From Natrinema pallidum DSM 3751 (lineage in GTDB: Archaea; Halobacteriota; Halobacteria; Halobacteriales; Natrialbaceae): 64,000 nt of DNA. The stretch is taken from assembly GCF_000337615.1 (NCBI RefSeq), contig NZ_AOII01000034.1:1-64000 (forward strand), given 5' to 3'. Made by a program: the position numbers and the translations under genes. The notes below the pieces were generated by a model. The model was not told the origin of the DNA, did no database searches, and saw only the letters and a list, made by a program, of their open reading frames with translations. Position 1 is the stretch's first letter. Each line of letters starts with the position of its first letter. This document shows positions 1 to 64,000 of the stretch, piece by piece.

Positions 1-57
1 CTCCAAGTCTATCCACTCAGTAGAGACATCGAGGCGGTCGATTTCGGCCATGGACAT
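1..57 (-). CDS. N-terminal fragment of an unidentified protein
   Basis: An open reading frame starts with ATG on the minus strand (cat at 55-57) and runs off the window edge after 19 codons, beginning MSMAEIDRLDV. A second ATG lies two codons in. It is divergent from the TrkA-type gene at 146, and the 88-nt space between them could hold promoters for both. Too little is visible to assign a family. Confidence 0.4.
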   Translation of the reverse strand, partial: MSMAEIDRLDVSTEWIDLE

Positions 58-145
58 CCGAAGCTTCGACCGCCTCGTTCCTAACTTAACACCACCGTGG
101 CAGTCGGACCAACGTATTTGACCTCGGAGCGCGTACCACGATAGC

Positions 146-808
146 ATGAGGTTTGTCATCGTGGGTTATGGCCGAGTGGGCTCGCGGACGGCAACGATCC
201 TCGCCGAAGAGGGCCACGAGGTCGTCATCGTCGACAACGACATGGACCGCCTCGAGCGCGCCAGCGACGACGCGCTCGAGACGATCCGGGGGGACGGTGC
301 CGACGAGGACGTTCTCGTCGACGCCGGGATCGAGAGCGCCGACGCGATCGGCACGTTCACGCCCGATCTCAACGCCAATTTCGCGGCCTGCATGGTCGGT
401 ACGCACCACGGCTGTCGGACCGTTCTGCGGATCGACGAGGACTACCGCGAGGACATCTACGAGAAGTATGCCGAGGAGGTCGACGAGATCATCTACCCCG
501 AACGGCTCGGGGCTGCCGGCGCGAAGACGGCCCTGCTCGGCGGCGACTTCAACGTCGTGGCCGACCTCGCCGCGACCCTCCAGTTGACGGTCCTCGAGAT
601 TCGCGAGGGGTCGCCGGCGGTCGGCAAGCGAATGAGCGAACTCGACTTGCCCGAGTCCGCGCGGATCTACGCCCACGGTCGCGCCCGCGAGTCGCTGACG
701 ATTCCGCTCCCGGGGACCGAACTCGAGGTCGGCGACGAGGTCGCGCTCATCATCGAAAGCGATCGCACGGACGACGTTCGGTCGACCCTGTTGCCCGCGA
801 ACGCCTGA
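146..808 (+). CDS. trkA: TrkA-type potassium transport regulatory subunit (RCK domain)
   Basis: Cytoplasmic NAD(H)-binding regulator of Trk/Ktr-type K+ uptake, a central process for a salt-in halophile. The N-terminus has the Rossmann motif GYGRVG (about residues 7-12) followed by an acidic residue at the end of the second strand, as in TrkA-N domains. The last 80 or so residues, ending in a region rich in EVGDEVALI, fit a TrkA-C domain. The length of 220 aa is normal for one RCK unit (TrkA-N plus TrkA-C). No membrane subunit (TrkH) is visible in the window; it could lie upstream of the left edge or elsewhere. The ATG at 146 sits directly before the beta strand of the Rossmann fold, so no earlier start is needed. 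Confidence 0.85.
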   Translation: MRFVIVGYGRVGSRTATILAEEGHEVVIVDNDMDRLERASDDALETIRGDGADEDVLVDAGIESADAIGTFTPDLNANFAACMVGTHHGCRTVLRIDEDYREDIYEKYAEEVDEIIYPERLGAAGAKTALLGGDFNVVADLAATLQLTVLEIREGSPAVGKRMSELDLPESARIYAHGRARESLTIPLPGTELEVGDEVALIIESDRTDDVRSTLLPANA

Positions 809-894
809 TCGAGCGGATCGCTGTACCCGATTCGATTTCCGCTCGGGCGGTATCGTTCATCTGCTACTCTCAAAAGGGGGGAGAGGAACGGGAG

Positions 895-1023
895 TAGGCG
901 CGCAGACGGCTGGATGGGGGAGGGGTGGGGAGACCGTCGCGCGCCTATTCCTTTCGTCACGCTGGGGCCCAATAAAACCGCGTCAGACGACCGACAGACG
1001 GGAGTCAGACTCGGTCGGTTTTA
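895..1023. other. Strongly structured intergenic segment between convergent genes
   Basis: Two inverted repeats lie in the gap between the 3' ends of trkA and the methyltransferase. The first pairs 895-909 with 934-947 (14 base pairs with one bulged A) around a 24-nt loop made mostly of G runs. The second pairs 973-980 with 1016-1023 (8 bp, perfect) and encloses two copies of GTCAGAC. It may be a bidirectional terminator or a small structured RNA; the sequence alone cannot decide. Confidence 0.45.
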
Positions 1024-1103
1024 CCCCGTCCGCGGTGGGCATCCGACCCACCGTCAGGCATCACTTGCCGCCCGGCGGCCGGCAGCAACGACTCGGCCGC
1101 GGT

Positions 1104-2159
1104 TCAGTTCCCGGCCTCGAGACGGAAGACGAGGACGTTCTGGTGGACCATCGAGGGGACGAACGAGAAGGGGTAGCCGTAGACGTGGAGGTCCTTCGTC
1201 GGATCGTACCAGATCAGGTTCGCCGCGAGCGTGAGCGGGGCGGTCGACTCGATCGCCCGCGCGAGGTCCGCCGAGAGGAACTCGTAGGACTGCTCGCGGT
1301 ACATGTCGCCGATGAAGACGACGACGTGACCGTCCGGCGTGACGGCGTCGGTGAACCGGTCGAACTTGTCGGCCATGTCGGCGAGCCACTCGGCTTTCGT
1401 TCGTTCGCTGCCGCCTCCATCGTCCGCATCGGTGTCGACGGTCGCGTCACTGGCTTCGGCACCGCCGAACGATCCCAACTTGCTCTCGCGCGTTTCGCGC
1501 TCGTTGCGCGTCTGCTCGAGTTCGTCCATGTGCCAGTACGGAACGTCGGTCAGCAGGAGGTCCACGGAGTCGTCGGGGACGTCGGCGAGTAATTCGACGC
1601 AGTCCCCGTGGCGCATGTCTTGCTCGGCGAGGGGCGGGTCGCCGCGAGCGCGGCGCTCGTCGTTTTCCGCCTCGAGAACCTCCCGGTAGAGATCGACCCA
1701 GCGCTCGGTCCGTTCGAATCCGATTGCGTGCCGCAGGCCGGTCCCCTCGTGTTCGCAGAAACTCGCACCGAGCAGGGTGCCGCCGACGCCCGCAAAGGGA
1801 TCGAGGACGGTGTCGCCGGCCTTGCTGAACCGGCCGATCAGGTCCGCACAGAGTCGCGGCGGTTTCTGGCCGCCGTGTTCGTTGCGCCGGTCGTGCTGGA
1901 CGGCAGGCGGGTAGCCCTCGGCGATCACGGACTTCGTGGCGTATTTCCACTCCTTGCCCGTGAGGTCGTTCACTCGATTGCGCTCGTCGTAGATTCCGCG
2001 TCCCTCGACGTAGCGCTGGTGGTCGGCAAGGTCGTCGGTATCGATCACCTCGCCGTCTTCGACCGGCAGGGATTCCTCCCGTGCACGGTCGGCGTCGAAC
2101 GCGCCGTCGTCGTCCGTGAACAGGCGGCTCTGGCGGTGTCGATCCCCGTCGTCTGCCAT
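1104..2159 (-). CDS. Orphan DNA (adenine-N6 or cytosine-N4) methyltransferase
   Basis: SAM-dependent amino-methyltransferase. A KPP..L..LI segment near residue 100 (motif X) leads into the SAM-binding loop DPFAGVGG (120-127), then an acidic residue in GFERTE (motif II), and the catalytic motif TDVPYW (204-209), a variant of DPPY. The order X-I-IV is permuted relative to the beta class. No restriction endonuclease or specificity subunit is adjacent, so it is probably a solitary methylase. Haloarchaea commonly carry an orphan CTAG methylase (Zim) of similar size, and this could be it, but I cannot verify that. ATG at 2159 is preferred; an in-frame GTG five codons earlier (2174) is possible. Convergent with trkA. 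Confidence 0.8.
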   Translation of the reverse strand: MADDGDRHRQSRLFTDDDGAFDADRAREESLPVEDGEVIDTDDLADHQRYVEGRGIYDERNRVNDLTGKEWKYATKSVIAEGYPPAVQHDRRNEHGGQKPPRLCADLIGRFSKAGDTVLDPFAGVGGTLLGASFCEHEGTGLRHAIGFERTERWVDLYREVLEAENDERRARGDPPLAEQDMRHGDCVELLADVPDDSVDLLLTDVPYWHMDELEQTRNERETRESKLGSFGGAEASDATVDTDADDGGGSERTKAEWLADMADKFDRFTDAVTPDGHVVVFIGDMYREQSYEFLSADLARAIESTAPLTLAANLIWYDPTKDLHVYGYPFSFVPSMVHQNVLVFRLEAGN

Positions 2160-2277
2160 ACCTCGAGTGCTCACTCGGGCCGCTTAAACGCTTGTGCCTC
2201 GGGTCGACCTGCGCGGGAGATCGGACCGCTGCGTGCCCGCCATTTTTGGCCGTTCGTCCGAAAGGCGACTGCTATCG

Positions 2278-3255
2278 ATGGTGCTCCTCGAGGATGTCGT
2301 TCTGTTCGGCATCGCCGCCCTCGCTCTGTGGCTCGGCGCACGGTCGCTCGTGACCGGCGCATCTAGACTCGCCAGTGCGGCGGGCGTGTCCGCGCTCGTC
2401 GTCGGCCTCACTGTCGTCGCGTTTGGGACGTCAGCGCCGGAAATCGTGGTCTCGACCGGGGCCGCAGTCGAGGGTCGGGGTGACGTCGCGGTGGGAAACG
2501 TCATCGGTTCGAACGTGTTCAACACCGGCGTCATCCTCGGTCTCGTCGCCGTCATCACGCCGTTTCGCGTGATGGAATCGTTACTCCGCCGCGACGCGAT
2601 CGCGATGGCGGGGTCGACGATCGTCGCAGCCGCCGTCCTCGCCGACGGCGTCGTTTCGCGACTCGAGGGGGCGATACTCCTCGTTCTCCTGACCTGCTAT
2701 CTCGGTGTGCTCTGGGTCGCGATTCGAGCGGCAACCGACGGAGACGGCGGGCGAGCGGAACCGATCGACGGCGGTACGACCGCTCTCGCTGAGCGCGACC
2801 GACACGACGTTCGTGTCGGTATCGAGGGTGGACGCATCCTCGTCGGTCTCGTCCTCGTCATCGTCGGGGGGCGCGTCCTGGTCGATTCGGCAGTCGGACT
2901 CGCCCTCGCCGCCGGTGTTTCGGAGTGGGCGATCGGTGCGACGGTCGTCGCGGCCGGCACCTCGATCCCGGAACTCGTGACCTCCGTCGTGGCCGCTCGC
3001 GGGGACGGCGTCAGTATCGCCGCGGGGAACGTCATCGGATCGAACATTTTCAACGTCGTCGGCGTGCTGGGGATCGCCGCGGTGTTCCGGCCGCTCACCG
3101 CCGATCCGGCCGTCTTCGTTGCGTTGGCGTGGCTGGGCGTACTGACCGCGTTCGCCACGGCCGTGCTCGCGACCGGACGGCGGCTCACCCGCCTCGAGGG
3201 AGTCTCGCTCGTCGTTCTCGGGGTGGGCTACTCGGTCGTGAGTCTGATTCCGTGA
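2278..3255 (+). CDS. Sodium/calcium exchanger family membrane antiporter
   Basis: CaCA-family cation exchanger in the cytoplasmic membrane, expected to expel Ca2+ in exchange for Na+ or H+. It has two homologous halves. The alpha-1 repeat carries GTSAPEIVVS and GNVIGSNVFN; the alpha-2 repeat carries AGTSIPELVTS and GNVIGSNIFN. These are the ion-binding signatures of the family. Around ten hydrophobic segments surround a short charged central loop (about residues 145-180). At 325 aa it has the usual prokaryotic length. The ATG at 2278 begins just before the first membrane helix; an upstream in-frame start at 2194 would add 28 polar residues and seems unlikely. Confidence 0.9.
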   Translation: MVLLEDVVLFGIAALALWLGARSLVTGASRLASAAGVSALVVGLTVVAFGTSAPEIVVSTGAAVEGRGDVAVGNVIGSNVFNTGVILGLVAVITPFRVMESLLRRDAIAMAGSTIVAAAVLADGVVSRLEGAILLVLLTCYLGVLWVAIRAATDGDGGRAEPIDGGTTALAERDRHDVRVGIEGGRILVGLVLVIVGGRVLVDSAVGLALAAGVSEWAIGATVVAAGTSIPELVTSVVAARGDGVSIAAGNVIGSNIFNVVGVLGIAAVFRPLTADPAVFVALAWLGVLTAFATAVLATGRRLTRLEGVSLVVLGVGYSVVSLIP

Positions 3256-3354
3256 GCCGCTGGACACCGACCGGATCGAACGCGTGCCGCCCCGAAAGCC
3301 CGGTGACACGAGTGTTAGCGAGACCATTTGTATCCAGCCACCCTCCGTTCGTGT

Positions 3355-4365
3355 ATGAATATGCTCGTCGACGGCGAGTGGCGGACCGACGCCTACGAGT
3401 CGACTGGCGACGACGGCTCGTACGAACGCCAGACGACCCCCTTCCGGGACGAGGTTCGGGACGAACCCGACGCTCGGTTCCAGCCCGAGGCCGGCCGATA
3501 CCACCTGTACGCCGCCTACGCCTGTCCGTGGGCTCACCGGACGCTGATAACGCGGGCACTGTTGGGACTCGAGGACGCGATCTCCGTCTCGATCGTCGAC
3601 CCGTACCGCGACGCGGACGGCTGGCAGTTCACGCCGGACAAGGAGGGCTGTACGCGTGACCACCGCCACGACGCCGATTTCCTCCGCGAGTTGTACGTGC
3701 GCGCGGACCCGGACGCGACCTGTCGCGTAACGGTCCCGGTCCTCTGGGACAAGAAGGAGGGGACCATCGTCAACAACGAGTCCGCGGAGATCATGCGGAT
3801 GCTCGACACCGAGTTCGACGACGTCGCGTCTCGAGACGTTGATCTCTATCCCGAGGGATACCGCGACGAGGTCGACCGGATCATCGACGAGATCTACGAG
3901 CCGATCAACAACGGCGTCTATCGGGCCGGATTCGCCACGGAGCAGGGGCCCTACGACGAGGCGGTCGACGACCTCTTTTCGGCGCTCGATCACTGGGACG
4001 AGGTGCTGGCCGATCAGCGCTACCTCGCCGGCGACCGACTGACCGAGGCCGATATCGCGATGTTCACGACGCTCGTTCGGTTCGATAACGTCTATCACAC
4101 GCACTTCATGTGTAACGTCCAGTACATCCGCGAGTACGACAACCTCTGGCCGTACCTCCGTGATCTGTATCAGACGCCCGGCGTCGCCGGGACGGTGAAC
4201 ATGGCCCACATCAAAGAACACTACTACACGACCCACCCCGACGTGAATCCACACCGGATCGTCGCTCGCGGCCCCGATCTGCACTTCGAGGCTCCCCACG
4301 ACCGCGACGACCGTCCGGGCGGACCGCCGTCCGATCTCGTCGCGGCGGCGCGTACCGACGACTAG
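3355..4365 (+). CDS. Xi-class glutathione S-transferase / glutathionyl-hydroquinone reductase
   Basis: Homologue of YqjG/ECM4, cytosolic enzymes that use a thioredoxin-fold Cys to reduce glutathionyl-hydroquinones. The catalytic signature YACPWAHR is present with Cys57, and the C-terminal half has the helical GST domain (LAGDRLTEADIAMFTTLVRFD). Length (336 aa) is typical. Haloarchaea are known to use gamma-glutamylcysteine rather than glutathione, so the physiological thiol is probably different; this is inference. The start is the ATG at 3355, leaving about 100 nt after the exchanger gene. No operon partner is evident. Confidence 0.88.
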   Translation: MNMLVDGEWRTDAYESTGDDGSYERQTTPFRDEVRDEPDARFQPEAGRYHLYAAYACPWAHRTLITRALLGLEDAISVSIVDPYRDADGWQFTPDKEGCTRDHRHDADFLRELYVRADPDATCRVTVPVLWDKKEGTIVNNESAEIMRMLDTEFDDVASRDVDLYPEGYRDEVDRIIDEIYEPINNGVYRAGFATEQGPYDEAVDDLFSALDHWDEVLADQRYLAGDRLTEADIAMFTTLVRFDNVYHTHFMCNVQYIREYDNLWPYLRDLYQTPGVAGTVNMAHIKEHYYTTHPDVNPHRIVARGPDLHFEAPHDRDDRPGGPPSDLVAAARTDD

Positions 4366-4407
4366 CCGGACGGGACACTCGAGCGGAAACCGAACGGGCC
4401 GGCGGCG

Positions 4408-4725
4408 TTAGGACTCCGCGGCCGTTCGGTCGGCCTCGGCGTCTGCAACATCGGCGTCTTCGGCGTCCGATTCGTCGGCTTCGGTTTCCGGTTCGACGGA
4501 GTCGTGGCGGCCGGAGCCGGTGCGCCCGGACTCGCGACGCCAGGTTTCGAAGCTGTGCTCGAACTCCTCGTCCGCGACGAATACTTTCCAGAGAATCCAG
4601 ACGGGAACGAGAACGGGGATCAACGGGATGAGAACGACCACGAGCACTGCGGCCATGATATAGCCGAACAGTGACATCTGGGTGTTCGGCCCGTAGCCCG
4701 TCGACTCGGACACCTTGACTGACAT
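4408..4725 (-). CDS. Small membrane protein with acidic tail
   Basis: Unrecognised 105-aa protein. Residues about 18-50 form a long hydrophobic stretch (one long or two tightly packed helices, rich in Val, Leu, Ile and Pro). It is followed by a basic/polar linker containing a WRRESGR segment and a very acidic C-terminal tail of repeated Glu-Ala-Asp. This looks like a single-pass or hairpin protein with a soluble tail. It is convergent with the GST gene (43-nt gap) and precedes another minus-strand gene. No function is proposed. Confidence 0.6.
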   Translation of the reverse strand: MSVKVSESTGYGPNTQMSLFGYIMAAVLVVVLIPLIPVLVPVWILWKVFVADEEFEHSFETWRRESGRTGSGRHDSVEPETEADESDAEDADVADAEADRTAAES

Positions 4726-4851
4726 GTGCTCGGCTACGAACGTGTCGGTATTCCGTCTTTCGATCCCCTCGAGCGACCGCGATACCGATGCCGGCAGTCA
4801 TCCTACCTGTCATTTCGATGGTGGGTTGGTCGAGTGACGACGCGACGCTCC

Positions 4852-5646
4852 CTACAGGTCGTAGGCCGTTTCGATCGCGAACGTCTCCTCGGGCTCCGGG
4901 ACCCCGAATTCGGACTGGTGATCGACCGCGGCGGACCGGTCGAGCTCCCGGAAACCGTATTTGTACTCCGGCCCGCGCCGCACGAGTGGCTCCCCGAACA
5001 CCGCGAGCGTCGGCCCGTACGCCGACGCCAGCGTCTCGAGCGTTTCCCGATCGACGACGACCCACTTGAACGACCCGCTGCCGTCGTCAAGGAGGAGCAT
5101 GCGGACGTCGATCGCGGCGAGAACGGTGTCGTTCAGTGCCGTCCCGAGGGCTCGACACAGGCGACTCGAGTGCGCGCCGTCGGTCGGCGGGTATCGAAAC
5201 GCGGCCGTCGCAACGGGGTCGTTCGCATCGTCGACCACGACCAGCCGGAACGCTCTGGGATGATCCGGATGCTCGGGTTCGATCCACTCGTCGCTCCCGA
5301 TGCTCCGAAATTCGAACCCGTATCCGAACTCGGCCAGCGCTCTGTCGAGCGGCACCTCGAGAGTGCGTTTGTGGTGGTAGGTGTTGTCCGCGGTCACGCC
5401 GCGGCCGCTCTCGCTCAGGATGCCCTGTACCGTCCCGGTTTTCGCGCGTTCGGGATCGCTGCCGGTACCGAGCCCCCGTACAACGGCCCCGTCGACGGCG
5501 ACCGCTTTCGTCGCGTCGCGTATCGAATCGGGAGCCTCGATCGCGCCGCCGACGATCTCCTCGTCGGAGAGACCGAACTGGCGAAGGACATCGACGACGT
5601 CCGCCGCAGCGGTGATCGCGTCGTCCGATGGAGAGTCGCGGGCCAT
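4852..5646 (-). CDS. Haloarchaeal hypothetical protein, soluble
   Basis: 264-aa protein without signal peptide or membrane helices, acidic, and not matched to a family I know. The N-terminal third (DEEIVGGAIEAPDSIRDA and so on) looks helical. The C-terminal two thirds alternate hydrophobic strands with Asp/Glu, as in an alpha/beta fold. There are few cysteines and no nucleotide-binding loop. ATG at 5646 is chosen over an upstream GTG at 5673. It is transcribed with the same polarity as its neighbours and may share no operon with them, since the gaps are over 100 nt. Confidence 0.65.
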   Translation of the reverse strand: MARDSPSDDAITAAADVVDVLRQFGLSDEEIVGGAIEAPDSIRDATKAVAVDGAVVRGLGTGSDPERAKTGTVQGILSESGRGVTADNTYHHKRTLEVPLDRALAEFGYGFEFRSIGSDEWIEPEHPDHPRAFRLVVVDDANDPVATAAFRYPPTDGAHSSRLCRALGTALNDTVLAAIDVRMLLLDDGSGSFKWVVVDRETLETLASAYGPTLAVFGEPLVRRGPEYKYGFRELDRSAAVDHQSEFGVPEPEETFAIETAYDL

Positions 5647-5762
5647 GTTTCCCGTATGCGGCCGCGATACCATAATTCGTTCTGTCGCGTTGATATTCTG
5701 TTGTCAGGGGGCGGATTGCGGACGGAGTGGAGTCGCGGCCGTTCGTCCGCTGTCGGATCGCC

Positions 5763-6539
5763 TCATTCGTCGTTCAGAACCGTCTCGGCGTCGTCTCGTG
5801 GCCGATAGCCGAGGTCGCGCATCGTCTCGGACAGCGAGAGGAAGCGTTCGGCGTTGGCGGAGATTCCGTGTGCGGTCAGGGGCGACCCGCCAAGGGTTGC
5901 CGTCACGGCCGCGTTGAGCAGCCGCCGGCAGTCGTCGGGACTCAGCCACATCGCGCGGGCGTAGCGCTCGCCCGCACCGTCCCGCTCCTGACACTCCCGT
6001 CTGAGATCGTCACGGGTGAGCAGCCAGCCGATCCGCAGGTTCACCACCTCGAGGCCGTGGCGCTTCGCGTAGTACGATCCCATGGCTTCGCCGAAGACCT
6101 TGGTGACGCCGTAGTAGGTGTCGGGGTCCGCCGGATCGTCGGGTCGGACGATGGCCGGACGGCCCACGGTCGACTCCGGCCGGATTCCCGAGACGGTGTT
6201 TCGCATGTTGACCGCGTGGTTCGAACTCGCGAAGACCACCCGCTGGAGGTCGTGCTCGATCGCCGCTTCGAACGCGTTGTAGACGCCGCCGATGTTCGGC
6301 CCTCGCACCTCGTCCCACTCGGCCCGCGGCGACGGATTCGCCGCGAGGTGGAGCAACACGTCCTGGCCCTCGAGCGCGCTCGCGAACGCTTCGCGATCCT
6401 TGATCTCGAGGGGCTGGGTGTCGAGGTCGTCGGTCTCGCTGTGTGAGAAGCACGTGAGTTCGTGGCCGTCGTCCGGAAACGCCGCGATGGCTTCCCTCCC
6501 GACGGTCCCCGATGCGCCGGTGATTGCGATGGCCGTCAT
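5763..6539 (-). CDS. azf: SDR-family dehydrogenase, probable NAD-dependent glucose-6-phosphate dehydrogenase (Azf)
   Basis: Extended short-chain dehydrogenase of 258 aa. The NAD motif is TGASGTVG (7-14), a serine is present in ASSNHAV (104-110), and the catalytic pair is in YYGVTK (Tyr143, Lys147). The SSNHAV segment and overall length match the group that contains bacterial uronate dehydrogenase and the haloarchaeal G6P dehydrogenase Azf of Haloferax volcanii, which feeds the oxidative pentose phosphate pathway. I favour Azf because the haloarchaeal enzyme has this size and architecture, but uronate or another sugar dehydrogenase cannot be excluded from sequence alone. It is divergent from the ferredoxin gene at 6675. 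Confidence 0.65.
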   Translation of the reverse strand: MTAIAITGASGTVGREAIAAFPDDGHELTCFSHSETDDLDTQPLEIKDREAFASALEGQDVLLHLAANPSPRAEWDEVRGPNIGGVYNAFEAAIEHDLQRVVFASSNHAVNMRNTVSGIRPESTVGRPAIVRPDDPADPDTYYGVTKVFGEAMGSYYAKRHGLEVVNLRIGWLLTRDDLRRECQERDGAGERYARAMWLSPDDCRRLLNAAVTATLGGSPLTAHGISANAERFLSLSETMRDLGYRPRDDAETVLNDE

Positions 6540-6674
6540 ACGGACCGGACGGTCACGGCGCGGAAATAGATCGGGCCAGCGCCTTCCGGCCTCGCGCCGG
6601 CGACTCGAGATGGTGACGCAACGCTGTCAACGGTCGGCCGCAGACCTTTGTCCGACCCGATCGTACCCGGTCCC

Positions 6675-7049
6675 GTGACTGCCCCCACGACTTGGGAGGT
6701 CGAACTTCGCATCCCCGAGGACGCGGCTCTCGACGCCGCGGGCGAGTCCCGGACCATCGAGGTCCGCGAGGATCAGTCGATCCTCGCGGCGGCCCGATCG
6801 GCGGGCCTCTGGCTGTCGGCGGACTGCCAGCAAGGGTGGTGTATCACTTGCGGTGCGAAACTCCGCTCCGGCGAAGTCGATCACAGTCTGGCCAAACGAT
6901 ACTACCCGTCGGACGAGGCGGCGAACTTCGTTCTCACCTGCGTCGCTCGGCCCCGCTCCGACTGCGTCATCGAGGTCGAACAGTCCGAGGCACTGCTCCG
7001 GCATCGCGCCGACCACGACAAGCCGCCGGGGCGGTCGAAACTCGATTAG
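6675..7049 (+). CDS. Plant-type [2Fe-2S] ferredoxin
   Basis: Small electron carrier with four cysteine ligands in the plant-type arrangement: Cys51, Cys56, Cys59 and Cys89 (C-x4-C-x2-C-x29-C). The protein is 124 aa from the GTG at 6675; a TTG at 6648 would add nine residues. It differs from the abundant haloarchaeal ferredoxin in lacking the large acidic insertion near the N-terminus. It stands 79 nt upstream of a DCC-family thiol protein with the same polarity, so the two may be cotranscribed. The redox partner cannot be identified from context. Confidence 0.85.
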   Translation: MTAPTTWEVELRIPEDAALDAAGESRTIEVREDQSILAAARSAGLWLSADCQQGWCITCGAKLRSGEVDHSLAKRYYPSDEAANFVLTCVARPRSDCVIEVEQSEALLRHRADHDKPPGRSKLD

Positions 7050-7128
7050 GGGCGAACGCGGTTCGACGTAACCGGACCCGGCACTTGCCCCACGGAACGT
7101 TTTCCGCCCCCGCGGCGTACCGGTGAGT

Positions 7129-7563
7129 ATGGCCGACCCACAGTTTACGGGTCTCCTGCTCTACGACGGCGACTGCCCCTTCTGTTCGGCGGCTTCGACC
7201 GCGGTGCGACGCCTCGAGTCCGTCGGCGTCGTTCCGTGGGACGACCCGGCCGCACAGGAGTTCCTCGCGGCCCAGTTCGGCGACACTCCCTTCGCGCTCT
7301 TTTTCGTCGATATCGAGGCCGAAACGGTCTGGGCGGGGCGGGCTGCCGCCACCGAACTGTGCGAGCGGGCCGGACTGCCCGTGCTCGTCCGGGACATCGT
7401 CGACGAGAGCTACGAACGGGTCGCGGACGCCGTACAGTTCGTCTCGGGAACCGATCGAGAGATCGATCCCTATCACGACGCCTATCCGCTGTCCGACGAC
7501 GCCGCGGCGCTGTTCGATACTCTCGCGACTGCCGGGACGCGGACCCATAGTCCGGACGCCTGA
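7129..7563 (+). CDS. DCC-family thiol-disulfide oxidoreductase-like protein (DUF393)
   Basis: The protein begins with the family signature LLYDGDCPFC, giving a CxxC pair at Cys16 and Cys19 right after the first beta strand. The rest (144 aa in total) fits a thioredoxin-like fold. DCC proteins are presumed redox proteins of unknown substrate. The start is the ATG at 7129, with an in-frame GTG two codons earlier also possible. It follows the [2Fe-2S] ferredoxin gene closely, suggesting a shared redox role, which is inference. Confidence 0.82.
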   Translation: MADPQFTGLLLYDGDCPFCSAASTAVRRLESVGVVPWDDPAAQEFLAAQFGDTPFALFFVDIEAETVWAGRAAATELCERAGLPVLVRDIVDESYERVADAVQFVSGTDREIDPYHDAYPLSDDAAALFDTLATAGTRTHSPDA

Positions 7564-7681
7564 GATTGGTTTCGGCGGCCCGGCCACGACCCTCGTGGGC
7601 GAGCGGTTCGATCAAGCGACCGCTCGATTACTGCACCTCGATCGAACCGCGTCTCGAGTACGGCAGTGCCGACCCGATCCG

Positions 7682-8962
7682 CTACGCCGGATTCGGCGCG
7701 GGCAAGGCACGGCGATCCCGCGGCGGCACGAGGTAGTTCGCCCGGTTGCGGACGCTGATATACTGGAGGATGCCGTTGTTCGTCCGCGAGTTGACCGATC
7801 CCTCGGTGAGGTCGCTGCCGGTCATCGCCCGCCGCGTCGTCACGAAGTCCTCGATCGAACGCTGCAGGGAGAGGAAGTGGAGGGCAGCCCGGTCGTCGTC
7901 GGTCGAGTCGAAATCCCGTCGGAGAATGATCGGTTCGCCGTCCTCGCGGGCGCGAGCCGCCTTTTGCGCGTGACCGACCGTTCCCTCGTTTCGCGCGTCG
8001 TCGGCCGCGCTCCCGCCGACCTCGGCGATCCGGCTCGAGTCGCCGAGATTGTGGCCGGCCCCCTCGACGAGCCCGTCTTCGGCGTGGGCCGGGGAGAACA
8101 TCTTGGCGACGCGCTGGTCGCGGCTGTCCTGTTCGTACCACTGGTGGAGGTGCAGCTGGATCTTCGAGAGGTGAATCGTCGTGCCGCCGGCGAACGGGCC
8201 CTCGTCGATCGTCACGCGGTCCTCGCTGGCCTGGGTCTTCCTGAACCCCGATTTGAATCCCATAAACAGCGGCGCGTCCGCCGGAACGGGTTCGCCGTCG
8301 GGAATGCCGCTGACGCCGGCCTGGTTGTCCGCCGGGAGGCCGCGGCCGATGAATCCCGTCCGGCGCTCGGCCACGTCGAAGACGCCCGCGAGCGAGCCCT
8401 CGACCGCGAGGCCGTTCAGTTCGTCGAGGTCGCCTTTCAGGGCTTCCTCGGCGCTGAGCGTGACGTGGCCGTAGTCGCTGGCCAGATGGACGAGCGCGTC
8501 GTACGCGTCGAGTTGCGGGTCCTCGATCGGCGCGAGCGCTTCGGGCGCGGGCAGATCGACGCCGTCGGGGAGGGCGGTATCGAACCGATCGAAGTAGTTC
8601 GGCCCGTAGCCGATCGTAAACGCCAGCCCCTCGTTTCCGCGCTTGTAGGCCCGTTCGAGGGTTCGAAGCGCGGCCTCGAGTCGCTCGCGTTCGCGTTCGA
8701 CCTCGGCCGGGCCGTCGCCGACGTACTCGAGGCCGAGCAGGAGGTGGTGTTCGGGTGGGACGACGTTCCCGTGGTCGTCCGTGGCGAGGAACTCGTTCCA
8801 GGCGTGTTGGCGGTCGGGGAGTTCGTCCGGCGCGAGAGCGGCCTGCGGGACGTCTTCGGGCTCCTCGCGCTGGAGACAGGCGGACAGTGCGCTCGCACCA
8901 CCGATGGCGACGGCACTGCGGACGAACGCGCGACGCGAGAGGCCGTGATCCGAACCGTTCAT
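7682..8962 (-). CDS. Tat-exported DyP-type (dye-decolorizing) heme peroxidase
   Basis: Secreted peroxidase-like protein of 426 aa. A twin-arginine signal (LSRRAFVRS, 8-16) leads into a hydrophobic stretch ending in LSAC, where Cys29 could be lipidated. Two ferredoxin-like halves follow. The distal motif GxxDG appears as GIPDG (219-223, Asp222) and the proximal heme histidine is most likely His331 in GTVGHAQKA. The C-terminal LHFLSLQRSIEDF matches the end of EfeB/DyP proteins. The ATG at 8962 places the RR at residues 10-11; a start at 9061 would bury the signal. It is divergent from the ferritin-like gene at 9098. A possible alternative role is EfeB-like heme iron release. Confidence 0.8.
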   Translation of the reverse strand: MNGSDHGLSRRAFVRSAVAIGGASALSACLQREEPEDVPQAALAPDELPDRQHAWNEFLATDDHGNVVPPEHHLLLGLEYVGDGPAEVERERERLEAALRTLERAYKRGNEGLAFTIGYGPNYFDRFDTALPDGVDLPAPEALAPIEDPQLDAYDALVHLASDYGHVTLSAEEALKGDLDELNGLAVEGSLAGVFDVAERRTGFIGRGLPADNQAGVSGIPDGEPVPADAPLFMGFKSGFRKTQASEDRVTIDEGPFAGGTTIHLSKIQLHLHQWYEQDSRDQRVAKMFSPAHAEDGLVEGAGHNLGDSSRIAEVGGSAADDARNEGTVGHAQKAARAREDGEPIILRRDFDSTDDDRAALHFLSLQRSIEDFVTTRRAMTGSDLTEGSVNSRTNNGILQYISVRNRANYLVPPRDRRALPAPNPA

Positions 8963-9097
8963 ACGCGACCTTCGGGGGCTGACGAGTAAGGATATTGCGG
9001 TCACCCTATCGGGTGCACGTCCGACGAAATCCCGACGTTCGCGGGCTGCAGTTGCAAGCAAAGATTCATGCAGCGAGTGCTGGGAGTGGGTCGGTGG

Positions 9098-9757
9098 ATG
9101 TCAAACGACAAACCACACGCGGCGGGCACCGTCGATGCAGGGGAGACGAGCGAGCGCGTCGGCATGGCCGTCCTTCGCGAACGGGGACTCGAGCCCGAGG
9201 ACCTGCGCGAGAAACTGATCGACGCCATCGGTGCCGAATTCACGACGTACTACTACTACACGAACCTGCGAATGCACCTCGCCGGTCACGAGGATTACAA
9301 GGAGATCACCGAGGATGCCCGCCTCGAGGACCGGGCGCACTTCGAGTTGGTCGCACCGCGGGTGTACGAACTCGGCGGTGCGCTCCCCAACGACATTCGC
9401 GAGTTCGCGGATCGGGCGTCCTGTCCCGACGCCGCGGTCCCGGTCCCGATGGCCGGCGACGGGAGCTTCGATACCGATTCGCTCAGCGCCGAGGGCATCC
9501 TCGAGGTACTGCTCGAGGCCGAACGCTGTGCCATTCGAACGTGGTCGGAGATCTGTGACATGACCCACGGCGTCGATCCGCGCACCTACGACATGGCCCA
9601 GCGCATCCTACAGGAGGAGATCGAACACGAGGCGTGGTTCGTCGAACTCCTCTCGATGGAGCGCGACGGCGAGATCAATCCGGCCGGCCACTTCGTCCGG
9701 GGTGAGCCGGGCGATGCGCCGCTCTCGACGAACCGGCGGTTCAACGACAGCGCATAG
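9098..9757 (+). CDS. DPSL (thioferritin-like) ferritin-family protein
   Basis: Four-helix ferritin-like protein of 219 aa, expected to oxidise Fe2+ with peroxide and protect DNA. Candidate di-iron ligands are Glu47 (AEFTTYYYY), Glu77 and His81 (RLEDRAHFE), Glu141 and Glu174/His177 (EEIEHE). Cysteines at 109 (ASCPDAAVP) and 144 (AERCAIRTW) sit where archaeal DPSL/thioferritins carry a redox Cys pair next to the di-iron site, unlike classic Dps. The start is the ATG at 9098; an ATG at 9068 would add ten residues. It shares a 135-nt divergent promoter region with the DyP peroxidase. Confidence 0.78.
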
Positions 9758-9835
9758 GCGACAGGCACCCTCCGCGGGAGAGACGGTGGCGTTTCGACCG
9801 ATACAGCCATCCCGCTGAGCGTGGTAGTAAGTTGC

Positions 9836-10282
9836 ATGAACCAGGTCGAGGTCTTCGTCGAGATCGACGCCCCGCCCGCGGTCGTCTGGGAAGCGCTTCT
9901 CGCCTTCGACACGTATCCCGAATGGGACCCGATCAGCCGGACGATCGAAGGGGTTGCAGTCGATCCCTCGATGCAACGGACCGGGGACGCGTCGGCCGAC
10001 CTCGGGCGGTTCCTCGACGGCCCGATGGCCATCACCGTCGAACCCACCCGCCGACTCGCCTGGCTCGACCGGCTCGTGGTCCCGTTCGCGTTCGACCGCT
10101 ACCACGAGTTTCACCTCGAGCCGATCGACGACGGGCGGCGCACGCGGCTGCTCCAGCGCGAAACCGTTCGCGGCGCGTTCGTCCCGCTGGTCTTCGACGC
10201 GGCCCGCGTCGAACGGGCGTTCGTCGCGATGAACGAGGCGATCGCGACCCGCGCCGAGCGACGGGCGAGCGCGACTCCGTGA
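9836..10282 (+). CDS. SRPBCC (START-like) domain protein
   Basis: A single polyketide-cyclase/START-type ligand-binding domain covers the 148 aa. It opens with VFVEIDAPPAVVWEALLAFDTYPEWDP, the usual first strand plus helix with the conserved Trp-Asp-Pro. Such domains bind hydrophobic ligands in a central cavity; no ligand can be inferred. The start is the ATG at 9836. It follows the DPSL gene by 78 nt with the same polarity, so readthrough is possible. Confidence 0.75.
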   Translation: MNQVEVFVEIDAPPAVVWEALLAFDTYPEWDPISRTIEGVAVDPSMQRTGDASADLGRFLDGPMAITVEPTRRLAWLDRLVVPFAFDRYHEFHLEPIDDGRRTRLLQRETVRGAFVPLVFDAARVERAFVAMNEAIATRAERRASATP

Positions 10283-10399
10283 CCGCGCCCCTCCGTCCGA
10301 CGTGCAGGAGTGCCGGCGTCGTATCCGTCATCGTCGGGCGGTGGTCGAGCGTTCGCGGTGAGTCACTGTCCACCGTCGGCGACGGTCAGGAGAAAGTAC

Positions 10400-10407
10400 T
10401 TATATAT
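10400..10407 (+). promoter_or_regulatory. TATA box of the HTTM gene
   Basis: TTATATAT ends 34 nt before the ATG at 10442, in otherwise GC-rich DNA. This predicts a transcription start around 10430 and a 5' leader of roughly 10 nt. Confidence 0.6.
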
Positions 10408-10441
10408 CGGTTTACAACTCGGGACCGACTCGGTAGTTGGC

Positions 10442-11941
10442 ATGACAGGAGCCTCGTCCGAATCCGCGACTGCGACCGGCGGCGCGACGACGACGCGCGC
10501 TGCTGTTCGGGTGCTCGTCCGATCGCGTCTCGGAATCGATCCGCGGGCGCTGGCCGCGTTCCGGATCGGGCTGGGGCTGGTCGTCGTGCTCGATCTGATC
10601 GTCCTCCGAGCCCCGGGACTGGTCACGTTCTATACGGACGCGGGAATCCTCCCGCGGTCCACCCTCGACGAACTGTCGCCGACGCTCGCACGCTGGTCGC
10701 TGTACGCCCTGTCGGGCTCGGTATGGGTGCAAGCCCTCTTGCTCGCTGTCACCGGTGCTCTCACGGTGTGTGTGCTGCTCGGCTACAGACATCGACTCGC
10801 GGCCATCGGATCGGCGCTTCTCCTCACATCGCTGCACGCTCGCAACCCGTACCTGGTCAACGGCGGTGACACGATACTCATCTCGTTGCTGCTTTTCGCG
10901 GCGGTGCTCCCCCTCGACGCTCGGTGGGCGATCCGTCCTCGCCAGCGCGACTCCCGCGACGGACAGCGCGTGGTTTCGACGGCGACCGCCCTCCTCCTCT
11001 TGCACGTCGTCGTTATCTACGCGATCAACGCGGTTCTCAAGTTCCGGAGCGAGGAGTGGCTCTCCGGCATCGCGGTCCAGCGTATCTTTCGACTCGAGAG
11101 CTTCACCGGGTATCTGGGGCCGACGATCGCGGACTATCCCGCCCTCCTGACCGCGATCAACTGGCTCTGGGTCGCCGTTCTCTCGGCGTCGGTCCTGCTC
11201 GTGCTCGCGACCGGCCGGCTCCGAACCGCGACCGTCGCCGCCTACGTCGGCGCACATCTCAGCATGGCAGCGACGATGCGTCTGGGTATGTTTCCGCTGA
11301 TTATGGTCACCGTCCTGGTGGTCTTTCTCCCGCCGCCGGTCTGGGACCGGCTCGAGCACCTCGGTTCGGCAACCGGGCTCGCACGCCGACTCGGCGCGCT
11401 TCGGCCACGCGGCGAGCGAACCGAGGCGGGATCGATGTCCCGGTCCGTGCTCTCACCGCGCGTCCGACGCGGCACGCGACTCGCCGCGGCGGCGCTTCTC
11501 GTCTGTGTGTTCCTCGCTGCGGCGAGTTGGCAGGTCACGGCGGCGGGTCTGGTCGACAACCCGAGTGCGGGCGGCGACAGCGTTCTCGAACACTCGAGTT
11601 GGGCCTTTTTCGCGCCGAACCCGCCCGATACGTACAGTTGGTACGTCGTCGAAGCGACCGACGCGGCCGGGGAGTCGACCGATCTCCTTCGCGGCGGACC
11701 GGCGACGTTCGACGGCCCGCCCGACGTCGCCGCGCGGTATTCGTCGACGCTCTGGGAGCGGTACGGACGGAAAGGACAGGGTGCAGGCGAACCCGCGCGC
11801 GAGGCCGCGGGATCGTACTTCTGTGCGCAGGCCCCCGATGGCGTCGAGTCGGTAACGATCTATCGCGTCGATCAGTCGGTCGATGCGAACGGCCCGGTCG
11901 GCGAGCCGACGCCCCACGAACTGATCGTCAGTCGGTGTTGA
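10442..11941 (+). CDS. HTTM-domain multi-pass membrane protein
   Basis: 499-aa integral membrane protein of the HTTM (horizontally transferred transmembrane) family, which includes the transmembrane part of vitamin K-dependent gamma-carboxylase. The family hallmark is the first helix region with ALAAFRIGLGLVVVLD, followed by about eight further hydrophobic segments. The last third (residues about 345-499) is a soluble extracytoplasmic region following a final membrane helix near 355. It contains one Cys in YFCAQ and a C-terminal Cys. The catalytic role of prokaryotic HTTM proteins is unknown. The ATG at 10442 fits the TATA box. No neighbour suggests a substrate. Confidence 0.75.
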   Translation: MTGASSESATATGGATTTRAAVRVLVRSRLGIDPRALAAFRIGLGLVVVLDLIVLRAPGLVTFYTDAGILPRSTLDELSPTLARWSLYALSGSVWVQALLLAVTGALTVCVLLGYRHRLAAIGSALLLTSLHARNPYLVNGGDTILISLLLFAAVLPLDARWAIRPRQRDSRDGQRVVSTATALLLLHVVVIYAINAVLKFRSEEWLSGIAVQRIFRLESFTGYLGPTIADYPALLTAINWLWVAVLSASVLLVLATGRLRTATVAAYVGAHLSMAATMRLGMFPLIMVTVLVVFLPPPVWDRLEHLGSATGLARRLGALRPRGERTEAGSMSRSVLSPRVRRGTRLAAAALLVCVFLAAASWQVTAAGLVDNPSAGGDSVLEHSSWAFFAPNPPDTYSWYVVEATDAAGESTDLLRGGPATFDGPPDVAARYSSTLWERYGRKGQGAGEPAREAAGSYFCAQAPDGVESVTIYRVDQSVDANGPVGEPTPHELIVSRC

Positions 11942-12141
11942 CGGCCTTCGACGGGTCGACGGTATACGACCGCGGGCGGCCGTCTTCCGAGCGACACACC
12001 GAGCGGTGCGATCGCTGCCGGCCGCCGCTCCCGTCCGCAGGTTCAAGTACGGACACGCGGCCAGACTCGCCGTGAGCACCGAACTGCATTCCCGCTTGCG
12101 CCTCGAGTGGCTCGATTCGCACCGTTTCGACCGGGTGGCCG

Positions 12142-12726
12142 ATGGGACATAGAGCCCTCGTCGCCTACCGGCGGCCGGATCGCCTCTACGACCTGCGATA
12201 CAGTCACTGGGGCGGTGAGACGCTATCGCTCGCGGACGAGATCACGGCGACGACGCCCCTCGCGGACGGCGCGGTCGAGGGGCCCCTGTTGGCGGCCTCG
12301 ATCACGCTCGAGCGAATCCTCCGGGACCACCTCGAGCCCTGCGTGCACGAGGCGTTCTTTCTCGTCGCCCCGGCGGACGACTACGGCGTCGAGGCGTATC
12401 GCGTCTGCTGGCTCGAGTGGGGCGACGGTCGCGGCGGCGACCGCGGCGCGATCGTCCCAACGCGGCCCGCCGATGAAGGGGTAGTCACGGTCTGGTTTCG
12501 CGCGACCAAGACGGCTCTGGGCGATGTCATCGAGATGGGGGCGCTCCCGCGACGGGCGGCACGGGCGTATCTCGAGGCCCGCGTCTGTGAGGAGCGAGAC
12601 GGAATCCCGTACACGTACGGCGAGTCGACCGGCGGCGAGTCGACGGATACGCCCACACCGGACCGCTGGTTCGCGGCCGCGAACCGCGACGAACCGACGG
12701 ACGAGAGTGTCGAGTTCGAGGAGTGA
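12142..12726 (+). CDS. Haloarchaeal conserved protein (possibly DUF6735)
   Basis: 194-aa soluble acidic protein starting MGHRALVAYRR, which I tentatively associate with the haloarchaea-restricted DUF6735 family; this was not checked. There is no signal peptide or membrane segment. The N-terminal half contains a conserved-looking RYSHWGGE segment, and the C-terminus is polar and acidic. It is convergent with the MutS-like gene (19-nt gap). No function is proposed. Confidence 0.65.
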   Translation: MGHRALVAYRRPDRLYDLRYSHWGGETLSLADEITATTPLADGAVEGPLLAASITLERILRDHLEPCVHEAFFLVAPADDYGVEAYRVCWLEWGDGRGGDRGAIVPTRPADEGVVTVWFRATKTALGDVIEMGALPRRAARAYLEARVCEERDGIPYTYGESTGGESTDTPTPDRWFAAANRDEPTDESVEFEE

Positions 12727-12745
12727 GTCCGAAGCGGGCTCGGAC

Positions 12746-14515
12746 TCACTCCGTCCAGCGAGCGTCCGCGAGCGTCCGCTGGACGGCCTCGTTGCCGACC
12801 GCCTCTGCCAGCGTCTCGAACCCGGCCCGCTCGGTCCGGGTGCCGGCGTTGGCAACCAATCGCGAGACGATGAACTCCGGCGTCGACCGGCCCACGGTGT
12901 CGAACCGGGGCTGATAATCGACGCGCAACTCGAGGTCGGGGTCGAGCCCCTCGGCGAAGATACCGTCGACCCGCGCTTCGGGCGGCAGGGGCTCTAAGTC
13001 GTCCGCGAGGTGGGTGACGAACACACCCAGCGCCTCGCGGTCGACCGAGAGCGTGACGAGCCCGTGGAGCAGGTCCGCCGCGCTGCCGGGTTCCGTGATC
13101 GCCTCGAATTCGTCGACCAACAGCAGGGTACGACCCGCCGCCGAGAGCGGCGGGACGATCGAGCGCAGCGTCGATTCGAGGACGCCGGCGTTGAAACTCG
13201 CGTGCCGGCGGTGAAAGACCAGCGAGTCGACGGGCGTCACCTCGGCCCGGTCGGCGGGAACCGGCAGTCCCATCATCGCGAGCAAGACGACCTGACACAG
13301 CGTCTCGAGGACGGTCGTCTTCCCGCCGCTGTTGGCCCCCGTCAGGATGGCGACACGTTCCTCGCCGGGAACCGCGGTGACGCCGTCGGGCACGCTCGGG
13401 ATACCGTGCTCCCCGAGCGCGTAGGTGACCGGCTGGACCGACTCGTCGTCGCGGGCTGCGAGGCGCAGGTTGCGCGCATTGACGACGGAGACCGCGGCGT
13501 CGTCCTCCGCGACGAATATGGGGCGAGTACAGCCGTACTCGAGCGCGAACCGTGCCAGCGAAAGGTGCAAGGCGATGTCGTCGACCGCTTCGACGGCCCG
13601 GTCGACCGCGTCGCGTGCATCGGCCAGCGCGTCCTCGAAATCGGTCGCGACGGTCCGCTCGCGCTCGTCGACCGCTTCGGTGAGGTCACGCCGAAGCGTC
13701 CGCAGCGTGTCGCCGACGAAGTCGGTCGCGTCCGTCGCGTCGGTGGGCATCGCGTCCCGCACCCGGTCGATCGTCACGTCCGTCTCGGTCAACAGGCGGT
13801 CCTCGAACGACTGGCGGAACCCCTCGGCGTCGTGGACGCCGTCGGCGCGCAGGTCCTCGATCAGCGCGAGCGCGTTCGCGTCCATATCCTCGACGGCCCC
13901 GAGTGCGTCCCGGAGGCGATCGAGGTCCCGGTCGGCACCCTTTCGCACGCGGCCGTTGTCGAGTGTCCCCAGCGCCTCGGCGGCCGTCGCGAGTTGCTCG
14001 CGCTCGAGGTCAGCGATTACGGCAAACGGGCCGGAATCGACGCCGGCCGCGAGCAGCGCGAGCGCGGCCTCGACGGCGGCGTGTTCGCTGCCGTCGCGCT
14101 CGTCGTAGCGTTCGTAGGCCTCGAGCACGGCGGTCCGATCGTCTTCGGAGAGCGCGGCCCAAGCGTCTCGTGCCGCGAGCACGTCGTCGAGACGCTCGTT
14201 CATCGCCTCACGGCTGTGGAGCGGCGTTAGCACTCGGATTCGGTCGGCTGCACGCTGGGTGACGGCGTGGTCGACCGCCAGATCCAGCAGGTCCTTGTAC
14301 GCCGCGCGGGAGTCACTGGTCGCCAACACGTCCATCCCCGACCCGTCGGTCGCGCGACGGAGGATCCGCGTCGCTCGGCCGCGGGCGAGTCCGGCATCGG
14401 ACAGCGCCCGCACATCGCCGCTTTCGATCGCCCGGATCGCCGCCGTTCTTCCCAACTCGTCGACCAGTGTCGCCCGCGTCTTCGGGCCGACTCCCCAGTA
14501 CTCCTCGAGTCGCAT
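12746..14515 (-). CDS. MutS-like ATPase with N-terminal helix-hairpin-helix
   Basis: 589-aa protein related to MutS family ATPases. The first 60 residues contain helix-hairpin-helix motifs (WGVGPKTRATLVDELG). A long helical/coiled-coil middle follows (about 100-320), then the MutS ATPase domain: Walker A TGANSGGKT near residue 392, Walker B LLLVDEFEA, and the VTHLADDL switch histidine. It lacks the mismatch-reading domain of MutS1 and the Smr nuclease domain of MutS2, so a role in ordinary mismatch repair is unlikely. Recombination or branched-DNA handling is plausible by analogy. The ATG at 14515 is preferred over an extension to 14548. Confidence 0.82.
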   Translation of the reverse strand: MRLEEYWGVGPKTRATLVDELGRTAAIRAIESGDVRALSDAGLARGRATRILRRATDGSGMDVLATSDSRAAYKDLLDLAVDHAVTQRAADRIRVLTPLHSREAMNERLDDVLAARDAWAALSEDDRTAVLEAYERYDERDGSEHAAVEAALALLAAGVDSGPFAVIADLEREQLATAAEALGTLDNGRVRKGADRDLDRLRDALGAVEDMDANALALIEDLRADGVHDAEGFRQSFEDRLLTETDVTIDRVRDAMPTDATDATDFVGDTLRTLRRDLTEAVDERERTVATDFEDALADARDAVDRAVEAVDDIALHLSLARFALEYGCTRPIFVAEDDAAVSVVNARNLRLAARDDESVQPVTYALGEHGIPSVPDGVTAVPGEERVAILTGANSGGKTTVLETLCQVVLLAMMGLPVPADRAEVTPVDSLVFHRRHASFNAGVLESTLRSIVPPLSAAGRTLLLVDEFEAITEPGSAADLLHGLVTLSVDREALGVFVTHLADDLEPLPPEARVDGIFAEGLDPDLELRVDYQPRFDTVGRSTPEFIVSRLVANAGTRTERAGFETLAEAVGNEAVQRTLADARWTE

Positions 14516-14724
14516 ACGTGGGGCACTCGCGGCGAGTGTCTTGAACACTGTTCATTGGCCGCCGTGGTCTCCGCACAACGACTGCCCGGGCCGGTGTTCG
14601 CCTACAGCGGCAGCGAGACGCAGCGGCGGGTTCTCGAATACCACCGCGTGTCCACACACAACATATACACGGGTATGCGTACTAGGCTGGTCTTCGGAGA
14701 GCTGAACAAGCACAAACACGGGGG

Positions 14725-14730
14725 TTTTTA
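14725..14730 (+). promoter_or_regulatory. TATA-like box of purF
   Basis: TTTTTA ends 25 nt before the ATG at 14756. This places the transcription start at or next to that ATG and argues for a leaderless mRNA starting there rather than at the downstream ATG (14795). Confidence 0.55.
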
Positions 14731-14755
14731 TCGGCTCGGTGCCCTACTGACTTCC

Positions 14756-16267
14756 ATGACTGATGGGCGGGGCGAAACTCCCCGGCGAACAGGAATGACC
14801 GAAAAGTGCGGCGTCGTCGGCGTCTCACTCGACGGTCGAGACGCGGCACGTCCGTTGTACTACGCGCTCTATGCACTCCAGCATCGCGGCCAGGAGTCGG
14901 CCGGGATCGTTACGCACGACGGGTTTCAACAGCACAGCCACGTCGAAATGGGGCTCGTGGGGGACGCGTTCGGGGAGGACGACCTCGACGCGCTCTCCGG
15001 CGCAGCGGGGATCGGCCACGTGCGGTATCCGACGGCCGGCTCGGTCGACTCCTCCTGTGCACAGCCGTTCTCCGTCTCGTTTAAGAGCGGATCGCTCGGG
15101 CTCTCGCACAACGGGAACCTCGTCAACGCCGACGAGATCCGCGACGAACTCGCTGCCGCGGGCCACGCCTTTACCAGCGACGGCGACACCGAGGTCATCG
15201 CCCACGACCTCGCCCGGAACCTCCTCGAGGAGGACCTCGTACGAGCGGTCAAGCACACGATGGGCCGCATTCACGGCTCGTACTCGCTGACGATCACCCA
15301 CGACGACACGGTTCTCGGCGTGCGCGATCCACAGGGGAACCGGCCGCTGTGTATCGGCGAACTCGAGGACGGCTACATGCTCGCCTCGGAGTCGGCGGCG
15401 ATCGACACCCTGGACGGGGACCTGGTCCGGGACGTTCGGCCGGGCGAACTCGTCGTCCTCCAGGCGGACGGCGCGGGGTTCGATTCCTACCAGCTCGTCG
15501 ATACCGAGAACACCGCCCATTGTTTCTTCGAGCACGTCTACTTCGCGCGACCCGACAGCGTCATCGACGAGACGCTCGTCTACGAGGCGCGGCGCAACCT
15601 GGGACGCGAACTCTGGGAGGAAAGCGGCGTCGAGACCGACGTCGTGATGCCGGTTCCCGACTCGGGGCGTGCCTTTGCCTCGGGGTACGCCGACGCCGCA
15701 AGCGAGACGACCGCCGACGGCGAACCGCGGGATGCGGACGATGACGGCGTCGAGTTCGCCGAGGGGCTGATGAAGAACCGCTACGTCGGCCGGACGTTCA
15801 TCATGCCGACGCAAGACGAACGCGAACGCGCGGTCCGGCTCAAACTCAACCCGATCAAATCGACGATCGAAGGCAAGACCGTCACCGTCATCGACGATTC
15901 GATCGTCCGCGGCACCACGTCGACCCAACTCGTCCAACTCCTGAAGGACTGCGGAGCCGAGGCGGTCCACGTCCGTATCGGCGCTCCCGCGATCGTCGCC
16001 CCCTGCTACATGGGTATCGACATGGCCACCCGCGACGAACTGATCGCCGCGGACAAATCGACCGCCGAAATCCGCGACGAGATCGCCGCCGACAGCCTCG
16101 CCTACCTCTCGACCGACGCCGTCGCCGACGTGCTCGGCAAGGACCGCATCGATCTCTGTCTGGGCTGTGTCACCGGCGAGTACCCCTACGACATCGACGG
16201 CGAGGAGACCGATCGTGACGTGAGCCGGCCCGACGTGGGCGGCCAGCAACTCCCCGCGGACGACTAG
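14756..16267 (+). CDS. purF: Amidophosphoribosyltransferase (first committed step of purine synthesis)
   Basis: Transfers ammonia from glutamine to PRPP to make phosphoribosylamine. The N-terminal Ntn-hydrolase domain has the nucleophilic cysteine in EKCGVVGV and the typical ALYALQHRGQESAGI segment. The C-terminal phosphoribosyltransferase domain has the PRPP loop VTVIDDSIVRGTT. With the ATG at 14756 (favoured by the TATA box) the catalytic Cys would follow a 17-residue propeptide that must be removed; with 14795 the propeptide would be four residues. A CLGC motif near the C-terminus and other cysteines recall the Fe-S-containing class. Length (503 aa) is normal. Monocistronic as far as visible. 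Confidence 0.95.
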   Translation: MTDGRGETPRRTGMTEKCGVVGVSLDGRDAARPLYYALYALQHRGQESAGIVTHDGFQQHSHVEMGLVGDAFGEDDLDALSGAAGIGHVRYPTAGSVDSSCAQPFSVSFKSGSLGLSHNGNLVNADEIRDELAAAGHAFTSDGDTEVIAHDLARNLLEEDLVRAVKHTMGRIHGSYSLTITHDDTVLGVRDPQGNRPLCIGELEDGYMLASESAAIDTLDGDLVRDVRPGELVVLQADGAGFDSYQLVDTENTAHCFFEHVYFARPDSVIDETLVYEARRNLGRELWEESGVETDVVMPVPDSGRAFASGYADAASETTADGEPRDADDDGVEFAEGLMKNRYVGRTFIMPTQDERERAVRLKLNPIKSTIEGKTVTVIDDSIVRGTTSTQLVQLLKDCGAEAVHVRIGAPAIVAPCYMGIDMATRDELIAADKSTAEIRDEIAADSLAYLSTDAVADVLGKDRIDLCLGCVTGEYPYDIDGEETDRDVSRPDVGGQQLPADD

Positions 16268-16366
16268 AACACCGAACGCATCTTCCTTCCCCTCCACTCG
16301 CTTCGCTCGCTCCGGACGAGTCCGAGGCCAAGTCAGGTTACGACCGGTGACTCCCCGCGGAGTGAC

Positions 16367-17584
16367 CTACCGCAGACAGGCCGCCACGACCTCGAGCATG
16401 CCCTCGCCGCGGACCTCCTCGGCGAACAGGGGGACGCGGCGAACGTCGGTCCCCCGGAAGAGGTCCTGTGCCTCGGCTAACGCGCCCTGCTGGACGTCCC
16501 AGCGGCGCTGACAGAACTCGCAGTCGTCGAGGTTCGGCTGCAGGAACTCGCCGTCGATGTCGTCGGTCACGTTCGACAGCGGTTCCATCACCCGATTGAC
16601 GACGACGGTGCCGACCGGAATCCCGAACTCCTCGAGTTGCTGGCGCAGGCGCTTGGATTCGAAGACGCTCATCTCCTCGGGCACCATGACGATCCGAAAG
16701 TCCGTCCGCGCGGGGTCGCGCAGGGCCGCCCGCAGGCGCTCGATGCGCTCGCGAAGGACCTCCAGGTCCTCGAGGTCGTCGCCGTCGTCCGGCGTCTCGC
16801 CGCCGAACATCCCCTTGACGCCATCGAGCATTCCGCCGAGGCGCTGGCGGAGTTTCATCAGTCGACCCATCATCGTGTCCATGATTTCGGGGAGTTGCAG
16901 CAGGCGGAGCGTGTGTCCGGTCGGGGCCGTGTCGATGACGACCCGCTCGAAGCGCGCGTCGTCCATGTACTCGAGCAGGAGTTGCATGGCGGCGGCCTCG
17001 TCGGCACCGGGCATCGCGCCGCCCAAGAGGGCGTCCATCGGCGAGTCGCCGCCGAGCATGTCGCCGAGGCCGCCAAGCGGCCCGCCCTCGTCCCCCTCGC
17101 CGGGGAACGGGGAGCCGCCCGCCTCACTGCCCGCGAAGTGGTCCGTCTCGTCCGCTCCCCCACCTGCCCCGCTGAAGGGCGTGTCTCCCTCCTCGAGCGC
17201 GGTTTCGGGATCGATCTCGGCCGCGTACAGCGGCACGTCGTCCCGGATTCGGCCGGGTTCCGCCGGGATGTCGGTCTCGAAGGTGTCGGACAGCGAGTGG
17301 GCCGGATCGGTCGAGACGACCAGTGTCGGTGTCCCGCCGCGGGCGCTGTCCAGCGCCGTCGCCGCTGCCATCGTCGTCTTGCCGACGCCGCCTTTCCCGC
17401 CGTAGAGGACGTAGTCGGGGCCGTCCATCGGCTCGTCGGACGGCTCGACGTCGATGGTCTCGCGCTCGGCCGGGTCCCCGTCGTCGACGGAGTCGGTCGG
17501 CGTCACCTCGATGGTGTGGTCGCCGTCGTCGCGCTCGCTCGTCGCCTCCTCCTCGTCGACCGGTTCGACGTCGATGCCGCTCAT
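16367..17584 (-). CDS. ArsA/Get3-family ATPase
   Basis: Soluble ATPase with the deviant Walker A loop YGGKGGVGKTT (61-71) and the A-loop STDPAHSLSDTF. A CEFC pair (355 and 358) resembles the zinc CxxC of Get3, and there is one ATPase domain rather than the two of bacterial ArsA. Family roles are delivery of tail-anchored membrane proteins or arsenite export; no arsenite permease or arsR is nearby, so a Get3-like targeting role is favoured. Unusual features are an acidic 55-residue N-terminal extension and a Gly/Asp/Met-rich insert (about 130-190). The gene is preceded by a membrane glycosyltransferase with the same polarity, 69 nt away. Confidence 0.85.
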   Translation of the reverse strand: MSGIDVEPVDEEEATSERDDGDHTIEVTPTDSVDDGDPAERETIDVEPSDEPMDGPDYVLYGGKGGVGKTTMAAATALDSARGGTPTLVVSTDPAHSLSDTFETDIPAEPGRIRDDVPLYAAEIDPETALEEGDTPFSGAGGGADETDHFAGSEAGGSPFPGEGDEGGPLGGLGDMLGGDSPMDALLGGAMPGADEAAAMQLLLEYMDDARFERVVIDTAPTGHTLRLLQLPEIMDTMMGRLMKLRQRLGGMLDGVKGMFGGETPDDGDDLEDLEVLRERIERLRAALRDPARTDFRIVMVPEEMSVFESKRLRQQLEEFGIPVGTVVVNRVMEPLSNVTDDIDGEFLQPNLDDCEFCQRRWDVQQGALAEAQDLFRGTDVRRVPLFAEEVRGEGMLEVVAACLR

Positions 17585-17653
17585 ACGCCGCTTTTCCCGG
17601 TCCCGACACGAGTATTCGTCGGTCTCCGGCGGCGGGGCACGCCGCCCGCGACG

Positions 17654-19093
17654 TTAGTTCTTCGGCGTCACGTCGAACGTCGGCGTGGCACCGCGGATGG
17701 CATCAGCGAGCGCCAGACAGATCGGAACCGTCCACAGCGTCGCGTACAGGGCCTGCGTAAGCGGGTTCGAGACCAGCGAGTACCGGAACCGATCCCACCG
17801 GCTGTCGAACGTGACCGCCTCCCAGGCCGCACGGTACGACCGCCAGCTATAGTACCACCAGACGATGCCGTTGAACGCGATGACCGGGGTCAGCGACGCG
17901 GGGACGACTCCTGTCGAGTCGGTGACGGTCAGCCACAGGACGGCGAGTCCGGCCGGCAGGCCAAGGACGTTCGTCACCGACAGGAGTTGGGTCAACACGG
18001 TTCCCGCCCAGAACCGACCGCGCTCGCGCCCCGACCAGCCCGGCGTCAGCAGGTGCCGGTACGGGCCGCGAACCCAGCGGCGTTTCTGCCGGACCCAGGC
18101 CTCGAGGCCGGCCGGACAGAGGTCCTGTACGTAGCGGTCGATGATGCCGAGGGTACAGCCCCGTTCGTGGGCCGCAACGCCTAACGCCATATCCTCGGTC
18201 ACCGCGTCGAGTTGCCACCGGTCGAGTTCGTACAGAACGGTGGCCGACGTGAAGTACGCCTTCCCGAGCAGTTGGTAGGGGCCGTCGGCCGAGTTCGCAT
18301 AAATGAGGTCGGACCACGCCGCGATCCCCATCGACTCGAGCAGCGGGAGGAGTCCGTCGTCGACGTTTCGCGCCGTCTGTTTCGCCTGGACGATGTCGTA
18401 CTCCGTGAGGCCGGCGACGGCGAGTTCGAACGTGTCGAGGGGGACCTGCGTGTCCGAGTCGAAGACCGTTACGACGTCGTCGGGCGCGAGCGAGAGCGTC
18501 GTGAACGCGTAGGTCAGGGCGGCGGCCTTCGTCCGCGGGACACCCGTCCCACTGAACGTCCAGTCCCCGGGCGAGCGATCGGCCGCGAGCGCCGCCCGAT
18601 CGACGGCGACGAACTCGACGTCGAGGTCGTCCTCGCGAGCGGCGGCGGACTCGCGGACCGCCGACACGGTCGGATCGTCGGGTTCGTGGATCACGGAGAC
18701 GGAAACGGCCGCCGTGGGATACCGCTGGGCGGCGATGTTGTCGAGGGTCTCCGCGAGAACCGCCGGCGTCTCGCGGTAGATCGGCACGAGAACGCGGACC
18801 CGACGGACCGCCGACTGTGGAAGCCGGCAACCCGATCGGGCCGTCGGTCGCGGCTCGCTCGCCGGCCGGCTCACGTCCGTCGATGGGGGATCGGCTCCAC
18901 CACTCACTCCCCCATCAGACCGTGCCGGTACCCGAGTACGGTCGAGATCCGTTCCCGCGACGACTCGCTCGAGGGTCCCGTCATCGACCAGGGCGTCGGG
19001 CCGACGAACGAGCAGCGACACCAGCGCGCCGTTGCCGACGCAGTAAGCCAACTGGGTCAGGACGAACACCGCGACGACGGCCTCGAGAAGCAT
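17654..19093 (-). CDS. Membrane-embedded family 2 glycosyltransferase
   Basis: 479-aa processive-type GT-A enzyme. An N-terminal membrane helix (about 3-28) is followed by the GT2 core: VLVPIYRETP, the metal-binding VFDSDTQ (DxD), the TEDMALG acceptor/catalytic Asp, and the processivity motif QKRRW. Two to three C-terminal helices follow. This arrangement resembles cellulose and hyaluronan synthases, suggesting surface polysaccharide or glycolipid synthesis at the membrane. The sugar cannot be predicted. No other glycan genes are adjacent. Confidence 0.85.
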   Translation of the reverse strand: MLLEAVVAVFVLTQLAYCVGNGALVSLLVRRPDALVDDGTLERVVAGTDLDRTRVPARSDGGVSGGADPPSTDVSRPASEPRPTARSGCRLPQSAVRRVRVLVPIYRETPAVLAETLDNIAAQRYPTAAVSVSVIHEPDDPTVSAVRESAAAREDDLDVEFVAVDRAALAADRSPGDWTFSGTGVPRTKAAALTYAFTTLSLAPDDVVTVFDSDTQVPLDTFELAVAGLTEYDIVQAKQTARNVDDGLLPLLESMGIAAWSDLIYANSADGPYQLLGKAYFTSATVLYELDRWQLDAVTEDMALGVAAHERGCTLGIIDRYVQDLCPAGLEAWVRQKRRWVRGPYRHLLTPGWSGRERGRFWAGTVLTQLLSVTNVLGLPAGLAVLWLTVTDSTGVVPASLTPVIAFNGIVWWYYSWRSYRAAWEAVTFDSRWDRFRYSLVSNPLTQALYATLWTVPICLALADAIRGATPTFDVTPKN

Positions 19094-19166
19094 TACGCGG
19101 GTAGTCGGCCGCCCGACGTATCGGTATTTCGGCCGGACTGTCGTCGCCGCCGAACGGTCAGGGCCG

Positions 19167-20267
19167 TCAGTCGAAGTACGCAGCCAACCGCTCGGCCGCC
19201 TCCGCGACGCGCGGCGTCACGAGCGCAAACCGCAGCCACTCGGTTCGGGAGTCGCCGAAGGCGTCGCCGGGCATCCCCGCGACGCCGGCCTCGTCGATCA
19301 GTCGCTCGACGTTTGCGATCGTGCCCGGATAGCCGTCGAAGCGGGCCATCACGTAGAACGACCCGCTCGGTCTGGTGTACTCCGCGCCCGCCGCATCGAG
19401 CGCGTCGGTGAAGGTGTCGACGCGCTCGCGGAGCAGGTCACGATTGCGCTCGTAATAGTCGGGTCCCGTCTCCCGAAGGGCGTTCAGGACCGCGTACTGA
19501 CCGGGGCGCGTGGTGGCGACGTTGACCAGCATGTGGCGGCTCTTGGCGTCGGCGACGAGCGCCGGCGGGAAAATCGCATAACCCACGCGAGCACCGGTGA
19601 TCGCCATCGACTTCGAGAAGCCGTTGGTGACGATCCGGTTGGCGGAGTCGGTCTCGAGCGCGCTCGCAAACCGTCCCGAGAGGTCGTAATGGTCGTACAC
19701 CTCGTCGCTGATGAGGATCGCGTCGTACTCCTCGGCGACGCCGACGAGGTCCCGCATCGTCTCGGCGGAGTAGACCGCCCCGGTCGGATTGTTCGGCGTG
19801 GTCACGACGATCGCAGCCGTTTCTTCGCTTGCGGCCGCACGGACGTCCGCGGGATCGAGTCCGCCCTCGTCGTCGGTCGCGACGTACCGCTGGGTGCCCC
19901 CGAGCATCGTCGTCTTGCCCGGGTAGTAGGGGTAAACCGGATCGGTCAGCAGGATCTCGTCGCCGCGCTCGCGCTCGAGCGCCCGCGCCATCGCGAGGTA
20001 GTTCGCCTCGCCGGTCCCGTTCGTGACGACGACCTGGTCGACATCGACGCCGCGCCGCGCGGCGATCTCCTCGCGTAACTCGAGCAGGCCCTCGCTTGGC
20101 GCGTACTGGAACCGGTCGGGTTCGAAGTCGGCGTACTCGTGAAGGCCCTCGCGGAGCGCCTCGGGGGGCTCCCAGTCGGGGTTCCCGCTGACCATGTCGA
20201 TGACATCGTGGCCCGCCGCGTCCGCGTACTTCATCACGCGGAAGAACAGCGGCGTCTCGTAGTTCAT
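19167..20267 (-). CDS. PLP-dependent class I/II aminotransferase
   Basis: Fold-type I aminotransferase, 366 aa. The PLP lysine lies in TNGFSKSMAITGARVGY, the Asn of NNPTGAVYS contacts the cofactor, and the ISDEVYDHY aspartate holds the pyridine nitrogen. The C-terminal arginine in EWLRFALVTP binds the substrate carboxylate. The substrate (aspartate, aromatic or branched-chain amino acid) is not evident. The ATG at 20267 begins MNYETPLFFRVMKYA, typical of the family; extension to 20393 would add a low-complexity stretch. It is divergent from the CinA gene. Confidence 0.88.
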   Translation of the reverse strand: MNYETPLFFRVMKYADAAGHDVIDMVSGNPDWEPPEALREGLHEYADFEPDRFQYAPSEGLLELREEIAARRGVDVDQVVVTNGTGEANYLAMARALERERGDEILLTDPVYPYYPGKTTMLGGTQRYVATDDEGGLDPADVRAAASEETAAIVVTTPNNPTGAVYSAETMRDLVGVAEEYDAILISDEVYDHYDLSGRFASALETDSANRIVTNGFSKSMAITGARVGYAIFPPALVADAKSRHMLVNVATTRPGQYAVLNALRETGPDYYERNRDLLRERVDTFTDALDAAGAEYTRPSGSFYVMARFDGYPGTIANVERLIDEAGVAGMPGDAFGDSRTEWLRFALVTPRVAEAAERLAAYFD

Positions 20268-20422
20268 GTCGGATACTTGGCGGTCGCGTCCCGTCTTTCT
20301 TTCCGTTTCCCGATCGAGCGGAATTGGTGTCGGTGACTCGAGGGGAGCCGACGCGCTCGGATCTGGGTTGCGTTCGGCCGGTACCCCCCGCATTCACAAC
20401 GCCGCCGCCCATGGAATCGGGC

Positions 20423-20935
20423 ATGAACGACGCCATCGACCGCGACCTGTCGCGGGACGTTGCCAACGCGCTGTGCGACGCCGAGGAGACCCTGGCCGTC
20501 GCCGAATCCTGTACCGGGGGCCTGATCGGCGCGGAGATCACCGCCGTCCCGGGGGCGAGCGACTACTTCGATTCGGGCCTGACGACCTACGCCTACGATG
20601 CCAAGCGCCGCCATCTCGGCGTCAGTCGCGAGGCGCTCGACGAGCACGGGGCGGTCTCCGAACCCGTCGCCCGCCAGATGGCACGGGGGATCAGGGACGT
20701 CACGGACGTCACTTGGGGCGTCTCGACGACCGGAATCGCCGGTCCCGCCGGCGGAACGGCGGCGAACCCGGTCGGGACCGTCTACATCGGCGTTTCCTAC
20801 GGGGGGCCGTGGGGCAGCGAGGAGTCCTACGCGACCGTCTCCCGCTACGTCTTCGACGGCGACCGGGCGGCCGTGCGAGCACAGACGGTCGAGCAGGCCC
20901 TCACGGACCTGCTCGCCGAAATCGACTCGCGGTGA
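20423..20935 (+). CDS. cinA: CinA C-terminal family protein (nicotinamide-nucleotide amidase)
   Basis: Stand-alone C-terminal CinA domain (PncC-like), 170 aa, which deamidates NMN to nicotinate mononucleotide in NAD recycling. The signature VAESCTGGLIGAEIT near the N-terminus and the GIAGPAGGT loop are both present, as is a YVFDGDR segment near the end. The N-terminal molybdopterin-like domain of full-length CinA is absent, as is usual in archaea. ATG at 20423 is chosen, with another in-frame ATG four codons earlier at 20411. Confidence 0.88.
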   Translation: MNDAIDRDLSRDVANALCDAEETLAVAESCTGGLIGAEITAVPGASDYFDSGLTTYAYDAKRRHLGVSREALDEHGAVSEPVARQMARGIRDVTDVTWGVSTTGIAGPAGGTAANPVGTVYIGVSYGGPWGSEESYATVSRYVFDGDRAAVRAQTVEQALTDLLAEIDSR

Positions 20936-21013
20936 GGCCGGTCGAAACGAGTCCGGACGACTGACTCTCTCGAGAGAAAACTATTCCCTCGTCGACTCCC
21001 CAGATGCGGCTAG

Positions 21014-21499
21014 ATGAACAAGAAAGGGCACGTACTGAATGCCGTCCTCTTGAGTATCGGGCTCGGGTATCTCCTCGAGCCGACGGGCGACCTGGAGACG
21101 TTCAAAACGATCGTCATGATCGGCGTCCCGGTTTCGCTCGGCGCACTGTTTCCGGACGTCGACACTGCTTTCGGCAAGCACCGCAAGACGCTCCACAACC
21201 TGCCGGTTCTGGCCGGTTTCGTGGCGTTTCCGCACGTGTTCGGAAACCTCGAGTACGTCTGGATCGGCGTGTTGACCCATTACGTCCTCGATGTCGCGGG
21301 GAGCAAGCGCGGCATCGCGCTGTTCTATCCCGTCTGGAAGAAGGAGTTCGGCCTCCCGATCGGCGTCGCGGTCAGCAGCGAGCGCGCCGACCTGATGATG
21401 GTCGCCGTGACCGTCGCCGAGCTCCTCCTCGTCGCGCTGGTCGTCTTCGAGATTCCCCAGTGGGGGCTCGAGATGGGACGGCGGGGACTCGGGCTCTAG
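21014..21499 (+). CDS. Membrane-bound metal-dependent hydrolase-like protein (DUF457/YdjM family)
   Basis: 161-aa protein with about four hydrophobic helices. The conserved residues of this family, ALFPDVDT, HRKTLHN and LTHYVLD, give a His/Asp cluster that probably binds a metal at the membrane surface. It starts with MNKKGHVLNA, the standard opening His of the family (His6). Function in archaea is unknown. A second, distantly similar protein is encoded at 35085-35690. Confidence 0.75.
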   Translation: MNKKGHVLNAVLLSIGLGYLLEPTGDLETFKTIVMIGVPVSLGALFPDVDTAFGKHRKTLHNLPVLAGFVAFPHVFGNLEYVWIGVLTHYVLDVAGSKRGIALFYPVWKKEFGLPIGVAVSSERADLMMVAVTVAELLLVALVVFEIPQWGLEMGRRGLGL

Positions 21500-21581
21500 C
21501 CCCCGACGCGGGCGACTAGTCATCGCCGCTCGTCGCTATCGAGGGTCGGGCGGCGGAACACGGGACGAAACGGCGGCACAT

Positions 21582-22583
21582 CTATCGCCGGTTCGGCGAC
21601 CACTCGTCGCAGGCGTCCATGTCGTCCATGGCCCTGTCGTGGCGAGCGCAGTAGGGAACCATCCCCTCGGATGAGCGGACGTATTCGAAGTGTTCGCAGT
21701 TCCCACAGTAGCGGTCCGTCGGTTCGTCGGGCGTCTCGGGCGACGGTTCGACGATCTCCGCGTCGCGGCCGTCGCCGGACTCGAGCGGCGAGGTAATATC
21801 GCTCGCAGCGGACCCGCCGTCACTGGTCGCAGCGCCGGCGGGGCGGCCGGGTTCGGTGGTGCGGGTTCGCCGCGAGGAAGCGGCCGACCGTCGGGTGGAC
21901 CGGCTCTCGCCCTCGCTTTCGTCGTACGAAAGCGACGTGCCGCCTGACTCGGTCGCGCTATCCTCGTCGGTCCCGTTGGTCTGCGTTTCGACATCGCCGT
22001 TCGGCGTCCCGCCGAGGAAGCCGATGCCGCCCAGCCCGCCCGCATCGCTCGAGTCGTCGACTTCGAGGACGGTCTTGTTGTGGCGGGTGACGTTCATCTC
22101 GAGGTTCCCGCCGGGGTCGTTGCGCTGCTTGAACGTGGCGACGGCGCTGAACAGACACCAGATCGCGGGCAGGAGTCCGAGCAGGTAGATCGCGGAGACC
22201 TCGAGCGTGAGTTGTTCGCTGCCGTAGCGCCAGTGTTCGGGGTAGGCGTACCAGAAGAGGACGACCCCGAGCAGGCAGAGGCTCGCGCTGATTGCGGCCG
22301 TGGCCTGGACGCGACGGCCGGCCGGCAACACGACGAAGACGCCGACGAGGACGGTCGGGACGCTGAGGCCGGCCAGCATGCTCGCGGCGCGGACGGTCGC
22401 GAACCGGGCGGACATGTCCCCCGAGAGCGCAACCGCGTATCCGCCGAGGAGGTCGGTCGTCGCCACGAGCACGGCCACGACGGCCATGAGTGCACCGAGG
22501 ACCACGAGCGCCATCCCCGAATACAGGCGGCGACTCGTCACCCCCGGTGCGGTCCCATCGTAGGCCTCCGTCAGGCTTGTCAT
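21582..22583 (-). CDS. Membrane protein with C-terminal zinc-ribbon-like cysteines
   Basis: 333 aa. The first 170 residues contain about five hydrophobic helices in a compact bundle. A long acidic, Ser/Gly/Thr-rich linker (about 180-285) follows and is probably disordered. The C-terminus has YCGNCEHF, then VPYCARH and DACDEW, a four-cysteine pattern with nearby His residues that could bind zinc. This layout suggests a membrane anchor presenting a cytoplasmic zinc module, but no known function fits. It is divergent from the DUF5789-like gene. Confidence 0.65.
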   Translation of the reverse strand: MTSLTEAYDGTAPGVTSRRLYSGMALVVLGALMAVVAVLVATTDLLGGYAVALSGDMSARFATVRAASMLAGLSVPTVLVGVFVVLPAGRRVQATAAISASLCLLGVVLFWYAYPEHWRYGSEQLTLEVSAIYLLGLLPAIWCLFSAVATFKQRNDPGGNLEMNVTRHNKTVLEVDDSSDAGGLGGIGFLGGTPNGDVETQTNGTDEDSATESGGTSLSYDESEGESRSTRRSAASSRRTRTTEPGRPAGAATSDGGSAASDITSPLESGDGRDAEIVEPSPETPDEPTDRYCGNCEHFEYVRSSEGMVPYCARHDRAMDDMDACDEWSPNRR

Positions 22584-22725
22584 ACCCGCCCGTTTGGCGT
22601 CCCATCACAAAACGATACGTCAGACACACCTCGGCTGTCGGAGAGGTCCGGCCGTGGTCGACACCCGCTTCGATGGCACCCGCTGAAACGAAAGCTTGAA
22701 TCGCCGCCCTCGCAAACGACCCGCT

Positions 22726-23013
22726 ATGAGCGACGAGGACGAGGACGCGGAGCCGGCAGTCTCGCTCGGAGAGCACACTCCAGTCGAGGGCGCACCGCTT
22801 GCCCGCGTGAGTTCGCGGCTGACCTGGCCCAAGGAGAAGAGCGAAGTCCGTCGGCTCGAGGGCGACGCCGTCATTCGAACGCCCGATGGCCCACGGGAAC
22901 TGTCGACCGTCCTCGAGTCGATCGACGAGACGTATTTCCAGCGCCGCCAGGAGTTCGAGGGGCACGTCCGGGACGTGATCGGGACCGGTCCCGTCCCGAC
23001 CGCCGACGAGTGA
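22726..23013 (+). CDS. Small DUF5789-like haloarchaeal protein
   Basis: 95-aa acidic soluble protein whose central RLTWPKEKSEVRRLEGD and VIRTPDGPRELSTVLES segments match the haloarchaeal DUF5789 family, as far as I recall it. No catalytic residues are evident. The stop is four nucleotides before the GTG of the CPBP-like membrane protein, so the two genes almost certainly form an operon. ATG at 22726; a start ten codons upstream (22696) would add only basic residues. Confidence 0.65.
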   Translation: MSDEDEDAEPAVSLGEHTPVEGAPLARVSSRLTWPKEKSEVRRLEGDAVIRTPDGPRELSTVLESIDETYFQRRQEFEGHVRDVIGTGPVPTADE

Positions 23014-23017
23014 CACC

Positions 23018-23713
23018 GTGGCCTCCGAGTCCGGGCGGCGCGACGGCCAGTGGCTCCCCGATCGCCTGAGGCTCACCTGGGTCAAGCAGTCGTTGCTGTT
23101 CGGTGCCGTCCTAACCGTCCTGTGGATGCGCGTCGTTCCCAGTGCGTTGACCCACCGAACCGTCGTCGACGGCGTTCTTCTGATCGGGGGACCGCTCGCG
23201 CTTGCGCTCTCGCAGGGAAAGCGAATCGGCTGGCGGATCGATCGGCTCGCGCTCCGAAATACGGTTCTGCTGGCCGCGTTCGTGCTGCCGTTCTACATCG
23301 TCGGCTCGACGCTACCGACCATCCGCGCGTTCTATCCGATCTGGGAGACCTCGGCCGCGCCGGCGGCGTTCGTCCCCCACGCGGTCAAACTCCTCGTCCT
23401 CGCGTTGGCCGCCGAGACCTACTATCGAGGCTTGCTCTGCGTCGGCGTCAAGAAACTCGGCTTCGGCGCGGTGTTCATCAGCCCCGTGATCTACATGCTC
23501 CACCACGCCTCGAAACCGCCGATCGAGTTCGTGCTGTCGGGGCCGACGGACGTCCTGTTCGGTGCCGTCGACTACAAGTCCGACTCCATCCTCCCTTCGG
23601 TCGTCGCCCACGGCGGCGGCCTCGTCTTACTCGACTGGCTCGTACTCCACGAGCCGGTGTTCGAACCGACGCTGGTGCTCCGGTTCCTCGAGTGGCTGCC
23701 GGTCCCGGTGTAG
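23018..23713 (+). CDS. CPBP-like intramembrane protease homologue
   Basis: 231-aa protein with about six membrane helices. The CPBP/Abi pattern is recognisable: AETYYRGLL (canonical EExxxR, here Ala-Glu), HH in YMLHHASKP, and a histidine in VVAHGGG. The replacement of the first Glu by Ala may reduce or remove glutamic protease activity, so it may be a non-proteolytic relative. It starts with GTG at 23018, four nucleotides after the upstream DUF5789-like gene. Confidence 0.65.
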   Translation: MASESGRRDGQWLPDRLRLTWVKQSLLFGAVLTVLWMRVVPSALTHRTVVDGVLLIGGPLALALSQGKRIGWRIDRLALRNTVLLAAFVLPFYIVGSTLPTIRAFYPIWETSAAPAAFVPHAVKLLVLALAAETYYRGLLCVGVKKLGFGAVFISPVIYMLHHASKPPIEFVLSGPTDVLFGAVDYKSDSILPSVVAHGGGLVLLDWLVLHEPVFEPTLVLRFLEWLPVPV

Positions 23714-23847
23714 CGGTGAGCCGCCCGGCGGCTCCGGCCCGATCACGAGGCTCGTTACGGGCCGGCGACGGTCGCCGCCGCCTCCTGTAACCGCGACACA
23801 CAGTCAGAAACACCAATACTTATGGGTTCTGTTCAAGACGTTGAAAT

Positions 23848-24921
23848 ATGGACGCCCGAACGACGTTTCTCGCCCTCCTCGTCGCCGTCCTTTGCGGGCT
23901 CGCCGCCCTGTTGGTTCTGCCGCTCGTCGAGTACGTGCTGGCGGCCTGTCTGCTCGCCGTCGTCCTTCGACCGGCCTACGACCGACTCGAGCCGCGAGTC
24001 GGCCCGCGGCTCGCCGGACTCGCGTGTACCGGCAGCGCCGTCGCCGCCGGCATCGTTCCGCTGATGCTCGTGTCGCTGGTGGTGCTCCGTACCGGCGTCT
24101 CGACCCTCGAGTCGATCGAGAGCGCCCAACTCGTTGTCTCCGCCCGCGAGATGGCTCGGAACGAGTTGGGAATGGGCGACGAGACGGTCTCCGCGCTCGA
24201 ATCCGCATTCCGGTCGGAACTCGAAGGATCGATCTCCGATGTCGCGGAACTGACGCTGGTCCGCAGCGTCGATCTCGTGACGACAGGCATGGACGTCGCG
24301 GTCGGGGTGCTCGTCGTCGTCTTTCTGCTGTACTATCTGTTGGTCGATGGGCCCGCGTTCGTGGCCTGGCTCCGCGAGACCGCGCCGCTCGAGGGGGACG
24401 TGCTCGACGAACTGTTCGCAGAAGTCCACGCCGTCACCCGGGCGGCCCTTCGGGCACACGTGTTCGTCGCGATCGTCCAGGGGATACTCGGTGGCCTGGG
24501 GCTCGCACTGCTCGGCGTCCCGTACGCGACTACGCTGGCGATCGTCCTCGTGTTCGCGGCGTTTCTCCCGACGGTCGGCGTCTGGCTCGTCTGGGGCCCG
24601 GTCACGCTCGCCCACGCGGCCTCGAGCGACCCCGTCCGCGCCGTCGTCCTGCTGGGATACGGGCTCGCCGTGCTCACCGTGGCGGACAATTATCTGCGCG
24701 CGTACCTCGTCGACCGGCGCTCGGGGTTACATCCCGCGACGGCCCTCCTGGGGGTCATCGGCGGCGTCTCCCTCTTCGGCGTGGTCGGTCTGTTCGTCGG
24801 GCCCGTCGTCCTCGCGGCGTTCAAGGCCTGTCTGACGGTCGTCGATCGACTCGAGGGGACCGCTTCGGATACTCCGGAGTCCGATCTCGGCCGCGAGCGT
24901 ACCATCGTCGAAACCGAGTGA
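23848..24921 (+). CDS. AI-2E family (PerM-type) membrane transporter
   Basis: 357-aa membrane protein with the architecture of the AI-2 exporter superfamily: two N-terminal helices, a soluble helical region (about 95-145), then a cluster of five or so helices. The conserved C-terminal part includes HPATALLGVIGG and a GLFVGPVVLA segment typical of the family. Members move various small molecules or act as Na+/H+ antiporters; the substrate here is unknown. An ACTTATG box ending 24 nt before the ATG suggests a leaderless mRNA. Confidence 0.85.
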   Translation: MDARTTFLALLVAVLCGLAALLVLPLVEYVLAACLLAVVLRPAYDRLEPRVGPRLAGLACTGSAVAAGIVPLMLVSLVVLRTGVSTLESIESAQLVVSAREMARNELGMGDETVSALESAFRSELEGSISDVAELTLVRSVDLVTTGMDVAVGVLVVVFLLYYLLVDGPAFVAWLRETAPLEGDVLDELFAEVHAVTRAALRAHVFVAIVQGILGGLGLALLGVPYATTLAIVLVFAAFLPTVGVWLVWGPVTLAHAASSDPVRAVVLLGYGLAVLTVADNYLRAYLVDRRSGLHPATALLGVIGGVSLFGVVGLFVGPVVLAAFKACLTVVDRLEGTASDTPESDLGRERTIVETE

Positions 24922-24949
24922 CCGACGAGCTGGCCGCGAGCGGGTCGTC

Positions 24950-26389
24950 TCAGTCGGCCGTCTGGACTCGTTCGGCACGGTCGGTCGTCGGCACGCCGCG
25001 ACCGGTCAGCGTCATCGCGAACAGCACGAGCGGCGACAGCAGCCCGAACAGGTAGAACGGCGCGTACTCGAGGGTGGGAACGCCGGTCGCCGAGGCCATG
25101 AAGACGCCGCCGGCGTGCCACGGAATGAGTGCGCCGGTGGGCGTCCCGGCCGCTTCGACGGCCCGCGAGAGTTCGTCGCTATCGAGGCCGAACTCCTCGT
25201 AGAGGTTTCTGAGCGTCAGCCCGGGAAGGACGATACTCATGTACTGCTGGGCGGTGAGCGCGTTGATAAGGATCGCGGAGAGACCGGTACCGGCGATCAG
25301 GCTGCCGGAACTCCAGACGGCCTGCGAGAGCCGGTCGGCGAGCACCGCCAGCACGCCGGTGTGCTCGAGGAGGCCACCCAGCGAGAGCGCGGCGACGACG
25401 ACGGTAATCGTCCAGGCCGAGCCGGTGAGGCCGCCGGTCGCGAGGAGTTCGTTCACGAGGTCGGTCCCGGTTTCGGGCGCGGTCCCGTTCATGAAGACTT
25501 CCCAGGCGGCGACGAAACCCGCGCCCTGGACCAGGATCGAGGTGCAGACTCCGGCGACGACGCCGACTACGAGCGTCGGAAGCGCGGGATAGCCGTAGAG
25601 GGCGAGCCCGAAGGTCACGATCAGCGGCAGGAAGACGAGCACGGAGAGGTCGTACGTCCCCGAGAGCGCGGTCTGGATTTCGGCGACGCGATTGACCGGA
25701 ATCTCGCCACCGGCCCGGAGCCCGAGCACGGCGAAGCCGAGTATCGAGAGCCCGAACGCGATGGCCGTCCCCGTTCGCATGCGGTGGATGTGGTCGTACA
25801 GCGACGTGTTCGTCACGCCGGCCGCGAGGTTCGTCGTGTCCGAGAGGGGCGACTGCTTGTCGCCCGCGTAGGCACCCGAAATGACCGCGCCGACGGTCAT
25901 CGGCGCGGGAACGCCCAGCCCCGCCCCGATTCCGACGAACGCGACCCCGAGCGTCCCAACCGTCGTCCACGAGGATCCGATCGAAAACGCCACGACCGCG
26001 GCCAGGACCACCGTGACCGGCAGGAACACCGTCGGCGTGAGCAACTCGAGGCCGTAGTACATCATCGCCGGAATCGTCCCGGCGTCGACCCAGGTGGCGA
26101 TCAGCGCGTAGATCGTAAAGAGGATCAACAGCGCCTGGCTCCCCATCAGGAGGCCGTTGGTGATCCCATCGGAGAGGTCGGTCCACTGATAGCCGAGATA
26201 GCGACCGAACGCGCCGACGAAGACGATACTCCAGAGCAGCGGTACGTGGGGGGCCAGCCCGAGCAGGGCCGACCCGATCCCGAGAAACGTGACGACTGCG
26301 AGCACCGGAACGAGTGCGAGAACGAACGACGGCCGTCGTTCGGGGTCGAGGTCGTCGACTGTAGTCGGCGTAAAGTCGAATGTCATCAT
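24950..26389 (-). CDS. nhaC: NhaC-family Na+/H+ antiporter
   Basis: 479-aa polytopic membrane protein (11-12 helices) of the NhaC/arginine-ornithine antiporter superfamily. Hallmarks are the FSIGSSWTTVGTLG stretch and the GAYAGDKQSPLSDTTNLA stretch with the Asp/Ser/Thr cluster found in ion-coupled members. Na+ export is essential in a halophile; substrate exchange of other compounds by this family is possible. It starts at ATG 26389 (MM; the second Met is equally likely). An AATTTTTA box at 26411-26418 lies about 22 nt upstream. Convergent with the AI-2E gene. Confidence 0.88.
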   Translation of the reverse strand: MMTFDFTPTTVDDLDPERRPSFVLALVPVLAVVTFLGIGSALLGLAPHVPLLWSIVFVGAFGRYLGYQWTDLSDGITNGLLMGSQALLILFTIYALIATWVDAGTIPAMMYYGLELLTPTVFLPVTVVLAAVVAFSIGSSWTTVGTLGVAFVGIGAGLGVPAPMTVGAVISGAYAGDKQSPLSDTTNLAAGVTNTSLYDHIHRMRTGTAIAFGLSILGFAVLGLRAGGEIPVNRVAEIQTALSGTYDLSVLVFLPLIVTFGLALYGYPALPTLVVGVVAGVCTSILVQGAGFVAAWEVFMNGTAPETGTDLVNELLATGGLTGSAWTITVVVAALSLGGLLEHTGVLAVLADRLSQAVWSSGSLIAGTGLSAILINALTAQQYMSIVLPGLTLRNLYEEFGLDSDELSRAVEAAGTPTGALIPWHAGGVFMASATGVPTLEYAPFYLFGLLSPLVLFAMTLTGRGVPTTDRAERVQTAD

Positions 26390-26410
26390 CGGCGGTATGC
26401 ATTTCGGGCA

Positions 26411-26418
26411 TAAAAATT
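26411..26418 (-). promoter_or_regulatory. TATA-like box of nhaC
   Basis: Minus-strand AATTTTTA lies 22 nt before the nhaC ATG and would give a nearly leaderless transcript. The flanking 26419-26637 region holds no gene that I can support. Confidence 0.5.
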
Positions 26419-26637
26419 GAGCGATTTATTACCTCAGTGTATGCGGGCTGGTAGCAGTGGACACATTATTGTCGAACGAACAGTCATCTCCAACAATATT
26501 TCGGCTCGCCCCAGGCTCGAGACGGTCGGTCCCGCGAGAGAACTCACGAAGCGAATCACGACGGGTTCCAGCGGTGGCTGGACCGAAGCACCGCTGTCGG
26601 CGGTCTCTCGGTCGTCGGTCGACGCCCCCGTCGCCCG

Positions 26638-27939
26638 TTACTTCGCGTTCGAGAAGGCGTTCAGATTCGATTGCAATCCGGCCGCGAGTTCGGATTTGCG
26701 CCGCAATCGCGCGCCGGAAACCGGCAATCGGGTCGCGACCTCCGACACCGCCCCGTGGAACGTTTCGGCCTCGCCGTACTCGCCCTCGAAGGCGTTGCGA
26801 ACGCTTTCGCGGACCTGCCAGACGCCGACCGGGGCCCAGTAGTCGTCCGATACTTCACGGAGAACGAGACACTTCGCCTGCCTGCCGATCGACTCGAGGT
26901 GCTCGAGGACGCCCAGTCGAGCGGCGTAGTAGGCCCCCGCGGTCTCCTCGACGTAGCTCGAGCGACCCTCGTACCCTTCCGAGGCGCTGGCCATCCAGAG
27001 GTCGTCCTCGGGGTTCGGGTTCCAGATGCTGCCGGGGGCTTTCATCTCGACCAGTTCGAACTCCCAGGTGCCCGGCGCGAGGACGATCCAGTACCGGTTA
27101 CCGACGTACTCGTTGGCCCAGACCTGGACCTCGTCGATACTGGGCGCGTTCCGGATGCGCCCGCGGAGGTACTGCCCGACGGTGTCGTCGACGGCCGTGA
27201 TCGACCACCGCGTCGGAACCAGCCGGCGCTGTTTCGTCTGCCCGAGCGCGCCCGCCGAGAGGATCGAGTTGATCTCGTAGACGTCGAACCCCCGGCGATA
27301 GAGGTAGGTCATCGCGCCCTCGGCCTGCCAGTCGTCGTCTTCGAGGGTCTTCTTGACCGGCCGCGGGACGTGGGGGTTCTCGGTGAGGTCCGCGTTGCGG
27401 GCGTTCGCCTGCGGACCACGCGGCGTCGCCACGTCCGTTCCGGCATCGAGTCCGAGATCGGGTTTGTCGTCCAATCCGATCTCGAGGTCGACCGGACGGT
27501 CGGCGATGGCGACCTCCCGCTGGACGCCGACGAAGCCGTCCCACGTGTCGTGGACCGACGGGGTCAGCCGGCTGGCGATCGACGGGGACTCGACGTTCGC
27601 CCGCTTGCTCGAGTTCAGCAGCCCGGTCCGGCGCTGGAGGACGTCGTCGATCGCGTACCCCTGTCGGTACCAGTCGCCATCGGTGACGTACTCCTCGGCG
27701 GCACCCTCGTCGCCGACCGGGGAGAGCAACCCGACGGGAATGTCCGGGTAGTTCGATCGACCGACGAAGATCGACGGCGAAGTCGACCCGACGAGGGTAT
27801 CACCGCTCAGCGCGTCGTCGAACTTCCGTTCGAACTCCTCTAAGTGGTCCGTGATCGCGTAGGACTTCTCCTTGGCGAGGCGGCGACGCTCGGCCTCCTC
27901 GTCGGGCTCCAAGTCCTCGATGTAGTCGTCGAGGCGCAT
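26638..27939 (-). CDS. nreA: NreA, archaeal DNA repair protein with PCNA-binding tail
   Basis: 433-aa protein of the archaeal Nre family, implicated in repair of DNA damage in Haloferax. Family landmarks include SIFVGRSNYPDIPVGLLSP near residue 55-75 and a WANEYVGNRYWIVLAPG region. The C-terminus ends with a PCNA-interacting (PIP) motif: Gln423, Leu426 and Phe429 in LQSNLNAF, with Ser replacing the usual second aromatic. Apart from MKAPGSIW and Cys in KCLVLRE, no obvious catalytic signature is seen. Transcribed alone, with ATG at 27939. Confidence 0.88.
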   Translation of the reverse strand: MRLDDYIEDLEPDEEAERRRLAKEKSYAITDHLEEFERKFDDALSGDTLVGSTSPSIFVGRSNYPDIPVGLLSPVGDEGAAEEYVTDGDWYRQGYAIDDVLQRRTGLLNSSKRANVESPSIASRLTPSVHDTWDGFVGVQREVAIADRPVDLEIGLDDKPDLGLDAGTDVATPRGPQANARNADLTENPHVPRPVKKTLEDDDWQAEGAMTYLYRRGFDVYEINSILSAGALGQTKQRRLVPTRWSITAVDDTVGQYLRGRIRNAPSIDEVQVWANEYVGNRYWIVLAPGTWEFELVEMKAPGSIWNPNPEDDLWMASASEGYEGRSSYVEETAGAYYAARLGVLEHLESIGRQAKCLVLREVSDDYWAPVGVWQVRESVRNAFEGEYGEAETFHGAVSEVATRLPVSGARLRRKSELAAGLQSNLNAFSNAK

Positions 27940-28201
27940 TCACCCGACGTAGGGACGGCACGGTGTTGAATGTTGAGTTCCGGAAGCCGGTCGCTGTGCG
28001 GGTTCGTGACTGCCAGCGACCGTGGAAGATGTCAGAGGCAGAGGTTCGGTCGGTCGTCGGACCCCCGAACCTCATTCGAGCGTTCTCGCCGATCCGTAAA
28101 GTACCCGCAAGGGCGTTTTCAGGCTCAGAAACTCCGCCCGGAACGGCGTCCTGCATGTCTCGTGTTAGTCTTTCTCGAGGGTGGGCGTGCCTTGAAAAGA
28201 G

Positions 28202-28208
28202 TTAAAAA
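28202..28208 (+). promoter_or_regulatory. TATA-like box of the zinc-finger micro-protein/EF-1beta pair
   Basis: TTAAAAA ends 22 nt before the ATG at 28231. A GGAGGGG purine run lies immediately before the ATG, too close to act as a normal Shine-Dalgarno site, so initiation is probably leaderless. Confidence 0.5.
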
Positions 28209-28230
28209 CGGCGGGCGGGAAAGGAGGGGT

Positions 28231-28410
28231 ATGAGTACGACCGACGACCGAGAGACGCGTTCCTGCGTCTCCTGCGGGCTCAACATCGCGGGCACGAACG
28301 CCGCAGCGTTCAAGTGTCCCGACTGCGGCCAGCAGATCTACCGCTGTGCCAAGTGTCGCAAACAGAGCAACCTCTACGAGTGCCCCGACTGCGGATTCAC
28401 CGGACCGTAA
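28231..28410 (+). CDS. 59-aa zinc-finger micro-protein with four CPxCG-like motifs
   Basis: The whole protein is cysteine pairs: CVSCG, CPDCG, CAKCR and CPDCG, arranged to form two zinc-binding sites in 59 residues. Size and motif series match the haloarchaeal HVO_2753 type protein, which has been linked to swarming and biofilm formation in Haloferax volcanii and also lies beside the EF-1beta gene. EF-1beta follows after five nucleotides, so the two are cotranscribed. The Cys-rich tail FTGP is typical of the family. The molecular target is unknown. Confidence 0.85.
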
Positions 28411-28415
28411 CTACC

Positions 28416-28682
28416 ATGGGAAAAGTCGCTGCCAAAATCAAGGTCATGCCGGACAGCCCCGATATCGACCTCGACGCGCTTCAGGAGCGCCTCGAGAGTG
28501 CCCTCCCCGAGGGCGCGAAGATCAATGGCGTCGAACGCGACGAAGTCGCGTTCGGTCTCGTCGCGCTCTACCCGACCGTGATCGTCCCTGACGGCTCCGG
28601 CGGAACGGAGACCGTCGAGGAGAGTTTCGCGGACGTCGAGGGCGTCGAAAGCGTCGGCGTCGAAAACGTCGGCCGTATCTAA
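28416..28682 (+). CDS. ef1b: Translation elongation factor 1-beta (aEF-1beta)
   Basis: 88-aa guanine nucleotide exchange factor that recycles EF-1alpha-GDP. The sequence matches the compact archaeal form throughout: [19 protein letters not shown] at the start, [16 protein letters not shown] in the middle, and a C-terminal [15 protein letters not shown]. It is read from ATG 28416 directly after the zinc-finger micro-protein gene, with which it probably shares a promoter. Confidence 0.93.
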
Positions 28683-28944
28683 GGCCGTTTTCGCGGATTT
28701 TAGTCGTTCCAGAACGCCGATAGAGGCGTCCAGTCGCGGCGTTGCGAGCGGCGTCCGTCGCGAACCGCAGCCACCGGACCGTCGCCAATGCGTGTCGTGG
28801 TGTGGTGTCGGCCCGGCCGGTCGGCTCCTCCGCCAGCGCTCACGAAATCGGCGGTCCCGTACAGTTCTCTTCGCCTCTGGCTCGAGAGACGACCAGCTAT
28901 CGTCCCCGGACGCGGAAGCACCGTCGGCTACCGCGCGGTGGGTG

Positions 28945-29379
28945 TTACTGTTCTTGCTCCCGGTTCGCGCCTAGGTCGGCCTGCGAAACGATTTCCGCGC
29001 CGACCGCGGAGAGGTCGACGGTCACGTCTTCGGTCACGGCCTTACTGACCTCGTCCAGGTTGCCCGCGAGCACCGTCAGTACGTCGTCGGGGTTGGTGTA
29101 GACCAGCATGTTTCCGTCCTGTCCCTCGGCGACGAGTTGGGTATCGTTCAGGACGACCTGATCGTTCTGGATCGTCGCCGAGACGACCGGCAGCGCCGCC
29201 GGCTTCCCCGGTTCGTCGTCCCTGACCTTGCGGATGTGAACCGCGTCGAGGTCGATGACTTCCTTGTACTCCTGAATCTGTTCGGCGCAGTCGACCATGT
29301 CGTTGAGGACGGCGGTCCGTTTCTCGTTGCCGTGGTCGCCGTCGAGACAGTGCTGACAGACGCGGAGTTCGAGTCGCAT
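28945..29379 (-). CDS. Haloarchaeal hypothetical protein with N-terminal CxxC
   Basis: 144-aa acidic soluble protein starting MRLELRVCQHCLDG, so a single CxxC pair lies at residues 8 and 11. The remainder is rich in Val, Asp and Glu, with alternating strand-like segments (LPVVSATIQNDQVVLNDTQLV). I cannot assign a family. A longer reading to 29580 would add a low-complexity Arg/Pro-rich stretch and is rejected. Gene order: convergent with EF-1beta, 128 nt downstream of an MBL-fold gene. Confidence 0.6.
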   Translation of the reverse strand: MRLELRVCQHCLDGDHGNEKRTAVLNDMVDCAEQIQEYKEVIDLDAVHIRKVRDDEPGKPAALPVVSATIQNDQVVLNDTQLVAEGQDGNMLVYTNPDDVLTVLAGNLDEVSKAVTEDVTVDLSAVGAEIVSQADLGANREQEQ

Positions 29380-29507
29380 TGTGCGTCGGTTAGTACCGGA
29401 CACCGATGAGAATTCCGCTTCCGTCCGTTTCCGTTCGCCCGCACACTCGAGTGGGAGCGCACCGTTTCGGAGCGGGACCCCCGCTGGATGGCGGTCCGGC
29501 CACGGCG

Positions 29508-30224
29508 TTACTCGCGCGACTGGCGGGCGATCTCTCGAATGCGTTCGGTCCCCTGGTCCACGTACCCTCCGTGGTAGCAAACGGTGTGATCGATCTCGAG
29601 GTCCGCCAGCGTCCTGACGGACTCGATCGCCTGCTCCATTGCCGGCGTGAAGCGAGGCTTCGGACCGGCGAGGGGAGCGTCCCCGTCAGCGACGAGCGCA
29701 TCGCCGGCGACGAGCAGGTTCGCGTCCGGGAAGTACAGCGAGACGTGTCCGGGTGCGTGCCCGGGCGTCGCGACGACCTCCATCGGCCCCGCGAGCGTCG
29801 GGAACCGGACCCCGTCGGCCAGTTCGATATCGACATCGACGGGCGGATAGCGATCGCCGTCGCCCGCGGCCGGTTCCGACTCGCCGGAGACGTACGGCGC
29901 TGCCGCGCGGTGGGTCGCGACGACCGCATCGACTCGCTCGAGGAGGGCCGCAAGCCCGCCCGCGTGGTCGCCGTCGCGGTGAGTCACGAGGACGAGCCAC
30001 ACGTCGGCGAGGTCGTACCCCAGCGATCGCAGGTGGGTCCGAACCCCGTCGAGGGCACCCTGCGGACCGGCGTCGATCAGGATCGGGCCGCGGTCGGTTT
30101 CGACGAGCGTCGGCGTGATCGTGAGTTCCTGCCCGCCGTACTCGACCGTGATCGGCAGCACGTGGACGCCTGTGTCGTGTTCGTCGTCAGTTGCCGACAT
30201 ACTCGAGTCGTTCGTGCTCGCCAT
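29508..30224 (-). CDS. MBL-fold metallo-hydrolase
   Basis: 238-aa metallo-beta-lactamase fold hydrolase with the metal motif THRDGDHAGG (HxxxDH), then GHAPGHVSLYF, AGDALVADG and a late His in CYHGGY that complete a two-metal site. The substrate is not deducible; the fold includes glyoxalase II-like thioesterases, lactonases and others. The first 18 residues are Ser/Asp/Thr-rich with an internal Met, so the true start could be MSATDDEHD. It is divergent from the terpene synthase gene. Confidence 0.82.
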   Translation of the reverse strand: MASTNDSSMSATDDEHDTGVHVLPITVEYGGQELTITPTLVETDRGPILIDAGPQGALDGVRTHLRSLGYDLADVWLVLVTHRDGDHAGGLAALLERVDAVVATHRAAAPYVSGESEPAAGDGDRYPPVDVDIELADGVRFPTLAGPMEVVATPGHAPGHVSLYFPDANLLVAGDALVADGDAPLAGPKPRFTPAMEQAIESVRTLADLEIDHTVCYHGGYVDQGTERIREIARQSRE

Positions 30225-30315
30225 GAAAGCATCATTCGGCTCCGTCCGCGCGACTCGTCCTCGACACCGGTCCCCGGCTCATTGAACTAATACCGTACTA
30301 GTTGTCAACAAATAA

Positions 30316-30321
30316 TTTATA
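30316..30321 (+). promoter_or_regulatory. TATA box of the terpene synthase gene
   Basis: TTTATA in an AT-rich island (about 30290-30345) ends 23 nt before the ATG at 30345, predicting a leaderless message. A TTGT-CA-ACAA inverted repeat lies at 30302-30311, upstream of the box, and could bind a regulator. Confidence 0.6.
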
Positions 30322-30344
30322 GCCGCCGGCTCTAGTGATAAGTA

Positions 30345-31340
30345 ATGAAAATAGAGGCAAAACGTCCTCCGCTCGAGATCGAATCGGATCCGTTCTCGGA
30401 CGCACAGCGGCGGACGCTCTCGGAAACGGTGCGGCCGCTCGCCGACGCGTACGACGAACTGATCGCCGACCGGGACCGCTCGGCGTGGCGGTGGTTCGAC
30501 GCGATCGAACCCGAGTTCAGACTGTCGTGCGTGAGCGACGAGTACGGCCAGCGAGTTCGCGACGCGAAAGTACTGGCAACCATGTTCATCACCGTCATCG
30601 ACGATGTCGCCGAGTGCCACAGCGATCGGACGACCCTGGAGGAGTTGCTCCTGGTCCCGTTCGATTCCCGGCCCGCCGATCCGACCCGAGCGGGCGTCGA
30701 CGGCGAGTACGTCCGGTTTCAGCAGGACCTCTGGGACGCGCTCGTAGAGCAGTACGCGGCGGGTCCGCGCGCGGCGGAGTTCGCCGATCTGTTCCGGTTC
30801 GACGTCCGACAGGCACTGCAGTCGGTCGATTACTCGGCGCTGTTGGCTCAGTACCCGGGCCTCGTCGGCGAACGCGAACTCCGCACGTACGATGTCTACA
30901 ACATGATGCTCTTTCCGTTCGCCGATATCGATCTCGCCAACGCCCTCGCGTTCGAATCCCGGGAGCTATCGGCCGTTCGGAACGTCGTCGCTCACGGGCA
31001 GCGGATGGCACGGATCGGCAACTGGATCGCCACCTGGGAACGGGAACTCGCCGAGGGCGATTACAGTTCGGCCGTCGTGGTTCGCGCCCTCGAGTCGGGG
31101 GTCGTTTCACGCGCGGATCTTCAAGCGATCCGGACAGCCCCGACCGATGCGACCGTCGATCCGATCGTCGATCGAATCCGCGAGTCCGGGATCGAGGATG
31201 AGTTCATCGACCGGTGGTGTCACGAGTACGAGTCGGCCATCGACTACTGCGGCGAGATCGACTCGCTCGACGTTCGAGCCTATCTCGAGGGGTTCGAGCC
31301 GATCTTCCGGTCACAGCTCGCGAGACGGCCGTCGGCCTGA
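30345..31340 (+). CDS. Probable class I terpene synthase (terpene cyclase)
   Basis: 331-aa all-helical protein whose metal- and diphosphate-binding residues line up with bacterial class I terpene synthases. The Asp-rich motif is DDVAE (Asp86, Asp87, Glu90). The NSE triad is Asn226, Thr230 and Glu234 in GNWIATWERE (N-x3-S/T-x3-E). A sensor-like Arg180 with Asp183 (RTYDV) lies 46 residues before the NSE Asn, the spacing in selinadiene synthase. RAY (311-313) sits near the position of the C-terminal RY pair. The 140-residue gap between metal motifs and the total length fit sesquiterpene/diterpene cyclases. No cytochrome P450 or prenyl-diphosphate synthase is adjacent. The product is unknown. It could instead be an inactive relative, but retention of every motif argues against that. 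Confidence 0.72.
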   Translation: MKIEAKRPPLEIESDPFSDAQRRTLSETVRPLADAYDELIADRDRSAWRWFDAIEPEFRLSCVSDEYGQRVRDAKVLATMFITVIDDVAECHSDRTTLEELLLVPFDSRPADPTRAGVDGEYVRFQQDLWDALVEQYAAGPRAAEFADLFRFDVRQALQSVDYSALLAQYPGLVGERELRTYDVYNMMLFPFADIDLANALAFESRELSAVRNVVAHGQRMARIGNWIATWERELAEGDYSSAVVVRALESGVVSRADLQAIRTAPTDATVDPIVDRIRESGIEDEFIDRWCHEYESAIDYCGEIDSLDVRAYLEGFEPIFRSQLARRPSA

Positions 31341-31445
31341 CTGATTGCCCGCCGGACCGACGTGACGTCCCGAAACCCGAATCGCGGACCGCAACCGGGA
31401 CATGGGATCGGTGCGGTCTTGTGGCCCGCCCGCGTACGGCCGGGC

Positions 31446-31712
31446 ATGCCGGTTCCGAAGTCCGAATTCGAGCAGCTTCCGCCGTGTGACTTCTACACGC
31501 CCGCGGAGTTGCTCGAGGACGACCAGATGTACACCGTCTACGAGATCGCCCGGATGCTACAGGGAGCCGATCCCGACGCCGAACTCGACCCCGAAACCGA
31601 GGACGTCCTGCTCGACTGGGCGATTCCGTGGGTCATGACCAACGCCGACGACCTCGTGGTCGCCGAACCCCGGGACGAAGACGAGCCCGGCTACTACGGC
31701 CTGAAAGAATGA
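31446..31712 (+). CDS. Small conserved haloarchaeal protein (possibly DUF5827)
   Basis: 88-aa acidic protein with MPVPKSEFEQLPPCDFYTP at its start and a well-ordered central helix pattern (LEDDQMYTVYEIARMLQG). One Cys is present. I associate it tentatively with DUF5827. Its stop overlaps the ATG of the P-loop ATPase gene (ATGA), a strong sign of translational coupling and of a joint role. ATG at 31446 is preferred; an upstream in-frame ATG at 31362 would add a Pro/Gly/Arg stretch. Confidence 0.68.
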   Translation: MPVPKSEFEQLPPCDFYTPAELLEDDQMYTVYEIARMLQGADPDAELDPETEDVLLDWAIPWVMTNADDLVVAEPRDEDEPGYYGLKE

Positions 31713-32539
31713 TCCTCCTCGTGGTCGGTGCCGATCGCGTCGACGCCGGCAAGACCACGTTCTCGGCCGGCCTGCTCGAGCGAACCGGTGCGGTAGGGTA
31801 TAAGCCGCGCGCCGGCAACGACTTCTGGTTCGACCACGACGACTGCCGGCGAGCGCTCGCCGAGGGCCGCCTCTACGGCAAGGACGCGACACGCCTCTCG
31901 GCGGCGGACGGCCGCGATCGACCGCCGGAACGACTCAACCCCGTCCACCGACTGTGGCGGCCCGCTCCCGACGGCGGGACCGGTCTGCTCGGCCGAGCGG
32001 ACAGGGAGTTCCTCGTCGACCGGATCGGTCGCGACGGCGACGACCCGCTGTTCGTCCGCAACGCGACCGCCGATCTGCCGGCGCAGGTCGCCGACGCGCT
32101 CCCGCTCGAGGACGCGATCCCCATCGAGAGCGTCGCCGAGTTCAACGAACTCGCCGAATCGCGGTACGTCCCCGCGTTCGAGCGACTGGCTGCCGACATC
32201 GAGGCGACCGATGTCGCCGTCGTCGAATCCTACGGCGACATCGCGCGGCCGCTCGAGGGGCTTGCCCCTTCCTCGATCGCCGCCGTCGCGGCCGTCGAAC
32301 CCGGCCGCGCGCGGATCTATCCGGGCGATCGCTACTGTCGCGCCTGCGAGATCGCCAGTTCGAGCCCCAGGGACGGGGCCATCGAAAAGCGCGTTCCGAA
32401 CGTCCTCGACTATCTCGACCCGCTCGAGCACGTGTCGCTTCCGGCACTCGGCAGCGATCGACGGGCCGATCCCGAACGGGTCGCACGCGCGTACGCCGAC
32501 GCCTACGAGGCGTTGCTCGAGGCCGCCGGACGGGAGTGA
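31709..32539 (+). CDS. P-loop ATPase of the dethiobiotin synthase-like fold
   Basis: 276-aa protein beginning with a strand and the loop GADRVDAGKTTF (7-18), closest in form to the GxDxxxGKT loop of dethiobiotin synthetase/CobQ-type ATPases. A GYKPRAG segment follows, as in the switch region of those enzymes (KP motif). The C-terminal part has a CRAC pair in DRYCRACEIASSS and ends in a helix. Biotin synthesis genes are absent, so the function is probably different; archaeal homologues are uncharacterised. It overlaps the preceding small gene by 4 nt. Confidence 0.72.
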   Translation: MILLVVGADRVDAGKTTFSAGLLERTGAVGYKPRAGNDFWFDHDDCRRALAEGRLYGKDATRLSAADGRDRPPERLNPVHRLWRPAPDGGTGLLGRADREFLVDRIGRDGDDPLFVRNATADLPAQVADALPLEDAIPIESVAEFNELAESRYVPAFERLAADIEATDVAVVESYGDIARPLEGLAPSSIAAVAAVEPGRARIYPGDRYCRACEIASSSPRDGAIEKRVPNVLDYLDPLEHVSLPALGSDRRADPERVARAYADAYEALLEAAGRE

Positions 32540-32592
32540 GGAGTCGGCCGCCGTCGATCGCGACGAACCGGCGCGTGGCTCTGGACCCGGAC

Positions 32593-33171
32593 TCAGGCCT
32601 GCCGTGCCATCCGGGCCGACAGTTCGACGTGCTCGTAGGGCTCCGTCGTCACGCTCGGGCCGTGACCGGTGTGTAGTGCCGCGAGATCGGGGTCGATTCG
32701 CTCGAGGACGCGGTCGATACTCTCGATCAGGGTCTCGCGATCGCCTTCCTCGAGATCGGTGCGTCCGAAACTGCCGTTCTGGAAGACGAGATCACCCGCG
32801 AACAGCACGCTCGCCGGCTCCGAGTAGAAACAGAGGTGGTCGTTCTTGTGTCCGGGGGTGTGGAGCGCGACGTACTCGTCGTCACCCAACCGGACCGTGT
32901 CCTCGTCCGCGATGGGGTGGTCGACGCCCTCGATCGAGGTATCGTACCCCCACGCATCGACGTCGAAGGCGTCTTTCACCGCGGCGAGGTTGCCGACGTG
33001 GTCGCGGTGCGTGTGCGTAAGGAGCACTGCCTCGAGGTCGTCGACGCGGGCGCGGACGGCATCGACGACGTCGAAGTTCGCGCCCGCATCGACGAGCACG
33101 GGTCGGTCCCCGCTCACCAGAAAGACGTTGCTGGTAAACGCCTGCACGCCCTGCGCGATGTTTGAGATCAT
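32593..33171 (-). CDS. MBL-fold hydrolase, glyoxalase II-like
   Basis: 192-aa metallo-beta-lactamase fold protein with the canonical THTHRDHVGN (HxHxDH) motif, then HTPGHKNDHLCFY, FAGDLVFQNGSFGRTDL and a final HTGHG histidine. The order and spacing are those of glyoxalase II-type thioesterases, which hydrolyse acylated thiols. In a gamma-glutamylcysteine-using haloarchaeon the thiol carrier would differ from glutathione (inference). Convergent with the ATPase gene. Confidence 0.85.
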   Translation of the reverse strand: MISNIAQGVQAFTSNVFLVSGDRPVLVDAGANFDVVDAVRARVDDLEAVLLTHTHRDHVGNLAAVKDAFDVDAWGYDTSIEGVDHPIADEDTVRLGDDEYVALHTPGHKNDHLCFYSEPASVLFAGDLVFQNGSFGRTDLEEGDRETLIESIDRVLERIDPDLAALHTGHGPSVTTEPYEHVELSARMARQA

Positions 33172-33327
33172 GTGACCCGGTACGCGGTCGTCGGGTTTGT
33201 GGGTATCGACACGGCGCGTCGATCGCCGAACGCGGCCCGGGTGCGTCGAAATGGGCCTTAGAGTGGCTAAGGAGGGAGTTATGGCGTGGTTTGGAAGTCA
33301 AACGATCTGATCCGTGTATTCACAAGG

Positions 33328-33334
33328 ATTTTTA
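33328..33334 (+). promoter_or_regulatory. TATA-like box of the membrane HTH regulator gene
   Basis: ATTTTTA ends 24 nt before the ATG at 33359, consistent with a leaderless transcript. A CCTTAG-5 nt-CTAAGG inverted repeat lies upstream at 33256-33272. Confidence 0.5.
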
Positions 33335-33358
33335 GCTGCGGCACGTAGTGGGAGACGA

Positions 33359-34576
33359 ATGAATCGGCCGGTTTCCGTCGGACTCGTCGCTCTCATCATC
33401 CTCGCGTCCGTTGCCGGCGCCAGCGGGTCGGTTGTACTAACGGCCGCCGGGATCGCTCCCCAGTCACCCTCGGAGCCCGCTCCCGCGGACCCGGCCCCGT
33501 TCGTCTCACAGGAACGAGACTGGGACGACACGACCTTCGATATCACGGTGTACGAGAACGGCAGCGCGACGTGGACGTTCCGTCACGAACGGCTGTTCGC
33601 CAACGAGGAGAACGCGACCGAGGCCGAACGGAACTTCAGGGCGTTCGCCGAGTCGTTCGAGGCCAACGAGACCGGACGGTACGAGGCGTTTATCAATCAA
33701 TCGCGTGAGTTGGCCGCGGCCGGCTCGCAGAAGACCGGTCGGGAGATGGCTGCGACGAACTTCGATCGGTCCATCCGGGTCGACGAAGGACGGATCAATC
33801 CGCGCGGCGTCGTCGAAATGTCGTTCACGTGGACGAACTTCGCCGCCGTCGACGGCGAGACGATCATCGTCGGCGACGTCTTTCGGGGTCTCTATCTGGC
33901 CCCCGATCAGTCGATTGAACTCGAGGCGGGCGGTGATCTCCGGTTCCGGTCCGTCAGCCCCGACCCCGACGGCCAGTACGACGGCGGTTCGCTCGAGACC
34001 GCGACCTCGGTCGAGTGGAGCGGCGAACAGCAGTTCGACGATGGCCGCCCGCGTGCGGAGTTGACCAGTTCGACCAGCGGTGCCGTCGGGAGCGACGAAC
34101 AGGGACCGGTCGGTGCGATGAGCGGTGACCGCGGCTGGTATCTCGCCGCCCTCCTCGTCGTCGGCGTCGGCATCGCGGCCGCCGTCTGGTACCGCCGCTA
34201 CGGGCCCGGAACCGGCGATACCCCTGCCGACACTGTGACCGACCGCTCGGCCGAGCGGACGCCGGAACCCAATATTGCCGGCGACTCGAGCACGGGCGAC
34301 GGGGCGGCCGACTCGGCTGACGCCGGGGCCGCTCTCTCCGAAGAAGAACTCATGACCGACGAGGATCGCGTCGTCGCGCTCATTCGGGAGAACGGCGGCC
34401 GAATGAAGCAGGTCAACATCGTCGAAGAGACCGGCTGGTCGAAATCCAAGGTCAGCATGCTCCTCTCGGACATGGAGGACGAGGGAACGATCAGTAAACT
34501 CCGCGTCGGCCGTGAAAACATCATCAGCCTCGAGGGCTTCGAGCCCGAAGCGACGAAATCGCCCTTCGAGGAATAG
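33359..34576 (+). CDS. Membrane-anchored one-component regulator with winged-helix domain
   Basis: 405 aa. A signal-type hydrophobic segment (about 7-30, LVALIILASVAGASGSVVL) leads to an extracellular domain of about 215 residues that is rich in acidic strands. A membrane helix follows near 259-277 (WYLAALLVVGVGIAAAVWY), then a disordered cytoplasmic linker. The C-terminal winged helix-turn-helix (about 335-395, DRVVALIRENGGRMKQVNI and WSKSKVSMLLSDME) is MarR/ArsR-like. The layout implies sensing outside and DNA binding inside without a phosphorelay. Targets are unknown; proteins of this type are frequent in haloarchaea. The ATG at 33359 agrees with the TATA box. Confidence 0.8.
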   Translation: MNRPVSVGLVALIILASVAGASGSVVLTAAGIAPQSPSEPAPADPAPFVSQERDWDDTTFDITVYENGSATWTFRHERLFANEENATEAERNFRAFAESFEANETGRYEAFINQSRELAAAGSQKTGREMAATNFDRSIRVDEGRINPRGVVEMSFTWTNFAAVDGETIIVGDVFRGLYLAPDQSIELEAGGDLRFRSVSPDPDGQYDGGSLETATSVEWSGEQQFDDGRPRAELTSSTSGAVGSDEQGPVGAMSGDRGWYLAALLVVGVGIAAAVWYRRYGPGTGDTPADTVTDRSAERTPEPNIAGDSSTGDGAADSADAGAALSEEELMTDEDRVVALIRENGGRMKQVNIVEETGWSKSKVSMLLSDMEDEGTISKLRVGRENIISLEGFEPEATKSPFEE

Positions 34577-34694
34577 CGGCGACCGTCGGCGGTGAGTCGC
34601 CGGCACGTGATCGCGTGGGACCGTGCGACACCCCTGGATCGAAACGGAATGCTTAAACATCGTACTGCGCTACGATGGAGTGAAGACGAAGCCC

Positions 34695-34769
34695 GCTCCG
34701 ATGGTGTAGTCCGGCCAATCATATTGCCCTCTCACGGCAATGACCTGGGTTCGAATCCCAGTCGGAGCA
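34695..34769 (+). tRNA. tRNA-Glu (anticodon CTC)
   Basis: Cloverleaf of 75 nt. The acceptor GCTCCGA pairs with TCGGAGC and the discriminator is A. The anticodon stem TTGCC/GGCAA encloses the loop CTCTCAC with anticodon CTC. The T arm is CTGGG-TTCGAAT-CCCAG. No intron is present, and CCA is not encoded. An AT-rich GCTTAAAC box lies about 40 nt upstream. Confidence 0.95.
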
Positions 34770-35084
34770 CTCCCACTTCTTTCGTCGAGTTGAATCCGAC
34801 ACAGCGTCGGTAATCCGTGTCCCAGCGAGTGACGAGCATCCGGACTCCCCTCGTCTCCGCTGTCGGTTCGAACGGTGACTTCCCGGACACGGTCGTGGCC
34901 CTGGTTCCGGCGGTATCGTCCCCACTACATTCGAGAGCAGCGACGAACGGGGCGGTGAGAGAAGCACGCTCCACACTGTTCGCCCAGTCACGAGTACGGG
35001 TTCGGATCGGTCGCCTATTCCGTAGCGAACCGAACGCCGGTCGCTCGTCTCGCCGATACCCGACTCGTCTGTCCGGCCGCGGCG
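34770..35084. other. Gene-free stretch between tRNA-Glu and the membrane hydrolase gene
   Basis: 315 nt without a reading frame that I can support. The GC-rich open frames crossing it have no start context and no family match. I see no repeat of the tRNA 3' end and no integrase, so it is not an integration site. Confidence 0.5.
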
Positions 35085-35690
35085 TCAGTCGTGTTTGTAT
35101 CGACTCGGCACGTACTCCACGACCGGCTCGGGGACGGACCCGAACACGACCGGGGCGAGAGTCGCCAGCTGTCGCCGAAGGAGGCCGTACACCCCGCCGA
35201 CCAGCACGCCGAGACCGACGAGCCAGCGGAATGGCCCCTCGAGGACGATCCAGAGCGGGGCACCGACGGCCAGCGAAAGGACCACGTCTTCCGGTGCGCC
35301 GTCGTAGCGAATCCAGCGTTTCGGTGCCCGCCAGCGGTCCCTGACGTGGTCGTACACCGCCCGATCGGAGGTCCCTTCCCACGGCCGAAGCTCGAGGCCG
35401 CCACCGTACCGGTCCATTCGAGAGTGGAGTGCGGCACCGGCAAACAGGAAGGCGGCGGCGACAAGCCACGGGGTCGCGACGAGGAGTGCCGCGATCACGA
35501 CCGGGACGGCAGCGACGACGTACAGCGTCGGATAGTGGAGCGTCCGCCGGTGGCCCGCGTAGAGGTCCAGGTCCGGCAACACGCTGCCGAGGAACCCGCC
35601 GACGAGCGCCGCCGGTGCGAGCTCCGGGGCGACGACGACGAGCGGCGCTGCGATAGCCAGTCCCAGCAGCGCGTGTGTCGGGAGCATCAT
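35085..35690 (-). CDS. Membrane-bound metal-dependent hydrolase-like protein (DUF457-related)
   Basis: 201-aa membrane protein with about five hydrophobic segments. The opening LPTHALLGLAIA carries a His, and GSVLPDLDLY plus HRRTLHYP give the Asp-x-Asp and His residues typical of YdjM/DUF457 proteins; AALHSRMD supplies a later His/Asp. It is thus a distant relative of the protein encoded at 21014-21499. The C-terminal third is soluble and then hydrophobic again. Divergent from the membrane gene at 35766. No function is assigned in archaea. Confidence 0.72.
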   Translation of the reverse strand: MMLPTHALLGLAIAAPLVVVAPELAPAALVGGFLGSVLPDLDLYAGHRRTLHYPTLYVVAAVPVVIAALLVATPWLVAAAFLFAGAALHSRMDRYGGGLELRPWEGTSDRAVYDHVRDRWRAPKRWIRYDGAPEDVVLSLAVGAPLWIVLEGPFRWLVGLGVLVGGVYGLLRRQLATLAPVVFGSVPEPVVEYVPSRYKHD

Positions 35691-35765
35691 GTATCAGTTC
35701 GAAGGGGAGTCAGCGAGATAAGCCCACCGGCGGGTTTATGGACCGATAGTGTGTCGGCCCTGCAC

Positions 35766-36407
35766 ATGCCGAGGAACGGCAGCGGTGCTCCTTCGGACCC
35801 GACTGTGGACGCGGCGAAGGACGCGTTCGAACGGCTGTTTCGAAGCGGTCGGGCAAACGCCTTCCTCGCGTGGCTGGTGGTCGGGGTCCTCGCGATGGTG
35901 TTCGTCGAAAGCGCGCTCGATTTCGACCGCCAGTGGCTCATCTTCGTCGCCGGCGTCGGCACGGTCGTCCTGATTCCGCCCATCGCCGCCGGAGCATGGC
36001 GCGTCATGTTGCCCTGGGAACTCCTCGTCCTCGCGACGTTGCCCATCCTCGTTCGGGGACTGTTCGGGGGCAGCGTCGGCACGTTTGCGGCCTATCTCGC
36101 GGTCGCGGGGCTGGCGTTGCTCATCACGGTCGAACTCCACATGTTCACGTCGCTGCAGGTGACCCACTGGTTCGCTATCACGTTCGTCGTGTTGACGACG
36201 TTGGCGTCGGTCGCGGCGTGGACCATGCTGCGATGGAACCTGGATCGCGTGTTCGGTACGTCCTATCTCTCGACGAACGAGGCGCTAATGACTGAGTGGC
36301 TCTCGGTGACCGTCGCCGGATTGGCCGCCGGCGTGTTGTTCGACGCGTACTTCAGACGGCGCGATCGACAACTCCGGCGTGCGCTCAGACGGGTGGTGCG
36401 TCGATGA
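35766..36407 (+). CDS. Haloarchaeal integral membrane protein, coupled to a DUF2238-like gene
   Basis: 213-aa protein with about five membrane helices (first at about 28-45, AFLAWLVVGVLAMVFVESAL). Basic residues cluster at the N-terminus and at the Arg-rich end RRRDRQLRRALRRVVRR, predicting a cytoplasmic tail. The stop overlaps the start of the next gene (ATGA), so the two proteins are probably made together and may interact. I do not recognise the family. Confidence 0.7.
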   Translation: MPRNGSGAPSDPTVDAAKDAFERLFRSGRANAFLAWLVVGVLAMVFVESALDFDRQWLIFVAGVGTVVLIPPIAAGAWRVMLPWELLVLATLPILVRGLFGGSVGTFAAYLAVAGLALLITVELHMFTSLQVTHWFAITFVVLTTLASVAAWTMLRWNLDRVFGTSYLSTNEALMTEWLSVTVAGLAAGVLFDAYFRRRDRQLRRALRRVVRR

Positions 36408-37036
36408 GTCGTCTCCCGCGGCCCTCGATGCGAGCCCAGCGACGGCTCACGCGAGTGCTGCAACTCGTTCTCGTCGGACTCGTCGCCTATGGCATCCTCG
36501 CGGGCCAGCCGAAAGCGGTCTTCAACGGCGGCATCGGACTCCTGATCACGTTCCTGCCGGCGTTGCTGGAACGGAACTACGACCTGCCGCTCGATCCGTG
36601 GCTCGCCCTGTGGGTTACGTCCGCCGTGTTTCTCCATACGCTCGGGTCGGCGGGCCTGTACGGCCGTATCGGCTGGTGGGACCATCTCACGCACGCGCTG
36701 TCGGCTTCGCTGATCGCCGGCATCGGCTATACGACCGCTCGAGCGATCGACCTGCACGTCGCGGACATCCACGTCCCGCGTCGGATCGCGTTCGTCTACA
36801 TCTTCGTGGTCGTAATGGCCTTCGGCGTCGGCTGGGAACTGTTCGAGTTCGGGCTCGACCGCGTCGCCGCGGAAACCGGGCTCACGATGCCGCTGGCCCA
36901 GCATGGTCTCGACGACACCGTCCGCGATCTCATGTTCAATACGCTCGGCGCGCTTCTCGTCGCGATGTTCGGACAGGCTCACCTGACCGGCGTCGCCGAG
37001 ACGGTCAGAGAGCGACTGCTCTCGGCAGACCTCTGA
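36404..37036 (+). CDS. DUF2238/YjdF-like membrane protein
   Basis: 210-aa membrane protein with about six helices. WWDHLTHALSAS, FGVGWELFEFGLD and DTVRDLMFNTLGALL are the conserved elements of the YjdF/DUF2238 family, which supply His/Asp/Glu residues at the membrane face. The function of that family is not known. It is translationally coupled to the preceding membrane protein by a 4-nt overlap. Confidence 0.72.
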   Translation: MSRLPRPSMRAQRRLTRVLQLVLVGLVAYGILAGQPKAVFNGGIGLLITFLPALLERNYDLPLDPWLALWVTSAVFLHTLGSAGLYGRIGWWDHLTHALSASLIAGIGYTTARAIDLHVADIHVPRRIAFVYIFVVVMAFGVGWELFEFGLDRVAAETGLTMPLAQHGLDDTVRDLMFNTLGALLVAMFGQAHLTGVAETVRERLLSADL

Positions 37037-37082
37037 CCACCCGCCGGCACCCCCCTCGAGACGGTGGCCGCTCGCCGGCCGG

Positions 37083-37994
37083 TTACTCGCCGCCATCCCG
37101 ATCGACCGAGAGCCCGACGTGTCCCGTCGGGAACTGGCAGAGACGGGGGACGGTCTCGGAGCGGGCGTGGGGGTCGAACGCGGTGGTGGCGATCGCCTGC
37201 CAGAGGACGCGTTCGGGATAGGGACGTGCCGACAGGTCGAGCGAAAGCGACTCCGCGAGCGCCTCGTGGTCGAGTTCGCCGTTCGTCGTCGGTACGGGAA
37301 GGGGATTCGGCACGGTCTCGAGGTCCACCCCGAAAGACGGGAACAGCCGATAGTCGGCTCCGAGGGCCGGGTGATGTAGTTCCCGCTCGCCGGGAACTCG
37401 CACGACGAGTTCGGGCGTGGTCGTCGTCGCTCCGTCGCCACCGTCGGCCCGTTCGACCGTCCGCTCGGCGAGCGAAATCCGGCGTCGTGTTCCCGTTCGA
37501 ACGGCGTATTCGGTCCCCTCGGCGACCAGTCGAAGGCGCGATTCGCTTCGCTCGAGGACGCGAACGGTCGGAGCGGCGTACGACTCGAGGAGTGCGGTCG
37601 TCGACTCGCCGGCGATCGTTGCATCGACTGTGACTACCGTCGCATCGTCCCGAGAGGAAACGAGGTCGAACGCGTTCGACTCGGCCGTCGGGACGACCCC
37701 GAGCGTCGCCGGCGTCGCACAGATCCCCTCCCAGGTCGCCGGCGGCCCGCGGTCACCGGTTCCATCCCGCAGCGCCGACCGCCAGTAAAAGATCCGATGC
37801 GTGTCGCCGGACGCGTACGGCACGGCGTCCGGGAAGAACGACTCGCCGTAGCCGGTCGGCTCGAGATCGGGGTGCTCGAGTTTGAGTTCGGCGTAGGGGA
37901 GTCGGGCGATGATCGGCGCGGGGAACTCGCCGTGCGGTGACCGCTCCCACCGGACTGTCGTCGGTCGGTCCGCCGCCGTCGGTGTCTCGCTCAT
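37083..37994 (-). CDS. Haloarchaeal hypothetical protein, soluble
   Basis: 303-aa protein without signal peptide or membrane helix. A region near residues 20-75 has a conserved-looking RWERSPHGEFPAPI start and a GYGESFFPDAVPY stretch. The rest alternates strand-like segments with Asp/Glu/Arg. Nothing suggests an enzyme class that I know. ATG at 37994 is used; a GTG/ATG further out to 38063 would add an Arg-rich stretch. It is convergent with the DUF2238-like gene (46-nt gap). Confidence 0.62.
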   Translation of the reverse strand: MSETPTAADRPTTVRWERSPHGEFPAPIIARLPYAELKLEHPDLEPTGYGESFFPDAVPYASGDTHRIFYWRSALRDGTGDRGPPATWEGICATPATLGVVPTAESNAFDLVSSRDDATVVTVDATIAGESTTALLESYAAPTVRVLERSESRLRLVAEGTEYAVRTGTRRRISLAERTVERADGGDGATTTTPELVVRVPGERELHHPALGADYRLFPSFGVDLETVPNPLPVPTTNGELDHEALAESLSLDLSARPYPERVLWQAIATTAFDPHARSETVPRLCQFPTGHVGLSVDRDGGE

Positions 37995-38161
37995 CGGACG
38001 TTGGGTGAGACTTCCGCGGACACGTCCCAAACGCTGTCTCCGGAGATGTTCGGGAGCCCGCACCGACCGCTCTCAAGCGGCCGCCGTGAATCGGGATGCG
38101 AATATGTCCGTGACCGAACTTAGCGTCGGTGAGCCACGATGGCTGGGTAGGTGACTACTCG

Positions 38162-39145
38162 ATGGCCGACTCACCGGGGACGATGCGGACGACCGCCGCG
38201 ACGGATCTCTTCGATAAGTACGTGCTGCCGAAGGTCGCGCTCGTCGTGATCCTGGCGGGCTCGCTGGCCGGGACGTGGGTGAGCGGACGGCTCGGGGGCC
38301 AATCGGCGGCCGTCACGCTCGCCAAGTGGCTTTACTTCGTCGCACTGGGGATCCTCACCGGCGGACTCGTCTGGAAACACTGCTTCGTTCGGCCACGGGA
38401 CCTCGGGACGGATGCCGGCGACTACTGTGCGGAGATGTACGCGCGCTTCGACGAGATCGCGACCGGAGCCGTCGCGGTCCTCGCGGTGACCGGTCCGGTC
38501 GTTCTCGCGGCGTACGCTGCGAGACTCGGACGCGGCCCGCTCGTCGTCGGCCTCGGCGTTCTGCTCGCGGCGTGGTTCGGCACCCTCGTCGTGACGACGC
38601 GAGGGACCGACCCCGTCGACGAACAGTTCCGGCGACCGGCCGGCCTCCTCGCGCTGGCGCTGGCGCTTGCGGCCGTGGTGGGAACGGGCCTCGCAGAGGT
38701 GAGCCTCCGCGGGTTGGGCCCGACCGCGGCGGCCGTCCGAACGATCCACCTCCTCGCGTTCGTCGCGTGGATCGGCGGGGCCGTCTGGAACATCTTCGTC
38801 GCCGTCCCCACGGGCCACCAGCAGCCGACGGCCGCCGTCGCGCGAGCCGCCGGCGAGCAACTCGAGCGGTTCCGCTGGGCGGTGCGGTTCATCATCCCGC
38901 TGTTGTTCCTGACGGGACTCGTTCAGGCCGTCACGGGCTTCGGCGTTCGGCTCGAGACCTACGTCGCCGCGCCGATCGGGATCGCCGTCCTCGCCAAGGT
39001 CGGCATCATCGGACTGCTGGCCGTCATCTTCACGCTCTGTCCGATGTGGCGGGCCTGCTCGCCCATCGACGGCGTCTGTGATCTCGAGGGGATCGGGGAG
39101 GGCGAGCCGCCGGCCGCGCCGGCGGAGGAGAACGCCGATGACTGA
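38162..39145 (+). CDS. CopD-like multi-helix membrane protein, first gene of the d1 cluster
   Basis: 327-aa membrane protein with about eight helices. Two regions look like repeats of one another: KWLYFVALGILTGGLVWK and IHLLAFVAWIGGAVWN. The second carries a His in the position where CopD-type and heme-binding relatives place a ligand. The C-terminus has a soluble tail with two Cys (CPMWRACSPIDGVC). It overlaps the TusA-like gene by 8 nt. Electron or copper transfer at the membrane is plausible, but only the topology and CopD-like motif are seen. ATG at 38162; another Met lies seven codons downstream. Confidence 0.68.
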   Translation: MADSPGTMRTTAATDLFDKYVLPKVALVVILAGSLAGTWVSGRLGGQSAAVTLAKWLYFVALGILTGGLVWKHCFVRPRDLGTDAGDYCAEMYARFDEIATGAVAVLAVTGPVVLAAYAARLGRGPLVVGLGVLLAAWFGTLVVTTRGTDPVDEQFRRPAGLLALALALAAVVGTGLAEVSLRGLGPTAAAVRTIHLLAFVAWIGGAVWNIFVAVPTGHQQPTAAVARAAGEQLERFRWAVRFIIPLLFLTGLVQAVTGFGVRLETYVAAPIGIAVLAKVGIIGLLAVIFTLCPMWRACSPIDGVCDLEGIGEGEPPAAPAEENADD

Positions 39146-39422
39146 GGGGGCGGTCCCCGAGACGGCACCCGATGTCGACCCCGATATGACAGTCGACAAC
39201 CGTGGCACGGGTTGTGCGAGTGGGATCGCTCGCGTCCAGCGCGCGCTCGAGGACTTGGAGGACGGCGCGATACTGCGCGTTCGGAGCACGGATCGGCGGG
39301 CGAAAGGCGAGTATACGCAGTTGGCGGCCCAGACCGACCACGATCTGCTCGCGATCGAAACGGACCGGAGCGGGCTGCTTCGGACGGAGTACACGACATA
39401 CCTCGAAATCGGGGAGGAATAG
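39138..39422 (+). CDS. TusA/SirA-like sulfur-carrier family protein
   Basis: 94-aa protein with the TusA family opening as DNRGTGCASGIARVQRALEDL (single Cys26 following DxRG) and a two-strand end ending in YTTYLEI. Family members pass persulfide sulfur from their Cys; the usual CPxP is CASG here, so activity may be altered. An alternative start at 39186 (MTVDNRG) would give an 78-residue form. It lies between the CopD-like membrane protein and the d1 propeller, with an 8-nt overlap upstream. Confidence 0.75.
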   Translation: MTEGAVPETAPDVDPDMTVDNRGTGCASGIARVQRALEDLEDGAILRVRSTDRRAKGEYTQLAAQTDHDLLAIETDRSGLLRTEYTTYLEIGEE

Positions 39423-39533
39423 ATCGGTGACCGACTCGCTCTCGCCGGCCGGTTCCTCGGCCCGGTAGTGACCGCCCGAACGTATTCGCGGCCGTGTATT
39501 TTCGAACGAAGCCAAAACGGTACGCAGAGACCG

Positions 39534-40793
39534 ATGAGCGATCAACTCGCCGCCAGTACGGTCAGACCACCGTCGTTTCACGAGATGGGACTCGAGGAAA
39601 TCGCCGATTCCCGCGAGATGCGATTGGAGGAGCGTACGCTGCCGGCCGCGCCCCGCCACGGCGTCACCGATCTGCGAGACCTCCTGGTCGTCGCGGAGCG
39701 ACGGCCGGGATCGGTTTCGCTGGTCGATACCACCCGCCACGAGCGCGTCGGCCGCGTCGACGGGGTGGGCCGAGCGCCCCACTCGATCGTCTTCCACCGT
39801 CAGCTGCCCGAGAACGCTCGCGAGGGCGCGTACGCGTACGTCCAGTCGCGGCAGGGGTGGGTGAGCAAGCTCGATCTCTTCGGCGGCGAACTGGTCGGGC
39901 GGATCCGTGCCGGCACGTCGGGGCGGGCGATCACGATCTCGTCGGATTCGGCATTCCTCATCGCAGGCTACTACAATCCCAACCACGCCGTCATCCTCGA
40001 TGCGGACACGCTCGAGCCGCTGCATCGAATCCCGGCCCACGCGGTCGATCCCGACGGGCAGTCGATCGCCTCGCGGATCTGTACCGTCCGTGACGTACCG
40101 GGGGAACGCTGTTTTCTGCTCGTGTTGAAGGATGCGGGGACGGTCTGGTTCGTCGAGTACGATGATCCCGAGTTCCCGATCGTCGACGAGATCGATGTCG
40201 GTCGGGTCCTCCACGATGGCGTGTTCTCGCCGGACGACCGCTACTTCTATCTCGCCTCGCAGGCCGAGGACTGCCTCTACGTTCTCGACGTTCGGCAGCG
40301 GGAGGTCGTCGGTCGAGTCCCGACCGCCGGACCACCCCATCCCAGCCCCGGCGCGCTCGACGAGCGGCGCGGGCTCGGGATTACGGGCACGGTGATGACC
40401 GACGCCGTAACGGCGTGGGACCTCGAGACCGGGGAGCCGATCGCCGACATCCGGATTCCGGGCCACGGCATGTTCTGTACGGCACATCCCGACAGCGAGT
40501 ACGTCTGGGGCGATGTCATCTTCGACGACACCGACAGGGACAACGACGGGGTCATCTACCAGATCGATCCGGACGAACTCGTCGTCTCGACGGTCATCGA
40601 CACGACCGAGTGGGCTGACGGGCGGTCACTTCACCCGGAGTTCACCCGAGACGGGGATCACGTCTACGTGAGTTGCTGGGACGCGGGGACGCTACTCGTC
40701 TTCGATAGCTCGACGGGAGCGTTGACCGCCGCAATCGATGGCGTGGAAACGCCGACCGGAACCTTTCTCGGCGATCGGGCGACCGAGCCGTGA
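39534..40793 (+). CDS. Heme-d1-type beta-propeller protein (NirS C-domain/NirF-like) without cytochrome c domain
   Basis: 419-aa beta-propeller closely resembling the d1 domain of cytochrome cd1 nitrite reductase. Conserved stretches include YYNPNHAVILDADTLEPL, GRVLHDGVFSPDDRYF, PPHPSPGALDERRG and LHPEFTRDGDHVYVS. Three histidines match cd1: His83 (position of axial His200), His227 (His345) and His269 (His388), with gaps of 144 and 42 versus 145 and 43 in Paracoccus numbering. There is no CXXCH, no signal peptide and no membrane segment, so it is cytosolic and lacks the electron-entry domain. It may work in heme d1 synthesis (NirF-like) or as a d1 enzyme with another partner. It is third in the cluster after CopD- and TusA-like genes. 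Confidence 0.8.
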   Translation: MSDQLAASTVRPPSFHEMGLEEIADSREMRLEERTLPAAPRHGVTDLRDLLVVAERRPGSVSLVDTTRHERVGRVDGVGRAPHSIVFHRQLPENAREGAYAYVQSRQGWVSKLDLFGGELVGRIRAGTSGRAITISSDSAFLIAGYYNPNHAVILDADTLEPLHRIPAHAVDPDGQSIASRICTVRDVPGERCFLLVLKDAGTVWFVEYDDPEFPIVDEIDVGRVLHDGVFSPDDRYFYLASQAEDCLYVLDVRQREVVGRVPTAGPPHPSPGALDERRGLGITGTVMTDAVTAWDLETGEPIADIRIPGHGMFCTAHPDSEYVWGDVIFDDTDRDNDGVIYQIDPDELVVSTVIDTTEWADGRSLHPEFTRDGDHVYVSCWDAGTLLVFDSSTGALTAAIDGVETPTGTFLGDRATEP

Positions 40794-41044
40794 CCGGATG
40801 CCGACGGCCACTTGGTCCCCTGTCGGAAGCGCACGTCTCGACCGTCCCGGTTCGATACCGCTCGGTATGGTCGCGCGTGAGCAGGTGTGCAGTGACTGTG
40901 GCTGTCTCGCGCCACTCGAAAGCCGCTTAGGGCGGTGTCCATCCCCCGGAAGACGTGGGTATCACCCGCGTCGGTGTCCGCGAACGGATCGCACCCCTCG
41001 CCGGACCCGGTCTCGCTTCGAGCCGCGACGCGCGCCATGACAGT

Positions 41045-41497
41045 TCACCCTTCGGTCGAATTTCGACGCGCGATCATGCCGAGCCCGATCCACGAGATGA
41101 CGACGTCGCCGTCCTGGGTGATCCCCTCGAGAAGACTGTCGACGTAGCCGCGCTCGGGATCGCTTTCGGAGACGCGCTTGTCGACCACTTCGCTGCGGAT
41201 CGAGAGCGTATCGCCCGGTCTGACTGGCCGTTTCCACCGAAGTTCGTCGACACCGCGGGCACCCATGCTGGCCCGGTTTTGGAGCGGTCCGTCGACGAGC
41301 AGCCGCATGCACATGGCGGCGGTATGCCAGCCCGACGCGACCAGTTCGCCGAACGCGGAGTCCTCGGCGGCCGCCTCGTCCGTGTGGAACGGCTGCGGGT
41401 CGTACTGCTCCGCGAACTCGATGATCTCCGCTTTCGTGACGTGATACGAACCGAATTCGTGTGTGTCCCCGATGTCGATATCCTCGTAGTAGCGCAT
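41045..41497 (-). CDS. MaoC-family hot-dog hydratase
   Basis: 150-aa single hot-dog domain beginning MRYYEDIDIGDTHEFGSY, as in MaoC-type enoyl-CoA hydratases. The catalytic segment DPQPFHTDEAAA has the His/Asp pair, and SGWHTAAMCMRL follows. These enzymes hydrate trans-2-enoyl thioesters; in haloarchaea they occur in several carboxylic-acid pathways. ATG at 41497; extension to 41653 is not supported. The 251-nt gap downstream contains only a short Cys-bearing frame (see the rejected list). Confidence 0.85.
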   Translation of the reverse strand: MRYYEDIDIGDTHEFGSYHVTKAEIIEFAEQYDPQPFHTDEAAAEDSAFGELVASGWHTAAMCMRLLVDGPLQNRASMGARGVDELRWKRPVRPGDTLSIRSEVVDKRVSESDPERGYVDSLLEGITQDGDVVISWIGLGMIARRNSTEG

Positions 41498-41681
41498 GAC
41501 TGTGATGTGTGTCATGCGGTGACAAGAGGCTGTGGGACGAGGCAGCCCGGACGGTGGGACCGGATCGGCCGTGGGATTCCGGAGACGCTCGAGAATCCGC
41601 CAGTATCCGGTCGTGGCGCGATCGACCGTCGTCCCCTCGGCCTTTCCCAACATCTATTGCCCGTCGAATGACTTCTCCGAT

Positions 41682-42611
41682 ATGGCTCTCGAGGCACAAT
41701 CCGTCCTCGTCACCGGAGGCGCGGGATTTATCGGATCGAATCTGGCAAACCATCTCGCCGAGGACAACGACGTGACCGTCGTCGACGACTGTTATCTGGG
41801 AACTCCGGAGAACCTGTCCGACGAGGTCGAATTCGTGGATGCGACCGTCCTCGACGACGACCTGCCGACGGCCGTCGACGTGGTGTTCCACCTGGCTGCG
41901 CTGTCGTCCTATGCGATGCACGAGGAGGACCCGACGACCGGTGCCAGGGTGAACGTCGAGGGGTTCGTCAACGTGGTCGAACAGGCTCGTCAGGACGGCT
42001 GTGAGACGGTCGTCTACGCCTCGACGTCGTCGATCTACGGCAGCCGGACCGAGCCGTCGCCGGAGGACATGGACGTGCACGTGAACACGGGCTACGAGGC
42101 CTCGAAACTGGCCCGAGAACGCTACGGCGAGTACTTCTCGAATCACTACGACATGTCGATGGCCGGGTTGCGCTTCTTTTCGGTCTATCAGGGATACGGC
42201 GGTGCCGAGGAACACAAGGGCGAGTACGCCAACGTGATCGCGCAGTTCGCCGACGACATCGCCGCCGGCGAGTCGCCCGTCCTCTACGGCGACGGCACCC
42301 AGACGCGGGACTTCACGCACGTCTCCGACATCGTTCGGGGACTCGAGCGGGCTGCGGCGAACGAACTCGACGGCATCTATAACCTCGGGACGGGGGAGGC
42401 GTACGACTTCAACACGGTCGTCGAGATGATAAACGACGAACTCGGAACCGATATCCAACCCGAATACGTCGAGAACCCGATTCCCGATTCGGTCTACGTC
42501 CACGACACCTGTGCCGACGCCTCGAAGATTCGCGACGAAGTGGGTTGGGAACCACGGATCGACTTCGAGGAAGGAATCCGGCGGGTCTGTTCACAGTATA
42601 CGGACGGGTGA
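41682..42611 (+). CDS. NAD-dependent epimerase/dehydratase (UDP-sugar 4-epimerase-like)
   Basis: 309-aa extended SDR. The NAD loop TGGAGFIGSN starts near residue 11, ASTSSIYGS carries the catalytic Ser/Thr, and YEASKLARERY has the Tyr-x3-Lys pair. The C-terminal GDGTQTRDFTHVSDI segment is characteristic of UDP-glucose 4-epimerases and related nucleotide-sugar enzymes. The sugar is not determined; no glycosyltransferase is adjacent. The ATG at 41682 directly precedes the Rossmann strand. Confidence 0.86.
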   Translation: MALEAQSVLVTGGAGFIGSNLANHLAEDNDVTVVDDCYLGTPENLSDEVEFVDATVLDDDLPTAVDVVFHLAALSSYAMHEEDPTTGARVNVEGFVNVVEQARQDGCETVVYASTSSIYGSRTEPSPEDMDVHVNTGYEASKLARERYGEYFSNHYDMSMAGLRFFSVYQGYGGAEEHKGEYANVIAQFADDIAAGESPVLYGDGTQTRDFTHVSDIVRGLERAAANELDGIYNLGTGEAYDFNTVVEMINDELGTDIQPEYVENPIPDSVYVHDTCADASKIRDEVGWEPRIDFEEGIRRVCSQYTDG

Positions 42612-42988
42612 GCCACCGCGCTGGTTGCCCGGACGGTCGACCGGGACCGATCGGGGTCGCCGTCGACGATCCGACACGGCCGACTTCCGTCCGAGCGTTT
42701 GACCGGTGAGATAATCCGGCACCGCTGACTGGCCGCCGTTCGAAATTGAATACCGGTACCGTTCGTGTGGTCCACCCGAACGCCACTGGCTGCAGAAATA
42801 ATTTATATTCGTAGTAAATATCCGCGGTCTAGTTACGGAACCGATAGCGCCCGAGGCGACGATCGAACGGATAGCGACGGCCACCCGCAAACCGAGTATC
42901 GCCACCAGTAACTATCACGGAAAACGATGTATGAGTGGGGTCCTGCTCCTGCGAGGGGTTTTTACCACGTCACGGACATCCACACCAT
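42612..42988. other. Gap upstream of ppc with two AT-rich promoter-like islands
   Basis: 377 nt with no supported gene. 42795-42835 is strikingly AT-rich (contains ATAATTTATATTC), enough for a strong TATA element. A second box, TTTTTA at 42959-42964, lies 24 nt before the ppc start. The first could serve a longer ppc leader or a small RNA. Confidence 0.5.
42959..42964 (+). promoter_or_regulatory. TATA-like box of ppc
   Basis: TTTTTA ends 24 nt before the ATG at 42989, which fits a leaderless ppc mRNA. Confidence 0.5.
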
Positions 42989-45679
42989 ATGCGACTTCAC
43001 AACAGGGACGTCCGACAAGACGTTCGCGAGCTCGGTGCGTTGCTCGGGACCGTCCTCGAGGAGCAGACGTCCCGCAGATCGTTCGAGACTGTCGAATCCA
43101 GTCGCCAGGCCGCGATCGAGTACCGATCGGGGGACCGCGAGTCGCGGGACTCCCTCGTCACGGAACTGGAGGGGCTCTCGCCGCATCAACAGCGGATCGT
43201 CGCTCGTGCGTTCACGACCTATTTCGAACTGATCAACCTCGCCGAGGAGCGCGAACGGGTTCGCACGATCCGTACTGAATCCCACGAAGGAACCCTCGAC
43301 GACAGCCTCGAGACCGCGGCCGAGGAACTCGGCGATGCCGACATCGAGACCGTCCAGCAAGTGCTGGCGGACGTCCTCATCGAACCGACGTTCACCGCCC
43401 ACCCGACCGAGGCTCGTCGGAAGACCGTCAAATCCAAACTCAGGGATATTTCGACGTCTCTCGAGACCTTAGACGAGCGGCTACTGACCGACAAGGAGGA
43501 GCGCCAACTCTGGCGGGACATCGACGCGGAGGTCACGAGCCTCTGGCAGACGCCGCAGGTCCGCAATCGCCAGCCCGAGCCCGAAGACGAGGCCCGAAAC
43601 GTCCAGTGGTACCTCGAAAACACGTTGTTCGAGGTTGTCGGCGAGGTCTACGACGAACTCGACGACGCGATCGACGCGGAAATCCCCGGCGACATCGAAA
43701 TCCCGAAGCTCTTCGAGTTCCGTTCGTGGGCGGGCAGCGACCGCGACGGCAACCCCTACGTGACCCCCGAGGTGACCGCCAACACCCTCGAGCGCCAGCG
43801 CTCGGTCATCTTGGCGCAGTACCGCACCCAGCTCAAGCGCCTCTCCGGAGTGCTGAGCCAGGACGGGAGTCGGATCGACGCCGGCTCCGAGTTCCAGGCC
43901 TCCCTCGAGCGCGATCGGGACCGGCTCCCCGGTAGCGCTCGCACGGCCGAAGAGCGCTACCCCGGCGAGCCATACCGCCAGAAGCTCAAACTCATGCGGG
44001 AGCGACTCCGCCGTGTGGGCGATGTCCGCCCGGGCGGTTACGACGACGTCGACGATCTCCTCGCGGACCTCGAGGTCATCGCGACGAGTTTGCGCAACAA
44101 CGGGGCCGAGAGCGTCGTGGACGCCCATGTCGACCCCATCCGCCGGCAGGTCGCCACGTTCGGCTTCTCGCTTGCCAGTCTCGATCTGCGCGAGCATCAG
44201 GCGAAACACACCGACGCCATCGCGGACGCCCTCGAAGCCGAAGGGATCGACTATCACGGCCTGTCGGAGGACGACCGCGTCGAGTTCCTGACCGACGCCG
44301 TGTTACAGGACGAGCCGGTGATCGATCTGGGCGACACTGACGAACTCTCGGACGACTCGGCACGGGTCCTCCGGCTGTTCGATAGTCTCGCGGACTGGCA
44401 GACCGAATACGGTGTCAACGCCATCGACACCTACTGCATCTCGATGACCGAGGAGCCGAGCCACGTCCTCGAAGTGCTGTTCCTGGCCGATCAGGCCGGC
44501 GTCGTCTCCCTCCCCGAGCACGCCGGCATCGACATCGTCCCGCTTTTGGAGACCGAGTACGCGCTCTCGGGGGCGCGGCGGATTATGGGGTCGCTGTTCG
44601 AGAACGAGGCCTACGCGCAGGCCCTCGAGGCTCGCGGCCGGACCCAGGAGATCATGCTCGGCTACTCGGACTCGAACAAGGAAAACGGCTTCCTCGCGGC
44701 CAACTGGTCGTTATACAAAAACCAGCGCCGGCTGGGCGAGATCTGTGACGACCACGACGTGACCATGCGGCTGTTCCACGGCCGGGGCGGCTCGATCTCG
44801 CGGGGCGGCGGCCCGATGAACGAGGCGCTCCTCGCCTTGCCGAACTCGACGGTTACGGGGCAGGTCAAGTTCACCGAACAGGGCGAAGCGATCGCCGAGA
44901 AGTACGCCAACCCCCGCATCGCCGAGCGCAACATCGAACAGATGCTCAACGCTCAGCTACGGGCGCGCAAACAGGCGATCGACCAGCCCGAAGAGGTGGT
45001 CCACGAGGAGTGGATCGATGCCATGGAGACCATGGCCGACGCCGCCCGCCGGGAGTATCGCGACCTCCTCGAGAGCGACGGGTTCGTCCAGTACTTCGAA
45101 CAGGCGACCCCCATTACGGTCATCGAAGACCTCGATCTGGGGTCGCGGCCGGCCTCCAGATCGGGCGAGCGCACCGTCGAGGACCTGCGGGCGATCCCGT
45201 GGGTGTTCTCCTGGACCCAATCGCGGTGTATCCTGCCCGGCTGGTACGCCATCGCGACCGGCGTCGAGGCCTACCTCGAGGACGGTGGCTCGATGGAAAC
45301 CTTGCAGGAAATGTACGACGAGTGGCCGTTCTTCCAGACGACGCTGGACAACGCCGCCCTCTCGCTGTCGCGAACCGAACTCGAGATCGCCGAGCGGTAC
45401 GCCGATATGGCGGCCGACGACCTTCGCGATCGGTTCTTCCCCCGCGTTGCCGGCGAGTACGAGCGAACGACCGATCTGATCACCGAGATCGGCCAGCGCG
45501 ATACCCTCCATACCCGCGACTGGCTGGGCGAAAACCTCGAGCGGCGGAACCCCTACGTCGACCCGCTGAACATGCTGCAGGTCTACCTGCTCAACCGCAC
45601 CCATCGGACGGACATCGAGGAGCGGACCCTGCGACTGACGGTCAAGGGAATCGCGGCCGGCATGAAGAACACGGGGTAA
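42989..45679 (+). CDS. ppc: Phosphoenolpyruvate carboxylase (bacterial type)
   Basis: 896-aa enzyme that makes oxaloacetate from PEP and bicarbonate, the anaplerotic step feeding the TCA cycle. All catalytic signatures are present: EPTFTAHPTEARRKTV (active His138), GYSDSNKENGF, FHGRGGSISRGGGP near residue 597, and the C-terminal RNPYVDPLNMLQVYL and GIAAGMKNTG that anchor the allosteric site. Length and architecture are those of the bacterial enzyme, not of the short archaeal PpcA. ATG at 42989 agrees with the TATA box. tRNA-Ser follows 130 nt downstream. Confidence 0.96.
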   Translation: MRLHNRDVRQDVRELGALLGTVLEEQTSRRSFETVESSRQAAIEYRSGDRESRDSLVTELEGLSPHQQRIVARAFTTYFELINLAEERERVRTIRTESHEGTLDDSLETAAEELGDADIETVQQVLADVLIEPTFTAHPTEARRKTVKSKLRDISTSLETLDERLLTDKEERQLWRDIDAEVTSLWQTPQVRNRQPEPEDEARNVQWYLENTLFEVVGEVYDELDDAIDAEIPGDIEIPKLFEFRSWAGSDRDGNPYVTPEVTANTLERQRSVILAQYRTQLKRLSGVLSQDGSRIDAGSEFQASLERDRDRLPGSARTAEERYPGEPYRQKLKLMRERLRRVGDVRPGGYDDVDDLLADLEVIATSLRNNGAESVVDAHVDPIRRQVATFGFSLASLDLREHQAKHTDAIADALEAEGIDYHGLSEDDRVEFLTDAVLQDEPVIDLGDTDELSDDSARVLRLFDSLADWQTEYGVNAIDTYCISMTEEPSHVLEVLFLADQAGVVSLPEHAGIDIVPLLETEYALSGARRIMGSLFENEAYAQALEARGRTQEIMLGYSDSNKENGFLAANWSLYKNQRRLGEICDDHDVTMRLFHGRGGSISRGGGPMNEALLALPNSTVTGQVKFTEQGEAIAEKYANPRIAERNIEQMLNAQLRARKQAIDQPEEVVHEEWIDAMETMADAARREYRDLLESDGFVQYFEQATPITVIEDLDLGSRPASRSGERTVEDLRAIPWVFSWTQSRCILPGWYAIATGVEAYLEDGGSMETLQEMYDEWPFFQTTLDNAALSLSRTELEIAERYADMAADDLRDRFFPRVAGEYERTTDLITEIGQRDTLHTRDWLGENLERRNPYVDPLNMLQVYLLNRTHRTDIEERTLRLTVKGIAAGMKNTG

Positions 45680-45809
45680 TCGACTCGCCGCGGCGGGGCG
45701 GGCGTCGCGACTCGGGCGGCTCGGACCCCGCTTCGATCGTGAGCGAATCGATGACAGGGGGACAGAAAATCGAAACCGGTAAAAAGGTCACCCGGGTACG
45801 TGAGAGTGA

Positions 45810-45894
45810 GCCGAGATAGCCTAGCCCGGCCAAGGCGGTAGATTCGAAATCTACTGTCCTCACGGACTCGGGAGTTCAAATCTCCCTCTCGGCG
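45810..45894 (+). tRNA. tRNA-Ser (anticodon CGA)
   Basis: 85-nt class II tRNA. The acceptor GCCGAGA pairs with TCTCGGC, discriminator G. The anticodon stem GTAGA/TCTAC encloses TTCGAAA with anticodon CGA. A long variable arm (GTCC...GGAC) and the T arm GGGAG-TTCAAAT-CTCCC follow. CCA is not encoded. An upstream GGTAAAAAGG (about 45779-45788) is a likely promoter element. A short T run follows the gene. Confidence 0.95.
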
Positions 45895-46244
45895 CTTTTG
45901 CAGCACCAAACCGATGAGCGGCGCGTGACGGTACGTCTCGAGTGCCGGTGGTCCGATCCGACACGGGTTCTCTCGAGGGGTGCATGTCACAACGGGCCGG
46001 CAACGCGCGGTGCCGTCCCGGCGGCGGCCGAGCCTCGAGTGCACGGCCGCTCCATCGAGTAGCACGGAGCAGTTCAGTACTGTCCGTTCGTCCCCAGTCC
46101 GGCGAGCCAGCGAGACCATCGAGACGGCGTCCGGGACCCCATCACTCGCAAGCAGGGTCTCTATGCGAATACTTCGAATTGTGTGGTGACAGGAGCCACA
46201 ATGATCGCCACTCCGGAGACAGCAACTCGAACGCGGTGGGGACG
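45895..46244. other. Gene-free stretch between tRNA-Ser and the ferredoxin-type gene
   Basis: 350 nt without a supported gene. It contains an imperfect inverted repeat (ATTGTG ... CACAAT, 46178-46202) about 40 nt upstream of the iron-sulfur protein start, which might be a regulator site. The open frame upstream of that start is low-complexity and was not extended. Confidence 0.4.
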
Positions 46245-47897
46245 ATGAGCGCCGACGACGAACCGCCGGACGAGGACGTGTTTCATCCGCTCGGCGAGTC
46301 GTGGCAGGACGATCTCGAGGATCTGCTCGAGGAGACGGAGTACGATGCGGAACTCGGGATGGAAATGGGACGGGACGCCATGCGGGTCACGAGCGGGGAC
46401 CTCTCGGAGGCGGAGTTCTATGAACGGTATCACGACGACGTGATGGCGGAGTTCGGCGAGGACGAACGACCGATCGCCGGTCCGGACGATGGGGACGGCG
46501 AGGACGGCGGGATCGGATCGACGCTCGTGGACCTCGCCGGTGGCGACGAGTCCCGTCGGGAGATGCTCAAAAAGGCGGGGGCAGGGATGGGGTTCGCGAG
46601 TCTCGGGTGGGGTGCGGTCGAGCAGCAAGAGCCGGCCCAGTCCGTCGAGGAAACGGCGGGCGAAGTCGAGGGCGCGGACGAGGGGACACAGTGGGGCATG
46701 ACGATCGACCTCGAGCACTGTGACGGGTGTCTCGCCTGCGTGACTGCCTGCAATCAGGAACACAACTGGGACGAAGGCGCGAACTGGATGTACGTGCTCG
46801 CCTACGAGGACGGCGAGGTCGAGTCTCCGGACCCCGGTACCGTCGATGTCGAGCCCGGGGAGTGCTCGGACAATCCGGCCGTTCAGGAGTTCAATTATCT
46901 CGTCCGACCCTGTCAGCACTGTACCGACGCACCGTGTGAAAAGGTGTGTCCGACGACGGCTCGCCACACGCGCGACGACGGTGGGCTGGTGTTGACCGAT
47001 TACGAGGTCTGTATCGGCTGTCGCTACTGTCAGGTGGCCTGTCCTTACGGCGTCAACTACTTCCAGTGGGACGACCCCAACGTCGACCGGTCGGAACTCG
47101 ACTCGGAGGGCATTTACGATAAGCGCGGCCGGCCGGTCAGTCGTCGCGCTCCCCGCGGTGTCATGTCGAAGTGCGTCTTCGATCCGGCTCGCCAGGACGG
47201 CAATGCCGGCGAGGCACTGATCGGCACGAGCGCCTGTGAGCAGGCCTGTCCGCCGAACGTCATTCAGTTCGGGGACAAGAACAATCCCGCGAGTGACCCA
47301 CAGCGATACGAGGCGAATCCGGCCCGGGCCAGAACGATCATCAACCTGTTCGCGGAGTTGCCATCGCCGAATTCGATCGAATCGGCGCTTGCGGGAGTCG
47401 ACCCGACTCTCGACGCCGTTGTCGAGGCCGTCGACGGCCTGACCATCGAGACGATCGCCCTCGCGAAGGGGATCGAGCTGACCCACACGGAATACGATGA
47501 GGAAGCGCCGCCGGGCGATACCCTGCCAGAGAAGGAGCAGACGGTGCTGGACGTCGTGAGCGCGATCGAAGCGACCGGGCTCGACCTCGAGAGCGACGAT
47601 GCGCTCACGCAACTCGGGCTGACAGTCGAGGGGTTCGAGGGACCGACTCAGGACATCGAGGTTACCAGTCGGGAGGAGGTCGCCGATACGCTCTTCGGGG
47701 ACTACGTCGACGCACCGGAATCGCAGTTCGAGCTTCTGGCGGACATCGGAACGAACCCGAACGTCACCTATCTCGGACACCAACCCGGACCCGAAGCGCA
47801 TCAGGTCCCCGGGCCGGTCTCGTACGCGGATGTCGGGATGCTCGACAGGCGACAGGAGGCCCTCGACGAGCAGACCGTCGGCCTCGATTTCTCGTGA
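46245..47897 (+). CDS. Multi-[4Fe-4S] electron-transfer protein (DmsB/PsrB/TtrB-like) with internal twin-Arg motif
   Basis: 550-aa protein with four cysteine clusters between residues about 155 and 340: HCDGCLACVTACNQ, CQHCTDAPCEKVCP, CIGCRYCQVACP and CEQACPP together with Cys in SKCVFDP. This is the DmsB/PsrB/HybA arrangement of electron-transfer subunits. Unusually, an acidic 100-residue N-terminal region precedes a twin-Arg motif, SRREMLKKAGAGMG (103-116), with only a short hydrophobic run, which resembles the Tat-bearing ferredoxin N-domain of haloarchaea. A C-terminal region of about 200 residues is unassigned. No molybdopterin catalytic subunit or NrfD-type membrane subunit is adjacent, so its partner is elsewhere. 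ATG at 46245. Confidence 0.8.
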   Translation: MSADDEPPDEDVFHPLGESWQDDLEDLLEETEYDAELGMEMGRDAMRVTSGDLSEAEFYERYHDDVMAEFGEDERPIAGPDDGDGEDGGIGSTLVDLAGGDESRREMLKKAGAGMGFASLGWGAVEQQEPAQSVEETAGEVEGADEGTQWGMTIDLEHCDGCLACVTACNQEHNWDEGANWMYVLAYEDGEVESPDPGTVDVEPGECSDNPAVQEFNYLVRPCQHCTDAPCEKVCPTTARHTRDDGGLVLTDYEVCIGCRYCQVACPYGVNYFQWDDPNVDRSELDSEGIYDKRGRPVSRRAPRGVMSKCVFDPARQDGNAGEALIGTSACEQACPPNVIQFGDKNNPASDPQRYEANPARARTIINLFAELPSPNSIESALAGVDPTLDAVVEAVDGLTIETIALAKGIELTHTEYDEEAPPGDTLPEKEQTVLDVVSAIEATGLDLESDDALTQLGLTVEGFEGPTQDIEVTSREEVADTLFGDYVDAPESQFELLADIGTNPNVTYLGHQPGPEAHQVPGPVSYADVGMLDRRQEALDEQTVGLDFS

Positions 47898-47966
47898 GGT
47901 CGCCACCGGCCGGGACTCCGACGCCGGCCGACGGCGGAGCCTCGAGCGAGCGGCGGTCGGAGCCGA

Positions 47967-49547
47967 TCAGTCGTCGGCGGGCGTGAGCGGCTGCTGATCG
48001 GCAGCGAGCAGCCGATCGAGTGCGTCGACCATCGCCGTCACGCTCGCGCGAGTGATGTCGGCCTCGCTGCGGGCGACCGTCACCGAGCGGCCGTCCCGAA
48101 CCATCGTTACTTCGACGGTGACGACGGCGTCCGTCCCGCCGGTCACCGCGTCGACGTGGTAGGACTCGAGTTCGGCATCGGCCATCGAGCCGAGTGCCTC
48201 GCGGACGGCGGAGACGGCGGCGTCGACGGGCCCGGACCCGGTGCCGCTGGCGACCCGCTCCTCGCCGTCGACATCGAGTCGGACGCTGGCGGTCGGGACG
48301 GCCCCGCCGCTGGTGGCCGCGAGATCGAGCAGTTCAACGACGCGCTCGCGATCCTCGCCGGTGACGTCCTCGGCGATGGCGAGCAGATCGGCATCGGTCA
48401 CCCGGCGACCCCGGTCGCCGAGTTCGGTCACGCGGGTCGCGATTTCGGCGATCTCGTCGTCGGCGGCGTCGACGCCGTGTTCCTCGAGCGTCGCCGCGAC
48501 GCCCGCGCGGCCGGTGTGTTTCCCCAGCGCGAGTCGGCGCTCGCGCCCGACGGTCTCGGGCGCGTAGGGCTCGTACATCTTGTCGTCTTTGAGCGTGCCG
48601 TCGGTGTGGATGCCGCTCTCGTGAGTGAAGGCGTTCTCGCCGATGACGGCCTTGTTCGGCGCGAGTTGAACCCCCGTCGCCCGCGAGACTGTCTGTGCGA
48701 GATCGTACAGTTCCTCGAGTGCGAGCGTCTCGAGGTCGTAGACGTGTGAGAGCGCGATGGCAACCTCCTCCAGGGCGACGTTGCCGGCGCGCTCCCCGAG
48801 CCCGTTGACCGTACAGTGAACGAGATCCGCACCCGCAGAGACGGCCGCGAGCGCGTTCGTGACGCCCAGCCCGAGGTCGTCGTGAGTGTGGGCGCTGACC
48901 GGGCCGAGATCCGCGAGGCGGGAGACCGCTTCGTGGGTGTGTTCCGGCCCGGTGTGACCGACGGTGTCGGCGAAACAAAAGCGGTTCGCACCCGCTTCGA
49001 GGGCGGTTTCGGCCAGTCCCTCGAGATAGTCGAGGTCCGCGCGAGAGCCGTCCTCGCCGATGACCTCGACCCAGAGGTCGTGATCGGTGGCGTAGGCGAC
49101 CAGCTCCGCAGTCGTCTCGAGGTTGTTAGCGCGGGACGTGCCGACTTTGCCCTCGACGTGGCGGTCGCTGGCGGGAACGACGATGTGGACCCCGTCGACG
49201 TCACAGTCGAGCGCGAGGTCGATGTCGCCTTTCATCCCGCGACAGAAACTCGTGACGCGGGCGTCGAGATCGAGATCGGTCACCCGTGAGATCGCCTGTC
49301 GCTCACCTGCGCCCGTACAGGCGCTGCCGGCCTCGATGACGGCGACGCCGGCGCGCTCGAGCGATCGGGCGATGTCGACTTTCTCGTCGGGTGAGAGCGA
49401 GACGCCCGGCGCTTGTTCGCCGTCGCGAAGCGTCGTGTCGAGAAGGCGCACTGTTCGATCCGATGCGATCGTCTGTTCGGGGGAGTGAGTTACAGGCAAG
49501 AGTGGTCCAGTACTGGGACTGCGATTACGTTCGGCGGAGAATTTCAC
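47967..49547 (-). CDS. cimA: (R)-citramalate/2-isopropylmalate synthase family enzyme
   Basis: DRE-TIM metallolyase condensing acetyl-CoA with pyruvate or 2-oxoisovalerate in isoleucine or leucine synthesis. RLLDTTLRDGEQAPGVSL holds the catalytic Arg-Asp, and HTHDDLGLG provides metal-binding residues. NGLGERAGN and NAFTHESGIHTDG are also diagnostic. A C-terminal LeuA dimer/regulatory domain spans roughly the last 130 residues (AELESYHVDAVTGGTDAV). CimA is favoured for archaea, LeuA not excluded. The start is unclear: GTG at 49547 is chosen; TTG at 49499 and ATG at 49628 are alternatives, and the latter lies upstream of the predicted transcription start. Confidence 0.82.
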   Translation of the reverse strand: MKFSAERNRSPSTGPLLPVTHSPEQTIASDRTVRLLDTTLRDGEQAPGVSLSPDEKVDIARSLERAGVAVIEAGSACTGAGERQAISRVTDLDLDARVTSFCRGMKGDIDLALDCDVDGVHIVVPASDRHVEGKVGTSRANNLETTAELVAYATDHDLWVEVIGEDGSRADLDYLEGLAETALEAGANRFCFADTVGHTGPEHTHEAVSRLADLGPVSAHTHDDLGLGVTNALAAVSAGADLVHCTVNGLGERAGNVALEEVAIALSHVYDLETLALEELYDLAQTVSRATGVQLAPNKAVIGENAFTHESGIHTDGTLKDDKMYEPYAPETVGRERRLALGKHTGRAGVAATLEEHGVDAADDEIAEIATRVTELGDRGRRVTDADLLAIAEDVTGEDRERVVELLDLAATSGGAVPTASVRLDVDGEERVASGTGSGPVDAAVSAVREALGSMADAELESYHVDAVTGGTDAVVTVEVTMVRDGRSVTVARSEADITRASVTAMVDALDRLLAADQQPLTPADD

Positions 49548-49603
49548 GCCCAGCCGGGTCGCCCCGACTTCCTCTATCCTCGTCAGATGGCGTATGATGT
49601 GCC

Positions 49604-49640
49604 ATTGTATCTCGTCACATTGTATCACGGTGTCTTAAAA
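49604..49640 (-). promoter_or_regulatory. TATA box and direct repeat before the citramalate/isopropylmalate synthase gene
   Basis: Two copies of ATTGTATC (plus-strand reading, 49604-49611 and 49619-49626) lie 15 nt apart, just downstream of a minus-strand TTTTAAG box (49634-49640). The expected transcription start (about 49610) is within the repeats, a suitable place for a repressor site. Confidence 0.45.
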
Positions 49641-49718
49641 CCGCCGGTTCGGAACTATCGCGGCCGGTTTCGCCGGACCGCCGTCGACGGCGGCCGACGG
49701 GTGGAGCGAACCGAGGGC

Positions 49719-50120
49719 TCACTCGGCCTCGAGACGGAGCCGGTCGCCGGGTTCGACATCGGCCGCAGCGCCGGCGGGGAGTTCGACGATCAGGTCGGCC
49801 GATTCGCGAGCCACGCTCCGCCACGGGTGGAGGGTCTCGACGCGCTGGACGACGTCGTCGACGACCCACACGGCGTCGATGGGAACGAAGACGAACAGCA
49901 TGTGAAGGGTGCGGCGTTGCGCCGACTCGAACCGGAACGCCAGCGCGTAGTCGTCCGGAACGCGCCGCCGAAACATGAGTCCGCGTGTCTGGCTCGCGAT
50001 CGAATCCGCGAGATCGACCGTCGTCGCAAGGACGGAACGGGCGGCCCCGTCGCGGGACGGGTCCGCGGAAGCCGGATCGTGGACGAGTCGCACGCCCTCG
50101 AGTGTGAGCGGGGACGGCAA
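49719..50120 (-). CDS. DUF192 family protein
   Basis: 133 aa, a single DUF192 domain. RGLMFRRRVPDDYALAFRF corresponds to the family's RGLMxR..L start, and LHMLFVFVPIDAVWVVDD is its central strand pair. The function is unknown; some relatives are extracellular, but no signal peptide is seen here. It lies 58 nt downstream of a CPBP protease gene with the same polarity. Confidence 0.8.
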   Translation of the reverse strand: MPSPLTLEGVRLVHDPASADPSRDGAARSVLATTVDLADSIASQTRGLMFRRRVPDDYALAFRFESAQRRTLHMLFVFVPIDAVWVVDDVVQRVETLHPWRSVARESADLIVELPAGAAADVEPGDRLRLEAE

Positions 50121-50178
50121 AAACCTTCCCGCTGACGGGGCATCCGCGGGACGACAGCGCCATCGAGTTCGCGTGCGA

Positions 50179-50853
50179 TCAGCCGACGGCCATGATGACG
50201 AGTCCGGCCGTCGAGACGGTGTTGATGAGGGCGTGGGTCACGGTGCTGCTGGCGGTCCCCCACCGGTGGCGCACGACCCCGAAGAGAACGGCGAGGGTTA
50301 ACAGCGTCGTGAGCCGGAGTATCGAGAGATCGACGATCACGTGTTTGAGCGCGAACAGGACGGCCGTTGCCCCGATTCCGACGACGGCTCCCCGCTCCTC
50401 GACGAGTTCCGTCTGCACGATCCCCCGCCAGACCTGTTCCTCCGCGACGGGAACCACGAGCCCGTTGCCGACGAGCAGCAGGACCGCCGTCGTCGTCGCC
50501 AGTCCGTCTCGAGCACCGGCGGCCGAGTCGAGGCCGAACAGCACTGCATCGAGCCGCGACGCGCCGGCGACCAGTCCGAACCCGACGATCGCAGCGAGGA
50601 CCCCCATGCCCAGGGAGCGGGGCGTCCACTCCCATCCCCACCGGTCCGGCTCTCGGCCTCGCTCGAGCACGTATCGGCTCAGCACCGCGGCGATGAGCGG
50701 AAAGCCGAGGAGCAAGACGAGGGCATCGGCCAGCCCCGGATCGATGCCGACCCTCGCGGCAGCCAGGACGACCCCCCATCGCAGCGTGACTTCGAGGACG
50801 ATCCAGCCGGTGACGACGACGGCAGCGAGTCGTGTCGGAGACGGTCGGTCCAT
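50179..50853 (-). CDS. CPBP-family intramembrane glutamic protease
   Basis: 224-aa membrane protein with about seven hydrophobic helices. The complete CPBP/Abi catalytic set is present: EEQVWRG (EExxxR), a His in FALKHVIVD and a His in VTHALINT. Family members include Rce1-like CAAX endopeptidases and bacteriocin immunity proteins. Substrate unknown. ATG at 50853. Compare the homologue at 23018-23713, where the first Glu is replaced. Confidence 0.82.
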   Translation of the reverse strand: MDRPSPTRLAAVVVTGWIVLEVTLRWGVVLAAARVGIDPGLADALVLLLGFPLIAAVLSRYVLERGREPDRWGWEWTPRSLGMGVLAAIVGFGLVAGASRLDAVLFGLDSAAGARDGLATTTAVLLLVGNGLVVPVAEEQVWRGIVQTELVEERGAVVGIGATAVLFALKHVIVDLSILRLTTLLTLAVLFGVVRHRWGTASSTVTHALINTVSTAGLVIMAVG

Positions 50854-50957
50854 AGCTGATGGACACTGGCGTAACATATTCTATTTTTCATTCATCGGAG
50901 CGCAGTAACTGGACGCCATCTTCAACTGGTCGGTCCCCGAAGAGCGGTCGACCGACA

Positions 50958-51536
50958 ATGGAGAAAACGCCGCAGGGTACCTCGGTCGGCGTCGACGATC
51001 CCTACGACTTTGCGGGCGTCTGTGACTATCTCACCGGTGAGGGCCAGTGTCGATACGCTCTCGAGTACGCCGGTCACGACCCCGAATTCGCCCGCGAGCG
51101 CGCCGCGGACGACTACGAGTGTCCCGTGGTCGACCCCGGGACGGACTGGTCGTGGGCCGACTGTCCGCACTTCCGCTCGCGCAACCGCGACCGCGAGTGC
51201 GTTCGCTGCGGGCTCGCCGAAAAGCGGATGGCTCACGACGACGAGCGCCCGCTGCTCGAGGAACACCACCTTTCCTACGCCGATGGACGACGTCCATCGA
51301 GCGATCGGACCGCGACGCGGGCTGCCGACGACCGCGACGAGGAGTCCCTCTCCCACGAGATCACGGTTTTCCTCTGTCGGTGGTGCCATTCGAAAGTCCA
51401 CGACTCGTGGGCGCGACTCACCGACGACGCCGCGCCCGATCCCGACGCGATCGCGGCGCTCGAGGAGCGGCGCGGCCGCGAGCAGTCGGAACTGGGGTTC
51501 GAGTCGGCCGCGGAGCGATACGACGGTGAGCGATGA
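50958..51536 (+). CDS. Haloarchaeal Cys/His-rich protein with HNH-like C-terminal half (possibly DUF7097)
   Basis: 192-aa soluble protein. The first part contains paired Cys (GVCDYLTGEGQC, YECPVVD, DCPHFRSRNRDRECVRCG) that could bind zinc. The second part has LLEEHHLSY and, 40 residues later, FLCRWCHSKVHD, resembling the metal-binding half of an HNH nuclease with CxxC. A nuclease function is speculative, since a full HNH consensus cannot be traced. ATG at 50958 is favoured; the region upstream (to 50859) is unlike the rest. It is divergent from the CPBP gene. Confidence 0.65.
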   Translation: MEKTPQGTSVGVDDPYDFAGVCDYLTGEGQCRYALEYAGHDPEFARERAADDYECPVVDPGTDWSWADCPHFRSRNRDRECVRCGLAEKRMAHDDERPLLEEHHLSYADGRRPSSDRTATRAADDRDEESLSHEITVFLCRWCHSKVHDSWARLTDDAAPDPDAIAALEERRGREQSELGFESAAERYDGER

Positions 51537-51561
51537 GGGTCTCGAGGGAACGGACCGGTGA

Positions 51562-52527
51562 TCAGACCAGTTTCCGCAGGAGTCCGTACACGGTATCGCG
51601 CAGCCGATCGGGCAGGAAGCGAGCGTATAGCCCGTACTGGGCGAGCGGGCCGACGGGATACCGCGCCGGCGGGTCCGGACTGGTCGCCGACTCGAGGATC
51701 GCCTCGGCGACGTCCTCGGCGTCGGAGGCGAACGGGCCGCCGCTGCCGCCGCCGATCAGTTGGGCCTCGTCGTAGAGTTCGTACAGCGACTCGTACGCCG
51801 GCGTTCGCTCGTCATCGGGCAGTTCCTCGTCGACCCGGTTCGTGAAGTCCGTCTCGACCGGGCCGGGTTCGATCACGACGACGTCGATGTCGAACTCGTC
51901 GACCTCGGCGCGCAGCGAATCGCTCATCGCCTCGAGAGCGTGCTTCGACCCCGAGTACGCGCCCGAGCCGGGGAACGAGATCCGCCCCGCGACGCTCGAG
52001 ACGTTGATGATCCGACCCTCGCCTTGCGCGCGCATGTGCGGCACGGCGGCGCGGGTCAGCCGGTGGGGGCCGTAGACGTTGACGTCGAACTGCCGGTGGA
52101 GATCGACCGTCGCGACGTCCTCGAGCGGTCCCATCTGGGCGTAGCCGGCGTTATTGACGACGCAATCGATCGAACCGGCGATGTCGACGGTCCTCTCGAC
52201 GACCGATGCGACCTGCTCGGGATCGGTGACGTCGAGCTCGAGGGTCTCGCAGCCGGCCTCTTCGAGGGCCGCGATGTCATCGACGGTGCGCGCCGTCGCG
52301 AAGACTTGCCAGTCGTCCGCGAGGAAGGCGCGGGCAGTCGCGCGACCGATGCCGGACGAACACCCGGTGATGAGAACCGATTGCTTGCGCGTATAGCGAT
52401 CGTCCGCGCTTGTCTCGGTAGTGACTTCGTCGCCGGTTCCGGTGGTCTCGCGACCGCGGTCGTCCTCGACGACGGTGCCACGCGGCTCGTCATCGTCTGT
52501 CCCTTCGACGTCCTCAGCGGTGGCCAT
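51562..52527 (-). CDS. Short-chain dehydrogenase/reductase with acidic N-terminal extension
   Basis: 321 aa. The classical SDR core is TGCSSGIG (about 54-61), NNAGYA, VSSVAGR and YSGSK (catalytic Ser, Tyr and Lys). The VVIEPGPVETDF segment suggests the large 3-oxoacyl/retinol dehydrogenase-like group. The first 48 residues, rich in Asp, Glu and Thr, are not part of the fold and may be disordered. Substrate unknown. The gene ends 25 nt after the HNH-like gene and is convergent with it. Confidence 0.84.
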   Translation of the reverse strand: MATAEDVEGTDDDEPRGTVVEDDRGRETTGTGDEVTTETSADDRYTRKQSVLITGCSSGIGRATARAFLADDWQVFATARTVDDIAALEEAGCETLELDVTDPEQVASVVERTVDIAGSIDCVVNNAGYAQMGPLEDVATVDLHRQFDVNVYGPHRLTRAAVPHMRAQGEGRIINVSSVAGRISFPGSGAYSGSKHALEAMSDSLRAEVDEFDIDVVVIEPGPVETDFTNRVDEELPDDERTPAYESLYELYDEAQLIGGGSGGPFASDAEDVAEAILESATSPDPPARYPVGPLAQYGLYARFLPDRLRDTVYGLLRKLV

Positions 52528-52706
52528 GCGTGACCGGTTCGTGAGACGATACCTAAGTATCGACGGTTTGTCGCGCTACCCGTACTGTTCGGATTGGGAT
52601 GAGCTTCGACTGACTCGACCGTTCGGTTCAGGATAGCAAACGGCCGAAAGTCCCACCCACCGCAGGCGGTTCACGGCCGGCTGTGGCCGGTGGACAGTGG
52701 CGGAGT

Positions 52707-53498
52707 CTACTCGCCGATATTTTGCTTCGCTTCGTCTGCGTATTTGTCTGCCAATCGAACCGGCTCTGGGAGTTTGTACGATGAGGAAAGCGCGAGCGCG
52801 ATATCGGCTGCCGTCTCGGGACCCACGCGGTGGCCGGGACTGACGTAGAGCGGATTGATGTGCCGGTTCGGGGAGTCGTACTGGCGCGTCTGGACCGCGT
52901 AGCCGAGCAGGGTGCCGTCCGGCGCGTCGACTCTCGAGTTGGCTTCGATGCCGACCGTCGTCCCCGTCGGGCGGTCGTCGGTGTCCGCCCGGGGCGTGCC
53001 ACAGAGCAGGCTCTTGGCGACGCCGATGCTGGGCACGTCACGAACGACGCCCATGTGGGTCGCGATGCCGGCCTGTCGAAAGTGGATGCGGCCGCTCCCG
53101 TCGAACAGGCACAGATCGGGGTCGACGGACAGGGTCTCGAGCGCCGCGAGGATCGGTGCGCCCTCGCGGAACGACAGGAGGCCGGGAATGTAGGGAATCT
53201 CGAGGGGCGTCACCGCGTGGACGCGCTCGATTACCTCGCCGCCGCGGGTGGCGACGACGGCGGAAAGCGCGCGGTCCTGATCGCCATCGTCGTTCGTGAG
53301 AAAGGACTGATCGATGCCGACGACGGTTGGCGGATCGCCACCGCTGGCGGTCGTCGCGAGCGGGCTCGAGAGGACGTCGGGATCGAACGAGAAGTCGTCC
53401 TCGAAGACGGCGGCGGTCGCGATCTCGCGCTGGAGGGCCTCCATCTCCTCGCGCGAAAGGCCGGCGTCGGGTGCGAGGTCGGGGCGGGGGTCGTGCAT
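52707..53498 (-). CDS. nfi: Endonuclease V (deoxyinosine 3' endonuclease)
   Basis: 263-aa DNA repair enzyme that nicks DNA one nucleotide 3' of deoxyinosine. Active-site residues are VVGIDQSF (Asp63), YIPGLLSFRE (Glu112) and LFDGSGRIHF (Asp133). The downstream GIATHMGVV loop is also typical, but HF replaces the usual HP. Compared with Thermotoga enzymes it has an N-terminal extension of about 20 residues and an acidic insert. ATG at 53498; the upstream frame to 53762 reads through a different coding region. Convergent or neighbouring genes share no pathway apart from general DNA repair. Confidence 0.88.
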   Translation of the reverse strand: MHDPRPDLAPDAGLSREEMEALQREIATAAVFEDDFSFDPDVLSSPLATTASGGDPPTVVGIDQSFLTNDDGDQDRALSAVVATRGGEVIERVHAVTPLEIPYIPGLLSFREGAPILAALETLSVDPDLCLFDGSGRIHFRQAGIATHMGVVRDVPSIGVAKSLLCGTPRADTDDRPTGTTVGIEANSRVDAPDGTLLGYAVQTRQYDSPNRHINPLYVSPGHRVGPETAADIALALSSSYKLPEPVRLADKYADEAKQNIGE

Positions 53499-53568
53499 CT
53501 GTTTGACGGTGATAGACGCCGCGAGAAAATCAGTTGCGGGGTTGTGCGGGTACCCCCCTGAGTTCGGA

Positions 53569-54525
53569 TCAGAAGCGGCCGCGTCCGGGGCCGCCGGGGC
53601 CGCCCGGACCGCCCGGGCCACCGGGACCGCCACCGCCGAACTGAAGCTGATTCGGCGCGCTGACGTTCCGGTTCTGTTTGACGTACTGGCCGTACGCGAG
53701 GCCGATGACGAGGCCGACGAGGTGGGCCCCGTGAGCGATGCCGCCGCCACCGCCGATAGCACCCGAGAGGAACGTGATGCTGATGACGGCGTAGCCGGCA
53801 GTCAGCAGCCAGATCGGGACCGGGAGGATGAAGTAGAGGTAGACCTTGAGCCCGGGGTTCAGGATCGTCAAGACGCCCATAATCGCGAGTGCGGCACCGC
53901 TGGCTCCGAGAACGGCAGTTGGGTTTCCTTGGACGACCGAGATCCCGACCTGACTGAGCCCGGCGAGGACGCCGCTGACGATAAACAGGATCGAGAAGTT
54001 CCTCGAGCCGACGTAGCGCTCGACCAGCGGCCCGAAGAAGAATATCACGATGCTGTTCCCCACGATATGGAAGAAGCTACCGCCTGGGAGGAGAAACGGT
54101 GAGTGGGCGAAGACGGACGTGACCCACGTCCAGACGTACTCCGGATGCTGCGATGAGAGGACGAACAGGGATTGGTGGAGTGAGATACCACCAACGATCA
54201 GGGCAGCGGCTTGAAGCGCGTACGTGACCCACATCAGCGCGAGGAACGTGTAGGTCGCGTTCCCGCGGAAGTACGCCAGCGGGCCGCCCGGGCCGGTATC
54301 GATCGGGAGTTTATTCATGAGACTCGAGGCCCGGGACGTGCTCCCGCCCGAATTGACGTTGTCGTCGAACCCGCTGTCGAAGACGCCCTGGGGATCGTTC
54401 CAGTTTTGCAGCCCCGAGCAGTCGTGGTTCTCGGGGAGCCGATGGTCGGCACAGTAGGTGCCGCCGCAATGCCGACAGTTGTACGGCATGTTTTCGTCTT
54501 TCCCACACACGTCGCACTTGGCCAT
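53569..54525 (-). CDS. Rhomboid intramembrane serine protease with N-terminal AN1-type zinc finger
   Basis: 318-aa protein in three parts. Residues 4-36 carry CDVC, CRHC, CADH and HDC, the Cys/His ligands of an AN1-like zinc finger. Six membrane helices form the rhomboid core (about 90-285), with the catalytic serine in GASG (Ser209) and the histidine in AHGAH (His268), and a conserved HxxxN in FHIVGNS. The tail is a repeat of Gly-Gly-Pro. Haloferax RhoII has the same AN1-rhomboid layout and has been connected to glycosylation and motility. The zinc finger probably recruits cytosolic partners (inference). Confidence 0.86.
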   Translation of the reverse strand: MAKCDVCGKDENMPYNCRHCGGTYCADHRLPENHDCSGLQNWNDPQGVFDSGFDDNVNSGGSTSRASSLMNKLPIDTGPGGPLAYFRGNATYTFLALMWVTYALQAAALIVGGISLHQSLFVLSSQHPEYVWTWVTSVFAHSPFLLPGGSFFHIVGNSIVIFFFGPLVERYVGSRNFSILFIVSGVLAGLSQVGISVVQGNPTAVLGASGAALAIMGVLTILNPGLKVYLYFILPVPIWLLTAGYAVISITFLSGAIGGGGGIAHGAHLVGLVIGLAYGQYVKQNRNVSAPNQLQFGGGGPGGPGGPGGPGGPGRGRF

Positions 54526-54735
54526 TGATCGGGGGTATGTGGGGAGCCGCTAAGGGATTTGGGGTTTCTGCCGGGATTTTTTCGGCCGATCCCGGCCACT
54601 CAGGAGGGGGACGAGAGCCGGCCGTGGAACGCCGTGTGGTTCCGTGAGCGTGCCCCGAGCGGGAGCGGTTCACCGTCGCCGCTCGCTCCGAGCCGGGACT
54701 GTACATTTTTGCGTCCCCGCCGCCCATATCGGTGT

Positions 54736-55176
54736 GTGCAAGAGTACGAGCGCAAGCAACTGCTCGAGCGCGTCGAGCGCGAGGGCGCGACCGTCGGCGC
54801 GGACATCCCGGAGACGATCACCGTCCAGGGGGAGGAGATCGACCTCCGGACGTTCGTCTTCGAGATCAAGCGTCGCGAGACGGTGCCGTCCGGCGAACGC
54901 GACCGCGTCGAGCAGGCAAAGCGGAACCTGCGGCGCGAGCGACGCGAGCGACTCGAGCGGATCGAGGAGGGCGCGATCAGCCGCGAGCAAGGCGAGGCAC
55001 TCGCCGGGAGCATCATCGGGATCGATCGGGCGTTGAACGCCCTCGAGAATCTCGGGCCGACGAACCTGGAGCGCGAACAGCAGGTCCAGCAGGCACAGGA
55101 CCGCAAGCGCTGGCTGTCCTTCCTCAAGAAGGCGCTGGGACGGGAAGACGACGCCAGCGCACGGAGGGGGCGCTGA
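54736..55176 (+). CDS. DUF5788-like protein, coupled to PolX
   Basis: 146-aa highly charged protein with two long helical stretches (ERKQLLERVEREGA near the start and a RRERRERLERIEEGAISRE stretch in the middle) and little hydrophobic core. It probably forms a coiled coil or helical bundle. I tentatively assign it to DUF5788. The GTG start at 54736 lies 20-30 nt after a CATTTTTG box. Its TGA overlaps the ATG of polX by one base, implying coordinated translation and a possible accessory role in repair. Confidence 0.68.
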   Translation: MQEYERKQLLERVEREGATVGADIPETITVQGEEIDLRTFVFEIKRRETVPSGERDRVEQAKRNLRRERRERLERIEEGAISREQGEALAGSIIGIDRALNALENLGPTNLEREQQVQQAQDRKRWLSFLKKALGREDDASARRGR

Positions 55177-56927
55177 TGGCAACCAACGCGGAACTAGCCG
55201 CCCGATTCGAGGAGTTCGCGGACCTGCTCGAGGCCGACGGCGTCGAGTACAAGCCCCGCGCGTACCGCCGTGCGGCGGAGAACATTCGTGCGCATCCGTC
55301 CCCGATCGCCGATCGGATCGAGGCCGGCGATCGCGAGGCCGTCGAGACCATCGACGGCGTCGGCGACGCCATCTCGTCGAAGATCGTCGAGTACGTCGAA
55401 ACCGGCGAGATCGACGAACTCGAGGCACTCCGCGCCGAGTTGCCGATCGACATCGCCGACATCACCCGCATCGAGGGCGTCGGCCCCAAGACCGCGGGCA
55501 AACTCTACCGCGAACTCGGGATCGAGACGTTGGACGATCTCGAGGCGGCAGCCGAAGCCGGCGAGGTCCAAGAAGTCAAAGGGTTCGGGCCGAAAACGGA
55601 ACGGAACATCCTCGAGAACCTCGAGTTCGCCCGGACGGTCGGCCAGCGCCAGTTGCTCGGCGAGGCGCGGCCGCTCGCGGACGACGTGCTCGCCTTCCTC
55701 GAGTCGGTCCCGGAGGTCGACCGGTGTGAGGTGGCCGGCTCGATCCGCCGGTGGCGCGAGACGATCGGCGACGTGGACGTCCTCGCGGCGACCGCAGACG
55801 GCGAGGCGGTCGTCGAGCGGTTCGTCGCGTGGGACTCCGTCGACGACGAGATCGAGTCGGGACCCGAGAAGGCCAGCGTTCGCGTCGGCGAGAGCCGCGT
55901 CGACTTACGGGTGGTCGTCCCCGCGGAGTTCGGTTCTGCGCTGCAGTACTTCACCGGGAGCAAGGACCACAACGTCAGCCTGCGCAACTACGCGATCGAT
56001 CGCGGCATGAAGCTAAACGAGTACGGGGCCTTCGACGTGAGCGCTATCGCGGACCACGAGGCGGATCAGCGGATCGGCGACCGCGTCGCCGGCGAGACCG
56101 AGGAGGGGATGTACGAGGCGCTCGGACTGCCGTGGATTCCGCCGGAGCTTCGGACGGACCGCGGGGAAATCGCCGCCGCCGAGGCCGGGACCCTGCCCGA
56201 CTTGCTCACACGCGGTGACATCCGCGGGGACCTCCACAGCCACACCGAGTGGTCCGACGGGAACACGACGATCGAGGCGATGGTCGAGGCCGCCGCGGAA
56301 CAGGGGTACGACTATTTCGGCATCGCCGACCACGCGGAGGGCCCCGGCATCGTCGGCGGGATGGGTCTGTCCGAGACCGAAATCTTAGAGCAGGTCGACG
56401 CGATCCGTGCTGTGGGTGCCGAGGCCGAGATCGAGGTGTTCGCCGGGATCGAAGCCAACGTCGACGCCGCGGGTGAGATCGGCCTCTCCGAGGCGGTGAT
56501 CGAGGCGCTGGACGTGGTCGTCGCGTCGACCCACAGCGCGCTCGGACAGGACGCCGAGACCGCGACCGACCGACTCGTCAGTGCGATCGAGACCCCGGCG
56601 GTCGACGTGCTGGGCCATCCCAGCGGCCGCCTGCTCAACGAGCGCTCCGGCCTCGAGTTCGACGCGGCCGCGCTCGGGACGGCCGCCGCCGAACACGACA
56701 CCGCGCTCGAGGTCAACAGCGACCCCCACCGACTCGACCTCTGGGGCAGTGCCGTCCAGGCCGCTCTCGAGGAAGGCGCGCCGATCGCGATCAACACCGA
56801 CTCTCACCGACCTGCGACGCTCGAATACATGCGCTGGGGCGTCCACACGGCACGCCGCGGCTGGGCCGAATCGGATGACGTGATCAACGCCTGGGAACTC
56901 GCCGACCTCCGCGAGTTCCTCCACTAA
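55176..56927 (+). CDS. polX: Family X DNA polymerase with PHP domain
   Basis: 583-aa bifunctional repair polymerase. An N-terminal 8-kDa-like helix-hairpin-helix region (about 1-150; GVGDAISSKIVEYV, GVGPKTAGKLY, GFGPKTERNIL) leads to the palm domain: AGSIRRWRETIGDVDVL (about 188-204) carries the GS and the metal Asp pair, and DLRVVV provides the third. The C-terminal PHP phosphoesterase domain begins with GDLHSHTEWSDG near residue 350 and has IADHAEG, EANVD, STHSAL and NTDSH metal ligands. Gap filling and 3'-end trimming are expected. It is followed after 10 nt by the Mut7-C gene. Confidence 0.93.
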   Translation: MATNAELAARFEEFADLLEADGVEYKPRAYRRAAENIRAHPSPIADRIEAGDREAVETIDGVGDAISSKIVEYVETGEIDELEALRAELPIDIADITRIEGVGPKTAGKLYRELGIETLDDLEAAAEAGEVQEVKGFGPKTERNILENLEFARTVGQRQLLGEARPLADDVLAFLESVPEVDRCEVAGSIRRWRETIGDVDVLAATADGEAVVERFVAWDSVDDEIESGPEKASVRVGESRVDLRVVVPAEFGSALQYFTGSKDHNVSLRNYAIDRGMKLNEYGAFDVSAIADHEADQRIGDRVAGETEEGMYEALGLPWIPPELRTDRGEIAAAEAGTLPDLLTRGDIRGDLHSHTEWSDGNTTIEAMVEAAAEQGYDYFGIADHAEGPGIVGGMGLSETEILEQVDAIRAVGAEAEIEVFAGIEANVDAAGEIGLSEAVIEALDVVVASTHSALGQDAETATDRLVSAIETPAVDVLGHPSGRLLNERSGLEFDAAALGTAAAEHDTALEVNSDPHRLDLWGSAVQAALEEGAPIAINTDSHRPATLEYMRWGVHTARRGWAESDDVINAWELADLREFLH

Positions 56928-56937
56928 CCGAGCCGGA

Positions 56938-57411
56938 ATGCCCGCATCTCGCCCCGATCCGGCGCGCATCCTCCTCGATGTCATGTGTGGCGGCCTCGTC
57001 TCGTACCTGCGGATGTGTAACTACGACACCGCGTACGCTGGTGAGCGCGGACTCGAGGCCGACGACGATCTCCTCGCCGTCGCTCGAAACGAGGACCGGA
57101 CGCTCGTCACTCGAGACGTCGCCCTCGCGAACCGTGCCGACGAGTCGATCCTGCTCGAATCCCGAGCCGTCGACGAGCAACTCGCCGAACTCGACGCCGC
57201 GGGACTCGACCTCGCGCTGGCGGCCGATCCCGGCATCTGTGGTCGATGTAACGGTCCGCTCGAACCCGTCGAGCGGGCTGCGTCGACGCCGGAGTACGCG
57301 CCCGAGCCGTCGGCAGTCGACGTGTGGCGCTGTCGCGACTGCGGCCAGCACTTCTGGCGCGGGAGCCACTGGGACCGGGTCGCGGAGACGCTCTCGAGGG
57401 TCCGCAGTTAG
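56938..57411 (+). CDS. Mut7-C RNase-domain protein with zinc ribbon (DUF82)
   Basis: 157-aa protein in two parts. The N-terminal PIN-like half has ILLDVMCGGLVSYLRM, LVTRDVALA and other acidic residues that typically bind Mg2+. The C-terminal zinc ribbon has CGRC and CRDC pairs (ICGRCNGPL, RCRDCGQHFWRGSHW). This is the standard Mut7-C architecture of archaea and bacteria, named from a domain in fly Nibbler. Nuclease activity is presumed. It follows polX after 10 nt, and its end overlaps the convergent PHP gene by 4 nt. Confidence 0.85.
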   Translation: MPASRPDPARILLDVMCGGLVSYLRMCNYDTAYAGERGLEADDDLLAVARNEDRTLVTRDVALANRADESILLESRAVDEQLAELDAAGLDLALAADPGICGRCNGPLEPVERAASTPEYAPEPSAVDVWRCRDCGQHFWRGSHWDRVAETLSRVRS

Positions 57412-58160
57412 TAGACGGCGACGTCGTCGAACCGGCCGTCGTAGGCGATATGGTGGGGATGGGTCGGCTCCGTCCCCGAAAGGAAAAGGCGATCGATCTT
57501 CTTCCAGGTATTCTCGTAGACGAGGTGGCCGAGTTCCGCGGCCGTCGTCGCCCACCGATCGAGGCCGTTGTCGTAGACGACGCGGCGGGCGATCCCGTCC
57601 TCGAGTGCGGCGCAGAACTCGGCCTCGCTCTCGATGGCCGCGTCGAAGGCGGTGTGGGCGACGCCGACGGAGCGCGGAAGGTGAGCATAGGAGGAGGTAA
57701 ACGGCGGCACAGAGAGCGCGTCGGCGAGTTCGCGTGCACGTCGGTTGTCCGGCGGAAAGTGCCGCGGGTTGAAAATCTCGACGGCGTCGATCGTGTCCGC
57801 GTACGCCCGTAGATCCGCTTCGCTAAGGCTCACGTTCGCGAACTCGGGATGCGGAACGAGCACCGTCGCGTCCTGCCGGTCGAACTCGGCCATCGCCGTC
57901 TCGAGCGGAATGAAATCCGGAACGGGCGCTTCGAGCCCGATCGCGAGGACGTGTTTGCGGTCCCACCACGGGCCGGTAAACACCTCGCGGCCGGGGAGTA
58001 CCAGCAGGTCGTCGTCGGAGTAGGCGGCCGCTCGGTCACGAATTTCCGGGAGGCGGGTGAAGTGGGGTGCGTAGACGATGGCGTCGAGACCGGCCCGTTT
58101 GGCCCGTTCGACGACCGTCTCGTCCAGCACCTTCACGTGACAGTCGATTCGGAACGTCAC
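57408..58160 (-). CDS. PHP-domain metal-dependent phosphoesterase
   Basis: 250-aa protein with the PHP core beginning RIDCHVKVL, where the usual DxHxH first motif reads DCHVK. IVYAPHF, PGREVF, VPHPEF and NPRHF follow as later metal ligands. Members hydrolyse phosphoesters or nucleotide phosphates; the precise substrate cannot be deduced. The start is uncertain: GTG at 58160 is used, with additional in-frame GTG codons four and six codons upstream. It overlaps the Mut7-C gene tail-to-tail. Confidence 0.76.
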   Translation of the reverse strand: MTFRIDCHVKVLDETVVERAKRAGLDAIVYAPHFTRLPEIRDRAAAYSDDDLLVLPGREVFTGPWWDRKHVLAIGLEAPVPDFIPLETAMAEFDRQDATVLVPHPEFANVSLSEADLRAYADTIDAVEIFNPRHFPPDNRRARELADALSVPPFTSSYAHLPRSVGVAHTAFDAAIESEAEFCAALEDGIARRVVYDNGLDRWATTAAELGHLVYENTWKKIDRLFLSGTEPTHPHHIAYDGRFDDVAVY

Positions 58161-58447
58161 TCCATCGGTCACGATCACTACTTCCGGGACAGCCGGGTTA
58201 TGAATTCTGATTCGAGGACCGCCCGAGGGCGTCCCCGCTCGCGTCGTCGATCCGGCCGACGGGACCGTGATCGAGCGGACCGACCAACCGGTTCGCGCTT
58301 GCACCGAGAACGCCGTGTTCCGAACGCGTCCGCGCTACATCACGCCCGCGTGAACGCGCCGTCCGAGCGGTTTCTGAGGGGTGGTTTCTGGTCGGGGGCG
58401 TCGCTGCGAAAGGATCATTAGGGGGGCCGTTCGAGTGTCCGTAACGA

Positions 58448-58735
58448 ATGGCCTGGGAATGTGGGATCGACGGCTGTGGTGCAGTCTTCGAGGACGTCGA
58501 GTCGGCCGTCGTCCATCAGGCGACGAAACACCAGCGTCGTGAGTGTAAGGTCTGTGGGACCGTCGTCCCCGATGGCTACCTCGCGATTCGACACGCCTTC
58601 ACCGAACACAGCCGCGCCGAGTACGTTCGCGCCTACGGTGCCAGTTCCGAGGCTGTCAGGGAGCGCGAAGAACTGCTCGAGGAGATCGAGTCGGAAGCGG
58701 ACATGCAAGCGATCGCGACGGAACTGAAGCGGTAG
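58448..58735 (+). CDS. Small C2H2-like zinc-finger protein
   Basis: 95-aa protein with two Cys2-His2-type units: CGIDGCGAVF...HQATKH and CKVCGTVVPDGYLAIRHAFTEH. A helical charged tail (about 58-95) follows, ending in ELKR. The arrangement suggests nucleic-acid or protein binding. This family is common in haloarchaea and lacks known function. The ATG at 58448 follows an ATCATTAG-type AT-rich stretch about 35 nt upstream. Confidence 0.75.
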   Translation: MAWECGIDGCGAVFEDVESAVVHQATKHQRRECKVCGTVVPDGYLAIRHAFTEHSRAEYVRAYGASSEAVREREELLEEIESEADMQAIATELKR

Positions 58736-58826
58736 CGGTTCGCTCGGTCGTCGGGTCCGCTTTCGGGACGGCGAGAGCGGGTCGGCACTGTCGTCGCCGG
58801 GAACGGACGACCGAGTGATCGCCGCC

Positions 58827-59633
58827 TCAGTAGTTGTTGACGATCGCCGACACGCAGCCGGTCTCTTTGCGGTAGGCGGAGTGATCGGAGACCGCATCGC
58901 TCACGTCGATATCGTCGTAATTAGCTGGCGTAGCGTCGTCGCTGGACCCGCCGTCGCAGTCCGCCGGGCCGCTCCCCAGTTTGGCGAGGCCGTCGTTCGT
59001 CGAGTAGTAGTTGTGAACCGCGCCGGCCGACATCCGGATGGCATCGGCGAAGGGGCCGTTTTCGCAGGGCGCATCGGACGCCTCGAACGAGCCGATGCTG
59101 TCCGCCGTCGCGACCGTGAACGCCCCGTCGATGGCCGCAAGCGTTTCCAACTGGAGGATGCCGCCCATCGAGTGTCCGAGAATACGGATCGTCGTCGACG
59201 GGTTCGCGTCGGTGTAGTCCCCCAGCCACGTAGCGAACAGGTCGCCGGTGTCCCTGGCGCTTTGTATCGCCGATGTCGGCAGCCCGCTGTCGTCCCAGGT
59301 AACCGCTGTGACGGCTTCGTCGTAGCCGACTGCTCTCGCCGTCTCCCGAAACGTCGCGGCCCGCTCGACGCTGTCCGACGAACTCGTATACCCGTGGATC
59401 TTGAACACGACCTCGGCTACGTCCTGGGGCGCATCGGTGACGTCGGGGACGCCGTCCCGAAAGTCGAGTTCCGCGATCCCGTCGGTGTCGGCGGCAACCG
59501 ATCCCGACGCGATGCTCACGCCGGCGCTCGCGACGATCGTCGCCGCCGCCGATCCGAGAAGCCGCCGTCTCGAGACGCGAGCCGTCGAATCACTGTTCGC
59601 TGCGGTCGAATTCGTATGTTCGTTCGCTGGCAT
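58827..59633 (-). CDS. Tat-exported alpha/beta hydrolase (lipase/esterase-like)
   Basis: 268-aa secreted hydrolase. The twin-Arg signal VSRRRLLGS (20-28) and a hydrophobic segment ending near ASGSVAA (43-49) predict Tat export and cleavage. Mature-protein features are an HG oxyanion motif (IHGYTSS), the nucleophile elbow GHSMGG with Ser155, and candidate acid and histidine Asp214 (STND) and His251 (SDHSAY). Acidic Asp/Ser-rich loops and paired Cys (190, 226, 260) fit a protein active in brine. Substrate unknown; the family contains haloarchaeal lipases. The AT-rich promoter (59675-59700 on the minus strand) has a TAAAAATTA box. Confidence 0.84.
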   Translation of the reverse strand: MPANEHTNSTAANSDSTARVSRRRLLGSAAATIVASAGVSIASGSVAADTDGIAELDFRDGVPDVTDAPQDVAEVVFKIHGYTSSSDSVERAATFRETARAVGYDEAVTAVTWDDSGLPTSAIQSARDTGDLFATWLGDYTDANPSTTIRILGHSMGGILQLETLAAIDGAFTVATADSIGSFEASDAPCENGPFADAIRMSAGAVHNYYSTNDGLAKLGSGPADCDGGSSDDATPANYDDIDVSDAVSDHSAYRKETGCVSAIVNNY

Positions 59634-59885
59634 TGGATACCGTTCGCGTATCTGCTGCGAACGAACTATCTTTCGACACGTATTGTAATAATTTTTACCT
59701 GTATTGTGCTATATTGACAGACGTATGCGAACGGTCGAACCGGACTTTCGATTCGTGCGGACTCGAGAGCGCTGCGAAACGCGCTGCCACGGAGCGGTGG
59801 TTGCGGCAAACGAGTCGAGAAGAGACACCCACTGAGTCGTCGGGGCCGATCCGCGATGGAACGGATCGGGTTGGTGGCTGGCGAA

Positions 59886-60323
59886 CTACCGTTCGTCGGA
59901 ATCGAGCACGCGAATCTGGTCGCCCCGCACCGTCACGGGAATCGGAACCGTCGCCTCGTACAGTTCGACCGTCACCTGGTCTTTGCCCTCGTCGATCCGT
60001 TGGACCTGCGCTTTCTCACCTTTGAACGGACCGGCGATGAGTTCGACGATGTCGCCCTCGGCGATCCCTTCGACGTCCGGCTTCGGCGAGAGGAAGTGTT
60101 CGACCTCGGAAATGTCCGACTCGCCGGGGACGATACTCCGCGCGTGCGGAATGTCCTCGAGAACGCGATTGAGGACCGCGTCGCCTTCGGCCTCGACCAT
60201 GACGTAGGAGGTCAGCGAGTCGGGCGCGAGTGCGGCGTGGATCTCCGACTCCTCGCGGTTGATGATCATGTCCGCGACGGTCCGCTCCTGGCTCGCCGTC
60301 GTTTTGACAGCGAAGATACCCAT
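59886..60323 (-). CDS. spt5: Transcription elongation factor Spt5
   Basis: 145-aa archaeal Spt5 (NusG homologue), a processivity factor binding RNA polymerase through its NGN domain (about 1-85, starting [17 protein letters not shown]) and carrying a KOW domain (about 90-125, [18 protein letters not shown]). Normally found with Spt4, which is not in this window. It overlaps the end of secE by one base (TAATG), so the two are translated from one message. Confidence 0.95.
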
Positions 60324-60499
60324 TAGACGCCACCACCGGGCAGGAGCAGCATGATCGCGCCGATGAGGAATCCCATAAGGCCGACCAGCAGGATACCCGC
60401 CCCGGCGATTTTCGATACCTGGAGGAACTCCTCAGTAGAGGGTGTCGTCGCCATCTTCAGCACTCGAACGTACGAGGTGAGGTCGTACGGAACGTCCAT
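60323..60499 (-). CDS. secE: Protein translocase subunit SecE (Sec61 gamma)
   Basis: 58-aa single-span membrane protein. It begins [16 protein letters not shown], an amphipathic helix, and continues [18 protein letters not shown], then the membrane helix [14 protein letters not shown]. This is the standard archaeal SecE layout. It overlaps spt5 by one base, as in other haloarchaea, where ftsZ usually lies upstream but does not here. The ATG at 60499 is 25 nt downstream of a GATAAAA box on the minus strand. Confidence 0.9.
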
Positions 60500-60524
60500 A
60501 TATGTCTATTCACAGCGCGGCGTC

Positions 60525-60531
60525 TTTTATC
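60525..60531 (-). promoter_or_regulatory. TATA-like box of the secE-spt5 operon
   Basis: Minus-strand GATAAAA lies 25 nt upstream of the secE ATG at 60499 and predicts a leaderless message for both genes. Confidence 0.5.
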
Positions 60532-60663
60532 TGTCTTTCGTGTCCGTGCAGAGCACGGCCGTTACGCGACCGATCACGACGGCGCGTAGACGCCGGCGCT
60601 CCCGTGTTCGGGCCGAGTACAGATAGACCGGCCCCACCCGCGGCTTGCCTCTCGATGCCCCCG

Positions 60664-61824
60664 TCACGGCTCCAGCGGCGGCCGCTCGCCCGGACGGCCC
60701 GGAATCGGCGTCCGCGGCAGTTCCGCCGCCGGCCGCTCGGCGAGCGTCAGTTCGACCGATTGCCGGTCGCCGTCGCGGACGACCTCGAGTTCGATCGTGT
60801 CGCCCGGCGAGGTCTCGAGGGCGAGATACGACGAGAGCTGCTCCTGCGTCGGTATCTCCGTGCCGTCGATGGCGACGATCACGTCGCCGCTGCCCGGCTG
60901 ACCGGTCCGACCCGGCTCGAGGACGCCATCCGCGGGCGAGTTCGGCACGACCTCCATGACGAGTACGCCGGTGGCTTCCTCGAGCCCGATCTCGTCGGCG
61001 ATCGCCGGGCCGACCGGTTGGACCCCGATCCCCATGTACGGGTGCTCGTACGTGCCGTCCTCGATGAGCGAGGGAACGACCCGGTTCGCCAGCACCGCGG
61101 CGATCGCGAAGCCGATCGTCTGGCCGGCCCCGGCGAAGACGACGCCGAGCACCTCCCCCTCGAGGCTCACCAGCGGGCCGCCGCTGTTACCGGGATTGAT
61201 CGGTGCGTCGGTCTGAATCGCGGCCGGAATCGAGAAGCCGGTGGGGCTGGGGAGCGATCTGTCGATTCCGCTGACGATCCCCTGTGAAACCGATGCGTCG
61301 AGTCCGAGCGGATTACCGATTGCGAGCGCTTCCTGTCCGATGACGGGTTTGGACTCGAGGAACGAGAGCCCGGTCGCGATGTCGGGCATGTCCTCGACGC
61401 GGAGGACGGCGAGGTCGCTGTAAATGTCGGTGCCGACGATCGACGCGGCGCGCCACTCCTCGTTGCTGAACTGGACTTCGATCCCGTCGTCGCTCGCACT
61501 CGCGACGACGTGGTTGTTCGTCACGAGATGCTGATCGTCGATGACGAATCCGGAACCGAGTCCGCCACTACCGCCGCCCGGAGCACTGCCCGTCCCGGAG
61601 ACGGTGACGAGGACGACGGAGTCGATGCTGTTGCGATACGTTTCCGTGTATGGGCTGTCGATATCGTTTCCATCGCCCGCCGTGGCGTTCGAGTCGGCGG
61701 TTTCGTTCTGAACGGTGCCGGCCCCGGTGCCGCCGAGACCGAACGCCGCCACGGCTCCGGTCGCTCCGACCGCGCCGAGTATCCGTCTGCGAGTACGCTG
61801 ATCTGGGTCTGGCGTCACGCCCAT
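60664..61824 (-). CDS. Tat-exported HtrA/DegP-type serine protease with PDZ domain
   Basis: 386-aa extracytoplasmic quality-control protease. A twin-Arg signal (TRRRILGAVG, 11-20) precedes a hydrophobic Gly-rich stretch and a Thr/Asn/Asp-rich linker. The trypsin-like domain has the complete triad: His105 (TNNHVV), Asp137 (YSDLAV) and Ser214 (PGNSGGPL). A C-terminal PDZ domain follows (about 285-375, GVLVMEVVPNSPADGVLEPGR). One PDZ suggests a DegS/HtrA2-like layout. ATG at 61824 is favoured; an upstream extension would delay the RR motif. Convergent or divergent neighbours give no functional clue. Confidence 0.88.
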   Translation of the reverse strand: MGVTPDPDQRTRRRILGAVGATGAVAAFGLGGTGAGTVQNETADSNATAGDGNDIDSPYTETYRNSIDSVVLVTVSGTGSAPGGGSGGLGSGFVIDDQHLVTNNHVVASASDDGIEVQFSNEEWRAASIVGTDIYSDLAVLRVEDMPDIATGLSFLESKPVIGQEALAIGNPLGLDASVSQGIVSGIDRSLPSPTGFSIPAAIQTDAPINPGNSGGPLVSLEGEVLGVVFAGAGQTIGFAIAAVLANRVVPSLIEDGTYEHPYMGIGVQPVGPAIADEIGLEEATGVLVMEVVPNSPADGVLEPGRTGQPGSGDVIVAIDGTEIPTQEQLSSYLALETSPGDTIELEVVRDGDRQSVELTLAERPAAELPRTPIPGRPGERPPLEP

Positions 61825-61924
61825 CTTCCACCCCAACGAGGGGTATAAAACGGCCGCCAGCACCAGCAGTTGGTCGTCTCACGGACTCGCGGGAGGCGAA
61901 CGGGTCCGCCGCGTCGGCGTTCGA

Positions 61925-62578
61925 TTACTCGCTACGCGCCGCCTCGACCGCGTCGACGAACGACGCTGCGGTCTCTCGAACGCGATCCATGTCGCCGTCA
62001 TCGACGGCCGCGTCGTCGATGATGGCACCGCCGGCACCGACGGCCGCCGCGCCGGCGTCGAAGAAGTCAGCGACGTTGTCCCGTGAGACGCCGCCCGTCG
62101 GAACGATGTCGATGTCACCCAGCGGCCCGGAGAGTGCGCCGATGTGATCCGGCCCGACCGTCGATGCGGGGAACAGCTTGAGGAGGTCCGCGCCGGCCTC
62201 CATCGCGGTCACGGCCTCCGTCGGCGTCATGACGCCGGGCGCGACGAGGACGCCGTGTCGGTTACACGTCCGCACCACCGCCGGTTCGACGTGTGGCGAG
62301 ACGACGAACGACGCGCCCGCGTCGATCACGGACTGTGCGGTCGCCGCGTCGAGGACGGTCCCCGCGCCGACGACTGCGTCGGTATCCTCGAGTTCCCGGT
62401 CGACGGCCGCGATCCGCTCGACGGCACGCGTCCCGTCGGCCGTGATCTCGAGCACATCGACCCCGGCGTCGTGGATCGCCCGGGCGACCGGAACGATTTG
62501 TTCCTCGTCGATACCGCGGAGGACCGCGATGACGCCGCCATCAACGATTCGGTCCCTAACCGTCTCGGTCTCGGTCAT
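61925..62578 (-). CDS. kdgA: 2-dehydro-3-deoxy-(phospho)gluconate aldolase (KDPG aldolase)
   Basis: 217-aa class I aldolase, bacterial Eda type. The Schiff-base lysine is Lys134 in DLLKLFPAS, Glu45 (LEITADG) acts in catalysis, and the GAGTV and PTGGV loops bind the substrate phosphate. In haloarchaea it splits KDPG into pyruvate and glyceraldehyde 3-phosphate in the semi-phosphorylative Entner-Doudoroff route. It lies 223 nt downstream of a sugar-acid dehydratase gene of the same polarity. KDG aldolase activity on other keto sugar acids is possible. Confidence 0.85.
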   Translation of the reverse strand: MTETETVRDRIVDGGVIAVLRGIDEEQIVPVARAIHDAGVDVLEITADGTRAVERIAAVDRELEDTDAVVGAGTVLDAATAQSVIDAGASFVVSPHVEPAVVRTCNRHGVLVAPGVMTPTEAVTAMEAGADLLKLFPASTVGPDHIGALSGPLGDIDIVPTGGVSRDNVADFFDAGAAAVGAGGAIIDDAAVDDGDMDRVRETAASFVDAVEAARSE

Positions 62579-62801
62579 TCGTCTGCCCCTCCCATGGTGG
62601 CCGCTGTCCGGTGCTCGATCGCCGGCCGCATCCCAGTGAGATGGTTCATCGTATCACGACATGCGCGTCCCGTCGACAAGAGATTTACTCATAGCCGAAG
62701 TAAGCGCCCGCCGATGGCGTTCGCTCTTCGGCCGGGAAGCGGTTCGACACAGCATACGCCGCCGAACACCGCCGAACTCGGCTCGGTGGGCCCGACGACG
62801 C

Positions 62802-63992
62802 TCACGCTTCGTCGAACAACTCCTCGCCGTCGACCATGTGCTCCTCGACGACATCCATGTCGAGCGTGACGCCTAATCCGGGCTCCTCGGGGATCTCGAT
62901 GTACCCGCCCTCGATGACGTCCTCCTCGACGAGATCCGCCCACCAGCCGAGTTCGTAGGAGTGGTACTCCACGGCCAGCGAGTTCGAAATCGCCGCGCCG
63001 ACGTGGGCGCTGGCGACCGTCGCGACCGGCGAGGCGACGTTATGCATCGCGACCGGGACGTAGTACATGTCCGCCAGATCGGCGATCTTGCGTGTCTCGC
63101 GCATGCCGCCGACCTTGGGCATGTCCGGCGCGATCATGTCGACCGCCTGTTCCTCGAGCAGGCGGCGCTGGCCGTGTTTCCGGTAGACGTTCTCGCCGAC
63201 GGTGATCGGCGTCGATGTCGACTGCGTGACTTCGCGCTGTACGTCGTGGTTCTCCGGCGGCACGGGGTCCTCGAGCCACCAGACGTCGTACTCCTCGAGT
63301 CGCTTCGCGAGACGCTTCGCGCTGCCGCCGGAGAACGTCCAGTGACAGTCGAAGGCGACGTCCGCGCGGTCGCCGACGCGCTCGGTGACTTTCTCGACGA
63401 TCTCGGCCTTGTGTTCGATCTCGGGGTTCCGGAGGTGACGGTTCGCACGGTCCTTCTCGTGACCGCTCGGCACGTCGAGGTCGAACTTCAGGGCGTCGTA
63501 GCCCAGTTCTTCGACCACGCGCTCCGCCTCGTCGGCGCAGGCCTCGGGATCGGCTTCCGCCTCGGTGTGGCAGTCACAGTACACCCGCATCTCGTCGCGG
63601 TACTTGCCGCCCAGGAGCTGATAGGCCGGCACTCCAAGGATCTTGCCGGCCAGATCGTGTAAGGCGACCTCGATGCCCGAGATCGCGGTGACAGTGACGC
63701 CGCCGATCGAGCCTTCGCCGGACATCTTCTGGACGAGATGCTCGGTCAGCCGGTCGATGTCCAGCGGGTTTTCGCCGACGAGAAACGGCGTCATGCGCTC
63801 GATCAGTTCCGGGACGCCGGCACCCCAGTAGGCTTCGCCGGTGCCGACGGGTCCCGCGTCGGTGTAGACCCGCACGAGCGTCCACGGGAAGTTGCCGTCG
63901 ACCATCGTCGTCTGGATATCGGTGATCTCGACGTCCCGACCGCCGCCGCGCTCGCGCGAGACCCCCATCGTCTCGCTCGAGAGGTCCCGCAT
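62802..63992 (-). CDS. Enolase-superfamily sugar-acid dehydratase (mandelate racemase/gluconate dehydratase group)
   Basis: 396-aa mandelate racemase-type protein. The capping domain (about 20-140) leads to the barrel with ALKFDLD (Lys169-x-Asp171), the metal ligands Asp215 (DCHW, with His217), Glu241 (WLEDPVPPEN) and Glu267 (VGENVYRKHG), and a late catalytic His317 (MHNVAS). This fits D-gluconate/galactonate or pentonate dehydratases. Next to KDPG aldolase, gluconate dehydration in the Entner-Doudoroff route is the simplest reading, though xylonate or arabinonate are possible. The start is uncertain: ATG 63992 is used; MGVSRERGG at 63968 is an alternative, and the frame is open to the window edge. 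Confidence 0.82.
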   Translation of the reverse strand: MRDLSSETMGVSRERGGGRDVEITDIQTTMVDGNFPWTLVRVYTDAGPVGTGEAYWGAGVPELIERMTPFLVGENPLDIDRLTEHLVQKMSGEGSIGGVTVTAISGIEVALHDLAGKILGVPAYQLLGGKYRDEMRVYCDCHTEAEADPEACADEAERVVEELGYDALKFDLDVPSGHEKDRANRHLRNPEIEHKAEIVEKVTERVGDRADVAFDCHWTFSGGSAKRLAKRLEEYDVWWLEDPVPPENHDVQREVTQSTSTPITVGENVYRKHGQRRLLEEQAVDMIAPDMPKVGGMRETRKIADLADMYYVPVAMHNVASPVATVASAHVGAAISNSLAVEYHSYELGWWADLVEEDVIEGGYIEIPEEPGLGVTLDMDVVEEHMVDGEELFDEA

Positions 63993-64000
63993 CGTGTACT

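Follow-up and report, generated by a model that had tools for sequence, protein, structure and literature searches.

To our knowledge, archaea depend on isoprenoids yet were long thought to be without dedicated terpene cyclases. Anchor residues typical of bacterial terpene synthases have been listed (PMC8450962), and in selinadiene synthase the Asp at the second position of the NSE motif is described as hydrogen-bonding to the sensor (PMC8450962). For archaea, active terpene synthases have already been reported in a bioRxiv preprint (Samusevich et al., bioRxiv 10.1101/2024.01.29.577750, as cited in PMC12797696), and because of that report we do not claim a first in archaea; a mention in PMC13235557 also refers to archaeal enzymes earlier characterised in yeast. 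The initial annotation of the DNA studied here, which called such cyclases rarely characterised in archaea, was therefore fair as to how little is known and incomplete as to this cited preprint. Terpene clusters have moreover been reported in haloarchaea by antiSMASH-type surveys (PMC8600319) and terpene-like contexts in Natrinema and its relatives by EvoMining (PMC6939163), and in 2023 halocin and bacterioruberin were described as the sole archaeal clusters confidently tied to secondary metabolites before the study in PMC10105419.

The window, that is, the whole stretch of 64,000 nucleotides of Natrinema pallidum DSM 3751 that was analysed, holds on its forward strand an intact open reading frame of 331 amino acids (30345..31340; ATG at 30345, stop codon at 31338-31340), which we predict with high confidence to encode a single-domain (alpha-type) class I terpene synthase. 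Judged by sequence comparison, it is a real gene under purifying selection: dN/dS against six relatives lies between 0.10 and 0.30, the third codon position holds most of the differences, and no internal stops were found in any relative among the homologues across haloarchaeal genomes. The encoded protein is acidic (D+E = 19%), as expected for haloarchaea. Upstream, a TATA-like element, TTTATA (30316..30321, forward strand), lies ~24 nt 5' of the ATG, a spacing that would suit a leaderless transcript, and AT-rich elements like it recur at near-equal spacing 5' of many homologues.

The assignment starts from a match of residues 80-253, a span covering both metal motifs, to the Pfam family PF19086 (Terpene_syn_C_2; 28.8 bits against a cut-off of 23.7, E 1.2e-6), the synthase being the only protein in this organism's genome to match that family. 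The score is modest; compared with the family at large, NW-x-x-TW-x-RE replaces ND-x-x-S-x-x-(K/R)E and several structural anchors are missing. Among 75 family members, aligned down to 25% identity to the query, 57 match PF19086 (E<=0.01). An NCBIfam search with the window protein gave no match, and solved structures searched by sequence and by family profile gave no single significant one; the only solved chain named in the profile search was that of Stt4548 (E 0.71, not significant).

The residues on which the initial annotation had built its case (D86/D87/E90, R180/D183 and N226/T230/E234) are all present where it placed them, and the two metal motifs are conserved across the 75 members. 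In the Asp-rich motif, D86-D87-V-A-E90 (30600..30614, forward strand), a putative binder of two Mg2+ ions, D87 is invariant, D86 is kept in 71/75 with Asn in the others, and E90 in 69/75 with Asp in the others. In the NSE-type motif, R223-I-G-N226-W-I-A-T230-W-E-R-E234-L-A-E-G-D239 (31011..31061, forward strand), the candidate binder of the third Mg2+, N226 and E234 are invariant and position 230 is Thr in 71 members and Ser in four. The complete set of residues found in 75/75 comprises D87, R212, R223, N226, W227, W231, R233, E234, D239 and D309, and the aromatic residues W48, W50, W130, W227, W231 and W291 are strongly conserved. The motif pair alone is weak evidence: when the window protein was shuffled 20,000 times with its composition preserved, DDxx[DE] and N...[ST]...E arose 120-165 residues apart in 38 cases, so that several proteins per genome could show such a pair by chance. 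It is the PF19086 match, together with the near-invariance of both motifs over the 75 relatives, that lifts the case above chance. With the predicted fold described below, these findings support the proposal that this haloarchaeon has a class I terpene synthase.

The proposed sensor fared differently. R180 to D183 (30882..30893, forward strand) had been put forward as a pyrophosphate sensor and linker, and the family alignment rules Arg180 out as a conserved sensor, with Arg at that position in just 11/75 members and Trp the commonest residue (Trp 32, Leu 8, Glu 8); position 183 is Asp in 59/75. The spacing of 46 residues from Arg180 to Asn226, likened to that of selinadiene synthase, is numerically correct, and the likeness is coincidental, because Arg180 is not conserved and the second NSE position, canonically Asp, is Trp227 in 75/75 members. 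Other canonical anchors are also missing across the 75-member alignment: the Asn expected 8-9 residues after the NSE motif was found in 4/75 at +8 and 1/75 at +9, and no conserved Arg stands beside Tyr313 as a C-terminal RY pair. The Pro at -21 is present in 16/75, position -14 is mostly Arg rather than Leu, Val or Ile, and the helix-F Arg position is Phe in 63/75. All of these positions, those of the sensor and of the second NSE residue included, presuppose standard spacings, and insertions could have displaced some of them. The joint absence of the sensor Arg and of its Asp partner makes a coherent change, and it does not refute the enzyme class, since some active synthases, such as SmTS1, are naturally without the sensor. 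Diphosphate recognition must differ from the selinadiene-synthase type, given that the family as a whole lacks the sensor Arg along with its Asp partner, as well as the Asn that would follow the NSE motif and the RY pair. We therefore class the family as non-canonical class I terpene synthases.

Two AlphaFold2 models were built from seven close orthologs (model 1: pLDDT 75, pTM 0.77; model 2, of a second ortholog: pLDDT 70, pTM 0.67). Model 1 is all-helical; D86 falls towards the end of helix 65-91, and N226-E234 towards that of helix 205-236. Its top 50 PDB fold matches are all class I isoprenoid synthases, including the terpene cyclase AriE; the second ortholog's model also matches diterpene synthases, 10-epi-cubebol synthase, T-muurolol synthase and biformene synthase. 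A search of a viral fold library gave no useful match. The PDB matches score modestly (TM about 0.5, rmsd 8-10), and prenyl diphosphate synthases have the folds closest to the models. Structure prediction thus agrees with the annotated class as far as the superfamily goes: at moderate confidence the predicted fold supports class I isoprenoid synthases, and by itself it cannot separate a cyclase from a prenyl diphosphate synthase. As both kinds of enzyme are matched, that decision falls to the sequence evidence.

Homologues of the synthase are present in 51/125 genomes of the same family (Natrialbaceae) and in 120/391 genomes of the haloarchaeal class, roughly a third, and a profile search with the 75 members also retrieved seven genomes of one genus outside the haloarchaea, which we take to be methanogens because the five of them that were tested all carry methyl-coenzyme M reductase. 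The members from this genus (L114-L123) form at least two subtypes, ~41% identical to each other. A search of viral contigs for the family returned one weak fragment (L088), and every haloarchaeal plasmid record found to carry a member annotates it as 'hypothetical protein'. In one genome the synthase gene is tandemly duplicated (L039:8326-10708).

The surroundings of divergent relatives bear on what the family may do. In another genome of Natrinema, a second family member (L056:1-15827 = G060:C1:544000-559826) has as neighbours two P450s, two FAD oxygenases, two methyltransferases, a SnoaL protein, a UbiA protein, an aminotransferase and a hydrolase, in what is apparently a terpenoid or meroterpenoid biosynthetic cluster, beyond which come succinate dehydrogenase genes in one direction and polysaccharide-synthesis genes in the other. 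At L063, its sister in the tree, SnoaL and short-chain dehydrogenase genes adjoin the synthase, and the two regions provide the strongest, though indirect, evidence for a role of the family in specialised metabolism. As general evidence, P450 neighbours are only suggestive, for they occur at just 5 loci, a closely related pair among them, and P450s are present in most haloarchaeal genomes.

Regulatory genes recur beside the synthase as well. A Bat-type regulator (PAS-GAF-BAT-HTH_10) adjoins it at seven loci of a supported clade spanning three haloarchaeal families (L057, L058, L059, L062, L064, L070 and L080), and PAS sensor kinases do so at five other loci. This regulator cluster fills 12/70 slots adjacent to the synthase, against 12/427 of the remaining slots in these regions (binomial p ~6e-7, an optimistic value, as related loci are not independent), and the position of the Bat-type, bacterio-opsin activator-like regulators suggests oxygen- or light-linked control. 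A FilR1/HVO_A0261-like winged-helix regulator lies directly 3' of the synthase on the same strand at six loci (L047 and L050-L054). At one divergent locus, two adjacent homologous small genes without a Pfam match lie directly 3' of the synthase (L073:10132-11293), and relatives of this small gene (gene cluster 27) also flank the synthase at L071, L072 and L079.

We propose that D86/D87/E90 and N226/T230/E234 would hold a trinuclear Mg2+ cluster to which a linear prenyl diphosphate would bind through its diphosphate group, that ionisation would follow, and that the resulting carbocation would cyclise or rearrange in a non-polar pocket to give a terpene hydrocarbon or alcohol. GGPP is made by archaea for their lipids and would for this reason be the likeliest substrate, with FPP or C25 GFPP also possible. 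Diphosphate recognition could fall to the invariant R212, R223 and R233, together with Trp227/Trp231. Most of the best fold matches being farnesyl and geranylgeranyl diphosphate synthases, the protein might instead be a prenyltransferase, such as a divergent prenyl diphosphate synthase, elongating or coupling chains rather than cyclising them, and yet it contains a single DDxx[DE], with an NSE-type triad where the second Asp-rich motif would be, none of the Pfam matches of the 75 members is to polyprenyl_synt (PF00348), and three clear prenyl diphosphate synthases are encoded in the genome already. With neither two DDxxD motifs nor a PF00348 match, identity as a prenyl diphosphate synthase is not supported, and we regard any such prenyltransferase as quite improbable. 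Slightly less probable again is a class I fold of another activity, namely a diphosphatase releasing a linear prenol or a non-cyclising synthase yielding a linear hydrocarbon; loss of the sensor Arg, the NSE Asp and the RY pair could loosen control of the cation and so favour water capture or simple elimination, but the many conserved aromatics listed above suit a shaped cation pocket, and one relative lies in the cluster with oxygenases, methyltransferases and UbiA.

The last alternative, and the one to which we give the least credence, joins the terpene synthase with the adjacent metallo-beta-lactamase-fold gene in a two-gene pathway. The latter gene (29508..30224, reverse strand; PF00753, E 1.5e-25) lies head-to-head with the synthase across a shared 120-bp intergenic region in the window, as a pair seen in most Natrialbaceae loci examined, and the same gene (gene cluster 1) is near the synthase in 28 loci. 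It is, however, found in 29/29 genomes of the genus, nine of which are without the synthase; in synthase-less genomes the hydrolase gene directly abuts the next housekeeping gene, and outside Natrialbaceae the synthase has other neighbours. The functional pairing is accordingly rejected as positional, and the hydrolase gene is probably a neighbour rather than part of a terpene pathway.

The usual slot in Natrialbaceae runs from the metallo-beta-lactamase-fold gene through the synthase to a Cys/Met PLP-enzyme or RNA polymerase Rpb4 region, and genomes without the synthase retain these flanks; in three of them the genes to either side stand ~80-95 bp apart. The synthase gene thus comes and goes as a single unit. 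In the window, a DUF5827 gene (31362..31712; PF19145, E 5.9e-46) follows the synthase by 21 nt on the same strand; it is also found there in the close relative L003 and not in most others, and is only a neighbour. No tailoring genes were found near the window copy, and no P450 match was found in the organism's genome. The window copy is a stand-alone accessory gene, an orphan single-gene insertion between housekeeping genes.

To bring these results together, one can imagine an archaeal-specific class I family that recognises the diphosphate through a different residue set, the invariant R-x-x-NW-x-x-TW-x-RE without sensor Arg or RY pair, and that supplies dedicated terpenoid or meroterpenoid pathways of haloarchaea under the control of Bat-type or kinase sensors, a proposal that we offer tentatively and as one that may well prove wrong in its full form. 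That the family is widespread and intact, in roughly one haloarchaeon in three, indicates that a branch of archaeal natural-product chemistry has been overlooked. For work on that branch it supplies defined genes, the linked regulators and one apparent gene cluster, and it lets one see, as a natural experiment, which 'essential' residues of terpene synthases can be jointly replaced.

Compared with selina-4(15),7(11)-diene synthase (SdS), the reference for the sensor/linker/effector arrangement, the family places its Asp-rich motif and its NSE triad similarly; the 46-residue spacing between R180 and the NSE motif belongs to the window protein only, and family-wide there is no conserved sensor Arg and the Asp partner is Trp, so that on sequence grounds we do not assign these enzymes to the SdS type. 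Another parallel is the sestermobaraene synthase SmTS1 of Streptomyces mobaraensis (PMC8450962), which is active without the sensor Arg (G180) and without the Asp at the second NSE position (NQ), the likeness being one of shared losses drawn from the published description rather than from a sequence alignment. In the NSE region itself, the R-x-G-N-D-x-x-S-x-x-R-E-x-x-x-G-D motif of the Streptomyces class I diterpene synthases Stt4548/Sat1646 (PMC9814573) resembles RIGNWIATWERELAEGD.
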